64,000 bases of DNA. Origin: Chlorobaculum parvum NCIB 8327. Lineage in GTDB: Bacteria > Bacteroidota > Chlorobiia > Chlorobiales > Chlorobiaceae. The notes beneath the pieces were generated by a model. That model saw nothing but the letters and a program-made list of their open reading frames with translations. It had not been told where the DNA came from and searched no databases. The translations under genes and the position numbers were made by a program. The first letter of the stretch is position 1. Each line of letters opens with the position of its first letter. Location of the stretch: contig NC_011027.1 of NCBI RefSeq assembly GCF_000020505.1, forward strand, positions 666,001-730,000, written 5' to 3'. Positions 1-64,000 of this stretch are shown piece by piece.

Positions 1-1385
<1,385 letters not shown>

Positions 1386-1403
1386 CAGTTGATAGTTGAT
1401 AAT

Positions 1404-1439
1404 GAAAGAGGCGCGGTGTTCCCGCGCCTCGCTTTCTTG
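1404..1439. terminator. bidirectional intrinsic terminator between metX and serS
   Basis: GAGGCGCGG (1408-1416) pairs perfectly with CCGCGCCTC (1422-1430) over a 5-base loop, with GAAA before and a T-rich run after. It lies between two convergent genes, so it can serve both. Confidence 0.85.
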
Positions 1440-1465
1440 TCTATCCTTTCCACGTCGTCCACTTT

Positions 1466-2749
1466 TTACTCAATCACGTCGAATCCAGTGTACGGTCGCA
1501 GAACCTCCGGCACCATAATTTTGCCGTCGGCGGTCTGGTAGTGTTCGAGCAGTGAGACCATCAGGCGTGAGGTCGCCAGTCCGGAGCCGTTGAGGGTGTG
1601 CACGAACTCCGGTTTGCCTTTGCCTCCCGGTTTGAAGCGAATGTTCGAGCGGCGTGCTTGGTAGTCCTCGAAGTTCGAAACGCTCGATGCTTCGAGATAT
1701 TTGTTCTCGGCGGGCGACCAAACCTCGATGTCGTAGCACTTGGCTGCGTTGGCGCTGATGTCGCCGCTGCAGAGCGTGATGACACGGTAGGGGATCTTCA
1801 GCGCGCAGAGAATTGCTTCGGCATGGCTGAGAATCTCTTCCAGTGCTTCGTACGATTTTTCAGGGCGGGTGAAGCGTACCATCTCCACCTTGTTGAATTG
1901 GTGCACCCGCAGGAAGCCGCGAGTGTCCTTCCCGTAGCTGCCAGCCTCGCGGCGGAAGCAGGCCGAGTAGGCGGCATAGGCGATAGGCAGCTTGTCGTCT
2001 TCGAGCATCTCGCCGCGATGCAGGTTCGTTACCGGCACTTCGGCGGTCGGGATGGCGTACAGGCCGTCCTCGGGCATGTGGTAGACCTGGTCGGCGAACT
2101 TGGGCCACTGGCCGGTGCCCCTGAGCGACTCCTTGTTCACCATGAATGGCGGAAACACCTCGGTGTAGCCGTGGTTCGCGGAGTGAGTGTCGAGCATGAA
2201 GTTGATGAGCGCACGTTCAAGCCTTGCGCCTTTACCGGTATAGACCGGAAAGCCCGCGCCGGTGATTTTTGCGCCGCGTTCGAAGTCGAGCAGGCCGAGG
2301 CTTTTGCCAAGTTCCAAGTGATCCTTGACCGGAAAATCCAGATTGTGCTCGAACGAAACCGGGCCTTTGTAGAGGATATTTTCATCAGCGGAACGTCCTT
2401 CAGGGACGCTTTCGTGCAGCTTGTTGGGCAGGGTGAGCAGCAACTCCTCAATCTCGCCTTCAAGCGTTGAGAGGCCAAGATCAAGATCGGCAATCTGATC
2501 AGAAACCTCCTTCATCTGACTGATCAGCTCTTCGCCCGATCCCTGACCGGTGCGCTTGATGTTGGCGATCTCTTTGGAGACGCGGTTGCGCAGCGCCTTC
2601 AGGTCGTCGGTTCGCTGAACCATCGCCTTGCGCTCTGCATCGCGTTCAAGCAGGCGGTCAACCTTTGGCGCGTCGTCGCTCTGCTGACGGCGTCGCAGCA
2701 TCTCTTTTACTTCTTCCGGATTCTGACGGATATAAGAAATATCGAGCAT
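1466..2749 (-). CDS. serS: seryl-tRNA synthetase
   Basis: Class II synthetase that charges tRNA-Ser (and tRNA-Sec if present). The N-terminal 100 residues form the charged coiled-coil tRNA-binding arm. The catalytic domain shows motif 2 as [14 protein letters not shown] and motif 3 as [17 protein letters not shown] near the C-terminus, with the serine-binding TAEVPVTN segment between. Length 427 aa is usual. The start [15 protein letters not shown] is the conserved family N-terminus. yqeY lies 20 bases upstream in the same direction and the two are probably cotranscribed. Confidence 0.97.
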
Positions 2750-2769
2750 GGTTTTTCGGCAAATGGTGG

Positions 2770-3228
2770 TTAGGCTGAGAGGATGGCTTTGACGAGGTTC
2801 TGGACTTTGCCGCCGTCGGCTTTGCCCTTGAGCGCTTTCATGGCCAGGCCCATGACCTTGCCCATATCTTTCATCGACGCGGCGCCTGTCTGGGTCACGA
2901 TGTCGCGAATCGCGGCTTCTACCTCTTCGTCGGAAAGCTGTTTCGGAAGGTATTCCTCAAGCACCGCCAGTTCAGCAGCTTCGTTTTCGGCCAGATCGGG
3001 ACGGTTGCCCGCCGTGAACTGCTCGATGGCGTCACGCCGCCGTTTGGCAAGCCCCATCACGACTTCAAGCTCCTGCTCTTCGCTGAGCTCACCTTTGCCG
3101 CCAACCCTGATCGAGACCTCTTTTTCCAGCAGCGCGGCGCGGATTGAGCGAATGGTATTGAGGCGGGTTTTATCGCCGCTTTTGAGCGCCTCTTTCATTT
3201 CCCGGTCGATTCGTTCCTTGAGACTCAT
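2770..3228 (-). CDS. yqeY: GatB/YqeY domain protein
   Basis: A 152-residue protein composed only of the helical GatB/YqeY domain that forms the tRNA-interacting tail of the amidotransferase GatB. Typical features seen are the start [20 protein letters not shown], the central [10 protein letters not shown] stretch and the terminal region [19 protein letters not shown]. The stand-alone protein has been proposed to act with tRNA-dependent amidotransferases, but its exact role is not settled. It lies directly upstream of serS, fitting a translation-related pair. Confidence 0.92.
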
Positions 3229-3282
3229 GGTGATGGTGTGTTCAGTGGTGATTGCGTTGAAGAACCTGAAGATAAGAGGAAT

Positions 3283-3313
3283 AATTGATAATTGACAATG
3301 GTCAATTGACTAA
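3283..3313. repeat. AATTGATAATTGAC-type short repeat
   Basis: An AT-rich stretch with alternating ATTGATAATTGAC and GTCAATTGAC units. It contains the inverted pair ATTGAC (3291-3296) / GTCAAT (3301-3306) over a 4-base gap. It is similar in composition to the repeat at the end of metX and sits between yqeY and the sepiapterin reductase gene. Confidence 0.55.
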
Positions 3314-3368
3314 TGCAGGATGCCCCGTCTGGCTTATCCAGTGCGTCTATCTCGTTCACTTGTTTCTT

Positions 3369-4094
3369 CTACAGATCTCCAGCGGTGGGGCGTAGCACGA
3401 TCTCCTCGACGGTTGTTCTCGCTGGCTGGAAGTAGGCTTGCACGATTGGAGTGGCAATGTCTTCAGGCCTCATCATCACCGCTTGCATCTCATCGCTTAC
3501 TTCTCCCCACATCGGGGTTACGACGGCTCCAGGCATGACGTCGGTGATCCTGACGTTGCACTTTCTTGCATGCAGGCGCAGGGCTTCCACCAGTCCTCTC
3601 TGGCCAAATTTGGACATACTGTAGATGGACGATGTTTCAAAAGCTTTTTCAGCAGCCACCGAGGTGATGAAGAAAATGTGGCCGGAGCGTCTCTTTTGCA
3701 TGGATGCGAAAAGCATCTGGGTGAGGAAAAAGGTTCCTTTCAGGTTGGTGTTCATCGTGGCGTCGAAATCCTCTTCGGTCAACTCTTCGAGCGGTTTGAA
3801 GCGCCCGACTCCCGCATTGTTGACCAGGCAGTCGATGGTGCCGTAACGATTGATGATATGATCGGCCAATTGACGCACCTCATCGATTTTCGACAGGTCT
3901 GCTGTTATAATGTCGGTCTCGGCACCTTCGGCTGGGCATTCACGCGCAAGAGCATCCAGGTCGTTTCGGGTTCGTGAAGAGAGTACCAGCACTGGTTCAA
4001 AATCCGGATTATACTTCGCGGCTTTGGCGAATTCAAGGGCGATCGCTCTGCCGATTCCTTTGCCTGCACCTGTGATGAGAATGATATGTTTCAT
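3369..4094 (-). CDS. sepiapterin reductase (short-chain dehydrogenase)
   Basis: NADPH-dependent short-chain dehydrogenase of 241 aa. The cofactor motif TGAGKGIG is at residues 8-15, NNAG at 92-95, and the catalytic set is Ser145, Tyr158 and Lys162 (YSMSK). It closely matches the sepiapterin reductase of Chlorobaculum tepidum as I remember it, including the family-specific segments PDFEPVLVLSSRT, MNTNLKGTFFLTQ and the terminal EEIVLRPT. That enzyme makes L-threo-tetrahydrobiopterin, whose glycosides occur in green sulfur bacteria. The identity of the product in this strain is inference from that match. The gene is divergent from the cold-shock gene. Confidence 0.85.
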   Translation of the reverse strand: MKHIILITGAGKGIGRAIALEFAKAAKYNPDFEPVLVLSSRTRNDLDALARECPAEGAETDIITADLSKIDEVRQLADHIINRYGTIDCLVNNAGVGRFKPLEELTEEDFDATMNTNLKGTFFLTQMLFASMQKRRSGHIFFITSVAAEKAFETSSIYSMSKFGQRGLVEALRLHARKCNVRITDVMPGAVVTPMWGEVSDEMQAVMMRPEDIATPIVQAYFQPARTTVEEIVLRPTAGDL

Positions 4095-4205
4095 AATTAC
4101 GAGCAGATGATAGGGGTTTATATACTTTTGGAGTAAAATAGACGGGAGTTTGTGCGGGTATTGCGCTAATTGACGAAATATTCTATATTAGTGAGTAAAT
4201 TCACT

Positions 4206-4217
4206 GTTAATATTAAC
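4206..4217. promoter_or_regulatory. perfect palindrome GTTAATATTAAC in the cold-shock leader
   Basis: A 12-base perfect palindrome ends 14 bases before the cold-shock ATG, just ahead of the ribosome-binding site TTAAGGTG. It could be an operator or a small hairpin that controls translation. No regulator is identified. Confidence 0.4.
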
Positions 4218-4231
4218 CTTAAGGTGTCATC

Positions 4232-4498
4232 ATGGCTAAAAGTAAAGTTAAGTGGTTTGATGGCAAAAAAGGGTACGGTTTTATCCTGAATCCGGATGGG
4301 GGAGAAGATATTTTTGTCCACTTTTCAGCCATCATTTCCGATCAGAGTTTTAAAGTTTTGAATCAGGACTCTGAAGTCGAGTATGAACTTGACAAAACGC
4401 AGAAAGGTCTTCAGGCTAAGAGTGTCCGTGAACTTTCATCTCCGGACATGACCGTCACTCCGCTGAACCCCGCTGTAAACGAGGTTCAATCGAATTAA
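4232..4498 (+). CDS. cold-shock domain protein
   Basis: Single cold-shock OB-fold that binds single-stranded RNA and DNA. RNP1 is KGYGFI (13-18) and RNP2 is DIFVHF (26-31). At 88 residues it is longer than CspA-type proteins (about 67-70) because of a polar tail after residue 68. The start follows AAGGTG at a good distance. Members act as RNA chaperones; whether this one is cold-induced cannot be read from the sequence. Confidence 0.93.
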   Translation: MAKSKVKWFDGKKGYGFILNPDGGEDIFVHFSAIISDQSFKVLNQDSEVEYELDKTQKGLQAKSVRELSSPDMTVTPLNPAVNEVQSN

Positions 4499-4639
4499 AA
4501 CTGGTGTCTAACCGAGATCGTTTCAGACAGTTTCCCAGACTGCTTTTCAGGAAATGACTCTCATCTGAGGTATCCGGTTCACAGCCAGGTTCCCTCTCCT
4601 CAGAATTGCCAGCATGTTGTCATTAAGAAGAGTAATTGT

Positions 4640-5308
4640 TCAGAGCAGTGAGTGATCCCTGAAGCTGAACCAGTCGTCGTTTCCCACGATGACATGGTCC
4701 AGCAGCGCTATCTGGAGCAGGTCGCCTGATTTTTTCAGAATCGAGGTGACCTGTTTGTCGGCGTTGCTTGGCTGCACATCGCCAGATGGGTGGTTGTGCA
4801 CCAAAATGATAGAGTGCGCACTCTGGCGAATCGCTGCTTTGAAGATCTCTCTTGGATGGATGAGCGAGGAGGTCAGCGTGCCTACGGTAACGGATTCGTG
4901 ACTGAGAATCCTGTTTTTCGTGTTGAGGAACAGGACGAACAGGTGCTCTTTCGATTCGTCGGGAATGCGCCCCTGCATGTACTCAAACACATCTTGCGCA
5001 CCCTGTATTTTCCGGTTTATGTTTTTTGCAAAACGGATGCGGCGGTGCAGTTCAAAGACGGCTGCGATCTGCATGGCTTTGGCTTGGCCTATGCCCGGTA
5101 TTTTTTGCAGTTCATGAAGCGAAAGATCAGCGAGGCCTTCGAGGCTGTGCTCTGCAATGAGCTGGTTGCAGGTATCGATAATATTGAGGTTCGGTGTGCC
5201 CGAGCGCAGGATAAGTGCCAGCAACTCTGCCGGGCTCAGGGCTTCCTTGCCGGAGCGGAGAAAACGTTCTCTGGGCCGGTTGTCCGGGTCGATGTCGTGA
5301 ATTCGCAT
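4640..5308 (-). CDS. radC: RadC/JAB domain protein
   Basis: A 222-residue RadC family protein. The N-terminal part carries a helix-hairpin-helix ([13 protein letters not shown], about residues 69-81). The C-terminal JAB/MPN metalloprotease-like domain has the JAMM signature [14 protein letters not shown] with the upstream glutamate in the ESVTVG region. Despite its historical name the family has no proven role in radiation repair. The gene is read in the same direction as cimA downstream but is separated from it by 121 bases with a hairpin. Confidence 0.93.
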
Positions 5309-5387
5309 GAGTGTCCTGTAGGGGTCAGGAGTGTGAAATTACTTGCAAGATAAGGCGTTATCGGCGAGAAATGCAAATGGGAAGGCT

Positions 5388-5416
5388 CGCTGTCAGCGAG
5401 GGGGATGCTGACAGCG
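5388..5416. other. 10-bp hairpin downstream of cimA
   Basis: CGCTGTCAGC (5388-5397) pairs perfectly with GCTGACAGCG (5407-5416) over 9 bases. It lies 14 bases beyond the cimA stop at the 3' end of the branched-chain cluster. There is no clear T-run on the minus strand, so it may be an RNA 3' end stabiliser or a Rho-independent signal of low efficiency. Confidence 0.5.
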
Positions 5417-5429
5417 GAAGTTCTTCGGA

Positions 5430-7037
5430 TCAGCTGTTCCGGACGGCTTCTTCGGCTGGAACGGCTGTGGTTGCCTTCGAATGGTTTGTGAAGAGGTAGT
5501 AGTTCAGGCTGTCTTTAAGCGCCTGAAGACTGGCCTCGATGATGTTGGTCGAGACGCCGACCGTGCCCCAGGTGGTCTGGCCATCGCTGGTTTCGATGAG
5601 TACCCTCACCTTGGCGCTTGTTCCCTGCTTCTCTTCGAGTACGCGAACCTTGTAGTCGATCAGCTTGATCGTACGGATTTCGGGGTAGAAACCTCGAAGC
5701 GCTTTGCGCAGCGCCTTGTCGAGTGCGTTGACCGGGCCATCGCCGTCCGAGACGGTCATCTCGACTTCATCGCCGACGGCAACCTTCAGCACAGCCTGAT
5801 CGACGGCCCGTACATCAAGGCCGTTTTCGATGTGTACCTTCGATTCCAGCACCTCGAAATAGGGGCTGAACTGGCCAAGCTCGCGGCGCAGGATCAGTTC
5901 AAACGAGGCTTCGGCTCCGTCGAACTGGTAGCCCTGGTGTTCAAGCTTCTTGATTTGATTGACCAGGTTTCTGAACAGGGAGTTGTCATCAGGCAGCGGA
6001 ATGCCGAGTTCCTGCGCCTTGTAGCGGATGTTGCTCTGCCCGGCAAGTTCGGAGACCAGCACGCGCTGGCGGTTGCCGACCAGTGCCGGATCGATATGCT
6101 CGTAGAGCGAACTCTCCTTCATCACCGCGCTGACGTGGATGCCGCCTTTGTGCGCAAAGGCTGATTTGCCGACGAACGGCGCCTTGGAGTCAGGCGGGAG
6201 GTTCAGGATTTCATACACAAACTTCGACATCGAGGTGAGTTGCTTCAGATCCCGCACATTGCTGAACTCACTGTCGAGCTTGAGCATGAGGTTCGGGATG
6301 ATGCTCACCAGATTGGCGTTGCCGCAACGCTCGCCGATGCCGTTCATGGTGCCCTGCACCTGCGTGGCTCCAGCCCTGACCGCTTCGATGGAGTTGGCTA
6401 CGGCCATGTCGCTGTCGTTGTGCGCGTGAATACCTACCGGCACCGAAACGATTTCACGCACCCGCTTGACGATCTCCGTCACCTCGTGCGGCATCGAGCC
6501 GCCATTGGTATCGCAGAGCACGATGCGGCTTGCACCGGCCTCGACTGCCGCGTTGATCATTCGTTCGGCAAAAGCTGCGTTGTCTTTCCAGCCATCGAAA
6601 AAGTGTTCGGCGTCGAAGAAGACTTCGCGCCCCTCTGCGACGAGAAACTGCACCGAACGGTAGATCAGTTCCGCATTTTCGTCATCCGAAAGTCCGAGCC
6701 CCTTGGAGGAGTGTGCCTTCCAGGTTTTACCGAAAATGGTGATGACCGGCGTTTCGGAGCCGATCAGTCCGAGCAGGTTCGGGTCGCCTTCGATGTTGTC
6801 CAGCGCGCGTGCCGTCGAGCCAAAAGCAGCCATGCGGGCATGGCGCAGGTTGAGCTTTCTGGCTTTCAGGAAGAACTCCTCATCTTTTGGATTGCTGCTT
6901 GGCCAGCCGCCCTCGATGTAGTCCACGCCGAACTCGTCGAGCCGCTCGGCGATCAGGAGCTTGTCCTGAACCGAAAGATTGATGTGTTCACCCTGCGTGC
7001 CGTCACGCAGGGTGGTGTCGTACAGTTCGATTGTCAT
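5430..7037 (-). CDS. cimA: (R)-citramalate synthase
   Basis: Condenses acetyl-CoA and pyruvate to citramalate, the entry to threonine-independent isoleucine synthesis. The start MTIELYDTTLRDGTQGEH is typical. HMGL-like metal and catalytic motifs include DTTLRDGTQ, CDTNGGSMPHEV and GIHAHNDSDMAVANS. The C-terminal 150 residues are the LeuA-type allosteric domain, usually the isoleucine sensor. I use the ATG seven bases after the leuD stop (535 codons); a longer in-frame start would overlap leuD by about 50 bases and adds residues foreign to the family. It is the last gene of the eight-gene cluster. Confidence 0.93.
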   Translation of the reverse strand: MTIELYDTTLRDGTQGEHINLSVQDKLLIAERLDEFGVDYIEGGWPSSNPKDEEFFLKARKLNLRHARMAAFGSTARALDNIEGDPNLLGLIGSETPVITIFGKTWKAHSSKGLGLSDDENAELIYRSVQFLVAEGREVFFDAEHFFDGWKDNAAFAERMINAAVEAGASRIVLCDTNGGSMPHEVTEIVKRVREIVSVPVGIHAHNDSDMAVANSIEAVRAGATQVQGTMNGIGERCGNANLVSIIPNLMLKLDSEFSNVRDLKQLTSMSKFVYEILNLPPDSKAPFVGKSAFAHKGGIHVSAVMKESSLYEHIDPALVGNRQRVLVSELAGQSNIRYKAQELGIPLPDDNSLFRNLVNQIKKLEHQGYQFDGAEASFELILRRELGQFSPYFEVLESKVHIENGLDVRAVDQAVLKVAVGDEVEMTVSDGDGPVNALDKALRKALRGFYPEIRTIKLIDYKVRVLEEKQGTSAKVRVLIETSDGQTTWGTVGVSTNIIEASLQALKDSLNYYLFTNHSKATTAVPAEEAVRNS

Positions 7038-7044
7038 CGTGTTC

Positions 7045-7620
7045 TCATGCCTCAGAGCTTGATGCCATGAGGTCGTTTTTCCTTGCGTATTCAAAAATGC
7101 CGCCCGCCTGCACGATGTTCACGACGTCACCCAGCGGCCTCAGCTCGTAGGTGATGTTCTGCGTGAGGTTGGTCAGCGTGTTCTTTTCCATATCCAGAGA
7201 CAGCTCGTCACCGGTCATGACGGTTTTATTGAGCTGCTGGGTGGTCTCGTAGGGAATAACGAAACCGCCGTCCACACAGTTGCGGTAGAAAATCCTCGCG
7301 TAGGATTCAGCAATAATCGCTTTTGCCCCGGCGACTTTCAGCGCGAACGGTGCGTGCTCCCTCGAGGAGCCGCAACCGAAGTTCGGGCCGCCGATGATGA
7401 ACGAGTAGGGCGACGTGAATTGACCCTCTTCGACGAACGGAATCTTGCCTTCCGGCAGGCCTGCCTGCTCAAGCGGGACGCCGGAGAGTGCGTATTTGCC
7501 GTACAGCTTCACCTCTTCCGGATCGGAGAGGCTGTAGACCAGATGCTCGGCCGGAATGATCTGGTCGGTATCGATATTCTTGCCGAGGACGTAGGCTTTA
7601 CCCTGTATGATGGTATCCAT
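7045..7620 (-). CDS. leuD: 3-isopropylmalate/citramalate dehydratase small subunit
   Basis: Swivel domain of the aconitase family, partner of LeuC. Typical segments are GKAYVLGKNIDTDQIIPAEH at the N-terminus, the GCGSSREHAP motif that contacts substrate, and IFYRNCVDGG. The 191-residue length fits the stand-alone small subunit. It follows leuC by 27 bases. With citramalate synthase next to it, the LeuCD complex probably isomerises both isopropylmalate and citramalate. Confidence 0.95.
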   Translation of the reverse strand: MDTIIQGKAYVLGKNIDTDQIIPAEHLVYSLSDPEEVKLYGKYALSGVPLEQAGLPEGKIPFVEEGQFTSPYSFIIGGPNFGCGSSREHAPFALKVAGAKAIIAESYARIFYRNCVDGGFVIPYETTQQLNKTVMTGDELSLDMEKNTLTNLTQNITYELRPLGDVVNIVQAGGIFEYARKNDLMASSSEA

Positions 7621-7647
7621 GATGTTCTCTTTGTCAGTTTCGTTGGA

Positions 7648-8943
7648 TCAGAGGAAGTCCCTCGGATCGGTAAGTTTGCCGGTTACAGCCGAGGCTGCCG
7701 CCGTCAGCGGGGAGGCCAGATAGACGCCAGCCATCTTGCTGCCCATGCGACCAGGGAAGTTCCGGTTGGTGGTCGAAACCACGACGTCGTTATCGACCGA
7801 ACGTCCGACTGTGTCGGAGGGGCCGCCGAGGCACGCCGCGCACGAAGGCAGGGCGATGTTGCAGCCAGCCTCCTCGAAAATATGGCGCAGCGTTTGGCCG
7901 TCGTACATCTCGTTTTCAAGCTGCGAGGCCACGAGCACGGTCGCCGGAACGATGTTGGTCGTTACGGCGACTTTTTTGCCCTTGAGAATCTTTGCCGCGA
8001 GCCTGAAGTCGGTGATCTTCCCGCCGGTGCAGGAGCCGATGTACGATTTGGTGATCGGCGTGCCGGCCACGCTGCGCACGGTAGCGCGATTGTCCGGGCT
8101 GTGCGGCTGGGCGACGACCGGTTCGAGCTTCTCGACGTTGTAACGGTACATGCTGTGGTACTGCGCGTCGGGATCGCTCTGGAAGATTTCGTACGGCTTG
8201 CTGGTGCGCGCCTTCACGAACGCTTCAGTGACCGCATCGGCTGCGATGATGCCGTTCATGCCGCCAGCCTCGATGGCCATATTGCAAAGCGTCATGCGCT
8301 CGTCGATGGGCAGCGAATAGACCGCCTCGCCGTCGAACTCCATGGCGCGGTAGGTTGCGCCGTCCGTGCCGATGTCGCCGAGGATCTGCAGGATCAGGTC
8401 TTTTGCCGTCAGGTACTCGGGCATCTGGCCCTCGAAGGTGAACTTCATCGAATCGGGCACCTTTTCCCAGAGCTTGCCGGTACCGAGGATGAAAGCTGCG
8501 TCGGTGTTGCCGATGCCGGAGCCGAACATACCGAACGCACCCGAGGTGCAGGTGTGCGAGTCGGTGCCGAACAAGACGGTGCCGGGGAGGTTGAAGCCCT
8601 CTTCGGCCAGTGCCACGTGGCAGACGCCGCGGTAGCGGTCGGTGCCGACGTCATAGTAGTTTGGCAGATGCTGCTCGGCAGCAAACTTGCGCAGCAGGTC
8701 GATGTTGCGGTGCGCGTGTTCGTTGGCCGTAAAGATATAGTGATCGGGAAGCACCACCACCTTTTCCGGGTCCCACACTTTGGCGTCCGGGCCGAACTCC
8801 TGCTTGAAAATATCGAAAGTCGGTGGTCCGCAGACGTCGTGCGTCAACAGGACATCGACATTGAGCCATACGCTCTGGCCGGGATCGACGAACTTGCGGT
8901 TCGCCGCTTTGGCGAAAATTTTCTGGGTTATCGTTTGTGCCAT
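7648..8943 (-). CDS. leuC: 3-isopropylmalate/citramalate dehydratase large subunit
   Basis: Aconitase-family subunit that holds a [4Fe-4S] cluster. The cluster cysteines lie in SYIGSCTGGKITD (about residue 300) and in PSCAACLGGP (two cysteines, about residue 365). Other family segments are LTHDVCGPPTFDIF and GTDSHTCTSGAFG. The 431-aa size matches the archaeal/LeuC2-like type rather than the about 466-aa E. coli form. It is preceded by a hairpin that separates it from leuB. Confidence 0.94.
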   Translation of the reverse strand: MAQTITQKIFAKAANRKFVDPGQSVWLNVDVLLTHDVCGPPTFDIFKQEFGPDAKVWDPEKVVVLPDHYIFTANEHAHRNIDLLRKFAAEQHLPNYYDVGTDRYRGVCHVALAEEGFNLPGTVLFGTDSHTCTSGAFGMFGSGIGNTDAAFILGTGKLWEKVPDSMKFTFEGQMPEYLTAKDLILQILGDIGTDGATYRAMEFDGEAVYSLPIDERMTLCNMAIEAGGMNGIIAADAVTEAFVKARTSKPYEIFQSDPDAQYHSMYRYNVEKLEPVVAQPHSPDNRATVRSVAGTPITKSYIGSCTGGKITDFRLAAKILKGKKVAVTTNIVPATVLVASQLENEMYDGQTLRHIFEEAGCNIALPSCAACLGGPSDTVGRSVDNDVVVSTTNRNFPGRMGSKMAGVYLASPLTAAASAVTGKLTDPRDFL

Positions 8944-8990
8944 GATCTGAAAGATTCCGTTATCGGTATTGCCTTTCCTGATTGAAATTG

Positions 8991-9022
8991 AAAAGCCGGT
9001 GGCCTACAGAGCCCCGGCTTTT
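8991..9022 (-). terminator. hairpin between leuB and leuC (terminator or attenuator-like)
   Basis: AAAAGCCGG (8991-8999) pairs with CCGGCTTTT (9014-9022) over a 14-base loop. Read on the minus strand the stem ends in CTTTTCAATTT, so it has the form of a weak intrinsic terminator inside the cluster, after leuB and 48 bases before the leuC start. Confidence 0.6.
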
Positions 9023-9080
9023 CAGTCCGTCAGTCATTGCTGTTCGGACTTGCTCTGTTACTTTTTCGACGCCTTTACGG

Positions 9081-10136
9081 TCAAATTCGGGCGACGATGG
9101 CTTCGGTCATCTCGGTGGTCGAAGAGATAGCCTGACCCGGCGCGGCGATATCGCCCGTGCGCATTCCAGCCGCAAGCGCACCCTCGATGGCTGCGTAAAT
9201 ATCAGCCGCCACTTCCGGTCTGTTGAAGCTGTTCTCGAACATCATGGCCACCGATGCGATGGTGGCGATCGGGTTGGCCTTGTTCTGACCGGCGATGTCC
9301 GGAGCGCTGCCGTGGATCGGTTCGTAGAGCGCATGTTCCGAGCCGACGCTGGCCGACGGCAACATGCCGAGGCTACCGGTGATCATGCCGGAGATGTCGC
9401 TCAGGATGTCGCCGAAGATGTTGCCGGTCACGATGACCTCGAATTGCTTCGGATTGCGCACCACCTGCATGGCGGCGTTGTCAACGTACATATCCACCAG
9501 CTCGATTTCCGGGAAATCCTGATGCACTTCGTGCACGATGTTGCGCCAGAACTGCGAAACTTCGAGCACGTTGGCCTTATCAATCGAGGTCACCTTGGCG
9601 TTGTCGCGCTTCTGTGCGTACTCGAAGGCCAGACGTGCGATGCGCTCGACCTCGTGGCGTTCGTACACCATCGTGTTCCAGCCGCGAGCTTCGTCGTAGC
9701 CTCTCGGCTGGCCGAAGTAGATACCGCCGGTCAGTTCACGGAAGACCATAAAATCGGTGCCCTGCACCACTTCGCTTTTCAGCGTCGATGACGACACGAG
9801 AGCGTCATACACCTTTGCCGGGCGAAGGTTTGCGAACAGGCCGAGCTCTTTGCGGAGTTTCAGCAGGGCCGCTTCGGGTTTTTTGTCGTGCGGGAGGTTC
9901 TCCCATTTGTAGCCGCCGACCGCACCGAGCAGCACGGCGTCGCAGTTCTTGCACGCTTCGAGCGTCTCGTCGGTCAGCATGGAGCCGTGCACGTCGTAGG
10001 ATGCACCGCCGAAGAGGTGCTCCTCGATTTCGACTTCAAAGCCGTGCTTTTTCGCAACTGCGTCGAGAACGGCAAGAGCGCCAGCCACCACTTCGGGTCC
10101 GATGCCGTCGCCGGGTATTGATACAATTTTATACAT
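9081..10136 (-). CDS. leuB: 3-isopropylmalate dehydrogenase
   Basis: NAD-dependent oxidative decarboxylase of leucine synthesis, likely also acting on methylmalate in the citramalate route. Seen are the N-terminal IPGDGIGPEV, the substrate loop with LRKELGLFANLRPAKVY, the metal-binding stretch FGDILSDISGMITGSLG and the NAD-binding motif EPIHGSAPDIAGQNKANP. The 351-aa length is normal. It follows ilvC by 12 bases, so cotranscription is likely. Confidence 0.96.
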   Translation of the reverse strand: MYKIVSIPGDGIGPEVVAGALAVLDAVAKKHGFEVEIEEHLFGGASYDVHGSMLTDETLEACKNCDAVLLGAVGGYKWENLPHDKKPEAALLKLRKELGLFANLRPAKVYDALVSSSTLKSEVVQGTDFMVFRELTGGIYFGQPRGYDEARGWNTMVYERHEVERIARLAFEYAQKRDNAKVTSIDKANVLEVSQFWRNIVHEVHQDFPEIELVDMYVDNAAMQVVRNPKQFEVIVTGNIFGDILSDISGMITGSLGMLPSASVGSEHALYEPIHGSAPDIAGQNKANPIATIASVAMMFENSFNRPEVAADIYAAIEGALAAGMRTGDIAAPGQAISSTTEMTEAIVARI

Positions 10137-10148
10137 GGCTCTCCTCTC

Positions 10149-11147
10149 TTACTTCTTTTTGAGCCAGCTCATCATGCCGCGCAGCTTCTCGCCGACCTTC
10201 TCGATCGGATGGTTGCGGTTGCTGTCACGCAGCTCGTTGAGTTTCTTGTAGCCACCGTTGCACTCGTCGATGAACTCTTTGGCGAAGCGGCCGTCCTGGA
10301 TCTCTTCGAGGATTTTCTTCATTTCGGCTTTCGCGGCGGATGCGACGACGCGCGGGCCGCGGGTCATGCCGCCGTATTCGGCGGTGTCGCTGACCGAGTA
10401 GTTCATGCGGGAAAGGCCGCCTTCGTAGTAAAGGTCAACGATGAGTTTCAGCTCGTGCATGCACTCGAAGTAAGCGAGTTCGGCAGGGTATCCGGCTTCG
10501 GTCAGGGTCTCGAAACCAGCCTTGATCAGCTCGGCAGAGCCACCGCAAAGCACGGCCTGCTCACCGAACAGGTCGGTTTCGGTTTCGTCCTTGAAGTTGG
10601 TCTCGATGACGCCGGCTTTGGTGCCGCCGATACCACGCGCCCATGCAAGCGCAATCGCTTTTGCGTCGCCGGTAGCATCCTGGTGCACTGCGATGAGGCA
10701 CGGCACGCCGTTGCCTTCGGTGTAGGTGCGGCGAACGAGGTGACCGGGGCTCTTCGGAGCGATCATGATCACGTTCACATCGGCCGGAGGCACGATCTGA
10801 TTGTAGTGAATATTGAAGCCGTGGCCGAAAGCGAGCGTTGCGCCCGATTTCAGGTTCGGTGCGATTTCGTTGTCATAGACGCTTTTCTGGGTCTGATCCG
10901 GCAGGAGAATCATGACGATATCGGCCCACTTGACCGCTTCGGCGACTGTATCAACCTTCAGACCGGCCTCGCGAGCTTTGTCGCAGGAGGCGCTGTCGGT
11001 GCGCAGACCGACGCAGACGTTCATGCCGCTGTCCTTCAGGTTCAGTGCATGGGCGTGGCCCTGGCTGCCAAAGCCGAGGACGGCGATATTCTTGTTCTGC
11101 AGTACCGCGAGATCGGCATCCTGCTCGTAATAGACGTTCATTGACAT
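10149..11147 (-). CDS. ilvC: ketol-acid reductoisomerase (class I)
   Basis: Isomerises and reduces acetolactate and acetohydroxybutyrate with NADPH and Mg2+. The Rossmann motif is [17 protein letters not shown] and the cofactor loop GLRTDSAS. The knotted C-terminal domain has the metal-ligand segments [12 protein letters not shown] and [18 protein letters not shown]. The 332-aa size is the short class I form. Start is ATG at residue 1 or the second Met two codons later. Confidence 0.97.
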
Positions 11148-11187
11148 TTGCGTAATGTTCGTATTGACTGGTTAGACATATAAAAAA

Positions 11188-11667
11188 TCAGTGTTCTCCG
11201 CGGTGTATGGCAACCGCGCCTGACCGGGCGAGTTCCCGGATGCCGAACGGCCTGAAAAGGTCGATCGCCGTGTTGATCTTGTCCGGCGAACCAATGACCT
11301 CAATAGTAATGGATTTTTGCTTTATATCCACGACTTTTCCCTTAAAAACGTTGATCAGCTCGAAAATCTCGGTGCGCGAGCTCGTGTTGAGTTTCAGGCT
11401 CATCAAGAGCAGTTCGCGCTCCACATGGGGCTGATGGGTCAGGTCGGTCACCTTGATGGTATCGACCAGCCGGTTGAGCTGTTTGAGCACCTGGCTGACG
11501 ATCCGGTCATCTCCCCGGGTGACGATGGTCATACGCGAGATTTCGGTGTCTTCGGTCTCGCCGATGGAGATGCTTTCAAGGTTGAAGCCGCGGGCGCTGA
11601 ACATGGCGGCCACCCGGTTCAGGGTGCCGAATTTGTTCTCGACCAGAACGGAAATAATGTGTTTCAT
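11188..11667 (-). CDS. ilvN: acetolactate synthase small (regulatory) subunit
   Basis: ACT-domain regulatory subunit of 159 aa that binds valine and activates IlvB. The N-terminal ACT fold has the family pattern ISVLVENKFGTLNRVAAMFS and GFNLESISIGETE; the C-terminal half begins near RELLLMSLKLN. It starts 8 bases after ilvB, so the two subunits are made together. Often named ilvH; the length fits either name. Confidence 0.95.
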   Translation of the reverse strand: MKHIISVLVENKFGTLNRVAAMFSARGFNLESISIGETEDTEISRMTIVTRGDDRIVSQVLKQLNRLVDTIKVTDLTHQPHVERELLLMSLKLNTSSRTEIFELINVFKGKVVDIKQKSITIEVIGSPDKINTAIDLFRPFGIRELARSGAVAIHRGEH

Positions 11668-11675
11668 AGAAGTGC

Positions 11676-13397
11676 TTAAACCATTGTTTTTGGATTCAGC
11701 CTGGCCAGCAGCATGTCGGAGATCGACGCGCCGGCGGGCACCATCGGGAACACCATATCCTTGCGGATAACCTTGAACTCGACCAGAATCGGCCCATCGT
11801 TGTAGGCGAGCGCTTCATCGATGGCCTTCTTTGCCGACTCCGGATTATCGGCGCGCAGAGCCTTGCAGCCGAATGCTTCGGCGACTTTGACGAAGTCGGG
11901 GTTGCTCTCCTCCAGATCGGTGAAGGTGTACTTCTCCTGGTGGAACAGCTCCTGCCACTGGCGCACCATGCCGAGATAGCTGTTGTTGATCAGGAAGAGC
12001 TTGACCGGCAGCTTGTTGTGCACCGCCGTGACCAGCTCCTGAATGTTCATCATCAGGCCGCCGTCACCGGTGAAGAGAATCACCGGGCGGTCGGTGACGC
12101 CGAATGCTGCGCCGATGCAGGCCGGCAGGCCGTAGCCCATCGTGCCGAGTCCGCCACTGGTGATGATCGAGCGCGGTTCAGTGAACTTGTAGTACTGCGC
12201 CGTCCACATCTGGTGCTGGCCGACGTCGGTGATGATCACGGCGTGGCCGTTGGTCTTTTTGGAAACCTCGTCGATGACGAACTCGGTCTTGAGCGAATCG
12301 GGCTCGATGGTGTAATCCATCGGGCACTGCTTGCGCCAGCCCTCGATCTGGTCGAGCCATTCGCTACGATCCTCTTTTCCTTTGGGCATCGCTTCAAGCA
12401 GCGAGGCGAGGAAATCCTTCGAGTCACCCACGACCGGCAGATCGACCTTGATGTTTTTATCGACGTTGGTCGGGTCGATGTCGTTGTGGATGATGTGGGC
12501 CTGCGTGGCAAAGGTGTCAATTTTGCCGGTGACGCGGTCGTCAAAACGCGCACCGACAGCGATCAACAGGTCGCACGAATTGACCGCCTGGTTAGCCCAG
12601 TAGGTGCCGTGCATGCCCAGCATACCCATCGAGAGCGGATGGTCTCCGGGGAACGCGCCGAGGCCGTTCAGGGTCATGGTGACCGGAATTTGCTGCTCGA
12701 TGGCCAGCTTGCGCAGCTCTTCTGATGCTTCAGCTGTGATGATGCCGCCGCCGACGTAGAAGAGCGGGCGCTTGGCCTTGGCAATCATTTTGGCTGCCTT
12801 CTGCACCTGGTTGGTGTGGCACTTGATGGTCGGCTTGAAGCCGCGGATTTCAACGCTCTCCGGCCACTCGAAGGTGCAGATCGCGTTAAGCACATCCTTC
12901 GGCATATCGACCAGCACAGGGCCGGGACGTCCGTGAGTGGCCAGGAAAAAGGCCTTGCGGATGGTCGAGGCCAGCTCCTTCACATCCTTGACCAGAAAGT
13001 TGTGCTTGGTGATCGGACGGGTGATGCCGACGATGTCAGCCTCCTGGAATGCATCGTTGCCGATCAGCGAGCTTGGCACCTGGCCAGTGAAAACCACCAT
13101 CGGCGAGGAGTCCATGTAGGCGTTGGCGATGCCGGTGACCGTATTGGTCGCGCCGGGGCCGGAGGTGACCAGCACGACGCCGGGTCTGCCGGTGGCGCGG
13201 GCATAGCCCTCGGCCATGTGGGTCGCGCCCTGCTCGTGGCGAACGAGGATGTGTTTGATGTCCTCGACATCGTGCAGGGTTTCGTAGACCTTCAGCAATG
13301 CCCCGCCGGGGTAGCCAAAGATGTAGTCGACGTTTTCACGCCGCAGGGACTCGAAAAATATTTCGGATCCGTTCAGTTTCTCTCCATTTGTATGCAT
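11676..13397 (-). CDS. ilvB: acetolactate synthase large (catalytic) subunit
   Basis: ThDP- and FAD-dependent enzyme that condenses two pyruvates, or pyruvate and 2-oxobutyrate. The catalytic glutamate lies in LVRHEQGATHMAEGYARATG. The ThDP/Mg motif runs from GDGGLMMNIQEL to NNSYLGMVRQWQ, and the FAD region includes MLGMHGTYWAN. I start at the ATG of MHTNGEKLNGSEIFFESL (573 aa), because the longer frame begins at a TTG and adds 14 residues unlike the family. A hairpin lies between ilvD and this start. Confidence 0.95.
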   Translation of the reverse strand: MHTNGEKLNGSEIFFESLRRENVDYIFGYPGGALLKVYETLHDVEDIKHILVRHEQGATHMAEGYARATGRPGVVLVTSGPGATNTVTGIANAYMDSSPMVVFTGQVPSSLIGNDAFQEADIVGITRPITKHNFLVKDVKELASTIRKAFFLATHGRPGPVLVDMPKDVLNAICTFEWPESVEIRGFKPTIKCHTNQVQKAAKMIAKAKRPLFYVGGGIITAEASEELRKLAIEQQIPVTMTLNGLGAFPGDHPLSMGMLGMHGTYWANQAVNSCDLLIAVGARFDDRVTGKIDTFATQAHIIHNDIDPTNVDKNIKVDLPVVGDSKDFLASLLEAMPKGKEDRSEWLDQIEGWRKQCPMDYTIEPDSLKTEFVIDEVSKKTNGHAVIITDVGQHQMWTAQYYKFTEPRSIITSGGLGTMGYGLPACIGAAFGVTDRPVILFTGDGGLMMNIQELVTAVHNKLPVKLFLINNSYLGMVRQWQELFHQEKYTFTDLEESNPDFVKVAEAFGCKALRADNPESAKKAIDEALAYNDGPILVEFKVIRKDMVFPMVPAGASISDMLLARLNPKTMV

Positions 13398-13428
13398 GGT
13401 GCGAACAGGTTGATCGTCAGGCAATGCA

Positions 13429-13447
13429 GCCGGAAGCAATTTCCGGC
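13429..13447. other. small hairpin between ilvD and ilvB
   Basis: GCCGGAA (13429-13435) pairs with TTCCGGC (13441-13447) over 5 bases, with no T-tail. It may adjust readthrough or RNA stability between the first two genes of the cluster. Confidence 0.45.
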
Positions 13448-13465
13448 CGCTGTTTGCCCGCAGCT

Positions 13466-15148
13466 TTAAAAGTTTGTTGTCAGGACGGCGCCAGTGTTGG
13501 CCGATGTGACCATTCGCGCGTACCGTGCCAGATACCCTTTCTTGATTTTCGGTTCGAATTCCGGAAGAGCCTCGATGCGCTGCCGGATGGTTTCGTCATC
13601 CAGAGCGACGCTCATGGTGCGCCCCGGAATGTCGATGGTGATCATGTCGCCGGTCTGTACCGCCGCGATCGGGCCGCGGTCAGCAGCTTCGGGCGATACG
13701 TGGCCTACGCAAGCTCCGCGCGATCCACCGGAGAAACGTCCATCTGTAATCAGCGCGACCGAGTCGCCAAGGCCACGGCCCATGATGGCGCTTGTCGGCG
13801 AGAGCATTTCAGGCATGCCGGGGCCGCCGCGCGGGCCTTCGTAGCGGATCACCACCACGTCGCCCGATTTGACGTCACCATTCATGATGCCTGCGATGGC
13901 GTCGTCCTGGCAGTCGTAGACTTTGGCCGGGCCGGTGTGCTTCATCATCGAAGGGCTCACAGCTCCGGTCTTGACAACCGAACCGTTCGGCGCAAGGTTC
14001 CCGTAGAGCACTGCGAGGCCGCCGGTGGCCGAGTAGGGCTCCTCAACCGAGCGGATGACCGAGCGGTCGAGCACCTCGGCGTCAGCAATGTTTTCGCCGA
14101 GCGTCTTGCCGGTGACGGTCGGTGCGGACAGATCGAGCAGGCCCTCGACCTTCGACAGCTCTTTCAGAATCGCCGAAATGCCTCCCGCGCGATCCACATC
14201 CTCGATGTGCACCTCAGTCGTTGCCGGGCTCACCTTGCAGATGTAGGGCGTTTTGGCCGACAGATCGTTCAGCTCCGAGAAGTCGAACTCGAGTTCGGCT
14301 TCGCTTGCGATGGCCAGCGTGTGCAGAATCGTGTTGGTGCTGCCGCCCATCGCCAGGTCGAGCGCGAAGGCGTTGAGCATCGACTGGCGCGACAGAATGG
14401 AGCGCGGGCGCACATCTTTGTTGACCAGATCGACGATGCGCCCGGCGGCGGCTTTGACCAGCTCGTTACGGCGAGGATCGGCGGCAAGGATTGTGCCGTT
14501 GCCGGGCAAGGCGAAGCCGAGCGCCTCGCAGAGGCAGTTCATCGAGTTGGCGGTGAACATGCCGGAGCAGGAGCCGCAACCGGGGCAGCCACACTCTTCG
14601 ATGGTCTGGAGTTCGTCCTCCGTGATTTCTCCGGTGCTGCACTGGCCGACCGCCTCGAACACCGAGATCAGATCGACCGTTTTGCCGGAGGGCGTGTGGC
14701 CGGCACTCATCGGACCGCCGGAAACGAAGATGACCGGCACGTTCGTGCGGAGCGCGCCCATCATCATGCCGGGGGTGATCTTGTCGCAGTTTGGAATGCA
14801 GACCAGTCCGTCCAGGCGGTGCGCTTCGACCACGGTCTCAACCGAGTCTGCAATCAACTCGCGGCTGGCCAGCGAGTAGCGCATACCGACGTGGCCCATC
14901 GCAATGCCGTCGCAGACGCCGATGGTGTTGAACTCGAACGGCACTCCGCCCGCCTCGCGCACAGCCTCCTTGGCGATGCGGCCCAGCTCCTGCAAATGCG
15001 CGTGGCCGGGAATCAGCTCGTTGAAGGAGTTGCAGATGCCGATAAAAGGCTTTGAATAATCGTCTCTTGTCGAAATAGCGCCGGTAGCTTTGAGCAGGCT
15101 GCGATGCGGAGCTTTTTCGAACCCTTTTTTTATGGTGTCAGATCTCAT
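13466..15148 (-). CDS. ilvD: dihydroxy-acid dehydratase
   Basis: Fe-S dehydratase acting in valine, leucine and isoleucine synthesis. The signature regions are [16 protein letters not shown] and [18 protein letters not shown], which carry cluster cysteines, and the C-terminal [20 protein letters not shown]. The 560-aa length is normal. It is the first gene of the cluster, with a 629-base gap upstream where the main promoter should lie. Confidence 0.97.
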
Positions 15149-15777
15149 GAGTTATGGCAATGGTTAAGCAATTGAAAACAAGAACGTCCGGGCCTCTTTG
15201 CGCTGAAGCCCTGGAGTCTGAATCTATTGTCGAGAAAAAGAATACAATGGACTTGGCAAGGGCCTGGCAGTCAGGCTACATGAATGAGTACCTGTACGAG
15301 TAGTACCGATACGATCTGGATAATGCCGGAAAGAAGAAGGAGGAGGATTGGACGTGCGGGAGCGGAAGCCGTGGCTTCGGATCGGAATGCACCCGAATGC
15401 GCAGTGTATCGGGTCATGAAATGAGCGGGGTTTGTAAACGGCATTGCTGTGATTCTGTTGTCGCGCCAGTTTATAAAGAAAATTGGAGATAATTTACAGT
15501 TTCCGTGCTATTAAATCAAGCCGGATATTGACGGAATTCATAAAAAACAACTATAATTTAACTTGGATCAGGGTGGTGTAAAAATTTGAAAATATTATCT
15601 TGACAGAGTGCCTTTCCTCGCAGTCGCCTTGGAAAGGTAAAAAGTGCTGGGCAATGGGGTCGGAATCGCGGAAAATTCATCCTGTTGCGCTCAAACAATA
15701 AGTTTGTGGAACAAGTTAATCAGAGGAACGGATGATCGCTCTGTTCATTCGTTGAAGTTCTCTAAAGGATTAGTCTT
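15149..15777. other. 629-base intergenic region between ilvD and the DUF92 gene
   Basis: Divergent control region. GATCTGGATAATGCCGG (15313-15329) matches the conserved P4/J4-5 core of TPP riboswitches, but no CUGAGA/P3 element is seen upstream. Right after it a strong Shine-Dalgarno (AAGGAGG, 15337-15343) precedes a GTG-start 21-codon arginine-rich frame (15351-15416). A TTGACA lies at 15600-15605 without a clear -10. No convincing protein gene was found. Confidence 0.5.
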
Positions 15778-17385
15778 ATGCCCTTATTTTTTCAGAAAGC
15801 CAGTACTATGGTGAGTATCCAACCTCCTTCCGGACAGGATCTGCCCTCTTTTTTTCTGCTGCTGACGTTGGTTGGCTCTTTCCTTCTGCTCGGTGAACTG
15901 CTGACCCGGAAGTTTTCGGTCAACTCGCTTGTGGTCAGAAAGGTGACCCATCTGAGCATGGGGGTTGTTATGTTTTTTATTCCCGCCTATTTCAGTTCTA
16001 ACTTTTATCCCCTGATTGCTTCACTCTTGCTTGCTGGTGTTGGTCTCTTGAGCCTCAAATCCGGATTGTTGAGTTCGTTGCATGCCGAGCCGCTCATGAA
16101 TGAGGACGGCAAGCCGGTGCCGAGTTATGGCCCGGTGCTCTTTCCGATGATCTTTTTTTTGCAAGCACTTGTGCTGTGGAATGAGCATGTCTGGATTCTC
16201 CAAACTTCGATGCTGGTGCTTGGTGTCAGTGACGCCTTGGCTGCACTGGTAGGTACGGCCTCCGGTGGAGCGCATCTCGACGGGTTTGGCAATAACCGCA
16301 AAACCCTTCAGGGGTCGGCTGCCATGTTTGTTTCCAGCTTGCTTATCTTATCTATTTCGCTACTGGTGTTCCAGCCCTTCTTCACCGGCGGTCTTGTCGG
16401 TCAGCCGGTATGGATGCTGCTATGCCTTGCGCTGCTGCTTGCCCTGCTCGCGACGGCAGTCGAGGCTCTCTTTTCCTACGGTCTTGATAACCTGTTCATT
16501 CCGGTTTCGATTGCCTATGTGCTGTATGTGATCGAGGTGAGCCACATTGCTACGGTGGAAGGATTTCTGCTCGGTGGTGTGTTCGCCCTTCTCTTGGCGC
16601 TGTTTTCGGTTGTGGTCAAGTTCCTCAACAACAGCGGTGCAACGGCTACCTTTCTGCTTGGCACAACCATTTTCGGTATCGGTGGTCTGGTCTGGACGGT
16701 GCCGCTTCTGACGTTTTACCTGCTCTCCTCGATTCTCTCCAAGCTCGGCCGGAAACGCAAGGCGCGGTTCGATCTGGTTTTCGAGAAAGGCTCACAGCGT
16801 GATGCCGGCCAGGTTTACGCAAATGGTGGCATTGCCTGGCTCATGATGGCAATCTACTCGCTGTCAGGTGATCCCTATATCTTTTTTGCTTACCTCGGCA
16901 CGCTGGCAGCTGTTCAGGCCGATACCTGGGCGACCGAAATCGGCACGATGTGGCCCAATCCGAAAGCACGGCTGATTACCACCTTCAAGGAGGTGCCGGT
17001 GGGAACCTCCGGCGGTGTGTCTATTCCAGGCACCTCGGCTTCGTTTGTCGGCTCGCTTTTGATCTGTTCGAGCGCTGCGTTGATGAACGTTTCGTGGATC
17101 AATCAGGTAGGCATTATACAGTCGCTGCTGGTGATCGGCGTTGCAGGTCTGATGGCCAGTCTGGTGGACAGCTTTTTCGGGGCGACGGTGCAGGCGCAGT
17201 ACTACGATCCTATCCGCAAAAAAGTGACGGAACGCACGCACAGCATCGCTTCCGATGGCAGTCGTGTAACGAATGAATTGCTAAAAGGATACCATTTTGT
17301 TAACAACGATCTGGTCAATACATTGTGTGCCATATCGGGTTCCGTGGTTGCCTATCTGGCCGTGCGTAACCTGGCATCTTTCTGA
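15778..17385 (+). CDS. two-domain membrane protein: VTE5-like isoprenoid alcohol kinase fused to DUF92/VTE6-like domain
   Basis: A polytopic membrane protein of 535 aa. Residues 1-270 resemble the dolichol kinase/phytol kinase (VTE5) family: RKVTHL near residue 54, SDALAALVGTASGG near 150, NNRKTLQGSAAMF near 170 and a long hydrophobic array. Residues 280-535 are DUF92, the family of the phytyl-phosphate kinase VTE6: SQRDAGQVYANGG, ADTWATEIG, GGVSIPGTSAS and DSFFGATVQAQ. Together they could phosphorylate a prenyl alcohol such as phytol or farnesol twice to the diphosphate, for quinone or (bacterio)chlorophyll tails. Role is inference from the families. The start follows AAAGGA. It ends 33 bases before tolQ. 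Confidence 0.75.
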   Translation: MPLFFQKASTMVSIQPPSGQDLPSFFLLLTLVGSFLLLGELLTRKFSVNSLVVRKVTHLSMGVVMFFIPAYFSSNFYPLIASLLLAGVGLLSLKSGLLSSLHAEPLMNEDGKPVPSYGPVLFPMIFFLQALVLWNEHVWILQTSMLVLGVSDALAALVGTASGGAHLDGFGNNRKTLQGSAAMFVSSLLILSISLLVFQPFFTGGLVGQPVWMLLCLALLLALLATAVEALFSYGLDNLFIPVSIAYVLYVIEVSHIATVEGFLLGGVFALLLALFSVVVKFLNNSGATATFLLGTTIFGIGGLVWTVPLLTFYLLSSILSKLGRKRKARFDLVFEKGSQRDAGQVYANGGIAWLMMAIYSLSGDPYIFFAYLGTLAAVQADTWATEIGTMWPNPKARLITTFKEVPVGTSGGVSIPGTSASFVGSLLICSSAALMNVSWINQVGIIQSLLVIGVAGLMASLVDSFFGATVQAQYYDPIRKKVTERTHSIASDGSRVTNELLKGYHFVNNDLVNTLCAISGSVVAYLAVRNLASF

Positions 17386-17418
17386 AATTTATCATGAACT
17401 TAGCCGAGAGAGTCAACC

Positions 17419-18081
17419 ATGCCTGAACAAGTCAGTGGCGGAATCGTTTCAATGATTGCAGGCTCCGGGCCTGTGGTGCTGATGGTCCTGTTGATCCTGG
17501 TGCTGTTTTCCATCCTCTCGTGGGCAATTATCGCCTGGAAGTTTGGCATGGTCAGGAAGTCGAAGAAGGAGTCGCAGGATTTTCTCGACTCTTTTTTTGA
17601 GCTGCAAAATACCGATCGTCTCTTTGCCACCAGTGAGAGTTTCCGGAGCGGTTCGCTGCCCAGAGTGTTTCGTGCCGGATACATCGAATACAGCTCGATG
17701 CGTAACCGGGGAGATGATGCTCGGTTGAAAGAGCATATCAGGCGAGCTGTGAAGCGGGAGGTCAATACCGAAAGCAAACGTCTGAGCCGTCTGGTGCCGT
17801 TTCTTGCCACGGTTGGCAATACGGCACCCTTTATCGGTCTGTTCGGTACCGTGTGGGGCATCATGAGCTCCTTTCAAAATATCGGCCTCATGAAGTCCGC
17901 TTCACTGGCGGCGGTTGCGCCGGGTATTTCCGAAGCCTTGGTGGCTACGGCTACAGGTCTTGTCGCGGCTATTCCGGCGGTGATCGGCTACAACTATCTT
18001 ACCAGCGAAATCGGTCAGATCGAGAGAGACCTGGAGGATTTCGTGCCCGATTTCGTCGAATCGTACCTCAATCAGCAGTAA
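17419..18081 (+). CDS. tolQ: Tol-Pal proton channel subunit TolQ (MotA/TolQ/ExbB family)
   Basis: Inner-membrane protein of 220 aa with three expected membrane spans: residues 14-36, and two within the C-terminal MotA/ExbB domain at about 129-155 and 176-197. Family hallmarks are VGNTAPFIGLFGTVWGIMSSF and the LVATATGLVAAIPAVIGYN helix. With TolR it converts the proton gradient into movement of TolA. ExbB is an alternative name, but tolB and pal nearby place it in Tol-Pal. Confidence 0.93.
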   Translation: MPEQVSGGIVSMIAGSGPVVLMVLLILVLFSILSWAIIAWKFGMVRKSKKESQDFLDSFFELQNTDRLFATSESFRSGSLPRVFRAGYIEYSSMRNRGDDARLKEHIRRAVKREVNTESKRLSRLVPFLATVGNTAPFIGLFGTVWGIMSSFQNIGLMKSASLAAVAPGISEALVATATGLVAAIPAVIGYNYLTSEIGQIERDLEDFVPDFVESYLNQQ

Positions 18082-18097
18082 GCGGAGGGCCCTGACG

Positions 18098-18517
18098 ATG
18101 ATGACCGGACAGAAAACAAGGCTCATGAGCGAAATCAACGTGACGCCGTTTGTTGACGTCATGCTGGTGCTGCTTATCATTTTCATGGTGACTGCGCCCA
18201 TGATGACCAGCGGCATGAAGGTCGATGTGCCGCAGACGACGCATGAGCGTATGGATATCGATCCCAAAGGGCTTGTGGTGAGCGTCAATGCTTCCCGCAA
18301 GGTGATGATCAACGACTACCAGCTCGATGCTTCGGAGCTGGCCGATCGTCTGCCGAAGATTCTGGAATCCATGAAGGCTGATGAGGTCTATCTCAAGGCT
18401 GACCGCACGCTTCCTTACGGTTTTGTTATGTCAGTCATGGCATCGATCAGGGAAGCTGGAGTGGAAAAGATCGGTATGGTGACAGAGCCCGGGGACTCGA
18501 ATCATCAAGAACGCTGA
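18098..18517 (+). CDS. tolR: Tol-Pal stator subunit TolR (ExbD/TolR family)
   Basis: Single-span inner-membrane protein of 139 aa. The N-terminal SEINVTPFVDVMLVLLIIFM contains the membrane helix with the conserved proton-carrying aspartate (FVDVMLVLL). The periplasmic domain follows, with VYLKADRTLPYG. It starts 16 bases after tolQ. Either of two adjacent ATG codons could start it. Confidence 0.93.
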   Translation: MMTGQKTRLMSEINVTPFVDVMLVLLIIFMVTAPMMTSGMKVDVPQTTHERMDIDPKGLVVSVNASRKVMINDYQLDASELADRLPKILESMKADEVYLKADRTLPYGFVMSVMASIREAGVEKIGMVTEPGDSNHQER

Positions 18518-18532
18518 TTCGGCGCAGAAAGT

Positions 18533-19432
18533 ATGCAATCAAGGGATGAACTGAGACTGGAAGAACGGCGGTTTTACGTCTGGCTTGGCGTTGCAGCAGC
18601 TGCGCACCTGGCGCTTATTGCCGTCGTTGTATTTTTCCAGCTTCTCTATGTCCGGATGCATCCGCCGCTGAAAGTGGTTAACGTGTCTCTGGTTTCAATG
18701 CCCGGACGTCCTGGCCCTGCCGGCGGACCGAAAAGCATCCCGGCTTCACCCGCAGAAGCTCCGGAAGCAAAAGCGTCCGAAGCGGAGCCGCCTGCCGTGA
18801 AAAAGGTTCCTGAGCCTTCGCAACCCAAACCGGAACCCAAGGTTGCCAAGCCAGCGACGGTCAAGAAAATTCCTGAAAAGACTCTGGTTGCCAAGCCTCC
18901 CGAGCAGTCTCCGAAAAAGCCGGAAGTTTCCGATGAGCGCAAAAATCTTCAGGCCACGCTTGACAAACTGAAAAAAAGTGAAGCCAAGCAGCAGGGCGCA
19001 GCTTCCAGCGGTCCGTCCAATCTCAGCAGCACTTTGGCAAAGCTCCAGAAGCAGGTGGCTTCTGAAGGTGGCGGGACGGCTTCGTCCGGCTCCGGTTCGG
19101 GAGCAGGAGGCGGCAGGTATGGCAGCGGTGGTGGAGGCGCGTTTGATCCTTACAAGGCTGAAATTGCCGGAATTATTCAGGATAACTGGTCTTTTTCAAA
19201 CCAGATGGTTAGGAGCACTTCGGGCATGGAGGTCTATGTTTTCATCTATATCATGCCGGATGGTTCGGTCAGCCAGACTCGGTACGATCGGAAATCGACG
19301 AGTGAATATCTGAACAGCTCTGTCCGGCGTGCGCTTGAAAAATCTGCTCCATTTCCACCTCTTCCGAAGGAGTACGGTACTAAAGGTCTTTGGGTAGGGT
19401 TTGTCTTTACTCCACAAGGTATCAACCAGTAA
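18533..19432 (+). CDS. tolA: TolA/TonB-type energy transducer
   Basis: An N-terminal membrane anchor (about residues 16-39) is followed by a low-complexity proline/lysine/glutamate/alanine linker (about 55-140), a serine- and glycine-rich segment (about 155-205), and a C-terminal TonB/TolA-like domain (YKAEIAGIIQDNWSF to GLWVGFVFTP). It spans the periplasm and links TolQR to TolB-Pal. Either TolA or TonB naming is possible; the neighbours tolB and pal favour TolA. It starts 15 bases after tolR. Confidence 0.88.
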   Translation: MQSRDELRLEERRFYVWLGVAAAAHLALIAVVVFFQLLYVRMHPPLKVVNVSLVSMPGRPGPAGGPKSIPASPAEAPEAKASEAEPPAVKKVPEPSQPKPEPKVAKPATVKKIPEKTLVAKPPEQSPKKPEVSDERKNLQATLDKLKKSEAKQQGAASSGPSNLSSTLAKLQKQVASEGGGTASSGSGSGAGGGRYGSGGGGAFDPYKAEIAGIIQDNWSFSNQMVRSTSGMEVYVFIYIMPDGSVSQTRYDRKSTSEYLNSSVRRALEKSAPFPPLPKEYGTKGLWVGFVFTPQGINQ

Positions 19433-19566
19433 GCAGTTTGCTTATTCACGATTGTGATTATCTTGTTGCATAGACTGAAAAGCGCGTATTGTTGTTTTGT
19501 GTATATTTTTTCTTTGCCGGTTGCGGTGTGTTCGGCTTCAACAATGTTCAATCCAGTTAGCTTGTT

Positions 19567-20871
19567 ATGAAAACCGCCAGGATTTCTTCAGTTCGTACTC
19601 TTATTGCCCTTTTTTGCCTTTTTATGGTCCCTTTTACCATCAGGGCGGAGGAGGTAAACGAGTATATCGCCATCCGCAAGGAGGGGAGTGGCAGAATTTC
19701 GATCATTCTCGACCATCTCAAGTCCAACGGCGGCAAGGAATCCGAATGGGCCAGAAGTCTGGACAGCACCATCCAGGGTGGGCTTGATTTTACCGGTTTG
19801 TTCAACCTTATGCCGGCGCCACTGAATATCCGGAATGCGCAGAATGGTGCTTTGAATCTCGGCGCTGTCAGGTCGATTGGCGCCGATGTGTTTGTCGGCG
19901 GCAGCGTGACGAAGCAGAGCGGCGATCCGGCCATGCAGATGCAGGTGTGGGATGTTACCGGCAAGCTGCTGCTCAATCGGAAATATAGTGGCCAGGACAA
20001 GGCGCTTCGCGATATCGGTTTGCGTTTCTGCGCCGATCTGGTCGAGATGCTTACCGGTAAACGGTCGGTCTTTGGCACCAAAATGGTTTTTGTATCAAAT
20101 AGCACCGGCCAGAAAGAGATTTATATGTGCGATTTCGACGGGACGAACATCCGTCAGCTTACCAATACGAAGTCGATTTCACTTACGCCCTCAGTATCGC
20201 CAGATGGGAGGTTTCTTGCCTGGACTGATTTTTCAAGCGGCCGTCCCGATCTCTACATCAAAAATCTTTCCACCGGCTCGACGGTTTCGGTTAAAAAGCA
20301 GGGCGTTTGTATCAGTCCGGCCTGGCGTCCCGGCACCAACGAGTGTGCTACAACCCTGTCTTACGAAGGTTCACAAGACCTTTATCTTATCAGGGCTGAC
20401 GGGACTGTCGCTCGCCGATTGACCAGGGGGCACAGTATCGAGGTCTCTCCGAGTTTTTCACCTGATGGTTCCAAAATGGCGTTTGTCTCGACCCGGGAAG
20501 GCCCTCCGCAGATTTTCATTCAGGATCTTTCAAGTGGAAGCGTCAGGCGGCTTACCTACAGCGGCACCTACAATACCCAGCCGTCCTGGTCGCCATCTGG
20601 CGATAAAATCTTGTACTCGTCCCTGCAAAAGAACGGTGAAATCAATATATTTATGATCAATGTCGATGGTTCAAATCTGCTTCAATTGACCAGCGGCGCA
20701 AGGAATAATGAGTACCCCTCATGGTCACCCGATGGAAGCATGATTGTTTTTTCATCAACCCGGGCCGGCTCGAGAAAATTATATGTTATGAATGTCGACG
20801 GGACCAACCAGCGGCCCTTGCTCAATATGAAGGGTGAGCAGCAGCAGCCGTCATGGTCGATCAGGAATTAA
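19567..20871 (+). CDS. tolB: periplasmic Tol-Pal protein TolB
   Basis: A cleavable signal peptide is visible (charged MKTARISSVR, then a hydrophobic stretch, cleavage near IRAEE). The N-terminal domain is followed by a beta-propeller of WD40-like PD40 repeats, seen as recurring SPDGRFLAW, SPDGSKMAF, SPSGDKILY and SPDGSMIVF. The 434-aa length is normal. It binds Pal and TolA during outer-membrane constriction. A 134-base gap separates it from tolA. Confidence 0.95.
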   Translation: MKTARISSVRTLIALFCLFMVPFTIRAEEVNEYIAIRKEGSGRISIILDHLKSNGGKESEWARSLDSTIQGGLDFTGLFNLMPAPLNIRNAQNGALNLGAVRSIGADVFVGGSVTKQSGDPAMQMQVWDVTGKLLLNRKYSGQDKALRDIGLRFCADLVEMLTGKRSVFGTKMVFVSNSTGQKEIYMCDFDGTNIRQLTNTKSISLTPSVSPDGRFLAWTDFSSGRPDLYIKNLSTGSTVSVKKQGVCISPAWRPGTNECATTLSYEGSQDLYLIRADGTVARRLTRGHSIEVSPSFSPDGSKMAFVSTREGPPQIFIQDLSSGSVRRLTYSGTYNTQPSWSPSGDKILYSSLQKNGEINIFMINVDGSNLLQLTSGARNNEYPSWSPDGSMIVFSSTRAGSRKLYVMNVDGTNQRPLLNMKGEQQQPSWSIRN

Positions 20872-20914
20872 CCGGTTTTTCTTCTCGTCAATCTTTTAAT
20901 CAGTGGAGGACTAT

Positions 20915-21397
20915 ATGACCCCTGTTAAAGCGATCACCAGAGCCCTGTACGTTCCGGCAGTGCTGTTTCTCGGCGCTTGCTGTTGTCACTATCCGTATAA
21001 CAAGCAAGCCGCTCCTCCTCCGCCTGTCGCTTCGGCACCAGCTCCGGCACCAGCACCTGTGAAATCCGTCATGCTTGGAGATATTTTCTTCGATTTTGAT
21101 CGTTCCATTATCACTCCTGAAAGCCAGGCACAGCTGAGGGACAATGCCGAGTGGATGGCTCAGAACAAGAGCAAGAGCCTCGTGTGCGAGGGGCATTGCG
21201 ACGAGCGCGGAACCGCGGAATACAACATGGCTCTCGGTGAGCGCAGGGCGGAGTCGGCCAAAGAGTCACTGATGAGTCTCGGCGTGAGCGGGGATCGTCT
21301 TTCCACGATCAGCTATGGAGAGGAAAAACCGTTCGCAATCGGCCATGACGAGGCGGCCTGGTCACAGAACAGAAGAGTGCATTTCGTAGAGAAATAA
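20915..21397 (+). CDS. pal: peptidoglycan-associated lipoprotein, copy 1
   Basis: OmpA-like outer-membrane lipoprotein that binds peptidoglycan. The start ATG follows GGAGG (20905-20909) at an ideal distance; an upstream GTG overlaps that site and is rejected. Residues 1-22 are a lipoprotein signal ending in FLGAC, followed by a proline/alanine linker. The OmpA domain has IFFDFDRSIITPES, the GHCDERGTAEYNMALGERRA signature and a final NRRVHFVEK. It is the first of two tandem pal genes. Confidence 0.94.
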   Translation: MTPVKAITRALYVPAVLFLGACCCHYPYNKQAAPPPPVASAPAPAPAPVKSVMLGDIFFDFDRSIITPESQAQLRDNAEWMAQNKSKSLVCEGHCDERGTAEYNMALGERRAESAKESLMSLGVSGDRLSTISYGEEKPFAIGHDEAAWSQNRRVHFVEK

Positions 21398-21415
21398 TGA
21401 TTTGATGTTGATTAT

Positions 21416-21446
21416 CCGGAGAGTCTGCGGGCTCTCCGGTTTTTTT
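21416..21446 (+). terminator. intrinsic terminator between the two pal genes
   Basis: CCGGAGAG (21416-21423) pairs with CTCTCCGG (21432-21439), followed at once by seven T residues (21440-21446). It is a classic Rho-independent terminator, so pal copy 2 is partly uncoupled from the upstream tol genes. Confidence 0.88.
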
Positions 21447-21480
21447 GCTGATAAACGCTCAACAAATTGAGAGGAACAGT

Positions 21481-21990
21481 ATGAGACACACATTACCTGG
21501 TTTTATCGGTGCTGCCATGATTATTCTGGCGGGTTGTTCTTCGAAAAGTGCGGTATCGACCTCTGGAGACGCTTCAGGTGCCGGGTATGGAGCTGGGGCT
21601 GACGGTGCCACATCGGGTGTAACCGTTGAGAATCTTTCGGGTGACAACGCTGTTGCCGGTGCAGTTATTGGGGATATTTTCTTTGATTTCGACAGTTCAG
21701 CCCTGAGTGACGAAGCTCAAGAGCAATTGAAGCAGAATGCCGCATGGATGGAGAAAAATCCTCTGGTCAATGCAACCATCCAGGGACATTGCGACGAACG
21801 TGGTACCGATGAATACAACCTGGCGCTCGGCGAACGCCGTGCCACTGCTGCTAAAGAGTATCTGATTACTGCCGGTGTCAGCGCAGGCCGTCTTACAGCG
21901 GTAAGTTTTGGCGAGGAAATGCCTTTTGATCCCGGCCACAATGAAGAGGCTTGGGCTAAAAATAGACGGGATCATTTCATTACGAAATAA
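21481..21990 (+). CDS. pal: peptidoglycan-associated lipoprotein, copy 2
   Basis: Second OmpA-type lipoprotein of 169 aa. The ATG follows GAGAGGA; the longer frame from an upstream TTG lacks a binding site. The lipobox is ILAGCSS. The linker is glycine/alanine/serine-rich instead of proline-rich as in copy 1. The OmpA domain has IFFDFDSSALSDEAQ, GHCDERGTDEYNLALGERRA and NRRDHFITK, clearly paralogous to copy 1. It may be bound by TolB as an alternative Pal. Confidence 0.93.
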   Translation: MRHTLPGFIGAAMIILAGCSSKSAVSTSGDASGAGYGAGADGATSGVTVENLSGDNAVAGAVIGDIFFDFDSSALSDEAQEQLKQNAAWMEKNPLVNATIQGHCDERGTDEYNLALGERRATAAKEYLITAGVSAGRLTAVSFGEEMPFDPGHNEEAWAKNRRDHFITK

Positions 21991-22010
21991 CCGTCTCATC
22001 GAATCTTCTT

Positions 22011-22042
22011 ACCGGAGACCGGGCATTGCCCGGTGCCCCGGT
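22011..22042 (+). terminator. GC-rich double hairpin after pal copy 2
   Basis: CCGGGCATTGCCCGG (22019-22033) forms a short hairpin inside an outer ACCGG/CCGGT pair (22011-22015 / 22038-22042), followed by ATTTACTTTTATAG. It probably gives partial termination before cpoB. Confidence 0.6.
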
Positions 22043-22075
22043 ATTTACTTTTATAGATGAACCAATGTTGGATCT

Positions 22076-22867
22076 ATGATGAAAAAACGATCTTTTTTGT
22101 TTTTGCCGTTTGTGCTCCTCTCGGCATGTGCGTCACAGAATGATCTGAGCTATGTGCAGGGACAGGTTTCCCAATTGAAGCAGGAGTCCCAGACGATCAA
22201 ACAGCAATCGGCGGGCTCTTACTCGGAAATGACCCAATATCGAGAGGACATTGCGCGGCTTCGCGGCTCGATCAACGAGTTGCAGTACAACTATCAGAGC
22301 GCGATGAAGCGGCTTGATATGGAAGACTCTCTGCAGGTCAGTAAGACCAATGAGCTTGAAAACAGAATTGCAAGGATAGAGAAATATATCGGGCTTGCTT
22401 CACCAGAGGGGCAATCGAATACTCCACTACCACCTGTAGTTAAAGCGCCTGTTCAGCCCGGAGTGCCTGTATCCAAACCTTCCGCATCTGAAGCTTCTAT
22501 GAGCGAGAATTTGCTCAGTGAAGGTCTTCTCCTGATGGAGAAAAAGGATTATAACAGCGCACGTGAGCGTTTCAAGGAGTTCATGTCAAAGAACCCCAAT
22601 TCTCCGAAAGTTTCCGATGCGCAGTTCTACCTCGCTGAAAGCTATTATGAAGAGCAGTGGTATGAAAAGGCCATTCTTGAATACCAGGTTGTGATCGCCA
22701 AATACACCAAAAGCGCTAAACGGCCCGCTGCGCTGTACAAGCAGGGGCTTGCGTTCGAGCAGATCGGGGATAAGGCCAATGCCAAGGCTCGTTACAGGGA
22801 TGTGGTAAATCTTTATTCCAAAACTCCGGAAGCCCGGCTCGCCAAAAAGAAGATGGACGCAAATTAG
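22076..22867 (+). CDS. cpoB: Tol-Pal associated coordinator YbgF/CpoB-like lipoprotein
   Basis: Predicted lipoprotein (lipobox LSAC at about residue 18) of 263 aa. Residues 25-105 are rich in Q, E and K and look like the trimeric coiled coil of YbgF. A proline-rich linker follows, then a C-terminal TPR domain from about 140 (LLMEKKDYNSARERF, YYEEQWYEKAILEYQ, KQGLAFEQIGDKANAKA). In enterobacteria CpoB coordinates peptidoglycan synthesis with Tol-driven constriction. Here the lipid anchor differs from the soluble E. coli protein. Confidence 0.88.
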   Translation: MMKKRSFLFLPFVLLSACASQNDLSYVQGQVSQLKQESQTIKQQSAGSYSEMTQYREDIARLRGSINELQYNYQSAMKRLDMEDSLQVSKTNELENRIARIEKYIGLASPEGQSNTPLPPVVKAPVQPGVPVSKPSASEASMSENLLSEGLLLMEKKDYNSARERFKEFMSKNPNSPKVSDAQFYLAESYYEEQWYEKAILEYQVVIAKYTKSAKRPAALYKQGLAFEQIGDKANAKARYRDVVNLYSKTPEARLAKKKMDAN

Positions 22868-22902
22868 TGCACACGATAGGTGCTGAGTAATCAAGCCGTG
22901 CA

Positions 22903-22950
22903 GAAATCGCCATCCAAACGTACTGACTCAGAAGTTTGGATGGCGATTTC
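22903..22950 (+). terminator. 17-bp stem terminator after cpoB
   Basis: GAAATCGCCATCCAAAC (22903-22919) is perfectly complementary to 22934-22950, over a 14-base loop, followed by ACTTTTATAC. It ends the tol-pal cluster. Confidence 0.85.
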
Positions 22951-22969
22951 ACTTTTATACGAAAACAGA

Positions 22970-22997
22970 GAAAGCCACGCTTTGAGGCATGGCTTTC
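22970..22997 (-). terminator. terminator-like hairpin for the minus-strand hypothetical gene
   Basis: GAAAGCCA (22970-22977) pairs with TGGCTTTC (22990-22997) over 12 bases. On the minus strand the stem ends in CTTTCTCTGTTTTC. It faces the converging tol-pal operon. Confidence 0.65.
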
Positions 22998-23033
22998 GAT
23001 GAAATCTATTTAGACAAGCTGGGCTGAAACCGG

Positions 23034-23465
23034 TTACTTGAAAAACTCATCCAGAGTATAAATTCTGCGATCGAGCTCGACGCACAATCCCTTACCCTCA
23101 CGGTAGAACACAGGAATATCCCGCATCGTCCACTTGATTCCGCGCTTGTCGAAATCAATCACATAGCGGTTTTCCATATCGATGACCTGCTTGTTCATGT
23201 CGATGGCGATGTCAGGCTGCGTGGTGAGTACAAAAATCTCGATTTCGCCGTCGATGAGTCTGCGAATCATCTCCGGGGTCGGAGAGAGTTTCCTGCGACC
23301 GGATGTCGGAACAAGCTCAATCTGGAGCCTGTCATTCCGATCACGTTTGGCCGAGGTAATGAAATACTTTTCTGCTTTGTGAGCCGCATTTCCAGACCAA
23401 GGGCCTGATACTGATTTGCGAACCTGGTTGGATGCGGTTTCTGGACGGCTGAGCTGAGGCTCCAT
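23034..23465 (-). CDS. conserved hypothetical protein
   Basis: I do not recognise a family. The 143-residue product has no signal peptide or membrane span. A polar N-terminus (1-35) precedes a compact alternating strand/helix region: [52 protein letters not shown] and [20 protein letters not shown]. Start ATG gives the only plausible frame. It stands alone between converging cpoB and the dnaK terminator with its own terminator-like hairpin. Confidence 0.7.
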
Positions 23466-23739
23466 GGTTCTGCTCGGTTTGATTGGCGGACACTGGCACA
23501 GTGATTGTGCAAACCTTAAACAAAGTTAAGTTAGCAAAAGGTCTGCAAATAAAAAAGAGATTCGTTGCTTTGCGCTTCTCTCACTTTGTTAAGCCAGGAG
23601 TTGCTGGTGATTGGTTTTTTCTAGCTTGCACATGACTGTTTTCTTGTGATTTTATTTGTTGGAGAGAGCAGTGGGAACAGGTTTCGCAGGCGGTGCAGTG
23701 CAAAAGCGTCAGAAGCCTTCTTTAATCCGCAGAAAACAC
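23466..23739. other. gap between the hypothetical gene and the dnaK terminator
   Basis: About 270 bases holding the promoter of the minus-strand hypothetical and trailing dnaK sequence. No supported gene or RNA was seen. Confidence 0.4.
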
Positions 23740-23774
23740 AAAAAGCCCCGATTCGTATTGACTCAGGGCTTTTT
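23740..23774 (-). terminator. intrinsic terminator of dnaK
   Basis: AAAAAGCCC (23740-23748) pairs with GGGCTTTTT (23766-23774) over a 17-base loop. On the minus strand the stem runs into TTTTTGTG, as expected for a terminator 20 bases after the dnaK stop. Confidence 0.85.
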
Positions 23775-23794
23775 GGTGGTTGGCTTAACAGGTC

Positions 23795-25711
23795 TTACTT
23801 CTTGTCGTCGTCGCCGTCGATGACTTCGTATTCGGCGTTGACGGCACCGTCGCCGCCTTTGCTTTCCTGCTGGCCGTTGGTTTCAGGCTGCGGAGCAGCG
23901 CCTGCTTCTGCGCCAGGCTGCTGGTAGAGGTTCGAGGCTGCTTCGCTCCAGACCTTGCTCAGCTCGTCCATGGCAGGCTTGATGGCATCGGCACTGCCAG
24001 CCTTGTGGGCTTCCTTCAGCTTTTCGAGCGCACTTTCGATCTCGGCTTTTTTGTCAGCCGGAAGTTTGTCGCCAAGCTCGCTGAGCTGTTTTTCGGTGCT
24101 GAAAATGAGCGAGTCAGCAGAGTTCTTGAGATCGATCTCTTCCTTGCGCTTCTGGTCCTCGTCGGCGTGTGCCTTTGCGTCCTCTTTCATCTTTTCGATT
24201 TCAGCCTCCGTGAGCTTGCCGCTGGCCTCGATCTTGATGCTCTGCTCCTTGCCGGTGGCTTTGTCTTTGGCCGACACGTTCAGGATGCCGTTGGCGTCGA
24301 TGTCGAAGGTCACCTCGATCTGCGGGATACCGCGCGGTGCCGGCGGAATATCGCCGAGGTGGAACCTGCCGAGCGTTTTATTGTCGCTGGCCATCGGGCG
24401 CTCACCCTGCAGCACGTGCACCTCAACCGAAGTCTGGTTGTCTGCAGCCGTGGAGAAGGTCTCCTGCTTGCGGGTCGGAATGGTGCTGTTAGCCTCGATC
24501 AGCTTGGTCATGACGCCGCCGAGGGTTTCGATACCGAGCGACAGCGGGGTGACGTCGAGCAGGAGCACGTCGGTGACGTCGCCCTGAAGCACGCCGCCCT
24601 GGATAGCTGCGCCGATGGCGACCACCTCGTCAGGGTTCACGCTCTTGTTGGGCTCCTTGCCGAAGAACTCCTTCACGAGAGCCTGCACCTTCGGGATACG
24701 GCTTGAACCACCGACCAGCACGACCTCGTCGATCTCCTTCATGTCGAGTTTCGAGTTTTTGAGTGCGCGGCGGCAAGGTTCAAGCACCTTGTCGAACAGC
24801 GTTGCGCTCATAGCCTCAAACTTGGCGCGGGTCAGGTTGATGACCAGGTGTTTCGGGCCTTCCTGGGTTGCGGTGATGAACGGAAGGTTGATCTCGGTAT
24901 CGGTGCGAGACGACAGCTCGATCTTGGCCTTTTCGGCAGCCTCTTTCAGGCGCTGGAGAGCGATAGCGTCCTTGCGGAGATCAATGCCTTCCTGCTTCTT
25001 GAACTCGTCGGCCAGATAGTCGATGATCACCTGGTCGAAGTCGTCACCGCCGAGGTGGGTGTCACCATCGGTCGATTTCACCTCGAACACGCCATCGCCG
25101 AGTTCGAGAATCGAGATGTCAAACGTACCGCCGCCAAGGTCGAAGACGGCCACTTTCTCATTCTCCTTTTTCTTGTCGAGGCCGTAAGCCAGCGCTGCGG
25201 CGGTCGGCTCGTTGATGATGCGCTTGACTTCAAGGCCGGCAATTTTTCCCGCGTCCTTGGTTGCCTGACGCTGGGCGTCGTTGAAGTATGCCGGTACGGT
25301 AATAACGGCTTCGGTGACCTTTTCGCCGAGGAAGTCTTCTGCCGTCTGCTTCATCTTCTGCAGAATCATGGCCGAGATTTCCTGGGGAGAGTAGCTCTTT
25401 TCGCCGATTTTCACGCGAGCGTCACCGCCTTCGTTGACCACGTCATATGAGGCGAACTTTTTTTCGTTTGGTACTTCATCATACTTGCGGCCCATGAAGC
25501 GCTTGATAGAAAAGATGGTGTTTTTCGGGTTGGTTACAGCCTGGCGTTTTGCAGCCTGGCCGATGAGCCTTTCGCCCGTTTTGGTGAAGGCGACCATGGA
25601 CGGAGTCGTCCGGTAGCCCTCAGAGTTTTCTATGACCGTCGGCTGGGTACCCTGCATGACCGCTACGCAGGAGTTTGTGGTGCCGAGGTCGATTCCGATA
25701 ATTTTTCCCAT
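23795..25711 (-). CDS. dnaK: molecular chaperone DnaK (Hsp70)
   Basis: Cytosolic ATP-dependent chaperone of 638 aa. N-terminal ATPase motifs are [31 protein letters not shown] and [14 protein letters not shown]. The substrate domain begins after [17 protein letters not shown], and the C-terminal helical lid ends in the acidic tail [10 protein letters not shown]. No grpE or dnaJ is adjacent. No CIRCE (TTAGCACTC-N9-GAGTGCTAA) is visible upstream, so HrcA control is not supported here. Confidence 0.98.
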
Positions 25712-25751
25712 GATGTTACGTTCCTTTTGTTTGTGTGGTGCTCATCTCATG

Positions 25752-25778
25752 CCGGCCTCCTCTTTATGAGGAAGCCGG
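25752..25778. other. hairpin between hsp20 and dnaK
   Basis: CCGGC/GCCGG closing an inner CCTC/GAGG pair with a TTTAT loop. It has no T-tail. It may limit or stabilise a joint hsp20-dnaK transcript. Confidence 0.5.
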
Positions 25779-25793
25779 TGGTGAGTGTGCGGG

Positions 25794-26192
25794 TTAACTG
25801 ATTGAGATTTCTTTTGTCTTGCTGACCGGCTGGGTTTTCGGCAGGGTGACATGCAGCACGCCGTTGTCAAAGTTTGCGCCGATGTTGTCCTGATCGATCA
25901 GCTCGCCGATATTGAAACTGCGTGAGAAGGAGCCATAGGTCCTTTCGATTCTGTGGTAATCCTTTTTCTTCTGCTCCTCCTGCTGGGTGCGTTCTGCCTT
26001 GATGGTCAGCACGTCGTCCTCGATGTTGAGCGCGATATTCTCTTTTGCAATGCCGGGCAGTTCCGCATCAAGATGAAATGCATGTTCGTCTTCAGAAATA
26101 TCGACCTTGAATGAGGGGGTGGCAGCCATCTGGTTGCCGCTCCAGATATCGTCAAAAAGCCTCATCGGGTCTTTGGCTATTTTCATCAACAT
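25794..26192 (-). CDS. small heat-shock protein (Hsp20/alpha-crystallin family)
   Basis: ATP-independent holdase of 132 aa. The alpha-crystallin domain spans about residues 28-125: [19 protein letters not shown], the conserved AERTQQEEQ loop and the [10 protein letters not shown] signature near 110, with a short C-terminal extension. The start [15 protein letters not shown] is preceded by AAAGGAGAC. It is read in the same direction as dnaK, 82 bases ahead, so both may answer to heat. Confidence 0.93.
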
Positions 26193-26552
26193 GGTTGTCT
26201 CCTTTCTTTGTATTGCTTCTTGATTCTTTTCTGTTTGTTCGACGGACCTCAGTCCGCCTCTACTACTTATGCATCAACTTCTGTGCCAAAGTTGTTTCTC
26301 GCTGTTCAGGAGATTTTTAGTGTGACAAATGCGCGGTTTTTGTTGCGGTGTCTGACAATATTACTGTAAAGGTGTCATGACATTTCAAGAGGTACGAGCA
26401 AAAAGGGGAGCGTGTTTGTGCGTAAGATGTGGTCGCGTGTTCGATGAGGAGGAGCTTGGAGTGGAGTTAAGCATAAGAACGAGCCATCACTGAGCCTTGT
26501 GCACAATGAGTAGCTACTCGGGAAGTTGGAAAAGAATGGCGAGGTCGAGAAA
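26193..26552. other. intergenic region upstream of hsp20
   Basis: Holds the inverted repeat CAACTT-N8-AAGTTG (26275-26280 / 26289-26294) with a TGGCAC inside it on the minus strand, about 82 bases ahead of the hsp20 ATG, and a small GGAC/GTCC hairpin nearer the gene. The rest (26340-26552) shows no supported gene. Confidence 0.4.
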
Positions 26553-26558
26553 GGGAAA

Positions 26559-26581
26559 GCGGCAGTCAGAGTTGCTGCCGC
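26559..26581 (-). terminator. terminator of the ArsR-family gene
   Basis: GCGGCAG (26559-26565) pairs with CTGCCGC (26575-26581). Read on the minus strand the stem is followed by TTTCCCTTTC. It lies 18 bases beyond the stop. Confidence 0.6.
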
Positions 26582-26598
26582 CGTAAAGATGGAATGTA

Positions 26599-26991
26599 TC
26601 AGGAAGAGGTCAGGTTGGAGTTCACTTTCTGAATCCAGCTCAGCCTGTCCTGAAGGTTTTCAACAACACTTTTCGAAATGAGGAAACAGGCGTAGACAAT
26701 GCTGTCATCTGAAATCCTGTAATAACATTTCAGGCCCTCTTTTCTGCGGTTGACAACGCCATTGTCGTGCATGAGCGCCAGATGCTTCGAGATATTAGCC
26801 TGGCTTGCACCGACCTCCTTGACAATCTCCTGAACGGTGCGTTCTCTATCACAGAGGGTTCTGAGAATTTTCAGGCGCATCGGTTCAGACAGAAGCTTGA
26901 ACCGGTTTGATACAGCCTCAAGCATCTCGTCCGGCATATTGAAATGCCATTTTTTTACTTCTTCTTCGGTTAAGGTAATCTTTTTACTCAT
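26599..26991 (-). CDS. ArsR-family transcriptional regulator
   Basis: Winged-helix repressor of 130 aa. The HTH lies at about residues 35-100: [20 protein letters not shown], the recognition helix [13 protein letters not shown] and the wing [12 protein letters not shown]. The ELCVCDL-type metal-binding cysteines of ArsR/SmtB are absent (the position reads DRERTVQEI), so a metal ligand is unlikely at that site. Its target and signal are unknown; no transporter is adjacent. Confidence 0.88.
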
Positions 26992-27166
26992 GACAACACT
27001 TTGTTGGTGCCTCTCGCTATGATCAGCTTGCGACCCAGATGATTTGTTTATTGAAATATATAGTTATTTAATCATACAAATCAAATCAAAAAAAGGGCCA
27101 CTTCCGCACTCTTTGCGGTCAAGGTCAGGATTTTGCGGTAAATAGAAGTTTCGGCAGGAAGGCAGG

Positions 27167-27397
27167 TCAGGTAGAGGTGATGTTTGTCATTCTCACGATC
27201 GACTCAACAAGGTTTTGTGGCGCTTTCACACGTACGATTCTTTCCTTGATGATGATCTTGGTCTTTTTTGCATCCTGAAAATAGGCGCGACATTCAGGAC
27301 ACATGGCAAGGTGCTGGTTGAGTTCAGCCTCTTCTTTGGAGGTGAGTTCTTCGTCTATAGCAGCGCTCATGAGCACCTTTGCTTTGTTGCAATTCAT
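27167..27397 (-). CDS. zinc-finger anti-sigma factor (ZAS/zf-HC2 type)
   Basis: A 76-residue soluble protein starting at MNCNKAKVLMSAAIDEEL; a longer in-frame start would overlap the sigma-factor gene. The zinc-binding HLAMCPEC (H-x3-C-x2-C) lies at about residues 30-37, with the partner cysteine near residue 3. There is no membrane span, so it is likely a cytoplasmic redox- or ligand-sensing anti-sigma factor of the RsrA/ChrR type. It lies 34 bases downstream of the ECF sigma gene. Confidence 0.85.
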   Translation of the reverse strand: MNCNKAKVLMSAAIDEELTSKEEAELNQHLAMCPECRAYFQDAKKTKIIIKERIVRVKAPQNLVESIVRMTNITST

Positions 27398-27431
27398 GAC
27401 AGTCAACTGATTTGATGGTACTAATAGCTTT

Positions 27432-28028
27432 TTACTCGCCAGAATCGGTGTTGTAGCCGTGGTTTCTTGCATAATCTTCTAATTTGGCGCGTAACAGCTT
27501 TCTTCCTCTGTACAAACGAGATCGTACCGTTCCAATCGGGCTCTCGACCATATTAGCGATCTCTTCATAGGTGAATCCCTCAATATCGCACAACTGTATG
27601 ACTTCCCTGAACTCTTCCGGCAATGACTGCAACGCCTGATAAACCTCTTCATGCAGCAGGGAGTGGAAAAAATCCGAGTCGGTTTCAGTGGTGTCGCGCT
27701 GCACGTCCTTGATCGTATGGTAAAAATCCTTGATCAGGTCGTAATCGACTTTACCGGGCTCCCTGGCGTTCTTACGAAATTTGTTAATGTAGTTGTTTTT
27801 CAGGATCTTGAACAACCACGCTTTGCAGTTTGTTCCCCGCTCAAACGAATCAAAAAATTTATAAGCTTTCAGGTAGGTTTCCTGCACCAGATCCTGTGCG
27901 TCGCTGGGGTTCATCGTCAGGTGCAGCGCGTAGTTGTACAGTGAGTTGATATGGGTAACAGCTTCCTCCTGGAATTCCTTCTGCTTGAGCTGTTCCTTTG
28001 CGGAGAGCACTGGTTTATTCTCTTTCAT
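27432..28028 (-). CDS. ECF-type RNA polymerase sigma factor
   Basis: Sigma-70 group 4 protein of 198 aa. Region 2 spans about residues 25-90 ([38 protein letters not shown]) and region 4 about 130-185 ([40 protein letters not shown]). The linker between them is about 45 residues and charged. It is coexpressed with the ZAS protein and divergent from crtH, so envelope or photo-oxidative stress is a reasonable guess. Confidence 0.92.
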
Positions 28029-28192
28029 GACTTTCTGCGCTGGCGGATGAATTGATCAGAGTTGCCTGAACAAAGCAAGGGGGTCTGCATTGAGTACAAA
28101 TAATATAAAAATATATCTTTAGAGAATTTAGCTACAAGCAGCAAAAGTTGTACAGGTCTTATGCGACGCTTTTGCATAATCAAATCAGAGGT

Positions 28193-29704
28193 ATGTCGGA
28201 AACGTTAGATGTTATTGTCATCGGAGCGGGAATCGGCGGCTTGACGTCTGCCGCATTGCTTCAGGAACGGGGGTTCAAGACGATTGTGTTCGAGAAGAAC
28301 GCGTTTCCCGGCGGGAGCTGCTCGGCGTTCAGAAAAGGGGGATATACCTTTGACGCTGGAGCTTCCGTTTTTTACGGGTTTAATGAGGATGATTCGGTGG
28401 GAACGCTGAACCTTCACGCACGCATTTTTCGCAAGCTGGGTGTTTCGCTTGAAACGGTTCCCGATCCGGTGCAGATTCACTATCACATGCCGGCGGGTTT
28501 CGAAGTTCCCGCATGGTATGACCGACGCCGTTTTCTCGACGTGCTGATCCGGCGCTTTCCGCACGAAAAGGAGGGAATTGTCAAATTTTACGATGCGCTT
28601 GAGTCGGTGTACGATATTCTGAGTTCACTTCCGGCGGGATCGCTGGAGGATGTGATGCACCTTGCTGGTGTCGGAGCGAAGCATCCTCTTAAAACGATGG
28701 CGCTTGGAGTCAAAACTTTATACTCGATGGGGGGAACGGCGCGTCGTTTTATCAGTGATCCCGAACTGCTTCGCTTCATCGATCTCGAATCCTACTCCTG
28801 GGCGGTGCAGGACGCCTCTTCAACACCGCTGGTCAATGCGGGCATCTGCCTGGCCGACCGCCATCACGGTGGCATCAACTATCCCATCGGCGGTTCGGGA
28901 GCCATTCCCGATGCGCTGGTCAAAGGCTATGAAAAGTACGGTGGTTCGGTGAGGTATCGCTCCGAGGTCAAGAGCGTGATTGTCGAGAACGGCGCGGCTG
29001 TCGGCGTGCGGCTGGCGGATGGCAGCGAGGTGCGGGCGCGAGCGGTCGTCAGCAACGCAACGGTGTGGGATACCTTCAATCGTCTGGTGGATGATTCCAG
29101 GCTCCGGGTGCCGGAAGATCGCTTCATCAAGGCTCCGAGCTGGTTTCAGATCTGGTTGGGCGTCGATGGTTCCATTGTTCCGAATGACTTCCACATGCAC
29201 CACATCATTGTGGACGACTGGGCGAAGTACGACAAGCTCGGCGGCACGATCTACTTTTCGGCTCCGTCGGTGCTCGATCCGTCGCTTGCTCCTGAGGGCA
29301 AACATGCGCTGCATCTGTTCGTTACCGCCGAGACCTCGCAGTGGGAGCAGTACGAGCGTCAGAGCCCGGAGTATCGGAATGCCAAAGAGGAGTTTGCTCG
29401 CTCGGTCATCGCTCGCGCCGAGAGCATTCTGCCCGGATTGCAGAAGGGCGTGGAGCTGATGGTGACTGCCACGCCGCAGACCCACGTCCGGTATCTCAAT
29501 CGTCGTGACGGTTCGTACGGCCCGCTGCTCAAGCCGGGTCAGAACGTGCTGCTCAAGCCACAGAATCGTACGCCGGTGAAGAATCTTTTCTCCGCCGGCG
29601 ACAGCACTTTTCCCGGACAGGGAGTTATCGCCGTGACCTATTCGGGCGTTTCGTGTGCCTCCTACATCGCACGGCAATTTGGCAAGCCGCTTGACTATTT
29701 GTGA
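28193..29704 (+). CDS. crtH: carotenoid isomerase (CrtH/CrtISO type, phytoene-desaturase family)
   Basis: FAD-dependent member of the CrtI/CrtH family, 503 aa from the ATG that follows AGAGG. The dinucleotide fold is VIVIGAGIGGLTSAALLQ at the N-terminus, followed by FPGGSCSAFRKGGYTFDAG. The C-terminal family motif is FSAGDSTFPGQGVIAVTYSG. The sequence is CrtISO-like; in C. tepidum the isomerase CrtH converts poly-cis-lycopene to the trans form after CrtP and CrtQ, and as I recall it lies beside the csm genes as here. CrtI- or CrtO-type alternatives are less likely. Confidence 0.85.
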   Translation: MSETLDVIVIGAGIGGLTSAALLQERGFKTIVFEKNAFPGGSCSAFRKGGYTFDAGASVFYGFNEDDSVGTLNLHARIFRKLGVSLETVPDPVQIHYHMPAGFEVPAWYDRRRFLDVLIRRFPHEKEGIVKFYDALESVYDILSSLPAGSLEDVMHLAGVGAKHPLKTMALGVKTLYSMGGTARRFISDPELLRFIDLESYSWAVQDASSTPLVNAGICLADRHHGGINYPIGGSGAIPDALVKGYEKYGGSVRYRSEVKSVIVENGAAVGVRLADGSEVRARAVVSNATVWDTFNRLVDDSRLRVPEDRFIKAPSWFQIWLGVDGSIVPNDFHMHHIIVDDWAKYDKLGGTIYFSAPSVLDPSLAPEGKHALHLFVTAETSQWEQYERQSPEYRNAKEEFARSVIARAESILPGLQKGVELMVTATPQTHVRYLNRRDGSYGPLLKPGQNVLLKPQNRTPVKNLFSAGDSTFPGQGVIAVTYSGVSCASYIARQFGKPLDYL

Positions 29705-29720
29705 GAATCATTGACAGTGA

Positions 29721-30947
29721 TTACTCCGAGGCGGAGGCGAGCAACATGTCGATTTCTCGGAAGGGAAAACCGGTCAGTTCAGCGAGGACTTTTTTTGTGA
29801 CGTAGCCTTTGTAAAGGTAGGCGCCTTTTCTGAGGCTATGACTTTTCCAGAGGATTTCGGCGATGGTCTGGTGCTCTTTTAGTTTCTGGAGGAATGGAAG
29901 CAGCGTGTTGGTCAGGGCGTAGGTTGCGGTTTTGGCAACGGCTGACGGGATGTTCGGCACGCAGTAGTGGGTGACGCCGTGCTTGACGTAAATCGGGTTG
30001 GTGTGCGTCGTATGTCTGCTGGTGCCGAAGCAGGGGCTCTGGTCGATGGAGACGTCGATGATGACCGACCCGGGCTTCATGGTTTTGACCACCTGTTCAC
30101 TCACCAGCGGTTTGCTCAGTTTCTGCTTCGGACTGAGTGCACCGATCATTACATCCGAAATGCGGGCAAGCTCGGCGATGTAGTGGTCGTTGGCAATAGC
30201 CGTCACCAGATGCCGGTTGAAAAACGCTTCGAACCGGCGTAACCGGTTGATCTCCTTGTCGATAACCGTCACCTGCGCACCGAGACCAAGCGCGTCCTGC
30301 GCAGCGAACAGGCCGACCGTTCCGGCTCCGATGATGGTGACGTGAGCGGGGGGGACGCCCGCGATGCCGCCAAGCAGAATGCCGCTGCCGCCATAGCCGG
30401 TTTCGAGATATTTTGCCGCGGTTTGGATGGCGAGGGAGCCTGCGATTTCGCTCAGCGTCCGCACGATGGGCAGTTCGCCGTCCCGCGTTTCGATGAACTC
30501 GAAGCCGATCGCCGTGATGTTCTTGTCGCTCAGCGTCTTGAGCATCTGGTGAGTGACCGTACCAAGATGCACTGCCGAAATCAGAATCTGTCCTGGCTGG
30601 AACAGCGCCATCTCCTCCGGCTGCGGCGGCGAAACCTTGACGATGACGTTCGCTTCTTCGTACAACTCTTCAGGCGACGAGGCGATCACTGCTCCGGCTT
30701 CGGCGTAGTCGTGGTCATGAAAGTTGCAGAAAATGCCCGCCTTGCTTTCGATGATGACCCTGATGCCCTGTTCGGTCAGAATCTGTGCACCTGCCGGTGA
30801 AAGCGCAACCCTCCGTTCATCCTGTGCTCGCTCTCGTGGAATGGCGATGGCGATGCTCATCGTTTTTTCCGGCTTGATCAGCCAGCGTTCGAGCGTTTTT
30901 ACTCCGAGTTCAAATTCGAGCGTTCCCAGGTCGGATGAATAGCCCAT
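29721..30947 (-). CDS. ald: alanine dehydrogenase/PntA-family protein, divergent copy
   Basis: A 408-aa member of the alanine dehydrogenase/transhydrogenase family, longer and more divergent than the second copy at 57.3 kb. Residues 1-29 are an extra segment before the canonical start (IAIPRERAQDERRVALSPAG). The active-site lysine (VIVKVSPP) and histidine (SAVHLGTV) are present, and the NAD fold is VTIIGAGTVGLFAAQDALG. It reversibly converts pyruvate, ammonia and NADH to alanine if active. It converges with crtH, 16 bases apart. Confidence 0.82.
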   Translation of the reverse strand: MGYSSDLGTLEFELGVKTLERWLIKPEKTMSIAIAIPRERAQDERRVALSPAGAQILTEQGIRVIIESKAGIFCNFHDHDYAEAGAVIASSPEELYEEANVIVKVSPPQPEEMALFQPGQILISAVHLGTVTHQMLKTLSDKNITAIGFEFIETRDGELPIVRTLSEIAGSLAIQTAAKYLETGYGGSGILLGGIAGVPPAHVTIIGAGTVGLFAAQDALGLGAQVTVIDKEINRLRRFEAFFNRHLVTAIANDHYIAELARISDVMIGALSPKQKLSKPLVSEQVVKTMKPGSVIIDVSIDQSPCFGTSRHTTHTNPIYVKHGVTHYCVPNIPSAVAKTATYALTNTLLPFLQKLKEHQTIAEILWKSHSLRKGAYLYKGYVTKKVLAELTGFPFREIDMLLASASE

Positions 30948-31046
30948 CGGTCTTAGGTGTGGATTGCATTACATAAATCAGTCACCGCTTTGGTGAGGAT
31001 CGGGAGCAACCCGTCGGCAGCTCCCGAATTCTGTCAGGCAGAGGTC

Positions 31047-31721
31047 TTACTTCGATTTGATCGGCACCCGTTCGATGGTTTCCTGCGGCCCATGGGACGG
31101 GCAGGTCGAGCCGGGCAGGTGGAAGCGTCCGCCGCTGACCGTGCAGAGCACACCTGAAGCCGCGTTGAGTGCACCTTTGGCAGCGTTGCCGGCCAAATCG
31201 AGCGGCATCTGCATGAACGGGAACGTCTCGACGAAATTGTTCATCGCCAGCAGCGAAGCCGGGCCGAGTCCGGCGGCGATCTTGCCGAGAGAATCAACCG
31301 GGTTGAGTCGTCCGGACTGCACTCTCGACACGATGCTCGAGACGCCCGACGGAAGCATCGTTGTTACGTTGTAGCCGATGGTCTGCGCGTAGGTGATGAA
31401 GCCCGGTACGTTCAAGCCGAGTACTGTTCTTCTGAATTTTTCAGCTCTGGTGAGCACCCTCACAGTGCCCTCTTTGATGATGGTGGTGCGGCAGGCGAGT
31501 CGTCCACCCTCAGCGAAAAGCTTGTCGGAAATGAAGGCTTTTTCGTCTTCGCCTGGCTGGGAAAGGCAATCGGCTCCTTCGAGCACATAAACGAAGCAGC
31601 TTTGGCAGATCGCGTTGCCGCCGCAGATGTAGCCGATATGGGCCTTGTTGTTCTTGGCGGTATTGAGCAGCAGATCACCGACCTGCGCTTCACACGGTTT
31701 GTCGTTGATGTAGATAGTCAT
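31047..31721 (-). CDS. csmJ: chlorosome envelope [2Fe-2S] protein CsmJ-like
   Basis: A 224-residue protein starting at MTIYINDKPCEAQVGD. The N-terminal 90 residues form an adrenodoxin-type ferredoxin domain with cluster ligands Cys33, Cys39, Cys42 and Cys77 (C-x5-C-x2-C-x34-C). The C-terminal part is hydrophobic and amphipathic (VPGFITYAQTIGYNVTTML, LLAMNNFVETFPFMQ). In C. tepidum CsmI, CsmJ and CsmX are such envelope proteins thought to control quenching or redox state of the chlorosome. CsmJ versus CsmI is chosen from length and neighbourhood. Confidence 0.87.
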   Translation of the reverse strand: MTIYINDKPCEAQVGDLLLNTAKNNKAHIGYICGGNAICQSCFVYVLEGADCLSQPGEDEKAFISDKLFAEGGRLACRTTIIKEGTVRVLTRAEKFRRTVLGLNVPGFITYAQTIGYNVTTMLPSGVSSIVSRVQSGRLNPVDSLGKIAAGLGPASLLAMNNFVETFPFMQMPLDLAGNAAKGALNAASGVLCTVSGGRFHLPGSTCPSHGPQETIERVPIKSK

Positions 31722-31856
31722 GGCCGTCTGATTTAAACATTGGTGATCGATCAGGAACAATCAGTTTGACTCGAAATTCTTCAGCTGATGTATAAAGAAA
31801 TATACTTCCGGTTCGATGGGTTTCAAAGGGGCAGGCCGTTCTGATTAAAAGCAAAA

Positions 31857-31889
31857 CCGGGCAAAGCCTACTGGATTGGCTTTGCCCGG
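31857..31889 (-). terminator. strong hairpin between csmX and csmJ
   Basis: CCGGGCAAAGCC (31857-31868) pairs perfectly with GGCTTTGCCCGG (31878-31889) over 9 bases. On the minus strand it is followed by TTTTGCTTTTAATC. It terminates csmX, so csmJ must have its own promoter or be reached by readthrough. Confidence 0.85.
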
Positions 31890-31896
31890 CGGTTGA

Positions 31897-32565
31897 TCAG
31901 TTGCAGGCCGCGCCGCTGTGTTCGTGCACTTTGAGTGCTTCGGGGGTCGCAAGTTTGCCGTGAGCGTTGACGCATGCTACTGTACCATCCACAGCCGTGA
32001 CGTCGCAACGGGCCTCGCCGTTTGTCTTTGCGGCTTCCGGCTTTGCTTCCGGACGGGCCAGGCCAAAAGCAGATTGTACTGCGTCGATCACCAGCTGAAT
32101 GGCATCACCGATTCCTTTGACCACATCGATGAGCAGCTCGACAGGCTCGATCGGGTGCCCGGTTGTTTCTCGCTGCGCCTGAAAGGCGATGGTGTCACGG
32201 AACTTGACCGCAGACTCCCAACCCATTTTACCCATGTACGCCGGAAGCTGGGTCGGATTGGTCAGGGTCATCCGCTTGGCTTCTTCGACGGTCGTCAGCA
32301 GGGTGATCTTGCCCGGTTTCTCTATGGTTGCCTGGCAGGCCATTCTTGTGCCCTCCTTGACGAGCGTGTCGGACAGCATCGCTTTTTCAGCGTCGCTCAT
32401 CGGTGAGAGCAGTTCGGCACCTTCAAGTATCTTCACATAACAGGTCTGGCAGATGGCGTTGCCGCCGCAGAAATATCCAATATGGCTGTGATTGGCTCGC
32501 GCCACATCAAGCAATCTATCCCCGGTTTGGGCCTGGCATTCTCTATCATTTATGACGATGTTCAT
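31897..32565 (-). CDS. csmX: chlorosome envelope [2Fe-2S] protein CsmX-like
   Basis: A 222-residue paralogue of CsmJ. The ferredoxin domain has Cys33, Cys39, Cys42 and Cys77 in the same spacing and the shared GYFCGGNAICQTC segment. The C-terminal domain is different from CsmJ after about residue 100: a helical amphipathic stretch (VELLIDVVKGIGDAIQLVI) and a tail with further cysteines (ARCDVTAVDGTVACVNAHG and a terminal AACN). The length matches CsmX of C. tepidum as I recall it. A 9-bp inverted repeat lies just before the start. Confidence 0.85.
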   Translation of the reverse strand: MNIVINDRECQAQTGDRLLDVARANHSHIGYFCGGNAICQTCYVKILEGAELLSPMSDAEKAMLSDTLVKEGTRMACQATIEKPGKITLLTTVEEAKRMTLTNPTQLPAYMGKMGWESAVKFRDTIAFQAQRETTGHPIEPVELLIDVVKGIGDAIQLVIDAVQSAFGLARPEAKPEAAKTNGEARCDVTAVDGTVACVNAHGKLATPEALKVHEHSGAACN

Positions 32566-32582
32566 GACTCTATGATTTTATG

Positions 32583-32609
32583 TTTATGTGGTGATTTTTG
32601 CCACATAAA
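32583..32609. promoter_or_regulatory. inverted repeat in the csmX leader
   Basis: TTTATGTGG (32583-32591) and CCACATAAA (32601-32609) are perfectly complementary over a 9-base spacer, ending 18 bases before the csmX ATG. It could be a regulator operator or a leader hairpin. Confidence 0.6.
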
Positions 32610-32752
32610 TACTAACTCTTCCGTTTCGGGAAATAGTTTCTACAATCGTTAAAATCGGACAGAATTTGGTGGTTTTTGACGCTTGGGTCGGGTGGCTGTT
32701 TGTGGGGGCTCGGCGTGCGGTGAGCTATTCCGAATTTGTCTTCGCCTCAATC

Positions 32753-32780
32753 AGGGCAGCCGCAAGGGACTGCCCCTACA
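32753..32780 (+). repeat. dispersed hairpin repeat ending in TGCCCCTACA, copy 1
   Basis: GGGCAG-CCGCAAGGGA-CTGCCC followed by CTACA. The same 3' arm TGCCCCTACA is seen at 36285-36294 and, inverted, at 58369-58378. It lies just past the mfd stop. Confidence 0.65.
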
Positions 32781-32790
32781 TTGTCCACGG

Positions 32791-36084
<3,294 letters not shown>

Positions 36085-36444
36085 GAGACGGGCGTCGATA
36101 CTGATTTTCAGACAAACAGAAATTCAGCCCGCGAAAGTAATTCGCAGACTGTGAGAGCCGCACTTCCGGGGCTTGGCAAAGCGCCCTGCGCCGGAGGCGG
36201 TTATAATAATATGGGAATATACTAAAGGGCGTTGAAAGAGCGAGGTGTGTTTTGCAAGGGAGGGGAGAGGGCAGGCGCGAGGCCTGCCCCTACAGGATAA
36301 TGGTGAAGCCGAGATGATTAGTATAATTGATGAATCTCGTTAGATTTACTTTTTAATTAGGCTGTCTGATTCAGAAAGACGCTTCTGCTTTTTCCGGATT
36401 ATGCAGATCAGTGTAAACAGTGTTAGCTCTCAAAAGAGATAAAT
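36085..36444. other. 360-base intergenic region between mfd and the TIR gene
   Basis: Contains the second dispersed hairpin repeat (36268-36294). From about 36300 the sequence turns AT-rich, marking the edge of the TIR segment. No gene is supported. Confidence 0.5.
36268..36294 (+). repeat. dispersed hairpin repeat ending in TGCCCCTACA, copy 2
   Basis: GGGCAGGC-GCGAG-GCCTGCCC followed by CTACA. The stem is nearly perfect and the 3' arm is identical to copy 1. Confidence 0.65.
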
Positions 36445-37209
36445 ATGCAATTCATACATACGGACCTGGGTTATAGGCAAAGAGGAGAAGTTGTTGAAAT
36501 CACTCTCACGAGTGGAGCCAATGTTCGCCTGATGGATAGCTCGAATTTCTCTAGTTATAAAAATGGTCGTAGGCATTCATATCACGGGGGTTTGGCTCGT
36601 CAATCTCCAATCCGTCTTGCAATTCCAAGTACAGGTCATTGGCATGTCGCGGTTGATATGCAAGGCCTTCGTGGTATTACAAGGGCCTCAGTGAGGGTAC
36701 TTCCAGGGTCGTTACCGGAAATAAGGCAAGCTCCGCTTACAGATGTGCCAAGTCTTGTCCAAAGGGACGTTCCACCACCGGTCGAATCAGGAGGTCGAAC
36801 TCATGATGTTTTTATATCCCATGCATCAGAGGATAAAGACGAAGTCGTTAGGTCATTAGCAAATGCGCTCGTATCACAAGGACTGAATGTGTGGTATGAT
36901 GAGTTTTCACTCCGCATTGGCGATAGCTTGCGTCAGAAAATTGATAGAGGATTGGCAACAAGTCGCATTGGACTTGTTGTGCTGTCACCAGCTTTTATAA
37001 ACAAAGGGTGGACTAATTACGAACTTGATGGAATTGTTACTCGTGCCGTTTCGGGTGAGCAGATACTTCTTCCCATTTGGCACAACATTACTAAGCAGCA
37101 GGTTGTCGATTTCAGCCCGTCTTTGGCCGATAAAGTCGCAAGAAGCACTGCGACACATACCGTTGATGAAATTGCCGAAGAAATAGCAGGTTTACTCAAT
37201 GAAAGATGA
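36445..37209 (+). CDS. DUF1883-TIR domain protein, candidate NADase/defence effector
   Basis: A 254-aa soluble protein. Residues 1-90 resemble DUF1883, a small beta-rich domain (QRGEVVEITLTSGANVRLMD, HWHVAVDMQG). After a proline-rich linker (100-115), residues 119-250 form a TIR domain: HDVFISHASEDKD, VWYDEFSLRIGDSLRQKI, then GLVVLSPAFINKGWTNYEL with Glu193 at the position of the catalytic glutamate of NAD-cleaving TIRs. The gene looks AT-richer than its neighbours and sits alone between mfd and an ABC gene. No Thoeris or other partner is adjacent, so a role in phage defence is inference. Confidence 0.75.
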   Translation: MQFIHTDLGYRQRGEVVEITLTSGANVRLMDSSNFSSYKNGRRHSYHGGLARQSPIRLAIPSTGHWHVAVDMQGLRGITRASVRVLPGSLPEIRQAPLTDVPSLVQRDVPPPVESGGRTHDVFISHASEDKDEVVRSLANALVSQGLNVWYDEFSLRIGDSLRQKIDRGLATSRIGLVVLSPAFINKGWTNYELDGIVTRAVSGEQILLPIWHNITKQQVVDFSPSLADKVARSTATHTVDEIAEEIAGLLNER

Positions 37210-37577
37210 GAAAAATCGCATAGCAATGGTTTTCAGTAACCGCTCTGTTTCACAGCAAACCTCAACCCTAACCCCAAGATTTAAGCGCACCTGAAAAATC
37301 GATATACATTTAAACTATTGGCTGCAGCTGGATTCCTGAGCAAGTCGTAATTGTCTTGATTACCAAGTTATTGTGCTTTTCGCGATGACAGGCCTAGAGG
37401 CAGACGCGCACACATCACCAATCCCCCCTCAACTTTCTCCCCTATACTTTGTGAAAATTGTGCAAATTGCACTGTTGCGACCTGTTGCGGCCGCAATTGT
37501 CAAAGTTCTCTGTCGTACATTCACCTTCATCAAAGCTGCGCTTTTCGCCAATGGGCGCGGGCGCATGGTTATTATTT
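37210..37577. other. 368-base region downstream of the TIR gene
   Basis: AT-rich at first, then GC-rich toward the ABC gene. Palindromes GTGCAAATTGCAC (37460-37472) and TTGCGGCCGCAA (37485-37496) lie about 80-120 bases before the ABC start and may be promoter-associated. No gene is supported. Confidence 0.45.
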
Positions 37578-38543
37578 ATGGAGCATCTTCTCGAACTCAA
37601 GGATCTCAAAACCTGGTATCGTACCGATAACGGCATCGCCAAAGCTGTTGATGGCGTCTCTTTTTCCCTCGCCAAGAACCGGATTCTCGGCATTATCGGG
37701 GAGTCGGGATCGGGCAAATCGGTGACGGCGCTTTCGATCATGCGGCTGGTACCGATGCCGCCGGGCTACTTCGCGGGCGGGGATATTCTCTGGAAAAACC
37801 GCAGTCTCGTCAAGGCTTCCGAGGAAGAGATGCGCAAGATTCGTGGCAACGAGATTGCCATGATTTTTCAGGAGCCGATGAGCTCGCTGAACCCGGTCTA
37901 CAACTGCGGCGACCAGATCATGGAGCAGATTCTGAACCATCGAGACGTGAGCAAGTCCGAGGCGCGGCGGCAGGCGGTCGAGCTGCTGAACCTGGTCGGT
38001 ATCCCGAATCCTTCGGAGCGCATCGACTCCTACCCGCACGAGATGTCGGGCGGTATGCGCCAGCGGGTGATGATTGCGATGGCGCTTTCGTGCGGCCCGG
38101 AGCTTTTGATTGCCGACGAACCGACGACGGCGCTTGATGTGACCGTGCAGGCGCAGATTCTGGAGCTGATCGGCAAGCTGCGCGAGGAGCGGGGGATGAG
38201 CGTGATGCTCATCACGCACGACTTCGGAGTCGTGGCCGAGCTGTGCGAAGAGGTCGTCGTCATGTACGCTTCGCGCATTGTCGAAACTGGTACGGTGCGG
38301 CACATTTTCGAGAATCCGCTCCATCCTTACACGCAGGGGCTGCTCAAGTCGATTCCGCGCCTTGGTGCGAAAAAGGAGCGGCTGAACGTGATCGAGGGCA
38401 ACGTGCCGAGCGCCACGCGCTTGCCGGAAGGGTGCCGGTTCGCCGGACGCTGTCCGCTGGCCGACGCGCACTGCCGACAGGCGCAACCGCCACTCGTCGA
38501 ATATGAACAGGGCCATCAGGCGGCCTGCTGGAAAATCGCCTGA
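37578..38543 (+). CDS. oligopeptide/dipeptide-type ABC transporter ATP-binding protein
   Basis: A 321-aa OppD/DppD-type ATPase, from the ATG of [14 protein letters not shown]. Walker A is GESGSGKS (41-48), the signature MSGGMRQRV and Walker [13 protein letters not shown]. The C-terminal oligopeptide-ABC extension has the paired cysteines [15 protein letters not shown] that in some members bind an Fe-S cluster. No permease or binding protein is in the window, so it is an orphan here; its partners must be elsewhere. An upstream longer frame is rejected as lacking family similarity. Confidence 0.88.
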
Positions 38544-38568
38544 ACGCAACGAAAGCTATCAAAGCAGC

Positions 38569-39279
38569 ATGTCTGACACTACCATTTTGATCGTCGAAGA
38601 TGACCGGAACCTTGCCGGGCTCCTGAAGTACAACCTCGAAAAAGCGGGCTACAGCTGCCTGCACGCCGCCACTGGAGAGGAGGCGCTCGAACAGCTTCGG
38701 CAGCATGCGGTCAATATGGTGCTGCTCGACATCATGCTGCCCGGCATCGACGGCTTTGAAGTGTGCCGCCGGATCCGGCAGGATGTGCAGTGGAGCGACC
38801 TGCCCATCGTGATGCTGACCGCCAAGGGCGAGGAGATCGACAAGGTGTTCGGCTTCGAGCTTGGCATCGACGATTACGTCGTCAAGCCCTTCAGTCCTCG
38901 CGAACTGAACCTCAGAATTCGCGCCATCCTGAAGCGCGACCGGCGCAACCGCAGCAACGTGCAGGAGGTGCTTCGCGCCGATGGCATCGAAATCGACATC
39001 GGCAAGCATATCGCCAAGCTCGACGGCCAGCCGCTGGCGCTTACCCTCATGGAGTTCAAGCTGCTCGCCCTTTTGCTCAAACGCAGAGGGCAGGCGCAGA
39101 CGCGCGAAGTGCTCCTGAGCGACGTGTGGGATGTGGACAAGAGCATCAACACCCGCACCATCGACACCCACGTCACCCGCCTCCGCGAAAAGCTCGGCGA
39201 TGCCGGAAAGCTCATCAAAACCGTGCGCGGGCTCGGCTACAAGTTCGACGAAGGCGAAGAGGAGTCCGGTGAAGGCTAA
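38569..39279 (+). CDS. OmpR/PhoB-type response regulator
   Basis: A 236-aa transcription factor. The receiver domain has acidic Glu10-Asp11-Asp12, the phosphoacceptor Asp54 (LLDIMLPG), Thr84 and Lys106 (VVKPF). The C-terminal winged helix has LTLMEFKLLALLLKRRGQ and RTIDTHVTRLREKLG. I start at MSDTTILIVEDD. Its partner kinase overlaps its 3' end by 11 bases. PhoB-like by order and by the partner's PhoR-like layout; phosphate control is not proven. Confidence 0.93.
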   Translation: MSDTTILIVEDDRNLAGLLKYNLEKAGYSCLHAATGEEALEQLRQHAVNMVLLDIMLPGIDGFEVCRRIRQDVQWSDLPIVMLTAKGEEIDKVFGFELGIDDYVVKPFSPRELNLRIRAILKRDRRNRSNVQEVLRADGIEIDIGKHIAKLDGQPLALTLMEFKLLALLLKRRGQAQTREVLLSDVWDVDKSINTRTIDTHVTRLREKLGDAGKLIKTVRGLGYKFDEGEEESGEG

Positions 39280-41059
39280 GGTCTCATTCAGACTCGGCCT
39301 GGTTTTCGGTCTGATCGTCTTTTTCTCGCTCGCCCTGAGCTACGTGTATCAGGGGCGACATCTTCGCGAGGTGGTGTTCAAGACGGTTCGCGCCGGCCTG
39401 TTGCACGACCTCAAGCTCAATGCCGGGATGCTCGATCAGCGCCCCGACGGCTGGCCGGACATCGCGCTCTCCGACCGCTGGGCGGACAAGGTCGGCAAGG
39501 CGCTCGACCTTCGCGTGACGCTCATCGACCTCGATGGCCGGGTGATTGGTGACTCCTACATTCCCACGGAAAAAATTCCTTCCATTCCGAATCATCGGGA
39601 TCGGGTTGAAATCAAATCGGCGCTCTCCAGCGGGCTGGGCGAATCGAAGCGTTTCAGCGAGACCATCCGCGAGAACATGCTCTACATGGCCATGCCGGTC
39701 GGCAAGCCCGACACCTGGGCCGTCCTCCGGCTGGCGAAACCTCTGCACGACATCGGCCAGGTGGAAGCGCAGATCGACCGTGGCATCGAGGGCGGCCTGT
39801 TCTGGGCGCTTCTGCTTGCGCTTACTGCCGGAGGGCTTTCGGCGTTTTTCCTGTCGCGCCCGCTGGGGCGTATTGCCGATGCGGCCGACCGGTTCCTGCA
39901 TGGCGAAACCGAGGTGCAGATTCCCGTAAAGCATGACGATGAGATCGGACGCCTTGCGCGAGCCTTCAACTACCTCTCCGAAGAGATCGTCAGGCTGACG
40001 CGCAAGGAGGAGTGGCTTCGCGAAGTGCTTTCAAGTATTCGCGAGTCGATTATCGTGACCAACGCTTCGGGCGAAATCGTGCTGGCCAATCCGGCGGCGT
40101 CGCGCCTGTTCATGATCGAGGGGGCGCGGAAACGGTCGATTCCAGTCGATCACATCGAACTTCCGGAGATGCGGGAGCTGTTCGTGCGTGTGCATGCCCG
40201 CCAGAGCGGAATCTACAACGAAGAGCTGAGCGTTATGACTGCCCGGGGCGAGCGGGTGTTCAAGGTCACCGCCGTGCCGGTCGTGAAGGGCGAGCAATTC
40301 GACGGCACGGTGCTGGTCATCAACGACATCACCCGCCTGCGCAACCTGGAACGCACCCGCCGCGACTTCGTTTCCAGCGTGTCGCACGAGTTGCGTACGC
40401 CGTTGGCGAGCATCAAGGGCTATACCGAAACCCTGCTCGAAGGCGCGGTCAACGATCCGGAGCATGCCACTGCATTTCTGCGCATCATCCAGCAGGAGAG
40501 CGAGCAACTCACCGCGCTCATCAACGACGTGCTCGACCTGTCGCGCATCGAATCGGGCAAGATCATCTATAATTTTGAGCCGGTCGATGTGAAGCCGGCG
40601 CTCGAAAAAACGATGGCGCTGTTCGAGCCTGCCGCGTCCCGCAAAGGGGTGCGCATCGAGCTGAACGTGCCCGATGGGTTGCCGCCGGTGCTGGCCGACC
40701 GGAACTATTTCGATATCGTGATGCGCAACCTCATCGACAATGCGGTTAAATACGTCGATGCGAACCGCGGGCGTGTCAGGGTCAGCGCCTGCAAGGCCGA
40801 TCAGAACGTCGCTATCGAGGTTTCCGATAACGGCATCGGTATTCCGCAGGCCGATCTGAAGCGGATTTTCGAGCGCTTCTACCGCGTTGACAAGGCCCGC
40901 TCGCGGGAGCTTGCCGGCACTGGTCTCGGACTGTCGATCGTCAAGCACATTCTGCTCGCGCACAAAGGGAATGTCGAGGTGCGCTCAAAAACCAACAGCG
41001 GTTCTACTTTTACGGTGACCTTCCCGATTGCCGGAAAGGAAGCTGCTTCGAGCACCTGA
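39269..41059 (+). CDS. PhoR-type sensor histidine kinase
   Basis: Membrane kinase of 596 aa. A GTG at 39269, preceded by GAGGAG, is the likely start (MKAKVSFRLGLVFG); longer upstream frames only mirror the regulator gene. Membrane spans lie at about 8-27 and 175-196 with an extracytoplasmic sensor between. HAMP follows (about 196-248), then PAS (about 250-355), HisKA with His373 (VSHELRTPLASIKGY) and HATPase (NLIDNAVKYV, DNGIGIPQADL, GTGLGLSIVKHI). Pairs with the preceding regulator. Confidence 0.92.
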   Translation: MKAKVSFRLGLVFGLIVFFSLALSYVYQGRHLREVVFKTVRAGLLHDLKLNAGMLDQRPDGWPDIALSDRWADKVGKALDLRVTLIDLDGRVIGDSYIPTEKIPSIPNHRDRVEIKSALSSGLGESKRFSETIRENMLYMAMPVGKPDTWAVLRLAKPLHDIGQVEAQIDRGIEGGLFWALLLALTAGGLSAFFLSRPLGRIADAADRFLHGETEVQIPVKHDDEIGRLARAFNYLSEEIVRLTRKEEWLREVLSSIRESIIVTNASGEIVLANPAASRLFMIEGARKRSIPVDHIELPEMRELFVRVHARQSGIYNEELSVMTARGERVFKVTAVPVVKGEQFDGTVLVINDITRLRNLERTRRDFVSSVSHELRTPLASIKGYTETLLEGAVNDPEHATAFLRIIQQESEQLTALINDVLDLSRIESGKIIYNFEPVDVKPALEKTMALFEPAASRKGVRIELNVPDGLPPVLADRNYFDIVMRNLIDNAVKYVDANRGRVRVSACKADQNVAIEVSDNGIGIPQADLKRIFERFYRVDKARSRELAGTGLGLSIVKHILLAHKGNVEVRSKTNSGSTFTVTFPIAGKEAASST

Positions 41060-41183
41060 TCATCCCGGTTTCCCTCCTGCGGCCAGGCTTCGGTTAGTTC
41101 CGGATTTTTTGTATTAATAAGCACCGAACAGCTTTCGTCAGATTTGCTGTCGCTTGACCCTTTGAATACGAATTGTTGTTGTC

Positions 41184-42431
41184 ATGCTTGACTCTCTCTT
41201 GCTTTTTATCGAGTCCTTCAAAATCGACCCGTCCGTTGCCAAGCCGCTTGCCACCCTGATTGCAATCCTGGTCTCATTTTTACTGATCTGGATTGTTGAG
41301 GTCATTCTGAAAAATGTGCTTTTGCGTTTCATCCACCGGTTTGCGTCCAAAACGGCGACCCGTTTCGATGATCTGCTTGTCAAGCACAACGTCTTTGTCT
41401 GGGTAGCCCGCATGGTGCCGCCGGTGCTCGCTTATCGCATGGCCAAGCCCGTTTTGCAATTCTACCCCGATGCTGTGCCGCTGGTGCATGATGTGCTGGT
41501 TATTCTGTTCGCGTTCGTCGTCATTATGCTGCTGCTCTCGGCGCTCGATGTGGTGTACGAGTTCTTCGGGAGTCATCCGATCGGCAAGAAGCTACCGATA
41601 AAAAGCATCGTGCAGGTCTTCAAGACCATCGGCGTGTTTGTTGGCCTGATCATCGTCATCTCCCGGCTGATGGGCCAGTCGCCGGTTGTGTTTTTCAGCG
41701 GTATCGGCGCGTTTACGGCGGTGCTGCTGCTGATTTTCAAGGATTCCATCCTCGGTCTGGTGGCGGGTGTGCAGCTTTCGACCAACGATCTGGTGCGCAT
41801 CGGCGACTGGATCACGATGCCGAAATACGGCGCGGATGGTGACGTGATCGATATTTCGCTGGTGACTGTGTCGGTGCAGAACTTCGACAAGACCATTGTG
41901 GTGCTGCCGGCCTATACGCTCATCTCCGAAGGATTTAAAAACTGGCGGGGAATGCAGGAGTCGGACGGACGACGCATCAAGCGTTCCTTCAACATCGATA
42001 TGCAGAGCATCAGGTTTCTCGACGATGACCTTGCCAAAAAGATCGAGAACGTCCAGCTTTTGAAGTCTTACCTGCAAGAGCGGCGTCAGGAGATCGAGAA
42101 CTATAACCGGGCGGTCATGGTTGACGAAAACTCACCGGTCAATGGCCGCCGGATGACCAATCTTGGCACGTTCAGGGCCTATCTGGAGGCCTATGTGCGC
42201 AGCATGACCAAGATCAATTCCGATATGATGATTATGATCCGGTACCTCCAGCCGGATGCGTTCGGCTTGCCGTGCGAGGTCTATTGCTTCACCAGAACGA
42301 AAGACTGGGCGGCCTATGAGGCGATTCAGGCCGACATCATGGATCATATTTTCGCCGTGCTGCCGTTCTTCGAGCTGAGAGCTTATCAGCTCGAAGGCGC
42401 GGTGGTTCCGCCGTCAGCCGTCAAAGAGTAA
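41184..42431 (+). CDS. MscS-family mechanosensitive channel (YbdG-like)
   Basis: A 415-aa membrane protein with several N-terminal spans (residues 10-35, 68-85, 95-120, 140-160), a pore helix and beta domain of the MscS family (GIGAFTAVLLLIFKDSILGL, then NDLVRIGDWITMPKYGADG). A long C-terminal domain after about 260 and the motif VQNFDKTIVVLPAYTLISE resemble YbdG/MscM channels. It releases osmolytes upon hypo-osmotic shock. It overlaps the converging Nudix gene by 11 bases. Confidence 0.9.
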   Translation: MLDSLLLFIESFKIDPSVAKPLATLIAILVSFLLIWIVEVILKNVLLRFIHRFASKTATRFDDLLVKHNVFVWVARMVPPVLAYRMAKPVLQFYPDAVPLVHDVLVILFAFVVIMLLLSALDVVYEFFGSHPIGKKLPIKSIVQVFKTIGVFVGLIIVISRLMGQSPVVFFSGIGAFTAVLLLIFKDSILGLVAGVQLSTNDLVRIGDWITMPKYGADGDVIDISLVTVSVQNFDKTIVVLPAYTLISEGFKNWRGMQESDGRRIKRSFNIDMQSIRFLDDDLAKKIENVQLLKSYLQERRQEIENYNRAVMVDENSPVNGRRMTNLGTFRAYLEAYVRSMTKINSDMMIMIRYLQPDAFGLPCEVYCFTRTKDWAAYEAIQADIMDHIFAVLPFFELRAYQLEGAVVPPSAVKE

Positions 42432-42939
42432 GCGACAGGTCGCGTTCCGGCCACCGGCTCGCCTCGATGATGTGCGCGTGTAATGGAATGCGCACATTCG
42501 GCAGGTTGTCGGGGCTGTAAAATCCAGCCTCGAACACCTCGTGGTTGATGCGGATGTTCTCGTGTGCCGCCTGCACCCGATAGGCCACCACCATCAGCGA
42601 ACCGTACATTTCCGACTCGCGGTGCCACACACCGATCAGCTCTTCGATCGAACCTTCAAGTGACGTTTCCTCATACAGTTCCCGCAAGCAGCCATCTTCC
42701 GGGCGTTCGCCCGCTTCGAGAAAGCCGCCGGGCAGAGCCCATTCATTGAGCGCCGGCTCGTGCGCTCTGCGGATGAGCAGTAACTCATTATTTCGGTTGA
42801 GCGTAAACGCTACGGTCACCGGAGTGGGGTTGATATAGTGAATCCATCCGCATTGCGGACAGGTCATGCGCTCGCGTCCTTCGAGGCGTGCTTTATTCAG
42901 AGGGGTCGCGCAGTGCGGGCAGTAAACAAATGGCTTCAT
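42421..42939 (-). CDS. Nudix hydrolase with N-terminal zinc ribbon
   Basis: A 172-aa protein. The zinc ribbon has YCPHC and TCPQCG (two CxxC knuckles, about residues 7-27). The Nudix box reads GGFLEAGERPEDGCLRELYEETSLEG, split here as GGFLEAGERPEDG and RELYEETS. Such zinc-ribbon Nudix proteins include NADH pyrophosphatases (NudC) and ADP-ribose pyrophosphatases; this one lacks the full NudC C-terminal motif, so the substrate is left open. Confidence 0.88.
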   Translation of the reverse strand: MKPFVYCPHCATPLNKARLEGRERMTCPQCGWIHYINPTPVTVAFTLNRNNELLLIRRAHEPALNEWALPGGFLEAGERPEDGCLRELYEETSLEGSIEELIGVWHRESEMYGSLMVVAYRVQAAHENIRINHEVFEAGFYSPDNLPNVRIPLHAHIIEASRWPERDLSLTL

Positions 42940-43156
42940 ATTGTAATCGTTCGTATCGGTTCCTAAGTTTTAACTGGCTGGTCTGTGTTGTTGTCGTCAC
43001 CGTTTCACCAGAAAACGGGATGGGACTGCAAATAATTTCGAAGGTATCATTCTTGCTGCTGGGCCTTTGCAAACACCCCGAAACTTTTTGCCGGCATATC
43101 GGATTCTCCCAAGAAAAGCGGCACTCAATCGTGTAATTGAAAAGAATATCAAAGCT

Positions 43157-43627
43157 ATGGAATTACTGCAAGCAGGCCAGAAGGCTCCGGAATTCAAGAC
43201 AATCGATCAGGACGGCAATCCGGTATCCCTTAAAGATTACCGCGGTCGCAAGGTCATTCTCTATTTCTACCCCAAAGACAATACCCCGGGCTGTACCAAG
43301 GAGGCTTGTGCTTTTCGAGACAATTTGCCTAACTTTAAAAAGATAGATGCCGAAGTGCTCGGGGTGAGCGTCGATGGACAGAAAGCCCATCGTAAGTTCG
43401 CCGATAAATTCGAGTTACCCTTCACCCTTGTGGTCGATGAGGATAAAAAAATTGTCGAGGCATACGGCGTTTGGGGATTGAAAAAGTTCATGGGCAAAGA
43501 GTACATGGGCACCAATCGTGTGACCTATCTGATTGATGAACAGGGCGTTATCGAAAAGGTGTGGCCGAAGGTCAAACCGGAAATACATGCAGCGGAAGTG
43601 CTTGAGTGGTTGCAGCAAAAAGCGTGA
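43157..43627 (+). CDS. bcp: thiol peroxidase/bacterioferritin comigratory protein (peroxiredoxin)
   Basis: A 156-aa peroxiredoxin from MELLQAGQKAPEFK. The peroxidatic cysteine is in YFYPKDNTPGCTKEACAFRD at about residue 47 and a second cysteine follows five residues later, the typical atypical-2-Cys Bcp pattern. It reduces peroxides with thioredoxin. A longer in-frame start is not supported by family N-termini. It lies 3 bases before yqgE. Confidence 0.94.
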   Translation: MELLQAGQKAPEFKTIDQDGNPVSLKDYRGRKVILYFYPKDNTPGCTKEACAFRDNLPNFKKIDAEVLGVSVDGQKAHRKFADKFELPFTLVVDEDKKIVEAYGVWGLKKFMGKEYMGTNRVTYLIDEQGVIEKVWPKVKPEIHAAEVLEWLQQKA

Positions 43628-43630
43628 TAC

Positions 43631-44194
43631 ATGGATAACGAATTTGAAATGCTCAAAGCGGGCAAGTTGCTGATTGCTTCGGCTAATCTGCTTGAATCCA
43701 ATTTCAAGCGGACCGTTCTGCTTATGTGCGAGCACAATGACGAGGGCTCTATCGGTTTCATTCTGAACAAACCGATGGAGTTCAAGGTCTGCGAGGCCAT
43801 CAGCGGCTTCGACGAGATCGATGAGCCGTTGCACATGGGTGGCCCGGTGCAGGTCGATACGGTACACTTTCTGCACACCCGTGGCGATGTGATTGACGAT
43901 GCTCAGGAAGTTCTGCCCGGACTGTTCTGGGGCGGCGACAAGGAGCAACTCAGCTACCTGATCAACACTGGCGTCATCAGGCCGTCCGAAGTGCGCTTCT
44001 TTCTCGGTTACGCCGGCTGGAGCGCAGGTCAGCTCAAGGATGAGTTCGAAGAGGGTTCATGGTACACTGCCGATGCGTCGAACGAGCAGGTTTTCACCGA
44101 CGAGTACGAGCGCATGTGGAGCCGAACCGTCCGATCCAAAGGCGGTGATTACTGCCTTGTTGCCAATTCTCCCGAGCTGCCGGGTATGAACTGA
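43631..44194 (+). CDS. yqgE: UPF0301/AlgH-family protein YqgE
   Basis: A 187-aa cytosolic protein. Family signatures are GKLLIASANLLESNFKRTV, GSIGFILNKP, LHMGGPVQVDTVHFLH and FFLGYAGWSAGQLKDE. The family has no established reaction; AlgH is named from alginate control in Pseudomonas. It probably is cotranscribed with bcp. Confidence 0.92.
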   Translation: MDNEFEMLKAGKLLIASANLLESNFKRTVLLMCEHNDEGSIGFILNKPMEFKVCEAISGFDEIDEPLHMGGPVQVDTVHFLHTRGDVIDDAQEVLPGLFWGGDKEQLSYLINTGVIRPSEVRFFLGYAGWSAGQLKDEFEEGSWYTADASNEQVFTDEYERMWSRTVRSKGGDYCLVANSPELPGMN

Positions 44195-44234
44195 TTGAAA
44201 AAACGCATCAGGGGTGTATCCACAGATTCTGAAA

Positions 44235-44262
44235 GGGCAGTTCCAGCAAGTTGGGACTGCCC
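44235..44262 (+). terminator. terminator after yqgE
   Basis: GGGCAGTTCCA (44235-44245) pairs with TGGGACTGCCC (44252-44262) with one G-U, over a 6-base loop, followed by TCTCTGTTTTC. Confidence 0.8.
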
Positions 44263-44327
44263 TCTCTGTTTTCAGGCAAGCGCTTCAGATTTGTTTACCA
44301 TTCGGAACTCTTCTGCATGAACCATTG

Positions 44328-44356
44328 TTGATAATGCGAGTAGAAAATGTTATCTA
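44328..44356 (+). promoter_or_regulatory. sigma-70 promoter of tmRNA
   Basis: TTGATA (44328-44333) and TATCTA (44351-44356) are spaced 17 bases. Transcription should start near 44363, giving a short 5' leader that RNase P would remove before the mature end. Confidence 0.65.
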
Positions 44357-44392
44357 CTCTCAGCATGCGCAAGCATGGTTCTTTGACTTACT

Positions 44393-44793
44393 GGGGATGA
44401 CAGGCTTTCGACAGGATACGTGTGAGATGTCGTTGCACTCCGAGTTTCAGCATGGACGGACTCGTTAAACAAGTCTATGTACCATTAGATGCAGACGATT
44501 ATTCGTATGCAATGGCTGCCTGATTAGCACAAGTTAACTCAGACGCCATCGTCCTGCGGTGAATGCGCTTACTCTGAAGCCGCCGGATGGCATAACCCGC
44601 GCTTGAGCCTACGGGTTCGCGCAAGTAAGCTCCGTACATTCATGCCCGAGGGGCTGTGCGGGTAATTTCTCGGGATAAGGGGACGAACGCTGCTGGCGGT
44701 GTAATCGGCCCACGAAAACCCAATCACCAGAGATGAGTGTGGTGACTGCATCGAGCAGTGTTTTGGACGCGGGTTCAAGTCCCGCCATCTCCA
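44393..44793 (+). ncRNA. ssrA: transfer-messenger RNA (one-piece)
   Basis: Rescues stalled ribosomes. The 5' end GGGGATGACAGGCTTTCGAC is typical, and the 3' end has the T-arm GCGGGTTCAAGTCCCGC and CATCTCCA. The acceptor stem pairs GGGGATG with CATCTCC. The CCA tail is not encoded (CAA follows the discriminator). The tag frame starts at the resume codon GCA at 44491 and gives ADDYSYAMAA, then TGA at 44521-44523, ending in the AA degron. The mature length is 401 nt before CCA addition. Short open frames crossing this stretch are not genes. Confidence 0.97.
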
Positions 44794-44805
44794 CAAAGAC
44801 AATTC

Positions 44806-44841
44806 AGGCAAGTTCGTCAGTATGAGGGCTTGCCTTTTTTT
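44806..44841 (+). terminator. intrinsic terminator of tmRNA
   Basis: AGGCAAG (44806-44812) pairs with CTTGCCT (44829-44835), followed by a run of seven T residues. Confidence 0.88.
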
Positions 44842-44932
44842 GTTTGTTCTTTTTCAGATTGGGCATGGCCTGTCATCGTAAAAATGGATACTTTGAAAAG
44901 GAAACCCTTTTATTCAGTATCGGAGAAACACT

Positions 44933-45493
44933 ATGAGACCCTTCAAACTTCTCGCTATTTCAGTTCTCTGCGGTATGTCCATGCTGCTGGCTAATGTGGC
45001 GACTGCCCGGCTTGAGGTTGATCCTGCCGCGAGCAAAACACCAGTCAAGATATTCAAGTATCCGCTTGTAAAGGCGTGCCCTGATGTTAAAGCCGACCTT
45101 ACCCTGACGCAGGGGAAGAACGGCATGGTCACTCTTGTCGGAACGGTGACCAATGTGGGCAAGCAGGACTATATGGTTGATTCGGTTGCGGAAGTGATCA
45201 TGAATCTCAGCTATGCTCCGCAATACTCTTACGCTATGACAGGGGTATCCGAGGTGCTCGTCACCAAACCGTTCGGCATGCTCAAGGCTGGAGCTTCCAT
45301 AGACATCAATGCCAGATACCAGATACCGGATTTCGTCAGTTGGGCTCCGGCAGGTATGAAAGGCAACGCCAGGCGCCTGTTCACCCTTCGTGTTATCAAG
45401 CGCGATATGTCCTCTTTCAAGGCGGGCGAAGATTGCAATGCGGAAAACAATGTGATCGCCAAAACGGTCAACTACCGGGCTGTGAAGCAGTGA
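44933..45493 (+). CDS. secreted hypothetical protein
   Basis: A 186-aa protein with a signal peptide (MRPFKLLAISVLCGMSMLLA, cleavage near ATARLE). The mature part looks all-beta, with ADLTLTQGKNGMVTLVGTV and KAGASIDINARYQIPDF, reminiscent of CARDB-like immunoglobulin folds, but I cannot assign a family. It has two cysteines that could form a disulfide (ACPDVK, EDCNAE). Start follows CGGAG. It is monocistronic or read with mutT, 52 bases on. Confidence 0.75.
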   Translation: MRPFKLLAISVLCGMSMLLANVATARLEVDPAASKTPVKIFKYPLVKACPDVKADLTLTQGKNGMVTLVGTVTNVGKQDYMVDSVAEVIMNLSYAPQYSYAMTGVSEVLVTKPFGMLKAGASIDINARYQIPDFVSWAPAGMKGNARRLFTLRVIKRDMSSFKAGEDCNAENNVIAKTVNYRAVKQ

Positions 45494-45545
45494 TGGGTTT
45501 GGTTTATGTCGTGGTTTTTAAGTTTATCGTTGTTGCCTGATTTTT

Positions 45546-45947
45546 ATGCACATAGGTGATGTGGTTTGCGCCATCATTGAGCGCGATGGAAAGTTTCTCA
45601 TAGCTCGGCGGCCGGACGACGGAAGGCATCTGGCGCGGAAGTGGGAGTTTCCGGGCGGGAAAGTTGAGCCGGGGGAGTCGGCGACTGCCGCCTTGGCGCG
45701 GGAGCTTCGAGAGGAGCTCGACGTGTCGGTAACGATTATCGAGCAACTGACCCCTGTGGAGCATCGCTATCCGGAGCTTTCGCTGCGGTTGATCGCTTTC
45801 CGTTGTCGCTTGACGAGTGGCACGCCGCAGGCTGGGGCTCATGAGGAGTTGCGCTGGATTGGTATCGAGGAGGTCGCGGATTACGATTTTCCTGAAGCCG
45901 ATCTTCCCATTCTTGCCGAGTATCGCATCAAAAACTCTTTTCAGTAA
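45546..45947 (+). CDS. mutT: MutT-type Nudix hydrolase (8-oxo-dGTP diphosphatase)
   Basis: A 133-aa Nudix protein. The box GGKVEPGESATAALAREL continues as REELDVSV. The N-terminal VVCAIIERDGKFLIARRPDD and the WEFPGGK motif are typical of MutT, which sanitises 8-oxo-dGTP. It is short, as MutT is. A different NTP substrate is possible. Confidence 0.88.
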   Translation: MHIGDVVCAIIERDGKFLIARRPDDGRHLARKWEFPGGKVEPGESATAALARELREELDVSVTIIEQLTPVEHRYPELSLRLIAFRCRLTSGTPQAGAHEELRWIGIEEVADYDFPEADLPILAEYRIKNSFQ

Positions 45948-46264
45948 ACGAAGTCAGCCGATTCTGATTCTCCTGATTGAGCAATTTTGCTTTTTGTATT
46001 CCGTTTGCGCTTGCGATTTACCGCTTATGTTTTTCAGCTCACAATTTAGTTCGCTTGTACAGGCGAATTGTCTCTCCCTGGTACCGTATACATACCTCTT
46101 TTTCTCGTTTAACCCCTTGTCAGGTAGGCTTTTATCCGGAGTCGTTATGTCTGTAGGATACGCCACCCGGTAAGGTGCACCCTATGTTTGATTTCATTCC
46201 GGGCGCCGCTGGTTTTCCAAGGTTATTGACACGGAGAGGGGTCGCTCGATAGCGGAGATGAGTT
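45948..46264. other. gap between mutT and the short ORF
   Basis: About 320 bases with no supported gene. A TTGACA lies at 46226-46231 close to the short ORF that follows; its -10 partner is weak. Confidence 0.35.
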
Positions 46265-46444
46265 ATGAAGGTTTTGAACATTAGCCAATTAGAATTTTCA
46301 GCCCCTGTTTTTGCATTCCGTAATCAGTTCGGTTTTTCGGCTGACGAACATTGTAAAAGCAATTGCTGTAAAGCTGTTATGAGCAGCAAGGGTGTGGAAA
46401 AAATGCTTTTTGGTGTGTATCCGATTCTGTTCCCAAAAATCTGA
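46265..46444 (+). CDS. possible 59-residue peptide with clustered cysteines
   Basis: Below the usual length cut-offs. An ATG preceded by GGAG (46252-46255) opens 59 codons. The product begins MKVLNISQLEFSAPVFAF and has a His-Cys-x3-Cys-Cys cluster (EHCKSNCCK, about residues 29-37) before a hydrophobic tail. The stop lies 22 bases ahead of the recQ start, as expected for a leader gene. I recognise no family. It may equally be chance. Confidence 0.35.
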   Translation: MKVLNISQLEFSAPVFAFRNQFGFSADEHCKSNCCKAVMSSKGVEKMLFGVYPILFPKI

Positions 46445-46466
46445 TGTGTCTTTGATCCTCTTCTTT

Positions 46467-48296
46467 ATGGAAAGCCATACTCCATCCTTACAAACGTCTC
46501 CACTTAACGATGCCTTGCACCGGATTTTCGGTTTTCACTCGTTTCGTCCAAACCAGGAAGAGATTGTCCGCGCGCTGATGGGTGGGCGGGACGTGTTCGC
46601 CGTCATGCCGACTGGCGGTGGCAAGTCGCTTTGCTACCAGCTTCCCGCAGTGCTGATGCCCGGCACCGCGCTGGTCGTCAGCCCGCTGATCTCACTCATG
46701 AAAGATCAGGTCGATGCAGCCCGCTTGAACGGCATTAAGGCAGCGTTCCTGAACAGCTCGCTCGATTTCACGGATCAGTCCGCCGTGCTCCGCTCGCTCC
46801 AGTCCGGTGATCTCGACCTGCTCTACGTCGCGCCGGAACGCTTCGCGCTCGACCAGTTCCGCGAGCTGCTCGCGGGTTGCTGCATCAGCATCGCGGTGAT
46901 CGACGAGGCACACTGCATCTCCGAATGGGGCCACGATTTTCGGCCCGACTACCTTTCGCTCTCCTCGCTGGTCGAGCTGCTGCCCGACGTACCGGTCGCG
47001 GCCTTCACAGCCACCGCCACGCAGAAGGTGCAGCGTGACATTGTCAGCAAGCTCGGACTGCGCGATCCGTTCGTGCTGCGCGCCTCGTTCGACCGCCCGA
47101 ACCTCACCTACGAAGTGCGCTTCAAGGAGGCGGGCGAGAGCCAGCTCGTGTCGCTCCTGAATGAGTTTTCAGGCCAGTCGGGCATCATCTACCGCACCAG
47201 CCGCAAGAGCGTCAACGACACGGCGGCCATGTTGCAAAAGCGTGGCATTCGCGCCCTGCCGTACCACGCGGGCCTCGCCGACCGCGAGCGGCACGACAAC
47301 CAGGAGGCGTTCATTCGCGACGAAGTTGACGTCATCGTGGCCACGGTGGCCTTCGGCATGGGCATCGACAAATCGAATGTGCGCTTTGTCATCCACGCCG
47401 ACCTGCCGAAAAGCATCGAGAGTTACTATCAGGAGACCGGACGCGCTGGGCGCGACGGCGAAAATTCCCGCTGCATCATGCTCTTTTCGCACGCCGACAT
47501 TCCGAAAGTGCGCTTTTTCATCGACGCGATGCTCGACGAAGACGAACGTCGCCGGGCGCTCGACGCGCTCTCGAAGGTGGTGGCGTTCGCCTCCTCCACG
47601 GTGTGCCGCCGCCGGATGCTGCTCGAACACTTCGACGAAGAGCTGCCGGGCGACAACTGCGGTTCGTGCGACGTCTGTCAGGGCTTGCACGAAGTGACCG
47701 ACTGCACGGTCGAAGCGCAGATGGTGCTCTCCACCATCGTCCGCACCGACTCGCGCTTCGGCGCGACGCACCTGGTCGATATTCTGCTCGGCAGCAAGAA
47801 CCAGAAAATTCTGGAGTTCGGCCACGATCGCCTCAAGGTCTATGGCATCGGCAAAGGCCACGACAAGAAGTTCTGGCGACGCCTCATCGACGACCTCATG
47901 GCTCGTAAAGCCCTCGGTCGCTCCGAAGGCCTCTACCCGGTACCCTACCTGCTCGAAGGCGGAGTAAGGATTCTCAAGGGCGAGGAAAAGGTCGAGATGG
48001 TCAGGATCAAGGCGAAAAAGGGCAAATCCGCAGCAGCCAAACGCGGCGGCCTCGACGCGCTATCGGAAGCCGAAAAGCAGCTCTTCGAACAACTCCGGAC
48101 GCTTCGCAAAAAGCTCGCCGACGAGCAGGATATTCCACCGTACATGGTGTTTTCGGATAAGACTCTCGTCGAACTGAGTGTTGTCAAACCCACGACCCGC
48201 GACGAAATGCTCGCAGTATCGGGGATTGGCGAAGTGAAGCTGGAGCGGTATGCGGAGCCTTTTTTGGAAGTGATTGGGGAGTTTACGGGCGGGTGA
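46467..48296 (+). CDS. recQ: ATP-dependent DNA helicase RecQ
   Basis: A 609-aa 3'-5' helicase, starting at MESHTPSLQTSPLND. Motif I is MPTGGGKS with Lys53, motif II DEAH (146-149), motif VI QETGRAGRDG. The RQC zinc site uses Cys380, Cys398, Cys401 and Cys404. A C-terminal HRDC domain (about 530-609, LFEQLRTLRKKLADEQ, VSGIGEVKLERY) is present. Length and order match E. coli RecQ. Confidence 0.95.
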   Translation: MESHTPSLQTSPLNDALHRIFGFHSFRPNQEEIVRALMGGRDVFAVMPTGGGKSLCYQLPAVLMPGTALVVSPLISLMKDQVDAARLNGIKAAFLNSSLDFTDQSAVLRSLQSGDLDLLYVAPERFALDQFRELLAGCCISIAVIDEAHCISEWGHDFRPDYLSLSSLVELLPDVPVAAFTATATQKVQRDIVSKLGLRDPFVLRASFDRPNLTYEVRFKEAGESQLVSLLNEFSGQSGIIYRTSRKSVNDTAAMLQKRGIRALPYHAGLADRERHDNQEAFIRDEVDVIVATVAFGMGIDKSNVRFVIHADLPKSIESYYQETGRAGRDGENSRCIMLFSHADIPKVRFFIDAMLDEDERRRALDALSKVVAFASSTVCRRRMLLEHFDEELPGDNCGSCDVCQGLHEVTDCTVEAQMVLSTIVRTDSRFGATHLVDILLGSKNQKILEFGHDRLKVYGIGKGHDKKFWRRLIDDLMARKALGRSEGLYPVPYLLEGGVRILKGEEKVEMVRIKAKKGKSAAAKRGGLDALSEAEKQLFEQLRTLRKKLADEQDIPPYMVFSDKTLVELSVVKPTTRDEMLAVSGIGEVKLERYAEPFLEVIGEFTGG

Positions 48297-48494
48297 TCAC
48301 TTTTTTTTGAGATAACTGATGCCAGCTCAAGCTGATAACTTTTTCCCGCTCTGCAACAGTGCAGGGGGAAAACATCCTTATCGAGCTGGAGAGTTGATCT
48401 ATGCAAAAGAGTCTTTCTGCTTTTTCTGAGATAGTCAGATCAGCTAAACATTTTTTACTACAAAAATCCTGCTCATTGGGAGGCATCATCCGCT

Positions 48495-49406
48495 ATGAAG
48501 AAAAGAAAGCAGCATTATGTTTGGCGCCATTATTTGAAGCCTTGGGCTACGGATGACAAAGTATTTTGCCTAAGAGAAAATAATGTATTCCAGTCGAACT
48601 TAATGGGGATTGCTAATGAGAGAGACTTCTATAGACTGAAAGAACTAAGCCAAGCCGACATCGATTTCATAGAAAAAATCGCGATTGATCCTTCGCCAGC
48701 ATTCCTTCAAAAGCTACACAAGGACTTGATCAAGCAATTCAACTTTATATTTGAGTTAAGGAACTTCGTTCAAGACCAAGGGATTACTAATCCAGACATA
48801 AGTGAAAGAATTGAAGAAGCAGTAAATAACCTTGAAGAGGATTTTCATGATAGAATTGAGGACAGTGTTATCGGATATCTGAAATCTATTCTCTCCGGCG
48901 ATACAAAATTTCTCGAAACAGACGAAGGGTTTATGAATTTCATATATTTTCTTTGCGTTCAATACATGAGGACAAAGAAAATAAAGAAAAGTGTTCTCGC
49001 TAACGTAAATCCTCCAAAACATATCAATCTTGAAAAGATATGGAACATCCTAAGCCATATTTATGCGACTAATATGGGCTGGAGTCTTTACGCCGATAGA
49101 AGCAGCCTCCAGTTTGTATTGCTCGAAAACCAATCATCGACGCAATTTGTTACGGGTGATCAGCCTGTGATTAACACATATGGTACGGGTGATCCCAAGA
49201 AGCCTCCGCAACGATTGGAATTTTATTACCCTATTTCTCCATTTATTGCTTTGCTATTGGTTGATCAGAAGAATAATGTAGAAGAAAAGAGACGGACGAT
49301 AGGCCATGCTCAGGTGATGGCTTATAATGAATACATAGTAAGGAATAGTCATGAGCAGCTATATGCAGCTACCAGAGAATCGTTGGAGATGTATGTGCAT
49401 TTATAA
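48495..49406 (+). CDS. DUF4238 domain protein
   Basis: A 303-aa protein of the DUF4238 family, of unknown function. The N-terminal MKKRKQHYVWRHYLKPWA with NNVFQSNLMGIANERDFYRL is the family hallmark; later segments are FINFIYFLCVQYMRT-like hydrophobic helix (FMNFIYFLCVQYMRTKK) and TQFVTGDQPVINTYG. It has no signal peptide. The gene looks much more AT-rich than recQ and thiF on either side and is monocistronic, which suggests acquisition. Family members often sit in variable or defence-rich regions, but no partner is seen here. Confidence 0.8.
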   Translation: MKKRKQHYVWRHYLKPWATDDKVFCLRENNVFQSNLMGIANERDFYRLKELSQADIDFIEKIAIDPSPAFLQKLHKDLIKQFNFIFELRNFVQDQGITNPDISERIEEAVNNLEEDFHDRIEDSVIGYLKSILSGDTKFLETDEGFMNFIYFLCVQYMRTKKIKKSVLANVNPPKHINLEKIWNILSHIYATNMGWSLYADRSSLQFVLLENQSSTQFVTGDQPVINTYGTGDPKKPPQRLEFYYPISPFIALLLVDQKNNVEEKRRTIGHAQVMAYNEYIVRNSHEQLYAATRESLEMYVHL

Positions 49407-49671
49407 TAGAAATGAAATGAATAAGAAATTGAAAAGATTCATATCTCTGGAGTTCAAATTGGGATTAGCTTTGTGTTTTTTCTCAAGAAAGCATGTCGAA
49501 GCAATGATCCTTAGGATGTAATAAGGCATTTATCGGTAGTAAGTTTTCCTTTTGGTAGTGTTAAGGAAATTGTAGGCTACGCTGATATAGATATACCAAT
49601 ACTTCCACATCTCGCACAAATTTACAAAAAAGTCAACAAACCTCTCCTTGTAGGTTTCCGATTCCCCTTTT

Positions 49672-50409
49672 TCACCCGCAAATCCCACATCCAGCATCTC
49701 GCCGTACCGTCACTTTCCGAAAGTTCATCGCCAGAGCGTCAAACGTCAGCAGCGCATCCGTTAGCAAATCACCGATGCCGAGCAAGCATTTGATTGCTTC
49801 GATGGCCTGAATCGAGCCGATGACGCCGGGGAGTGCTCCGAGGGGGCCTCGTGGGGCTTCATCGGTAGTCATTTCATTCTCGTCGAACAGGCAGTGGAAG
49901 CAGGCGGTTTTTCCGGGGATGATGGTCATGGTTTGGCCGTGGAAGTCGGAGATTCCTGCGTGTGACCAGGGTTTCATCGCTGCGTGGCAGGCGCGACAGA
50001 TGCGGTGTTTTGAGCTGAACGAGTCGGTGGCGTCGATGATGAAGTCGTAGCCTTTGAGGATTTCCGGAGCGTTGTCTTCGCTCAACCGGAAAGGGTGGCA
50101 CTCGACGGTGATGGCGGGATCGAGCGCGGCGATTCTCTCGCGTGCCGAGTCGGTTTTGCGTTGGCCGACCGAGTTTGTGGTGTGCAGAATCTGGCGCTGG
50201 AGGTTGGACAGATCGACCGTGTCGCCGTCCATAATTCCAATCGTGCCGATGCCTGCCGCCGCGAGGTAGAAGGCGGCGGGGGAGCCGAGGCCGCCCGCGC
50301 CGATGACGAGCACCTTCGAGCCGAGCAGCTTTTCCTGCCCTGCCTCGCCGATTTCCGGCAGGGCGAGGTGCCGGGCGTAGCGCTGACGCTGCTCGTCGCT
50401 GAGGCTCAC
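49672..50409 (-). CDS. thiF: ThiF/MoeB-type adenylyltransferase
   Basis: A 245-aa E1-like enzyme that adenylates the C-terminal glycine of ThiS. The ATP site is VLVIGAGGLGSPAAFYLAAAG and DGDTVDLSNLQRQI. Structural zinc is held by Cys170, Cys173, Cys241 and Cys244. The loop where E. coli ThiF has its sulfur-linking cysteine (NCRTAG region) reads TTDEAPRG, so that cysteine is absent, as in MoeB. It is last in thiS-G-H-F and overlaps thiH by 4 bases. It might serve MoaD as well. Confidence 0.9.
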   Translation of the reverse strand: MSLSDEQRQRYARHLALPEIGEAGQEKLLGSKVLVIGAGGLGSPAAFYLAAAGIGTIGIMDGDTVDLSNLQRQILHTTNSVGQRKTDSARERIAALDPAITVECHPFRLSEDNAPEILKGYDFIIDATDSFSSKHRICRACHAAMKPWSHAGISDFHGQTMTIIPGKTACFHCLFDENEMTTDEAPRGPLGALPGVIGSIQAIEAIKCLLGIGDLLTDALLTFDALAMNFRKVTVRRDAGCGICG

Positions 50410-51473
50410 GCCCTCTCCTTTTCGGGCAGCGGGTTGTTGTAAGCCGCGTCCCAGTTTTTGAACACCGGTTCAAGATTTTTGGCGCGAAGCGCGGCGCAGA
50501 ACTCCTCGGCGCTGCGGTCGTCGCTCACCTCGAACTGGCTTGCTCCGGCTGTCTCCGCCTCGACGTAGCCACCAACGGTGGTGCGGCTGGCGATGCTCAT
50601 GCGGGTGATGCCGAGGCCAGCCATGCCGTCCCGAAAATTCGAACTTTCGCGCGTCGAGAGCACCAGATCGATGTCCGGCATCGCCGTGCGGAAGGCCATA
50701 ATCATCCTCGCCAGAAAGCGGTCATTCACCACGTATGCCGGCTGGAAGCTGCCCTCCTGCGGGCGGATGCGCGGGAACGAGACCGAGACGCCTGCTTTCC
50801 AGTAGGTGCGGCAGAGGTGCCGAGCATGACGCGCGACGGCGAGCGCTTCGCCGATCGGCTCGGAGAGGCCGAGCAGCGCACCGATGCCGACGCTCCGGAT
50901 GCCGCCGGTGATGGCGCGTTCCGGGGTTTCGAGCCGTTCGAGGAAGTCCTGCTTTGGCCCCCAGCGGTGCAGCTTTGCGTAGTTCTCCGGATCGTAGGTC
51001 TCCTGATAGATCGTCAGGCCGGTGCAGCCGCACTCGGCGAGAGCCCGGTACTCGGCAACGCTCATCGGGAACGCTTCGATGGCTACACGCGGCATGATGC
51101 GGGCTGTAAGTTCGACCGAGCGGCGCAGGTAGTCGAAGCCCGCCGCGTTGGTGCGCTCGCCGGTGAGCAGCAGCACGTCGCCGATGCCGATCTTTTTCAT
51201 CGCCCGCAGCTCGCGTTCGATCTCGTCGAATTCGAGCTTGCGGCGCGGCGAGGTTCTGTCCGACGCGAAGCCGCAATAGACGCAGCCGCTCGAACAAAAG
51301 TTGGAGAGGTAGAGCGGCGCGTAGAGCGAAATGATGCGCCCGAACCGGCGCAGCGTCACCGCCTGCGCTTCGGCGGCGAGCCGTTCGAGCGACTCGTCAT
51401 CCGTTTGTCGCAACAACGGTTCGATGTCTTCCGAGAGACGGCTATCGGTCAGCCATGCGGGCAACGCGTTCAT
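50406..51473 (-). CDS. thiH: 2-iminoacetate synthase
   Basis: Radical-SAM tyrosine lyase that makes dehydroglycine (2-iminoacetate) for the thiazole ring. The cluster motif is C60SSGC64VYC67. Further family segments are [17 protein letters not shown] and [18 protein letters not shown]. The 355-aa length is normal. It overlaps thiG and thiF by 4 bases each. Use of ThiH rather than glycine oxidase ThiO suits anaerobic life. Confidence 0.95.
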
Positions 51474-52249
51474 GAGCCCGCCCCGAGAAAAGAGGTGAGT
51501 GGACTGGTTGCCACCGCCGAACCGGAGCGCTGCATCAGTCCTGCGTTACGGGCATCATACCCCGCTTCGACCGCGCGGGCGAACGCTCCGGCCATCGCGG
51601 CGGGATCGCGGGCGACGGCAATCGCGCTGTTGACCAGCACCGCCTCGCACCCCATCTCCATCGCCGCACACGCTTCGGACGGGGAGCGCAGGCCCGCATC
51701 GACGATCACCGGAATAGAACTTTCGCGGATGATGAGCTGCACCATCGCCGAGGTCGAGAGCCCCTGCCCGCTGCCGATGGCCGAGCCGAGCGGCATCACC
51801 GAGCTGCATCCCACCTCTTCGAGCCGCTTGGCCAGCACCGGATCGGCGGGGATGTAAGGCATGACGATAAACTCCTCGGCTGCAAGGATTTTGCATGCCT
51901 CGTAAGTTTCGATCGGATCGGGCATCAGGTGGTGCGGATTCGGGTGAATCTCCACCTTGATGAACGGGCTGCCGGAGAGTTCGCGTGAAATGTGCGCCGC
52001 CTTGACGGCTTCTTTCGCCGTCGCTGCACCGGAGGTGTTGGGCATCAGCGTGAGGCCCTCGATTTCCGAGAGCGGGCCGAACAGATCGTCCTCTGCCTGC
52101 TCGCGGTTGAAGCGCCGCAGGGCGACCGTGACGAGCTGCGAGCCCGACGCGCGGACGGCCTCGATCATCGCCGAAACGCTGCTGAACTTGCCGGTGCCGA
52201 GAATCAGGCGGGATGAGAAGGTGTATGAGCCTAAACGAAGTGCATTCAT
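51470..52249 (-). CDS. thiG: thiazole synthase
   Basis: TIM-barrel enzyme of 259 aa that forms the thiazole phosphate from deoxyxylulose-5-phosphate, ThiS-thiocarboxylate and iminoacetate. The Schiff-base lysine fits Lys98 (PFIKVEIHP). Other signatures are [24 protein letters not shown] and [14 protein letters not shown]. It is 43 bases after thiS. Confidence 0.95.
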
Positions 52250-52292
52250 GAAATCAGACTGAAAACAAATGGGATGGATTTGAGGACGGCCA

Positions 52293-52496
52293 TCAGCCGC
52301 CGCCAGCGAAAACGAGGATTTCTACCTGGTCGTTATCCTGCAACATGACCGATGCGCGTTCATCCGCGCGGACGATGTTCTCGTTGACCACGACAGCCAC
52401 CTTTTGCAATGCTGCGCACTCCAGCTTCAGCAGGTCGGCAACCGACGAGCCGGAGGGGAATTCGCGCTTTTCGCCGTTCAACGTGATGCGGATCAT
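52293..52496 (-). CDS. thiS: thiamine biosynthesis sulfur carrier ThiS
   Basis: A 67-residue ubiquitin-like sulfur carrier with the terminal ILVFAGGG, whose last glycine is adenylated and thiocarboxylated. The start [16 protein letters not shown] is typical. It opens the thi operon; no TPP riboswitch is recognisable in the 240 bases upstream, which contain dispersed hairpins. Confidence 0.93.
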
Positions 52497-52650
52497 GGAG
52501 ATAACGGGGGTCAGAAAATCCTGAAAAACTTAAAGATAATCAAAGAAACAAGAGCACAAAGATACACGTTCCCCGCCGGTCTCAAAATGGCGGATAGGGT
52601 TGATGGTGGGTGTTTTTCTCTTCCGGAATCGGGGAGGGGGCTCCTCACTA

Positions 52651-52672
52651 ACCCCGGCTTGAAAGCCGGGGT
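52651..52672. repeat. hairpin repeat ACCCCGGCTT/AAGCCGGGGT
   Basis: A perfect 10-bp stem with a 2-base centre, between cysK and thiS. It may terminate cysK on the minus strand. Such CCCCGGCTTTCAAGCCGGGG units are common dispersed elements in bacterial genomes. Confidence 0.65.
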
Positions 52673-52700
52673 AATGTGAATATAAGAGCTTCAAATGTCC

Positions 52701-52718
52701 GTCGGGTTAAAACCCGAC
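52701..52718. repeat. hairpin repeat GTCGGGTT/AACCCGAC
   Basis: A perfect 8-bp stem with a 2-base centre, 21 bases before the cysK stop side. Together with the preceding hairpin it fills the cysK-thiS gap. Confidence 0.6.
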
Positions 52719-52739
52719 TGAATTACAAGAGCGGTTTTT

Positions 52740-53672
52740 TCAAGCCTCGATGCCCTCGAAAAGCACCGTGCTGAGGTAGCGTTCGCCGGTGCTTGGAATG
52801 ATGGCGACGATGGTCTTGCCTCGTGATTCCGGTCGTCGGCCTACCTCGATGGCTGCGTGAACCGCCGCGCCGGAGGAGATGCCGCAGAGGATACCCTCGC
52901 TTGCGGCCAGTGACCGCGCGGTCGAGATTGCGTCGTCGTCCGTCACCGTTACCACCTCGTCGATCAGTGACTGGTCGAGCACTTCGGGCACGAAGCCTGC
53001 TCCGATGCCCTGGATTTTGTGCGGGCCTGCCGCACCGCCGGAGAGCACTGGCGAGCCAGTCGGTTCGACGGCGATTGAGCGGAATCCAGGCTTGAGCGGT
53101 TTGATGAAGCGCGAGGTTCCGGTGATGGTTCCGCCAGTGCCGACGCCCGCCACGAGCATGTCAATCCGGCCTTCGGTGGCGTTCCAGAGCTCAGGGCCGG
53201 TGGTTGCCTGGTGGATTCTCGGGTTTGCGGGGTTGCGGAACTGACCGGGGTTGAAGCTGTTCTTTTCGGTTTCGACGATCCGCGCTGCCTCTTCAATCGC
53301 CCCCTTCATTCCCTGTGCGCCAGGGGTGAGCACCAGCTCCGCGCCGAGGTAGCGCAGCAGTTTGCGCCGTTCGACGCTCATGGTTTCGGGCATGGTGAGC
53401 AGCAGCTTGTAGCCGCGTTGGGCGCACACGAACGCCAGCGCGATGCCGGTGTTGCCGCTGGTCGGCTCGACGATGAGCGTCCGGGCGTCGATTTTGCCTT
53501 CCGCTTCGGCGGCCTCGATCATCGCCCTACCGATCCTGTCCTTGACGCTGCCGAGCGGATTGAAGAATTCGAGCTTGAGCAGCACGTCGGCTTCGAGCCC
53601 TTCGGCAAGCCGATTGAGCCGCACCAGGGGTGTGCCTCCGATTGTGCTGGTGATATTCGGGATGATAGCCAT
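52740..53672 (-). CDS. cysK: cysteine synthase (O-acetylserine sulfhydrylase)
   Basis: PLP enzyme of 310 aa. Lys44 in NPLGSVKDR binds [12 protein letters not shown] (71-79) is the substrate loop and [12 protein letters not shown] holds the phosphate. It makes cysteine from O-acetylserine and sulfide. It is 12 bases after the gamma-family PLP gene, so both belong to one sulfur-amino-acid operon. CysM-type use of other sulfur donors is possible. Confidence 0.95.
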
Positions 53673-53684
53673 AGTCGTGAAAAA

Positions 53685-54827
53685 TCAGATGGTTGCGAGA
53701 GCTTGCAGAAGATCCTGTTCAAGATCTTCCGCATTTTCGAGGCCGACCGACAGCCGCACGAGGTCGTCGGTACAGGCGCGGCGGTCACGCTCCTCCTGCG
53801 AGAGTGGCCCGAAGGTCATGCGTGCAGGGGAGGCGACGAGCGACTCCACGCCACCGAGGCTGTCGGCGATGACGAAGAGCTTCAGCGAGTTGAGCAGCTT
53901 GCTTGTTGCCGGAAGTCCACCTTTCAGCGCGATGGTTACCATACCACCGAAGCCGCTCATCTGGCTTTTCGCCAGCTCGTGCTGTGGGTGGGACGGCAGG
54001 CCGGGGTAGATGACGCGGCTCACCGCCGGATGCGCTTCGAGCGCCCGCGCCAGATGCAGGGCGCTTTTCTGGTGCTCCTCCATCCGGATTTTGAGCGTCT
54101 TCAGGCCGCGCAGTACCAGCCAGCAATCCCACGGTCCGGGCACCGCACCTGCCGCGCCTTGGTAGTTGCGAATCGTCTCGTGCAGCTCGTCGTCCGAGGT
54201 GACTACTGCGCCACCGATGACGTCGCTATGGCCGCCGAGATATTTGGTGGTGCTGTGCACCACGATGTGCGCGCCGAGGTCGAGCGGGCGCTGGAAATAC
54301 GGACTTGCGAAGGTGTTGTCCACGGCGAGGATGATGCCGCGCTCGCGTGCCAGATTGGACAGCGCCCGAATGTTGGTGAGTTGCAGCAGCGGATTGGAGG
54401 GCGACTCGATCCAGATCAGCCGTGTCTCCGGGCGGATGCACTCGGCAAAGCTTTCGACCGCTTCGTTCGCCGCGTAGGTGGTTTCAACGCCCCACGGCCG
54501 CAAAAGCTGCTCGAAAATGCGGTAGCTGCCGCCGTAGACATCCATGCCCGACACGACGTGGTCACCCGGTTTGAGCACCTGCACGGCGGCCATCATCGCC
54601 GCCACGCCCGAGGCGAACGCCACACCGTGTTTGCCGTTTTCAAGCAGCGCGAGAGTGGATTCGAGTGCCGTGCGCGTCGGGTTGCCGATTCGTGAATAGA
54701 AATAGTCGTTGCGCTCTTCAAGCGACGGACGTCCGAAGGTCGAGGTCTGGAAAATCGGTACGCTCACCGAGCCTGTTTTCGGATCGGGACTTTGCCCGTC
54801 ATGAATAGCGATGGTTTCGAAGTGCAT
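53685..54827 (-). CDS. cystathionine gamma-synthase/gamma-lyase family PLP enzyme
   Basis: A 380-aa Cys/Met-metabolism enzyme. Signatures are YFYSRIGNPT (about 42-51), VAFASGVAAM, VDNTFASPYFQRPLDLG and the PLP lysine Lys195 in HSTTKYLGGHSDV. Members are cystathionine gamma-synthase (metB), gamma-lyase (mccB) and beta-lyase; sequence alone does not decide. The operon with cysK suggests transsulfuration. It is a different gene from metY at the left end. Confidence 0.9.
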   Translation of the reverse strand: MHFETIAIHDGQSPDPKTGSVSVPIFQTSTFGRPSLEERNDYFYSRIGNPTRTALESTLALLENGKHGVAFASGVAAMMAAVQVLKPGDHVVSGMDVYGGSYRIFEQLLRPWGVETTYAANEAVESFAECIRPETRLIWIESPSNPLLQLTNIRALSNLARERGIILAVDNTFASPYFQRPLDLGAHIVVHSTTKYLGGHSDVIGGAVVTSDDELHETIRNYQGAAGAVPGPWDCWLVLRGLKTLKIRMEEHQKSALHLARALEAHPAVSRVIYPGLPSHPQHELAKSQMSGFGGMVTIALKGGLPATSKLLNSLKLFVIADSLGGVESLVASPARMTFGPLSQEERDRRACTDDLVRLSVGLENAEDLEQDLLQALATI

Positions 54828-55256
54828 AGCGAGTGTTACGGACAGTTACGCATCAAATTGTAGATCACATACCAAAAGACAAGGTAACGAGAATCACCGT
54901 TTCTGTCACGTGTTTTCCACTTGTGCTTGGCCTGTAATTTTTGGCGCTGGCGAGCGGAGGTTTCGCTGAAAAAAATGCAGGCTCCAGGCCGGGTTGTCGG
55001 CAGCCTGAAGCCTGGAACCTCTTGCCGATTGGCTTGAGGTTGTATGGAGCCGTGAGTCAGGGGATGACCGGCTCCGGTGGTGTGGAACTCGTAAAAGGTT
55101 ACTCCGGCAAGGAACGGTATCTTTCTGGCTATCACGTCATATCATTCCTGAACTTTGGCAAGATTCCTGCCGCACTGCGCTCCATTCAGGAGCAGAAACC
55201 TCGCGGGTGTGCTTTCTTTCTTGCTCGGCTTGCCGGAAGTAACGGACAAACAAGGT
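54828..55256. other. 429-base intergenic region
   Basis: Between the gamma-family PLP gene and the DUF4395 gene. It has a hairpin with CTCCAGGC/GCCTGGA arms near 54980-55015. Frames of 99-110 codons cross it on both strands, but they lack family features and a convincing ribosome site, so I do not call a gene. Confidence 0.4.
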
Positions 55257-55724
55257 TTAGCTGGCAGTGTTGAACTGAGGAGCGGTTTTGCTGCCGAACA
55301 GTTTGTGCTTCTTCATGTTGTACTGGAAGAAGAGGAAGCAGCCGACGCAGAATCCGCAGATGGCAATGAATGCAGCCAGCGCGACGATTCCGGACAGGAT
55401 GTATCCGGTCAGGTCAGCATGGAAAAAGAAGGCGATCTGAGCCATACCGAGCAGGATCACGGCAATCGAATTGTTGAAGCGGGTCAGTTTCGGACTTTCG
55501 GTGTGGGCGGTTGCATTCCACTTTTTGAACAGGTGTGAACCGACGTAAAAGATCAGACTGGCCTTTTTGCCCCAGATCACGGCAGGAAGCATGAGAAAAA
55601 ACAGGCCAGTAGTGATAAGCGGCTGCTGAAGGACGATAGCGAGAATGATGCCTACAAGGAGCAGATACCTGGTGAGGTTGATGATAGGCATCGGGATTCC
55701 GTTAGGGGTGCTGCTGGCTGTCAT
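55257..55724 (-). CDS. DUF4395 membrane protein
   Basis: A 155-aa protein with about four membrane spans (residues 18-33, 36-49, 84-103, 107-133). The family motif region KKASLIFYVGSHLFKKW lies between spans, and a paired cysteine ICGFCVGC sits in the last span. DUF4395 proteins have unknown function; some genomes pair them with thioredoxin-like genes, not seen here. Three palindromes lie upstream and may control it. Confidence 0.8.
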   Translation of the reverse strand: MTASSTPNGIPMPIINLTRYLLLVGIILAIVLQQPLITTGLFFLMLPAVIWGKKASLIFYVGSHLFKKWNATAHTESPKLTRFNNSIAVILLGMAQIAFFFHADLTGYILSGIVALAAFIAICGFCVGCFLFFQYNMKKHKLFGSKTAPQFNTAS

Positions 55725-55780
55725 GGTCGTAGAGCGTTTGAGTTTGATGGATGCGTTCTGTCGATACTCTTGCTGCGCGC

Positions 55781-55932
55781 TTAACGATTGTTAAGTAAAC
55801 AATTGTTAATATTTACTATTTTTCGACGATATCAAAAAACTTTTTTTCGTCTGTCTGATTTTCTGATTGTCGAATCTAATGTCAGCAAAGGGGATCGGGG
55901 TACTGATTTGAGATAAATTTAACAATCGTTAA
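55781..55932. promoter_or_regulatory. three TTAAC/GTTAA palindromes upstream of the DUF4395 gene
   Basis: TTAACGATTGTTAA at 55781-55794, a variant TAAACAATTGTTAA at 55796-55809, and TTAACAATCGTTAA at 55919-55932, which is the exact inverse of the first. They lie between the DUF4395 gene and the YgjP-like gene in an AT-rich stretch, a pattern of a dyad-binding repressor or activator. Confidence 0.65.
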
Positions 55933-56103
55933 TTTTATTCCAAATTTTTTATGCTGACTTTTTGAAAAAAATTGCTGACGATTGTTTCACTGGGCTTGGT
56001 TCTTTTCCAGAAACGCTCAAGTTGTCGTTGGGCTTTTTTTCTGTCTTGGGACTGCCTATACTTGAAAAGTGTTGCTTTTATCGAGCTTTACGCAATCGTC
56101 TCA

Positions 56104-56853
56104 ATGCTGCGATCATCATCCGAATCCCATTGTTTTTCAATCCCTTACACGATCAGAGTTAGTCGTCGGGCGAAGGCTGCGCGCCTGAGGCTGTCGCCGT
56201 ATGAGGGGCTTATTGTTGTCGTTCCTACCGGTTTTGACAGGAAGCAGGTGCCGGCACTGATCGAAAGCAATAAAAAATGGATCGAGAAGGTGCAGCGAAC
56301 CTTCGATGCACATCGTTTGGACGATACCGCTATGACCGGCCGCGTGCTGCCAGAGAGAATTGCGCTTGCCGGTATCGGTCAGTCGTGGAATATTGCCTAT
56401 CGCCATGAGCCGCTTCAGAAACCGGGCATTCAGGTTTACGAAAAAGCTGGATTCGAAGTGGAGCTGGTTGGTGCGGTGGAAAATTCCCAACTGTGTCGTG
56501 AGGCTATCGAGGCCTGGCTCAAGCGCCAGGCAAAGCAGCATCTGGGGGCGCAGCTCATGAGCCTTGTTTCGGAGCACGGTTTTAGCGTTTCAGGCGTTTC
56601 GTTCCGGAAGCAGCGGAGCCGGTGGGGGAGCTGCTCGTCGAAAGGCCGGATCAGTCTCAATCTGAAGTTGCTTTTCCTGCCGCCTGAGCTGGTGCGTTAC
56701 ATCATGCTGCATGAGCTGTGCCATACGCTGCACATGAACCATTCGAAGCAGTTCTGGAGTACGGTGGCGCGGTTTGATCCGAACTGCGCGGAGCATGATC
56801 GCCGGATGAAGCACGCCTGGCGTTATGTGCCCGCGTGGTTCGCGATGAAGTAG
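56104..56853 (+). CDS. YgjP-like zinc-dependent hydrolase (DUF45/SprT-like)
   Basis: A 249-aa protein. The zinc signature is HELCHTLHMNH with His203, Glu204, His207 and His213. The upstream RKQRSRWGSCSSKGRISLN is characteristic of the YgjP/DUF45 family. I start at MLRSSSESHCFSIPYTIRVSRRA; the 44 residues before it are hydrophobic and unlike the family, and no start has a clear ribosome site. Metallopeptidase-like fold; the E. coli homologue has been linked to nucleotide phosphohydrolysis, so substrate is uncertain. Confidence 0.82.
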   Translation: MLRSSSESHCFSIPYTIRVSRRAKAARLRLSPYEGLIVVVPTGFDRKQVPALIESNKKWIEKVQRTFDAHRLDDTAMTGRVLPERIALAGIGQSWNIAYRHEPLQKPGIQVYEKAGFEVELVGAVENSQLCREAIEAWLKRQAKQHLGAQLMSLVSEHGFSVSGVSFRKQRSRWGSCSSKGRISLNLKLLFLPPELVRYIMLHELCHTLHMNHSKQFWSTVARFDPNCAEHDRRMKHAWRYVPAWFAMK

Positions 56854-56865
56854 CGTTGAGGTGTT

Positions 56866-57171
56866 TCAGGGTTTGCGATCTTCGAATCGCTGGTTCGGCA
56901 TCGATTTGATGCCCGACATGACGAGCGAAGCAACAAATAGCAGCAGCCCAATGAGTAGCGAAAAGAGTGCCGTGGTGAGCCCTGGAGTGAGGCCGAACAT
57001 GATTATGGTGATACCGCAGAGCGTTGTCCAGAGCAGGGCGATGGTGACGGCTTTGGCTTTGCTGATCGATCGCAGAAACGCGGGCGTGGCAGCTGTGGCT
57101 GCGCTTGATGCCGTCAGGAGCCAGTAGATCGGTTCATGCAGGAGGTGCCAGGTCTCGGAGCCCATTGCCAT
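56866..57171 (-). CDS. small membrane hypothetical protein
   Basis: A 101-aa protein with two to three hydrophobic segments (residues 15-30, 42-62 and 65-86) and a polar C-terminus (NQRFEDRKP). No family recognised. It converges with the YgjP-like gene 12 bases away and is divergent from the second alanine dehydrogenase. Confidence 0.6.
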   Translation of the reverse strand: MAMGSETWHLLHEPIYWLLTASSAATAATPAFLRSISKAKAVTIALLWTTLCGITIIMFGLTPGLTTALFSLLIGLLLFVASLVMSGIKSMPNQRFEDRKP

Positions 57172-57252
57172 ACGTTTTTTCTGTGATATTCCGGAAATGG
57201 AAGCCGGAGTACTACATTGTTACGAAGAGGAAAACTCTGATCATTTTCAGCC

Positions 57253-58356
57253 ATGAATATAGGAATTCCACGAGAGATCAAGACCCTTGAGTCGAGGGTC
57301 GCCTGCACGCCTGCGGGTGTTCGTTCGCTTGTCGGCGCTGGCCACCGGGTGCTGGTCGAGTGCGGTGCTGGCGAGGCGAGCGGCTTCAGCGACGACAAGT
57401 ACCGGCTTGCCGGTGCGGTGCTTGTCCAGCAGCCGGAAGAGGCCTGGAGCGCCGATCTGATCGTCAAGGTCAAGGAACCGCTGGAGGAAGAGTTCCGGTT
57501 TTTCAGGAAAGAGCAGATTCTGTTCACTTTCCTGCATCTGGCTGGCGTTCCCGGATTGGCCAAAGCGCTTGCTGCTGCGGGCGTGACGGCGATCGGCTAC
57601 GAAACTGTCGAGGTCGGCGGACGGTTGCCGCTGCTGGCTCCGATGAGCGAGATTGCCGGCAAGATGAGCGTGCTGATGGGCGGCTACTATCTCTCGAAGC
57701 ATCACGGTGGCATGGGGAAGCTGCTCGGCGGCGTGCCCGGCGTGCTCCCCGGCAGGGTGCTGGTGCTTGGCGGGGGAACTGCCGGGCTGAACGCCGCCCG
57801 CGCAGCAGCTGGTCTCGGGGCTGAAGTGACCGTCATGGAGGCCGATCAGGAGCGGATGCGCACGCTTGAATCGGTGTTGCCCTCCCAGGTGCATACGATC
57901 TACTCGAACGAGCAGCATCTCGAAGAACTGCTGCCTGAAACCGACCTGCTCATTGGCGCGGTGCTGCTTGCCGGAGCCAGTGCTCCGAAGCTCGTTACCC
58001 GGCAGATGGTTCAGGCGATGAAGCCTGGCGCTGTGCTGGTCGATATTGCCATTGATCAGGGAGGATGCATCGAGACATCGCGCCCGACCACCCATCACGA
58101 TCCGGTGTTTGTGGAAGAGGGCGCAGTGCACTACTGCGTCACCAACATGCCAGCGGCCTATCCCGCAACCTCGACCGAAGCGCTGACCGGCGTGACGCTG
58201 CCTTACGTCAGGAGGCTCGCCGACCTGGGACTTGAAAGCGCGATGGTGGTGATGCCTGGGCTTGCCGGTGGGCTGAATGTGTGGGATGGCAAAATTGTGC
58301 AGCCTGCCGTGGCCGCATCGCTTGGCGTCGAGTGTGGAAAGAATCCTTTTGTGTGA
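57253..58356 (+). CDS. ald: alanine dehydrogenase, canonical copy
   Basis: A 367-aa NAD-dependent alanine dehydrogenase. The canonical [20 protein letters not shown] start, active-site lysine ([10 protein letters not shown]) and histidine ([11 protein letters not shown]), the NAD fold [17 protein letters not shown] and [16 protein letters not shown] are all present. It interconverts pyruvate/ammonia and alanine. It is much closer to typical Ald than the copy near 30 kb. Confidence 0.94.
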
Positions 58357-58368
58357 AATAGCGATAAG

Positions 58369-58399
58369 TGTAGGGGCATCCCGACTTGTCGGGATGCCC
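58369..58399. repeat. dispersed hairpin repeat with TGTAGGGGCA arm, copy 3 (inverted)
   Basis: GGGCATCCCGAC (58374-58385) is perfectly complementary to GTCGGGATGCCC (58388-58399). Preceded by TGTA, it is the reverse orientation of the TGCCCCTACA arm seen in copies 1 and 2. It lies 13 bases after ald and may act as its terminator. Confidence 0.7.
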
Positions 58400-58443
58400 A
58401 CAAGTAACGTCGCTAAATTTTGTAGATCAGTTTCGTTGTTTTC

Positions 58444-58887
58444 TCAAGGCACCAGCAGGTTGAAGCCTGTGGCCTTGTCCGGTACTCTCCTCGCTTCGGT
58501 GCCGAGCAGTTCGACCAGAATGACTTCCATCACATGCCAGGTTTTGACGCCGTTGCGAACGCAGCCCGTGACGGTGTTTTCCTCCCGTCCGCAAGCCATG
58601 TGGAGGTGCAGTACCGGATTGTCGGCTTCGTCAGGAAAGATGGTGCCGGTGCCCACAATTTCATGCGTGTCGTACAGGTCGAGCGTCATCGGATTGACCG
58701 GAAATGCTCGGCTCTCTTCCGGGCCAACGACCAATTGGCTCCCTTTGTCCGCTCCCCCCACAACGTTCACCCAGGCGCGAAGGATGGCTTTCGCCTTTGC
58801 AAATCGCTCGATCTCTTCGTGAAGGATATCGCCATCTTCAAGCCTGATGACGAACACCCGTCCTTGTGTCGCTTCCGAGTATTTCAT
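58444..58887 (-). CDS. PPC/DUF296 domain protein
   Basis: A 147-aa stand-alone PPC domain (DUF296), the trimeric fold also found in plant AT-hook regulators. Seen are FVIRLEDGDILHEEIERFAK, AWVNVVGGADKGSQLV, a HLHMACGREENTVTGC metal-ligand/core stretch and the terminal VMEVILVEL. Bacterial members are of unknown role; DNA binding is not shown for the single-domain form. Confidence 0.87.
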   Translation of the reverse strand: MKYSEATQGRVFVIRLEDGDILHEEIERFAKAKAILRAWVNVVGGADKGSQLVVGPEESRAFPVNPMTLDLYDTHEIVGTGTIFPDEADNPVLHLHMACGREENTVTGCVRNGVKTWHVMEVILVELLGTEARRVPDKATGFNLLVP

Positions 58888-58982
58888 GGTCTATAAGTTG
58901 AAGAAATTTAATTCCTTGGGCTTTTTTCCCGTTGTCGTCAGTCTGCTGAAAAATAGCGATTTGGATGCTTCCGTCAATAGTT

Positions 58983-59387
58983 TCAGCTCTGCTCTCGATT
59001 TGGCGGATTCAGGCGCCAGAGGCTCCAGTTCAGGTAGGTTGCCAGAATGCACCAGCAGAAATACGGAACCAGCAGCGCTCCCGCAAGTGGGTTGGTCAGG
59101 AAAAAAAGCAACAGGATGAGGACAAGCGTCACATCCATGAACAGCAGGTCGAGGAGGGCGGCAAGGATTTTCTTCTTGCCGAAAAAGATCGACGTCCACG
59201 AAAATCCTGCCAAAAAGTGAACCACCAGCAGCGGAATCGCCACGGTGAGCCAAGGCTTTGTCGGGGTGCGAAAATAGACGATCAGGGCGGCGGCGATCAG
59301 CGCGTACAAGGTCAACCAGACCGGCCAGAACACCTTTTTCGGCGGCGTGAATTTCGGTTTGACCAGCCCGTCATACCAGCTCTGCAT
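58983..59387 (-). CDS. TspO/MBR-family protein lacking the first membrane helix
   Basis: A 134-aa membrane protein. The family motif WYDGLVKPKFTPPKKVF stands at residues 4-20, then four spans follow (about 19-39, 46-69, 73-98, 101-124) with the closing YLNWSLWRLN. Ordinary TspO has one more helix before WYxxLxKP; here the in-frame upstream codons reach a stop without another ATG. TspO proteins bind porphyrins and respond to oxygen or light in phototrophs. Role here is inferred. Confidence 0.82.
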   Translation of the reverse strand: MQSWYDGLVKPKFTPPKKVFWPVWLTLYALIAAALIVYFRTPTKPWLTVAIPLLVVHFLAGFSWTSIFFGKKKILAALLDLLFMDVTLVLILLLFFLTNPLAGALLVPYFCWCILATYLNWSLWRLNPPNREQS

Positions 59388-59453
59388 GTTTCCCTCCCTT
59401 TTCCCGCAACAATGCCATGCAGCCGCAAATGGTTCCGAAGCATGTAGTTGCCG

Positions 59454-59765
59454 TCAGGGGTTGAAGGTGATCTGCAGGTTGTTGTCTTCAGCCTCCGTCA
59501 TGGTGTAGGTGCCTTTTCTGCGGATGTTCAGACCCTTTTGAGCAGCCTCGGGAATCATGCGTCCCGCAATTTCATCGGCCTCCGCAGTTTCGCACTCGGT
59601 GTTGAAGAAGAGGTCGAGTGCATTGGGATCAGTCGCGTCGAACTGCAAGAGGAAGTCGTTGTGATTGATGAAGACCAGGTCTTCATAAGCGTAGGTGACC
59701 TCGTGGCCGAGAGTCTCGATCAGCGTCATAACGTCTCCCAGCGGGCGTAACGGGGCTTGTTCCAT
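59454..59765 (-). CDS. hypothetical protein
   Basis: A 103-aa acidic soluble protein (MEQAPLRPLGDVMTLIETLG to NNLQITFNP). It has no signal or membrane span and two cysteine-free halves apart from one Cys (NTECETAEAD). I know no family; its small beta-alpha pattern (YEDLVFINHNDFLLQFDAT) could be a binding or adaptor fold. It is read in line with tspO. Confidence 0.7.
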   Translation of the reverse strand: MEQAPLRPLGDVMTLIETLGHEVTYAYEDLVFINHNDFLLQFDATDPNALDLFFNTECETAEADEIAGRMIPEAAQKGLNIRRKGTYTMTEAEDNNLQITFNP

Positions 59766-59912
59766 GGTTATCAGAGGTTCGGTTTTTGTTTGCTCCAGTT
59801 GCGTATTCTAACGCAGAAGTTGTTATATTTGTTTAATAAATAAGATATTATTTATTTTTTGCCTAAAAAAATAAGTCAATTATTTACAATAATGTAGGAA
59901 AAAGGGGGTTTT

Positions 59913-60170
59913 ATGGCCGGTAGTGCATTTGAAACATGGGAAAAGGTGCTCGAATATGCGTCGGTGCCTCTGCACGGAACCATGTCGAGGAAAATCAGGA
60001 AAGGGGTGAAGTTGCAGATTAACGAAGGTACGGTCTATGAAAATGCCGTGCTGTTCATCAGCGATCTTTTCCTTCGCGTGACCGAGGATTCAGCGAAAAC
60101 GTCGGTCAACACCTACTACAATATCGATTCGATTGCGAGCATCAGAACCTACAGCACCAAGGAAGCCTGA
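59913..60170 (+). CDS. hypothetical protein
   Basis: An 85-aa soluble protein with a strong purine-rich binding site (AAAAAGGGGG) ahead of the ATG. The sequence (KIRKGVKLQINEGTVYENAVLFISDLFLRV, split here as KIRKGVKLQINEG and ENAVLFISDLFLRV) suggests a small beta-barrel. No family recognised. It is divergent from the 103-aa gene across an AT-rich 147-base gap and ends at a 16-bp stem terminator. Confidence 0.7.
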   Translation: MAGSAFETWEKVLEYASVPLHGTMSRKIRKGVKLQINEGTVYENAVLFISDLFLRVTEDSAKTSVNTYYNIDSIASIRTYSTKEA

Positions 60171-60180
60171 GGTTTTAATC

Positions 60181-60223
60181 CTTACAGGACTTATAGGTCG
60201 TCCAAGACTATAAGTCCTGTAAG
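60181..60223. terminator. bidirectional 16-bp stem terminator
   Basis: CTTACAGGACTTATAG (60181-60196) is perfectly complementary to 60208-60223 over an 11-base loop. It separates the converging 85-aa gene and the sulP gene. Its CCTGTAAG arm looks like a dispersed-repeat unit. Confidence 0.75.
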
Positions 60224-60240
60224 AAATGATCTTTCCAGCC

Positions 60241-61965
60241 TTATTTTTTCTTTTCCCGTTCCACGCTTGCTACGAACTCTTTTGGGCGTCCTTCGGCGGG
60301 TAGGCCGAGGATAGCTCTGGCGTGGTCAAGAGCGTCGTCGATGTTGCCGAAGATGTTCTCCTCGCCAATTTCGTCCGCCAGGCCGTACTGCTGCATCGCG
60401 AAGAGCGGTTGCACGTGAACGCCGGAGAGGATGAGTTTCGTGTCCGATTTCCGGCAATCGTTGACCAGCTCTTTGAGCATGTTCAGGCCGGTGGCGTCGA
60501 TGCTCAGCACCTTGCGCATGCGGATGATGCGGATTGCCGGCGGTTTTCCGATGACGTGCATGGCATCCTTGAATTTCGAGGCCGCGCCGAAAAAGAACGG
60601 GCCGCTGATTTCGAACACATCGACGCCGTCCGGAATGGTTCTGGTGATGATGGTGTTCGGGTCAGCCTCCTCCTCGACATCCTTCAGTTCGCCGGTGATG
60701 ACGCCGACGTTGGTGAGGTTTGCCATCCGGTTCATGAACAAAATGACCGAAAGCAGCATGCCGATTTCGATGGCTATGGTCAGGTCGAAAATCACCGTCA
60801 GGAAAAAGGTGGTCAGCAGCACGGCCACGTCACTTTTCGGACTTTTGAGCAGTTGACGGAAAATGTGCTGCTCGCTCATGTTCCACGCCACCACAATCAG
60901 GATTGCGGCCAAGGTTGGCATCGGAATCAGCTTGGCCCAGGAGCCGAACACCAGCATGATCGCCAGTAGCGTGATGGCGTGCACGATGCCTGCAATCGGT
61001 GTGCGGCCGCCGTTTTTGATGTTGGTTGCCGTCCGGGCGATGGCTCCGGTGACGGGAATGCCTCCGAAGAGCGGTGAGACGATGTTGGCCACGCCTTGGG
61101 CAACGAGCTCCATGTTCGATTTGTGCCTTCCACCAATCATCCCATCGGCTACAACGGCCGAAAGCAGCGCTTCGATCGCGCCCAGCATGGCGATGGTTGT
61201 GGCGGGCATGATGAGATGCCGGATCGTGCCGAGGTCAAGCGACGGTACGGACGGGGCAGGAATCGAGGCTGAAATATCGCCGAAGCGCGTTTCGATGGTA
61301 TCGACATCGAGATGCAGCATTCTGACAGCCACGGTGGTGACGATGAGCGCAATCAGTGGGCCGGGGATTTTTGTCGAAACCTTCGGCCAGAAGATGATGA
61401 TGAAGAGCGCCGTCAGGCCGATTGCCAGTGTTTCGGGGCTGACGGTCGGCAGTGCGGTAAAGTAGGCGGCCCATTTGTCGATGAAGTGCGCCGGAACCGA
61501 AGCCATCTGCAGGCCGAGAAAATCCTTCACCTCGCTGGAGAAGATGATGACCGCAATGCCGCTGGTGAAGCCGACCACCACCGGGTATGGGATGAACTTG
61601 ATGAGCGAGCCGAGCTGCGACAGCCCCATGATGATGAGAATCACACCGGCCATGAAGGTTGCGATCATCAGGCCGTTCAGGCCGTACTGCTGCACGATGC
61701 CGTACAGGATGACGATGAAAGCGCCGGTCGGCCCACCGATCTGCACGCGGCTGCCGCCCAGGAACGAGATGAGGAATCCGCCGATAACGGCGCTGATGAG
61801 CCCTTTTTCAGGCGAGACGCCCGAGGCGATGGCGAACGCGATGGCAAGCGGCAGGGCCACGATGCCGACAAGAATTCCGGAAACGATGTCCCGGCCGAGC
61901 TGCTCTTTGGTCAGCTCTGGAAGAACAGTGATAAGCTTGGGTTTGAACATTGCAGAGATTGACAT
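60241..61965 (-). CDS. SulP-family anion transporter
   Basis: A 574-aa protein with 10-14 membrane spans across residues 20-430 and a C-terminal STAS domain (about 445-560, [33 protein letters not shown]). The SulP signature region PxxGLxxA is present near the N-terminus as [17 protein letters not shown]. SulP members carry sulfate, bicarbonate or other anions; specificity cannot be read here. In a green sulfur bacterium sulfate assimilation is unlikely, so bicarbonate or another anion is plausible. Confidence 0.9.
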
Positions 61966-62152
61966 GCGGGAACCGCAAAAAAGTTATTGCGCGTCTCGAT
62001 TGCTGCGTTGGATGGTGCTCGAAATCCTCACGTACTTCTCAGTCCGCTTCAGCTTCTTCGCTCCATCCGCCTTGCTCTCAAGTCACTTATGGCTCTTGTT
62101 AGTGGCTCCCATGTGAAGGAACGGCAGCTCTCTGCCCAGGCTTTTGTAAGGC
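61966..62152. other. gap upstream of sulP
   Basis: Holds the sulP promoter region; GC-rich, no recognised gene. A short minus-strand frame (62083-62268) crosses its end and the structured element, with no family features. Confidence 0.4.
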
Positions 62153-62243
62153 GGTTCTGTTGCGCCGGTTATAACGCCGTAAGCCCGGAAGTCCGAGACG
62201 CTCCGGGATGAAAGGGTAATCGTTATGTCGATGCAACAGAGCC
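62153..62243. other. nested inverted-repeat element, possible structured RNA
   Basis: Three nested stems: an outer 11-bp stem GGTTCTGTTGC (62153-62163) with GCAACAGAGCC (62233-62243), one G-U; a middle stem ATAACG (62171-62176) with CGTTAT (62221-62226); an inner stem CCCGGA (62184-62189) with TCCGGG (62202-62207). The strand is not decided. It could be an RNA gene, a leader switch or a mobile-repeat remnant. Confidence 0.5.
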
Positions 62244-62518
62244 TGCAAAGCCCAGCAGGAACTGTCAACAGTGCTTCAATGTATCATTTTGCCGGAAAAA
62301 TCAACGCCCTTAACCACAAACTCGTCAAGGTATTTGTTCATTTGCCTTTCCGTTGCTAAAATGAAGCCAAGTATCATCCCGTCGTGGTTTGTCAAAGGAT
62401 CATCAGCTACACCGCCTCTGGCTTCAGCCACTTGTTTCCGGGCATCAGTTGAGACTGTTCGGAGGGTATTGCCGTAGAGTTATTTCGTCCTTCTCCAGGT
62501 TTTTGACCAAGGTGCTGC
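62244..62518. other. gap before the CPA2 antiporter
   Basis: About 275 bases with no supported gene. It should hold the antiporter promoter. Confidence 0.4.
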
Positions 62519-64000
62519 ATGCATCACTATGATTTTCTCGGGCAACTGGTACTGATCGGTACCCTTGCCATAGCCACCATTCTGCTGTTCCAGAGGATCC
62601 GCATTCCTCCGGTGATCGGTCTGATTTTCACGGGCATCATGCTCGGCCCTACGGGGTTCGGTGTGGTCAGCGACAGCGGATTGATTTCGATCCTCGCCGA
62701 GCTGGGTGTGGTGCTGCTGCTTTTTACCATCGGGCTGGAGTTTTCGCTCGACGACATGAAGAAGCTCCAGAAGATTGTTTTTGCGGGAGGTCTGGCACAG
62801 GTGATGCTGACCGGGATGATTATAGCCGCGCTGGCTTTCTGGCTGCTGGAGGCGATTGGAAAAAAGATCAGCATCCAAGAGGCGATTGTGCTCGGTTTTT
62901 CCTTTTCGGTAAGCAGTACCGCCTTGTGCCTGAAGATTCTCTCCGACCGCGATGAACTCAGCTTCGAGCACGGCAAGATTGCGCTCGGCATCCTGATTTT
63001 TCAGGACATGGCCATTGTGCCACTCATGATCGGCTTGACGTTTCTGACGCCCGGTAAGGTCATTTCGCCCGAAGCGACCTTTCAGGAGGTGGCGCTGCTG
63101 CTGCTGTTCGCCATCGGTATGTTCGGCGGATTCCGGCTTCTGATGCCGAGGATCGTGCGGATGATTACCGAGCTTCATGCCGGGGAGGTGCTGGTGCTCG
63201 GTGCGCTGGTGCTTTGCTTCGGTGCTGCGTGGCTTGCTTCGCTCATCGGCCTGTCGCTGGCACTCGGCGCGTTCATGGCCGGCATGGTGATTGCCAGCAC
63301 CGACGGAAGCCACCGCATCAGCAGAACCATCGATCCCTTCCGCGAAGCACTGACCAGCATCTTTTTTGTGTCGGTCGGGCTCCTGCTCGATGTGAACATG
63401 ATCGAGCTTCCGTGGCTGATCGGTGTGGCTCTCGTTGTGCTACTCGTCAAAGGCATCGTCATGACGGGCATTTCGATGGCTCTCGGCTTTTCAACGAGGG
63501 TGAGCCTGATGTCGGGCATGGTGCTGGCCCAGATTGGTGAGTTCTCGTTCGTGCTGGCCGGATCGGCAAAGAATACGGGGCTGCTCGACCAGCACATGTT
63601 TCAGTTGATGCTGACCATCATCGTCGTCACCATGATCGTTACGCCTGCGCTGATCTCGGCGGCTCCGGCATTTGCCGCGCAGATGGCTCCTGTGTTCAGG
63701 TTCATGCCGCTGATGCCCGAGCCGAAACCGAAACAGCCGACGCGCACCACGACAAGCTCAATCGCCTGCAAGGGTGAAATTCATGCGGTCATTATCGGCT
63801 ACGGTCTGATCGGCCGGAATGTGGCCGCCGTGATGAACGCCACCAACCTGCTCTACACGGTGCTCGACACCAACCGCAAGGTGGTCAGCACCATGCGCCG
63901 CAAAGGTGAACCGCTTTTTTTCGGCGACTGCACAGAGCGCAAATCGTTGCTTCGTGTCGGTACCGACCACTGTCGCTCCGTGGTGATCTGCATTCCCGAG
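62519..64000 (+). CDS. CPA2 cation/proton antiporter (KefB/KefC type), 3' end outside window
   Basis: An ATG after CCAAGGTG opens a frame that stays open for the last 494 codons. The Na+/H+ exchanger domain has about 12 spans (residues 1-385), including GIMLGPTGFGVV, the family stretch LLLFTIGLEFSLDDMKKL and IGMFGGFRLLMPR. From about residue 419 a TrkA-N domain begins (VIIGYGLIGRNVAAVM), which gates K+ or cation efflux in Kef proteins through NAD(H) or ligand sensing. Later domains are not visible. Confidence 0.92.
   Translation, partial: MHHYDFLGQLVLIGTLAIATILLFQRIRIPPVIGLIFTGIMLGPTGFGVVSDSGLISILAELGVVLLLFTIGLEFSLDDMKKLQKIVFAGGLAQVMLTGMIIAALAFWLLEAIGKKISIQEAIVLGFSFSVSSTALCLKILSDRDELSFEHGKIALGILIFQDMAIVPLMIGLTFLTPGKVISPEATFQEVALLLLFAIGMFGGFRLLMPRIVRMITELHAGEVLVLGALVLCFGAAWLASLIGLSLALGAFMAGMVIASTDGSHRISRTIDPFREALTSIFFVSVGLLLDVNMIELPWLIGVALVVLLVKGIVMTGISMALGFSTRVSLMSGMVLAQIGEFSFVLAGSAKNTGLLDQHMFQLMLTIIVVTMIVTPALISAAPAFAAQMAPVFRFMPLMPEPKPKQPTRTTTSSIACKGEIHAVIIGYGLIGRNVAAVMNATNLLYTVLDTNRKVVSTMRRKGEPLFFGDCTERKSLLRVGTDHCRSVVICIPE

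Follow-up and report, generated by a model that had tools for sequence, protein, structure and literature searches.

Cysteine-bearing tails of the chlorosome iron-sulfur proteins CsmX and CsmJ in Chlorobaculum parvum and its relatives

It has long been asked how green sulfur bacteria switch off their antenna when air is present, and the known candidates are the iron-sulfur proteins of the chlorosome envelope and the chlorosome quinones. The window analyzed here is a 64,000-nucleotide stretch of Chlorobaculum parvum NCIB 8327, positions 666001-730000 of a genome of 2,289,249 bases in a single contig. It carries, in tandem, csmX and csmJ, whose products are already known iron-sulfur chlorosome proteins and had been correctly recognized as such in a preliminary description. 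The locus raises the question of what the C-terminal tails of these proteins, with cysteines beyond those that hold the cluster, might do.

The csmX-csmJ pair and its transcription signals

The genes and the signals around them are as follows.

31897-32565 (stop codon included), minus strand: csmX, 222 aa, from the Fer2 match, alignment and AlphaFold2 model
31047-31721 (stop codon included), minus strand: csmJ, 224 aa, from the Fer2 match, alignment and AlphaFold2 model
31857-31889, minus strand: hairpin 3' of csmX, intrinsic-terminator-like, followed on the minus strand by a T-rich run
30982-31027, minus strand: two stem-loops downstream of csmJ, a candidate terminator (z -3.6), with a poor T run
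31799-31826, minus strand: sigma-70-like promoter site before csmJ (TTGAAA, 16 nt, TATATT), between the hairpin and csmJ
32575-32604, minus strand: weak promoter-like site upstream of csmX, with 9 of 12 matches

On the minus strand csmX, starting at 32565, is followed after a gap of 175 nt by csmJ, whose stop codon occupies 31047-31049. ORF calls and translations confirmed the tandem arrangement between 31047 and 32565 that had been described. The ATG of csmJ is at 31721, and the TTG at 31760 in the ORF list is a mechanical over-extension. By reading, the long ORF upstream of csmX is presumably mfd, and the one downstream of csmJ we take to be the gene for alanine dehydrogenase. A third paralog, CsmI by reading, is encoded elsewhere in the genome (~843 kb). 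The same-strand order csmX then csmJ was found in 49 genomes, those with both genes on one fetched stretch. A phage or viral origin of the pair was rejected: there was no match to phages, and of 30 pattern matches to viral contigs none was confirmed. No RNA family reached its gathering score in 30000-33500.

The hairpin that had been noticed between the genes was confirmed at 31857-31889, with perfect 12-bp arms, a 9-nt loop, a folding energy of -26.1 kcal/mol and a z of -5.0; none of 200 shuffles was as good. Its stem begins at nt 8 past the csmX stop, and T occupies 8 of the next 12 nt. Thus csmX is followed by a stable GC-rich stem and a T run next to a stop codon, as in an intrinsic (rho-independent) terminator; the simple terminator scan had a loop limit of 8 and so left the hairpin unlisted. 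In comparisons with relatives, "genus" means the Chlorobaculum group (19 CsmX) and "outside" means 59 CsmX of Chlorobium, Pelodictyon and uncultured Chlorobiaceae. The csmX-csmJ hairpin was better than shuffles in 16 of 17 genus pairs and in 15 of the 32 from outside. From species to species the stem differs greatly in sequence yet stays paired, as expected for a terminator. The two genes had been called separately terminated. For csmX this is well supported by the hairpin and T run, but the part concerning csmJ depends on two stem-loops that are poorly followed by T.

Promoter-like sites of the kind before csmJ were present in 11 of 18 genus genomes and in none of 33 others. The spacer of this site, CCCATCGAACCGGAA, seems to be conserved to much the same degree as the hexamers in some ten genus genomes, and it could mark a regulator site. 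Upstream of csmX, at about 32600-32660, the genus has a conserved block, AGAAACTATTTCC ... GTTA, that is unlike the usual sigma-70 hexamers. The terminator-like hairpin of csmX and the promoter-like site of csmJ together uphold the earlier idea of two transcription units, so that the genes may be expressed separately, and a different stoichiometry of CsmX and CsmJ is possible.

A family of [2Fe-2S] proteins with a conserved helical segment

CsmX and CsmJ each have one PF00111 (Fer2) domain above the Pfam cut-off. In CsmX an adrenodoxin-like [2Fe-2S] domain (residues ~1-90) is followed by a helical segment (residues 92-166) and a tail predicted to be disordered; CsmJ has the same domain and helical segment, its tail contains Cys193 and Cys207, and its C-terminal motif is IERVPI. 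The cluster ligands are Cys33, 39, 42 and 77 in both. The claim that the two share identical ligand spacing was borne out, as C-x5-C-x2-C-x34-C was found in both and, unchanged, in 78/78 CsmX, 52/52 CsmJ, 34/34 CsmI and 12/12 sister-family proteins. Both proteins match adrenodoxin-type ferredoxins with solved structures in sequence, and fold comparison of CsmX led to the same group. The adrenodoxin/ISC-type [2Fe-2S] ferredoxins and the ferredoxin domain of NqrF thus have domain and fold in common with CsmX and CsmJ, but the latter score far under the NCBIfam cut-offs of those families, and the matches are limited to about the first 100 residues.

CsmX and CsmJ belong to a three-paralog set, CsmI, CsmJ and CsmX, each member being built of the four-cysteine [2Fe-2S] domain, the helical segment, which is conserved, and a tail that varies. 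In a family tree of 111 rows, taking every second CsmX and CsmJ, separate branches set off the X, J and I proteins, with support of 100/97, 100/99 and 100/99, respectively, and likewise the sister-family proteins (100/97 or better); the window species' rows fell inside the X and J groups. The paralog names are those in common use and in the preliminary description, and no match carried them as a label; the names CsmJ and CsmX are upheld in that each protein groups with its own paralog. CsmI has the ligand spacing of CsmX and CsmJ and a homologous helical segment, and its C-terminus, where seen, is LEKVTITV, resembling the IERV(T/P)I end of CsmJ; it differs from them in having a separate locus. 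In many Chlorobium-related genomes the CsmI-like proteins (e.g., L245, L247 and L257) are 327-391 aa long and end approximately in ...AKxLxR... rather than in LEKVTITVQP. The end motif [ILV][ED].[VI][TKPR]I was present in 41/52 CsmJ, 5/9 CsmI and 0/78 CsmX; P[VI]K[VI]E, a similar end, closes several sister-family proteins, as though CsmX had lost the motif. Two sister-family genomes, G086 and G087, have a tandem ferredoxin pair of their own (L203/L211 and L207), which in the tree stands apart from the X/J pair.

The genome that we take to be that of C. tepidum TLS (G019) has the gene pair in the order seen in the window, and its proteins are 68% (CsmX) and 80% (CsmJ) identical to those of the window. 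It also has the tail cysteines and the terminal Cys-Asn, with four cysteines in the CsmX tail versus three in the window species. The host genome has two PF02043 (Bac_chlorC) matches and one PF11098 (Chlorosome_CsmC) match above cut-off, from which we conclude that the host makes chlorosomes. Passages of PMC3175400 place ten Csm proteins, including CsmI, CsmJ and CsmX, in the C. tepidum chlorosome envelope.

CsmJ and CsmX had been said to part ways past residue 100. When the stretch 96-170 was compared by itself, profile against profile with hhalign, it aligned with probabilities of 97.0% (X-I), 96.7% (J-I) and 81.0% (X-J), and BLAST alignments between paralogs extend to residues 165-169. AlphaFold2 drew helices over most of 92-166 in both proteins, with low confidence after ~170. 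Because the profiles align and the modeled helices run through this region, the proteins part near residues 165-170, not at 100. Tail pLDDT was 37-50 for CsmX and ~47-57 for CsmJ, in which residues 168-196 were partly drawn as a low-confidence helix; the cluster loop of CsmX (residues 32-38) was also of low confidence. The helical segment had no clear similarity to the sister-family homologs (hhalign 2.7-15.7%), and kinship with either PF02043 protein (CsmA/CsmE) or with the PF11098 one (CsmC) found no support, at hhalign values of ≤0.9%. Given this lack of clear similarity, an anchoring role for the segment is putative.

Cysteines in the tails of CsmX and CsmJ

The two tails are as follows; for counting, the tail was taken as everything after residue 160.

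31900-32067, minus strand: CsmX variable tail, residues 167-222, with Cys187, Cys198 and Cys221
31050-31223, minus strand: CsmJ tail, residues 167-224, with Cys193 and Cys207

The CsmX tail cysteines that had been pointed out, in ARCDV, TVACVN and AACN, are present as residues 187, 198 and 221. They are not special to CsmX, as had been supposed: the CsmJ tail, whose cysteines went unmentioned, has at least one in 51 of 52 genomes (Cys193 in 44/52 and Cys207 in 37/52). Cysteine makes up 3.4% of CsmJ tail residues; in CsmX 72 of 78 tails have it, at 8.0% of residues. The background is 1.1% in 30 window ORFs of ≥300 aa, these being six-frame ORFs not checked as genes, and residues 81-160 of the same proteins hold only 14 cysteines in 6,240 residues of X and 3 in 4,160 of J (0.07-0.22%). 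CsmI tails have none, in 0/34 proteins or, under a wider filter, in 0/48, and the 12 sister-family homologs likewise have none. Tail cysteine is thus enriched in CsmX and CsmJ and not in the CsmI or sister-family tails examined. Fisher's test for tail cysteine by paralog gave p ~3e-35, a value that takes no account of relatedness and should be read as a guide only. At least five changes of the trait were needed on the tree, and a single origin in the ancestor of CsmX and CsmJ found neither support nor rejection at a p-AU of 0.50. The pattern is paralog-specific; we found nothing on it in the literature searched, which does not establish its absence from print.

Are the cysteines conserved among relatives? 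Within the genus Cys221 was present in 19/19 CsmX, Cys198 in 17/19 and Cys187 in 12/19. Outside it Cys221 and Cys187 were each found in 0/59, and the terminal Cys-Asn, present in 19/19 genus proteins, in 0/59; the Cys198 column has a cysteine in 34/59, in a loosely aligned region, and other positions are used besides. Six of the 78 CsmX, in two groups, have no tail cysteine (G021, G028, G038, G050, G063 and G081), so that it is dispensable in those groups. Conservation, which had been named as the check on the CsmX cysteines, therefore holds for cysteine richness and in part for the Cys198 column, but not for Cys187 and Cys221, and exact positions mostly change between genera. As for other C-termini, 26 of the 78 CsmX, none in the genus, end in Ala-Ala (often IAA). 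The degradation tags of the ssrA type have a similar Ala-Ala end.

These shifts between groups, the six tails without cysteine and the poor conservation of the tails generally are what would be seen if the tails were loosely constrained and their cysteines, having no role, drifted in and out. CsmI tails are also variable, however, yet hold no cysteine in 5,438 residues, and sister-family tails hold none in 1,101. The terminal Cys-Asn is invariant in the genus, and CC or CxC occurs in 53 of the 78 CsmX tails, above a shuffled mean of 31.8 and a maximum of 43 (500 shuffles). We therefore consider it unlikely that the cysteines simply drift.

The overrepresentation of CC and CxC would also suit tails that act as ligands of zinc, copper or iron, whether to store the metal, to assemble clusters or to give the tail its shape. 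Chlorobium-related genomes offer a case in point. Where CsmX is 173-177 aa long, csmJ was found in 0/21 genomes, the best CsmJ E-values there being those of paralogs; with longer CsmX it was found in 51/57 (some genomes are incomplete). CC and CxC abound in many of these short tails, often in patterns like SCCC..ExC.C. The short CsmX rows lie in one branch of the tree (support 98/70), together with two 179-aa CsmX from csmJ-bearing genomes, and since they share this moderately supported branch the loss of csmJ may have been a single event. Against metal binding, the number and spacing of cysteines vary from group to group, and the three in the window species' CsmX are spread across 35 residues. 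Metal binding thus seems to us a minority prospect, if a slightly better one than aimless drift.

Alternatively, the tail cysteines might form disulfides among CsmX, CsmJ or their copies and so fix neighbors in the envelope. Reducing conditions are to be expected in the cytoplasm of a strict anaerobe, which counts against such bonds, and many genomes without csmJ keep a cysteine-rich CsmX. On the other side, three further envelope proteins of this genome, the pair matching PF02043 and the one matching PF11098, are, by reading, without cysteine, and CsmX and CsmJ share one compartment according to passages of PMC3175400. Candidate csmB and csmH genes close to a PF02043 gene were dropped from this cysteine comparison, as NCBIfam did not bear them out. 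On balance we doubt that disulfide fixation accounts for the tails, and rank it no higher than drift.

A possible thiol layer in the redox response of the antenna

The explanation that we propose is that an envelope-held Fe-S cluster helps to govern quenching and that the tail thiols are a second layer of control; we judge its chances to be about even. The helical segment would anchor each protein in the envelope's lipid monolayer. The redox state of the cluster would shift with oxygen or light, and by influencing the redox state of the chlorosome quinones the cluster would help to set whether they quench excitation. The flexible tail thiols of X and J would form the second, oxidation-sensitive layer, by way of a thiol radical or a disulfide, and would act much like the FMO cysteines below the baseplate.

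In the 2013 Biochemistry papers of Li et al. and Johnson et al., CsmI and CsmJ are reported to share in controlling energy transfer in a light-dependent way, and the cluster of CsmX is said to have resisted EPR study. Because CsmI, reportedly part of this control, has no tail cysteine, the case for a role of the cysteine tails in it is weakened; and because the tails are disordered or of low confidence in the models, these do not allow any thiol to be located close to a pigment. FMO, for its part, is a pigment-binding protein that has no Fe-S cluster and whose fold is other than that of CsmX and CsmJ. It is in the same energy path, and its quenching is cysteine-based, passages of PMC8452559 attributing energy quenching to redox-active cysteines. 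Energy transfer in the chlorosome is extremely sensitive to oxidation state, as stated in a portion of PMC3415949. The portions of the literature examined report no thiol redox change in CsmX or CsmJ.

A more specific form of the proposal is that the disordered, cysteine-rich tail is a second redox element beside the cluster, which arose in Chlorobiaceae on X and J only and has been kept by composition more than by position. Through its thiols the envelope would then sense oxygen or (poly)sulfide and adjust energy flow, in parallel to the cysteine switch of FMO. We offer this form as speculation that is more likely wrong than right.

Should the tails have no function, what remains is a routine annotation of known genes. 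More telling than the half-right claim made for CsmX is that cysteine tails are common to X and J and missing from CsmI and the sister-family proteins examined. Such a paralog-specific tail could be tested simply with mutants of C. tepidum, a species that passages of PMC12214013 describe as naturally transformable. The tails of CsmX and CsmJ might be oxygen-sensitive through their extra cysteines.
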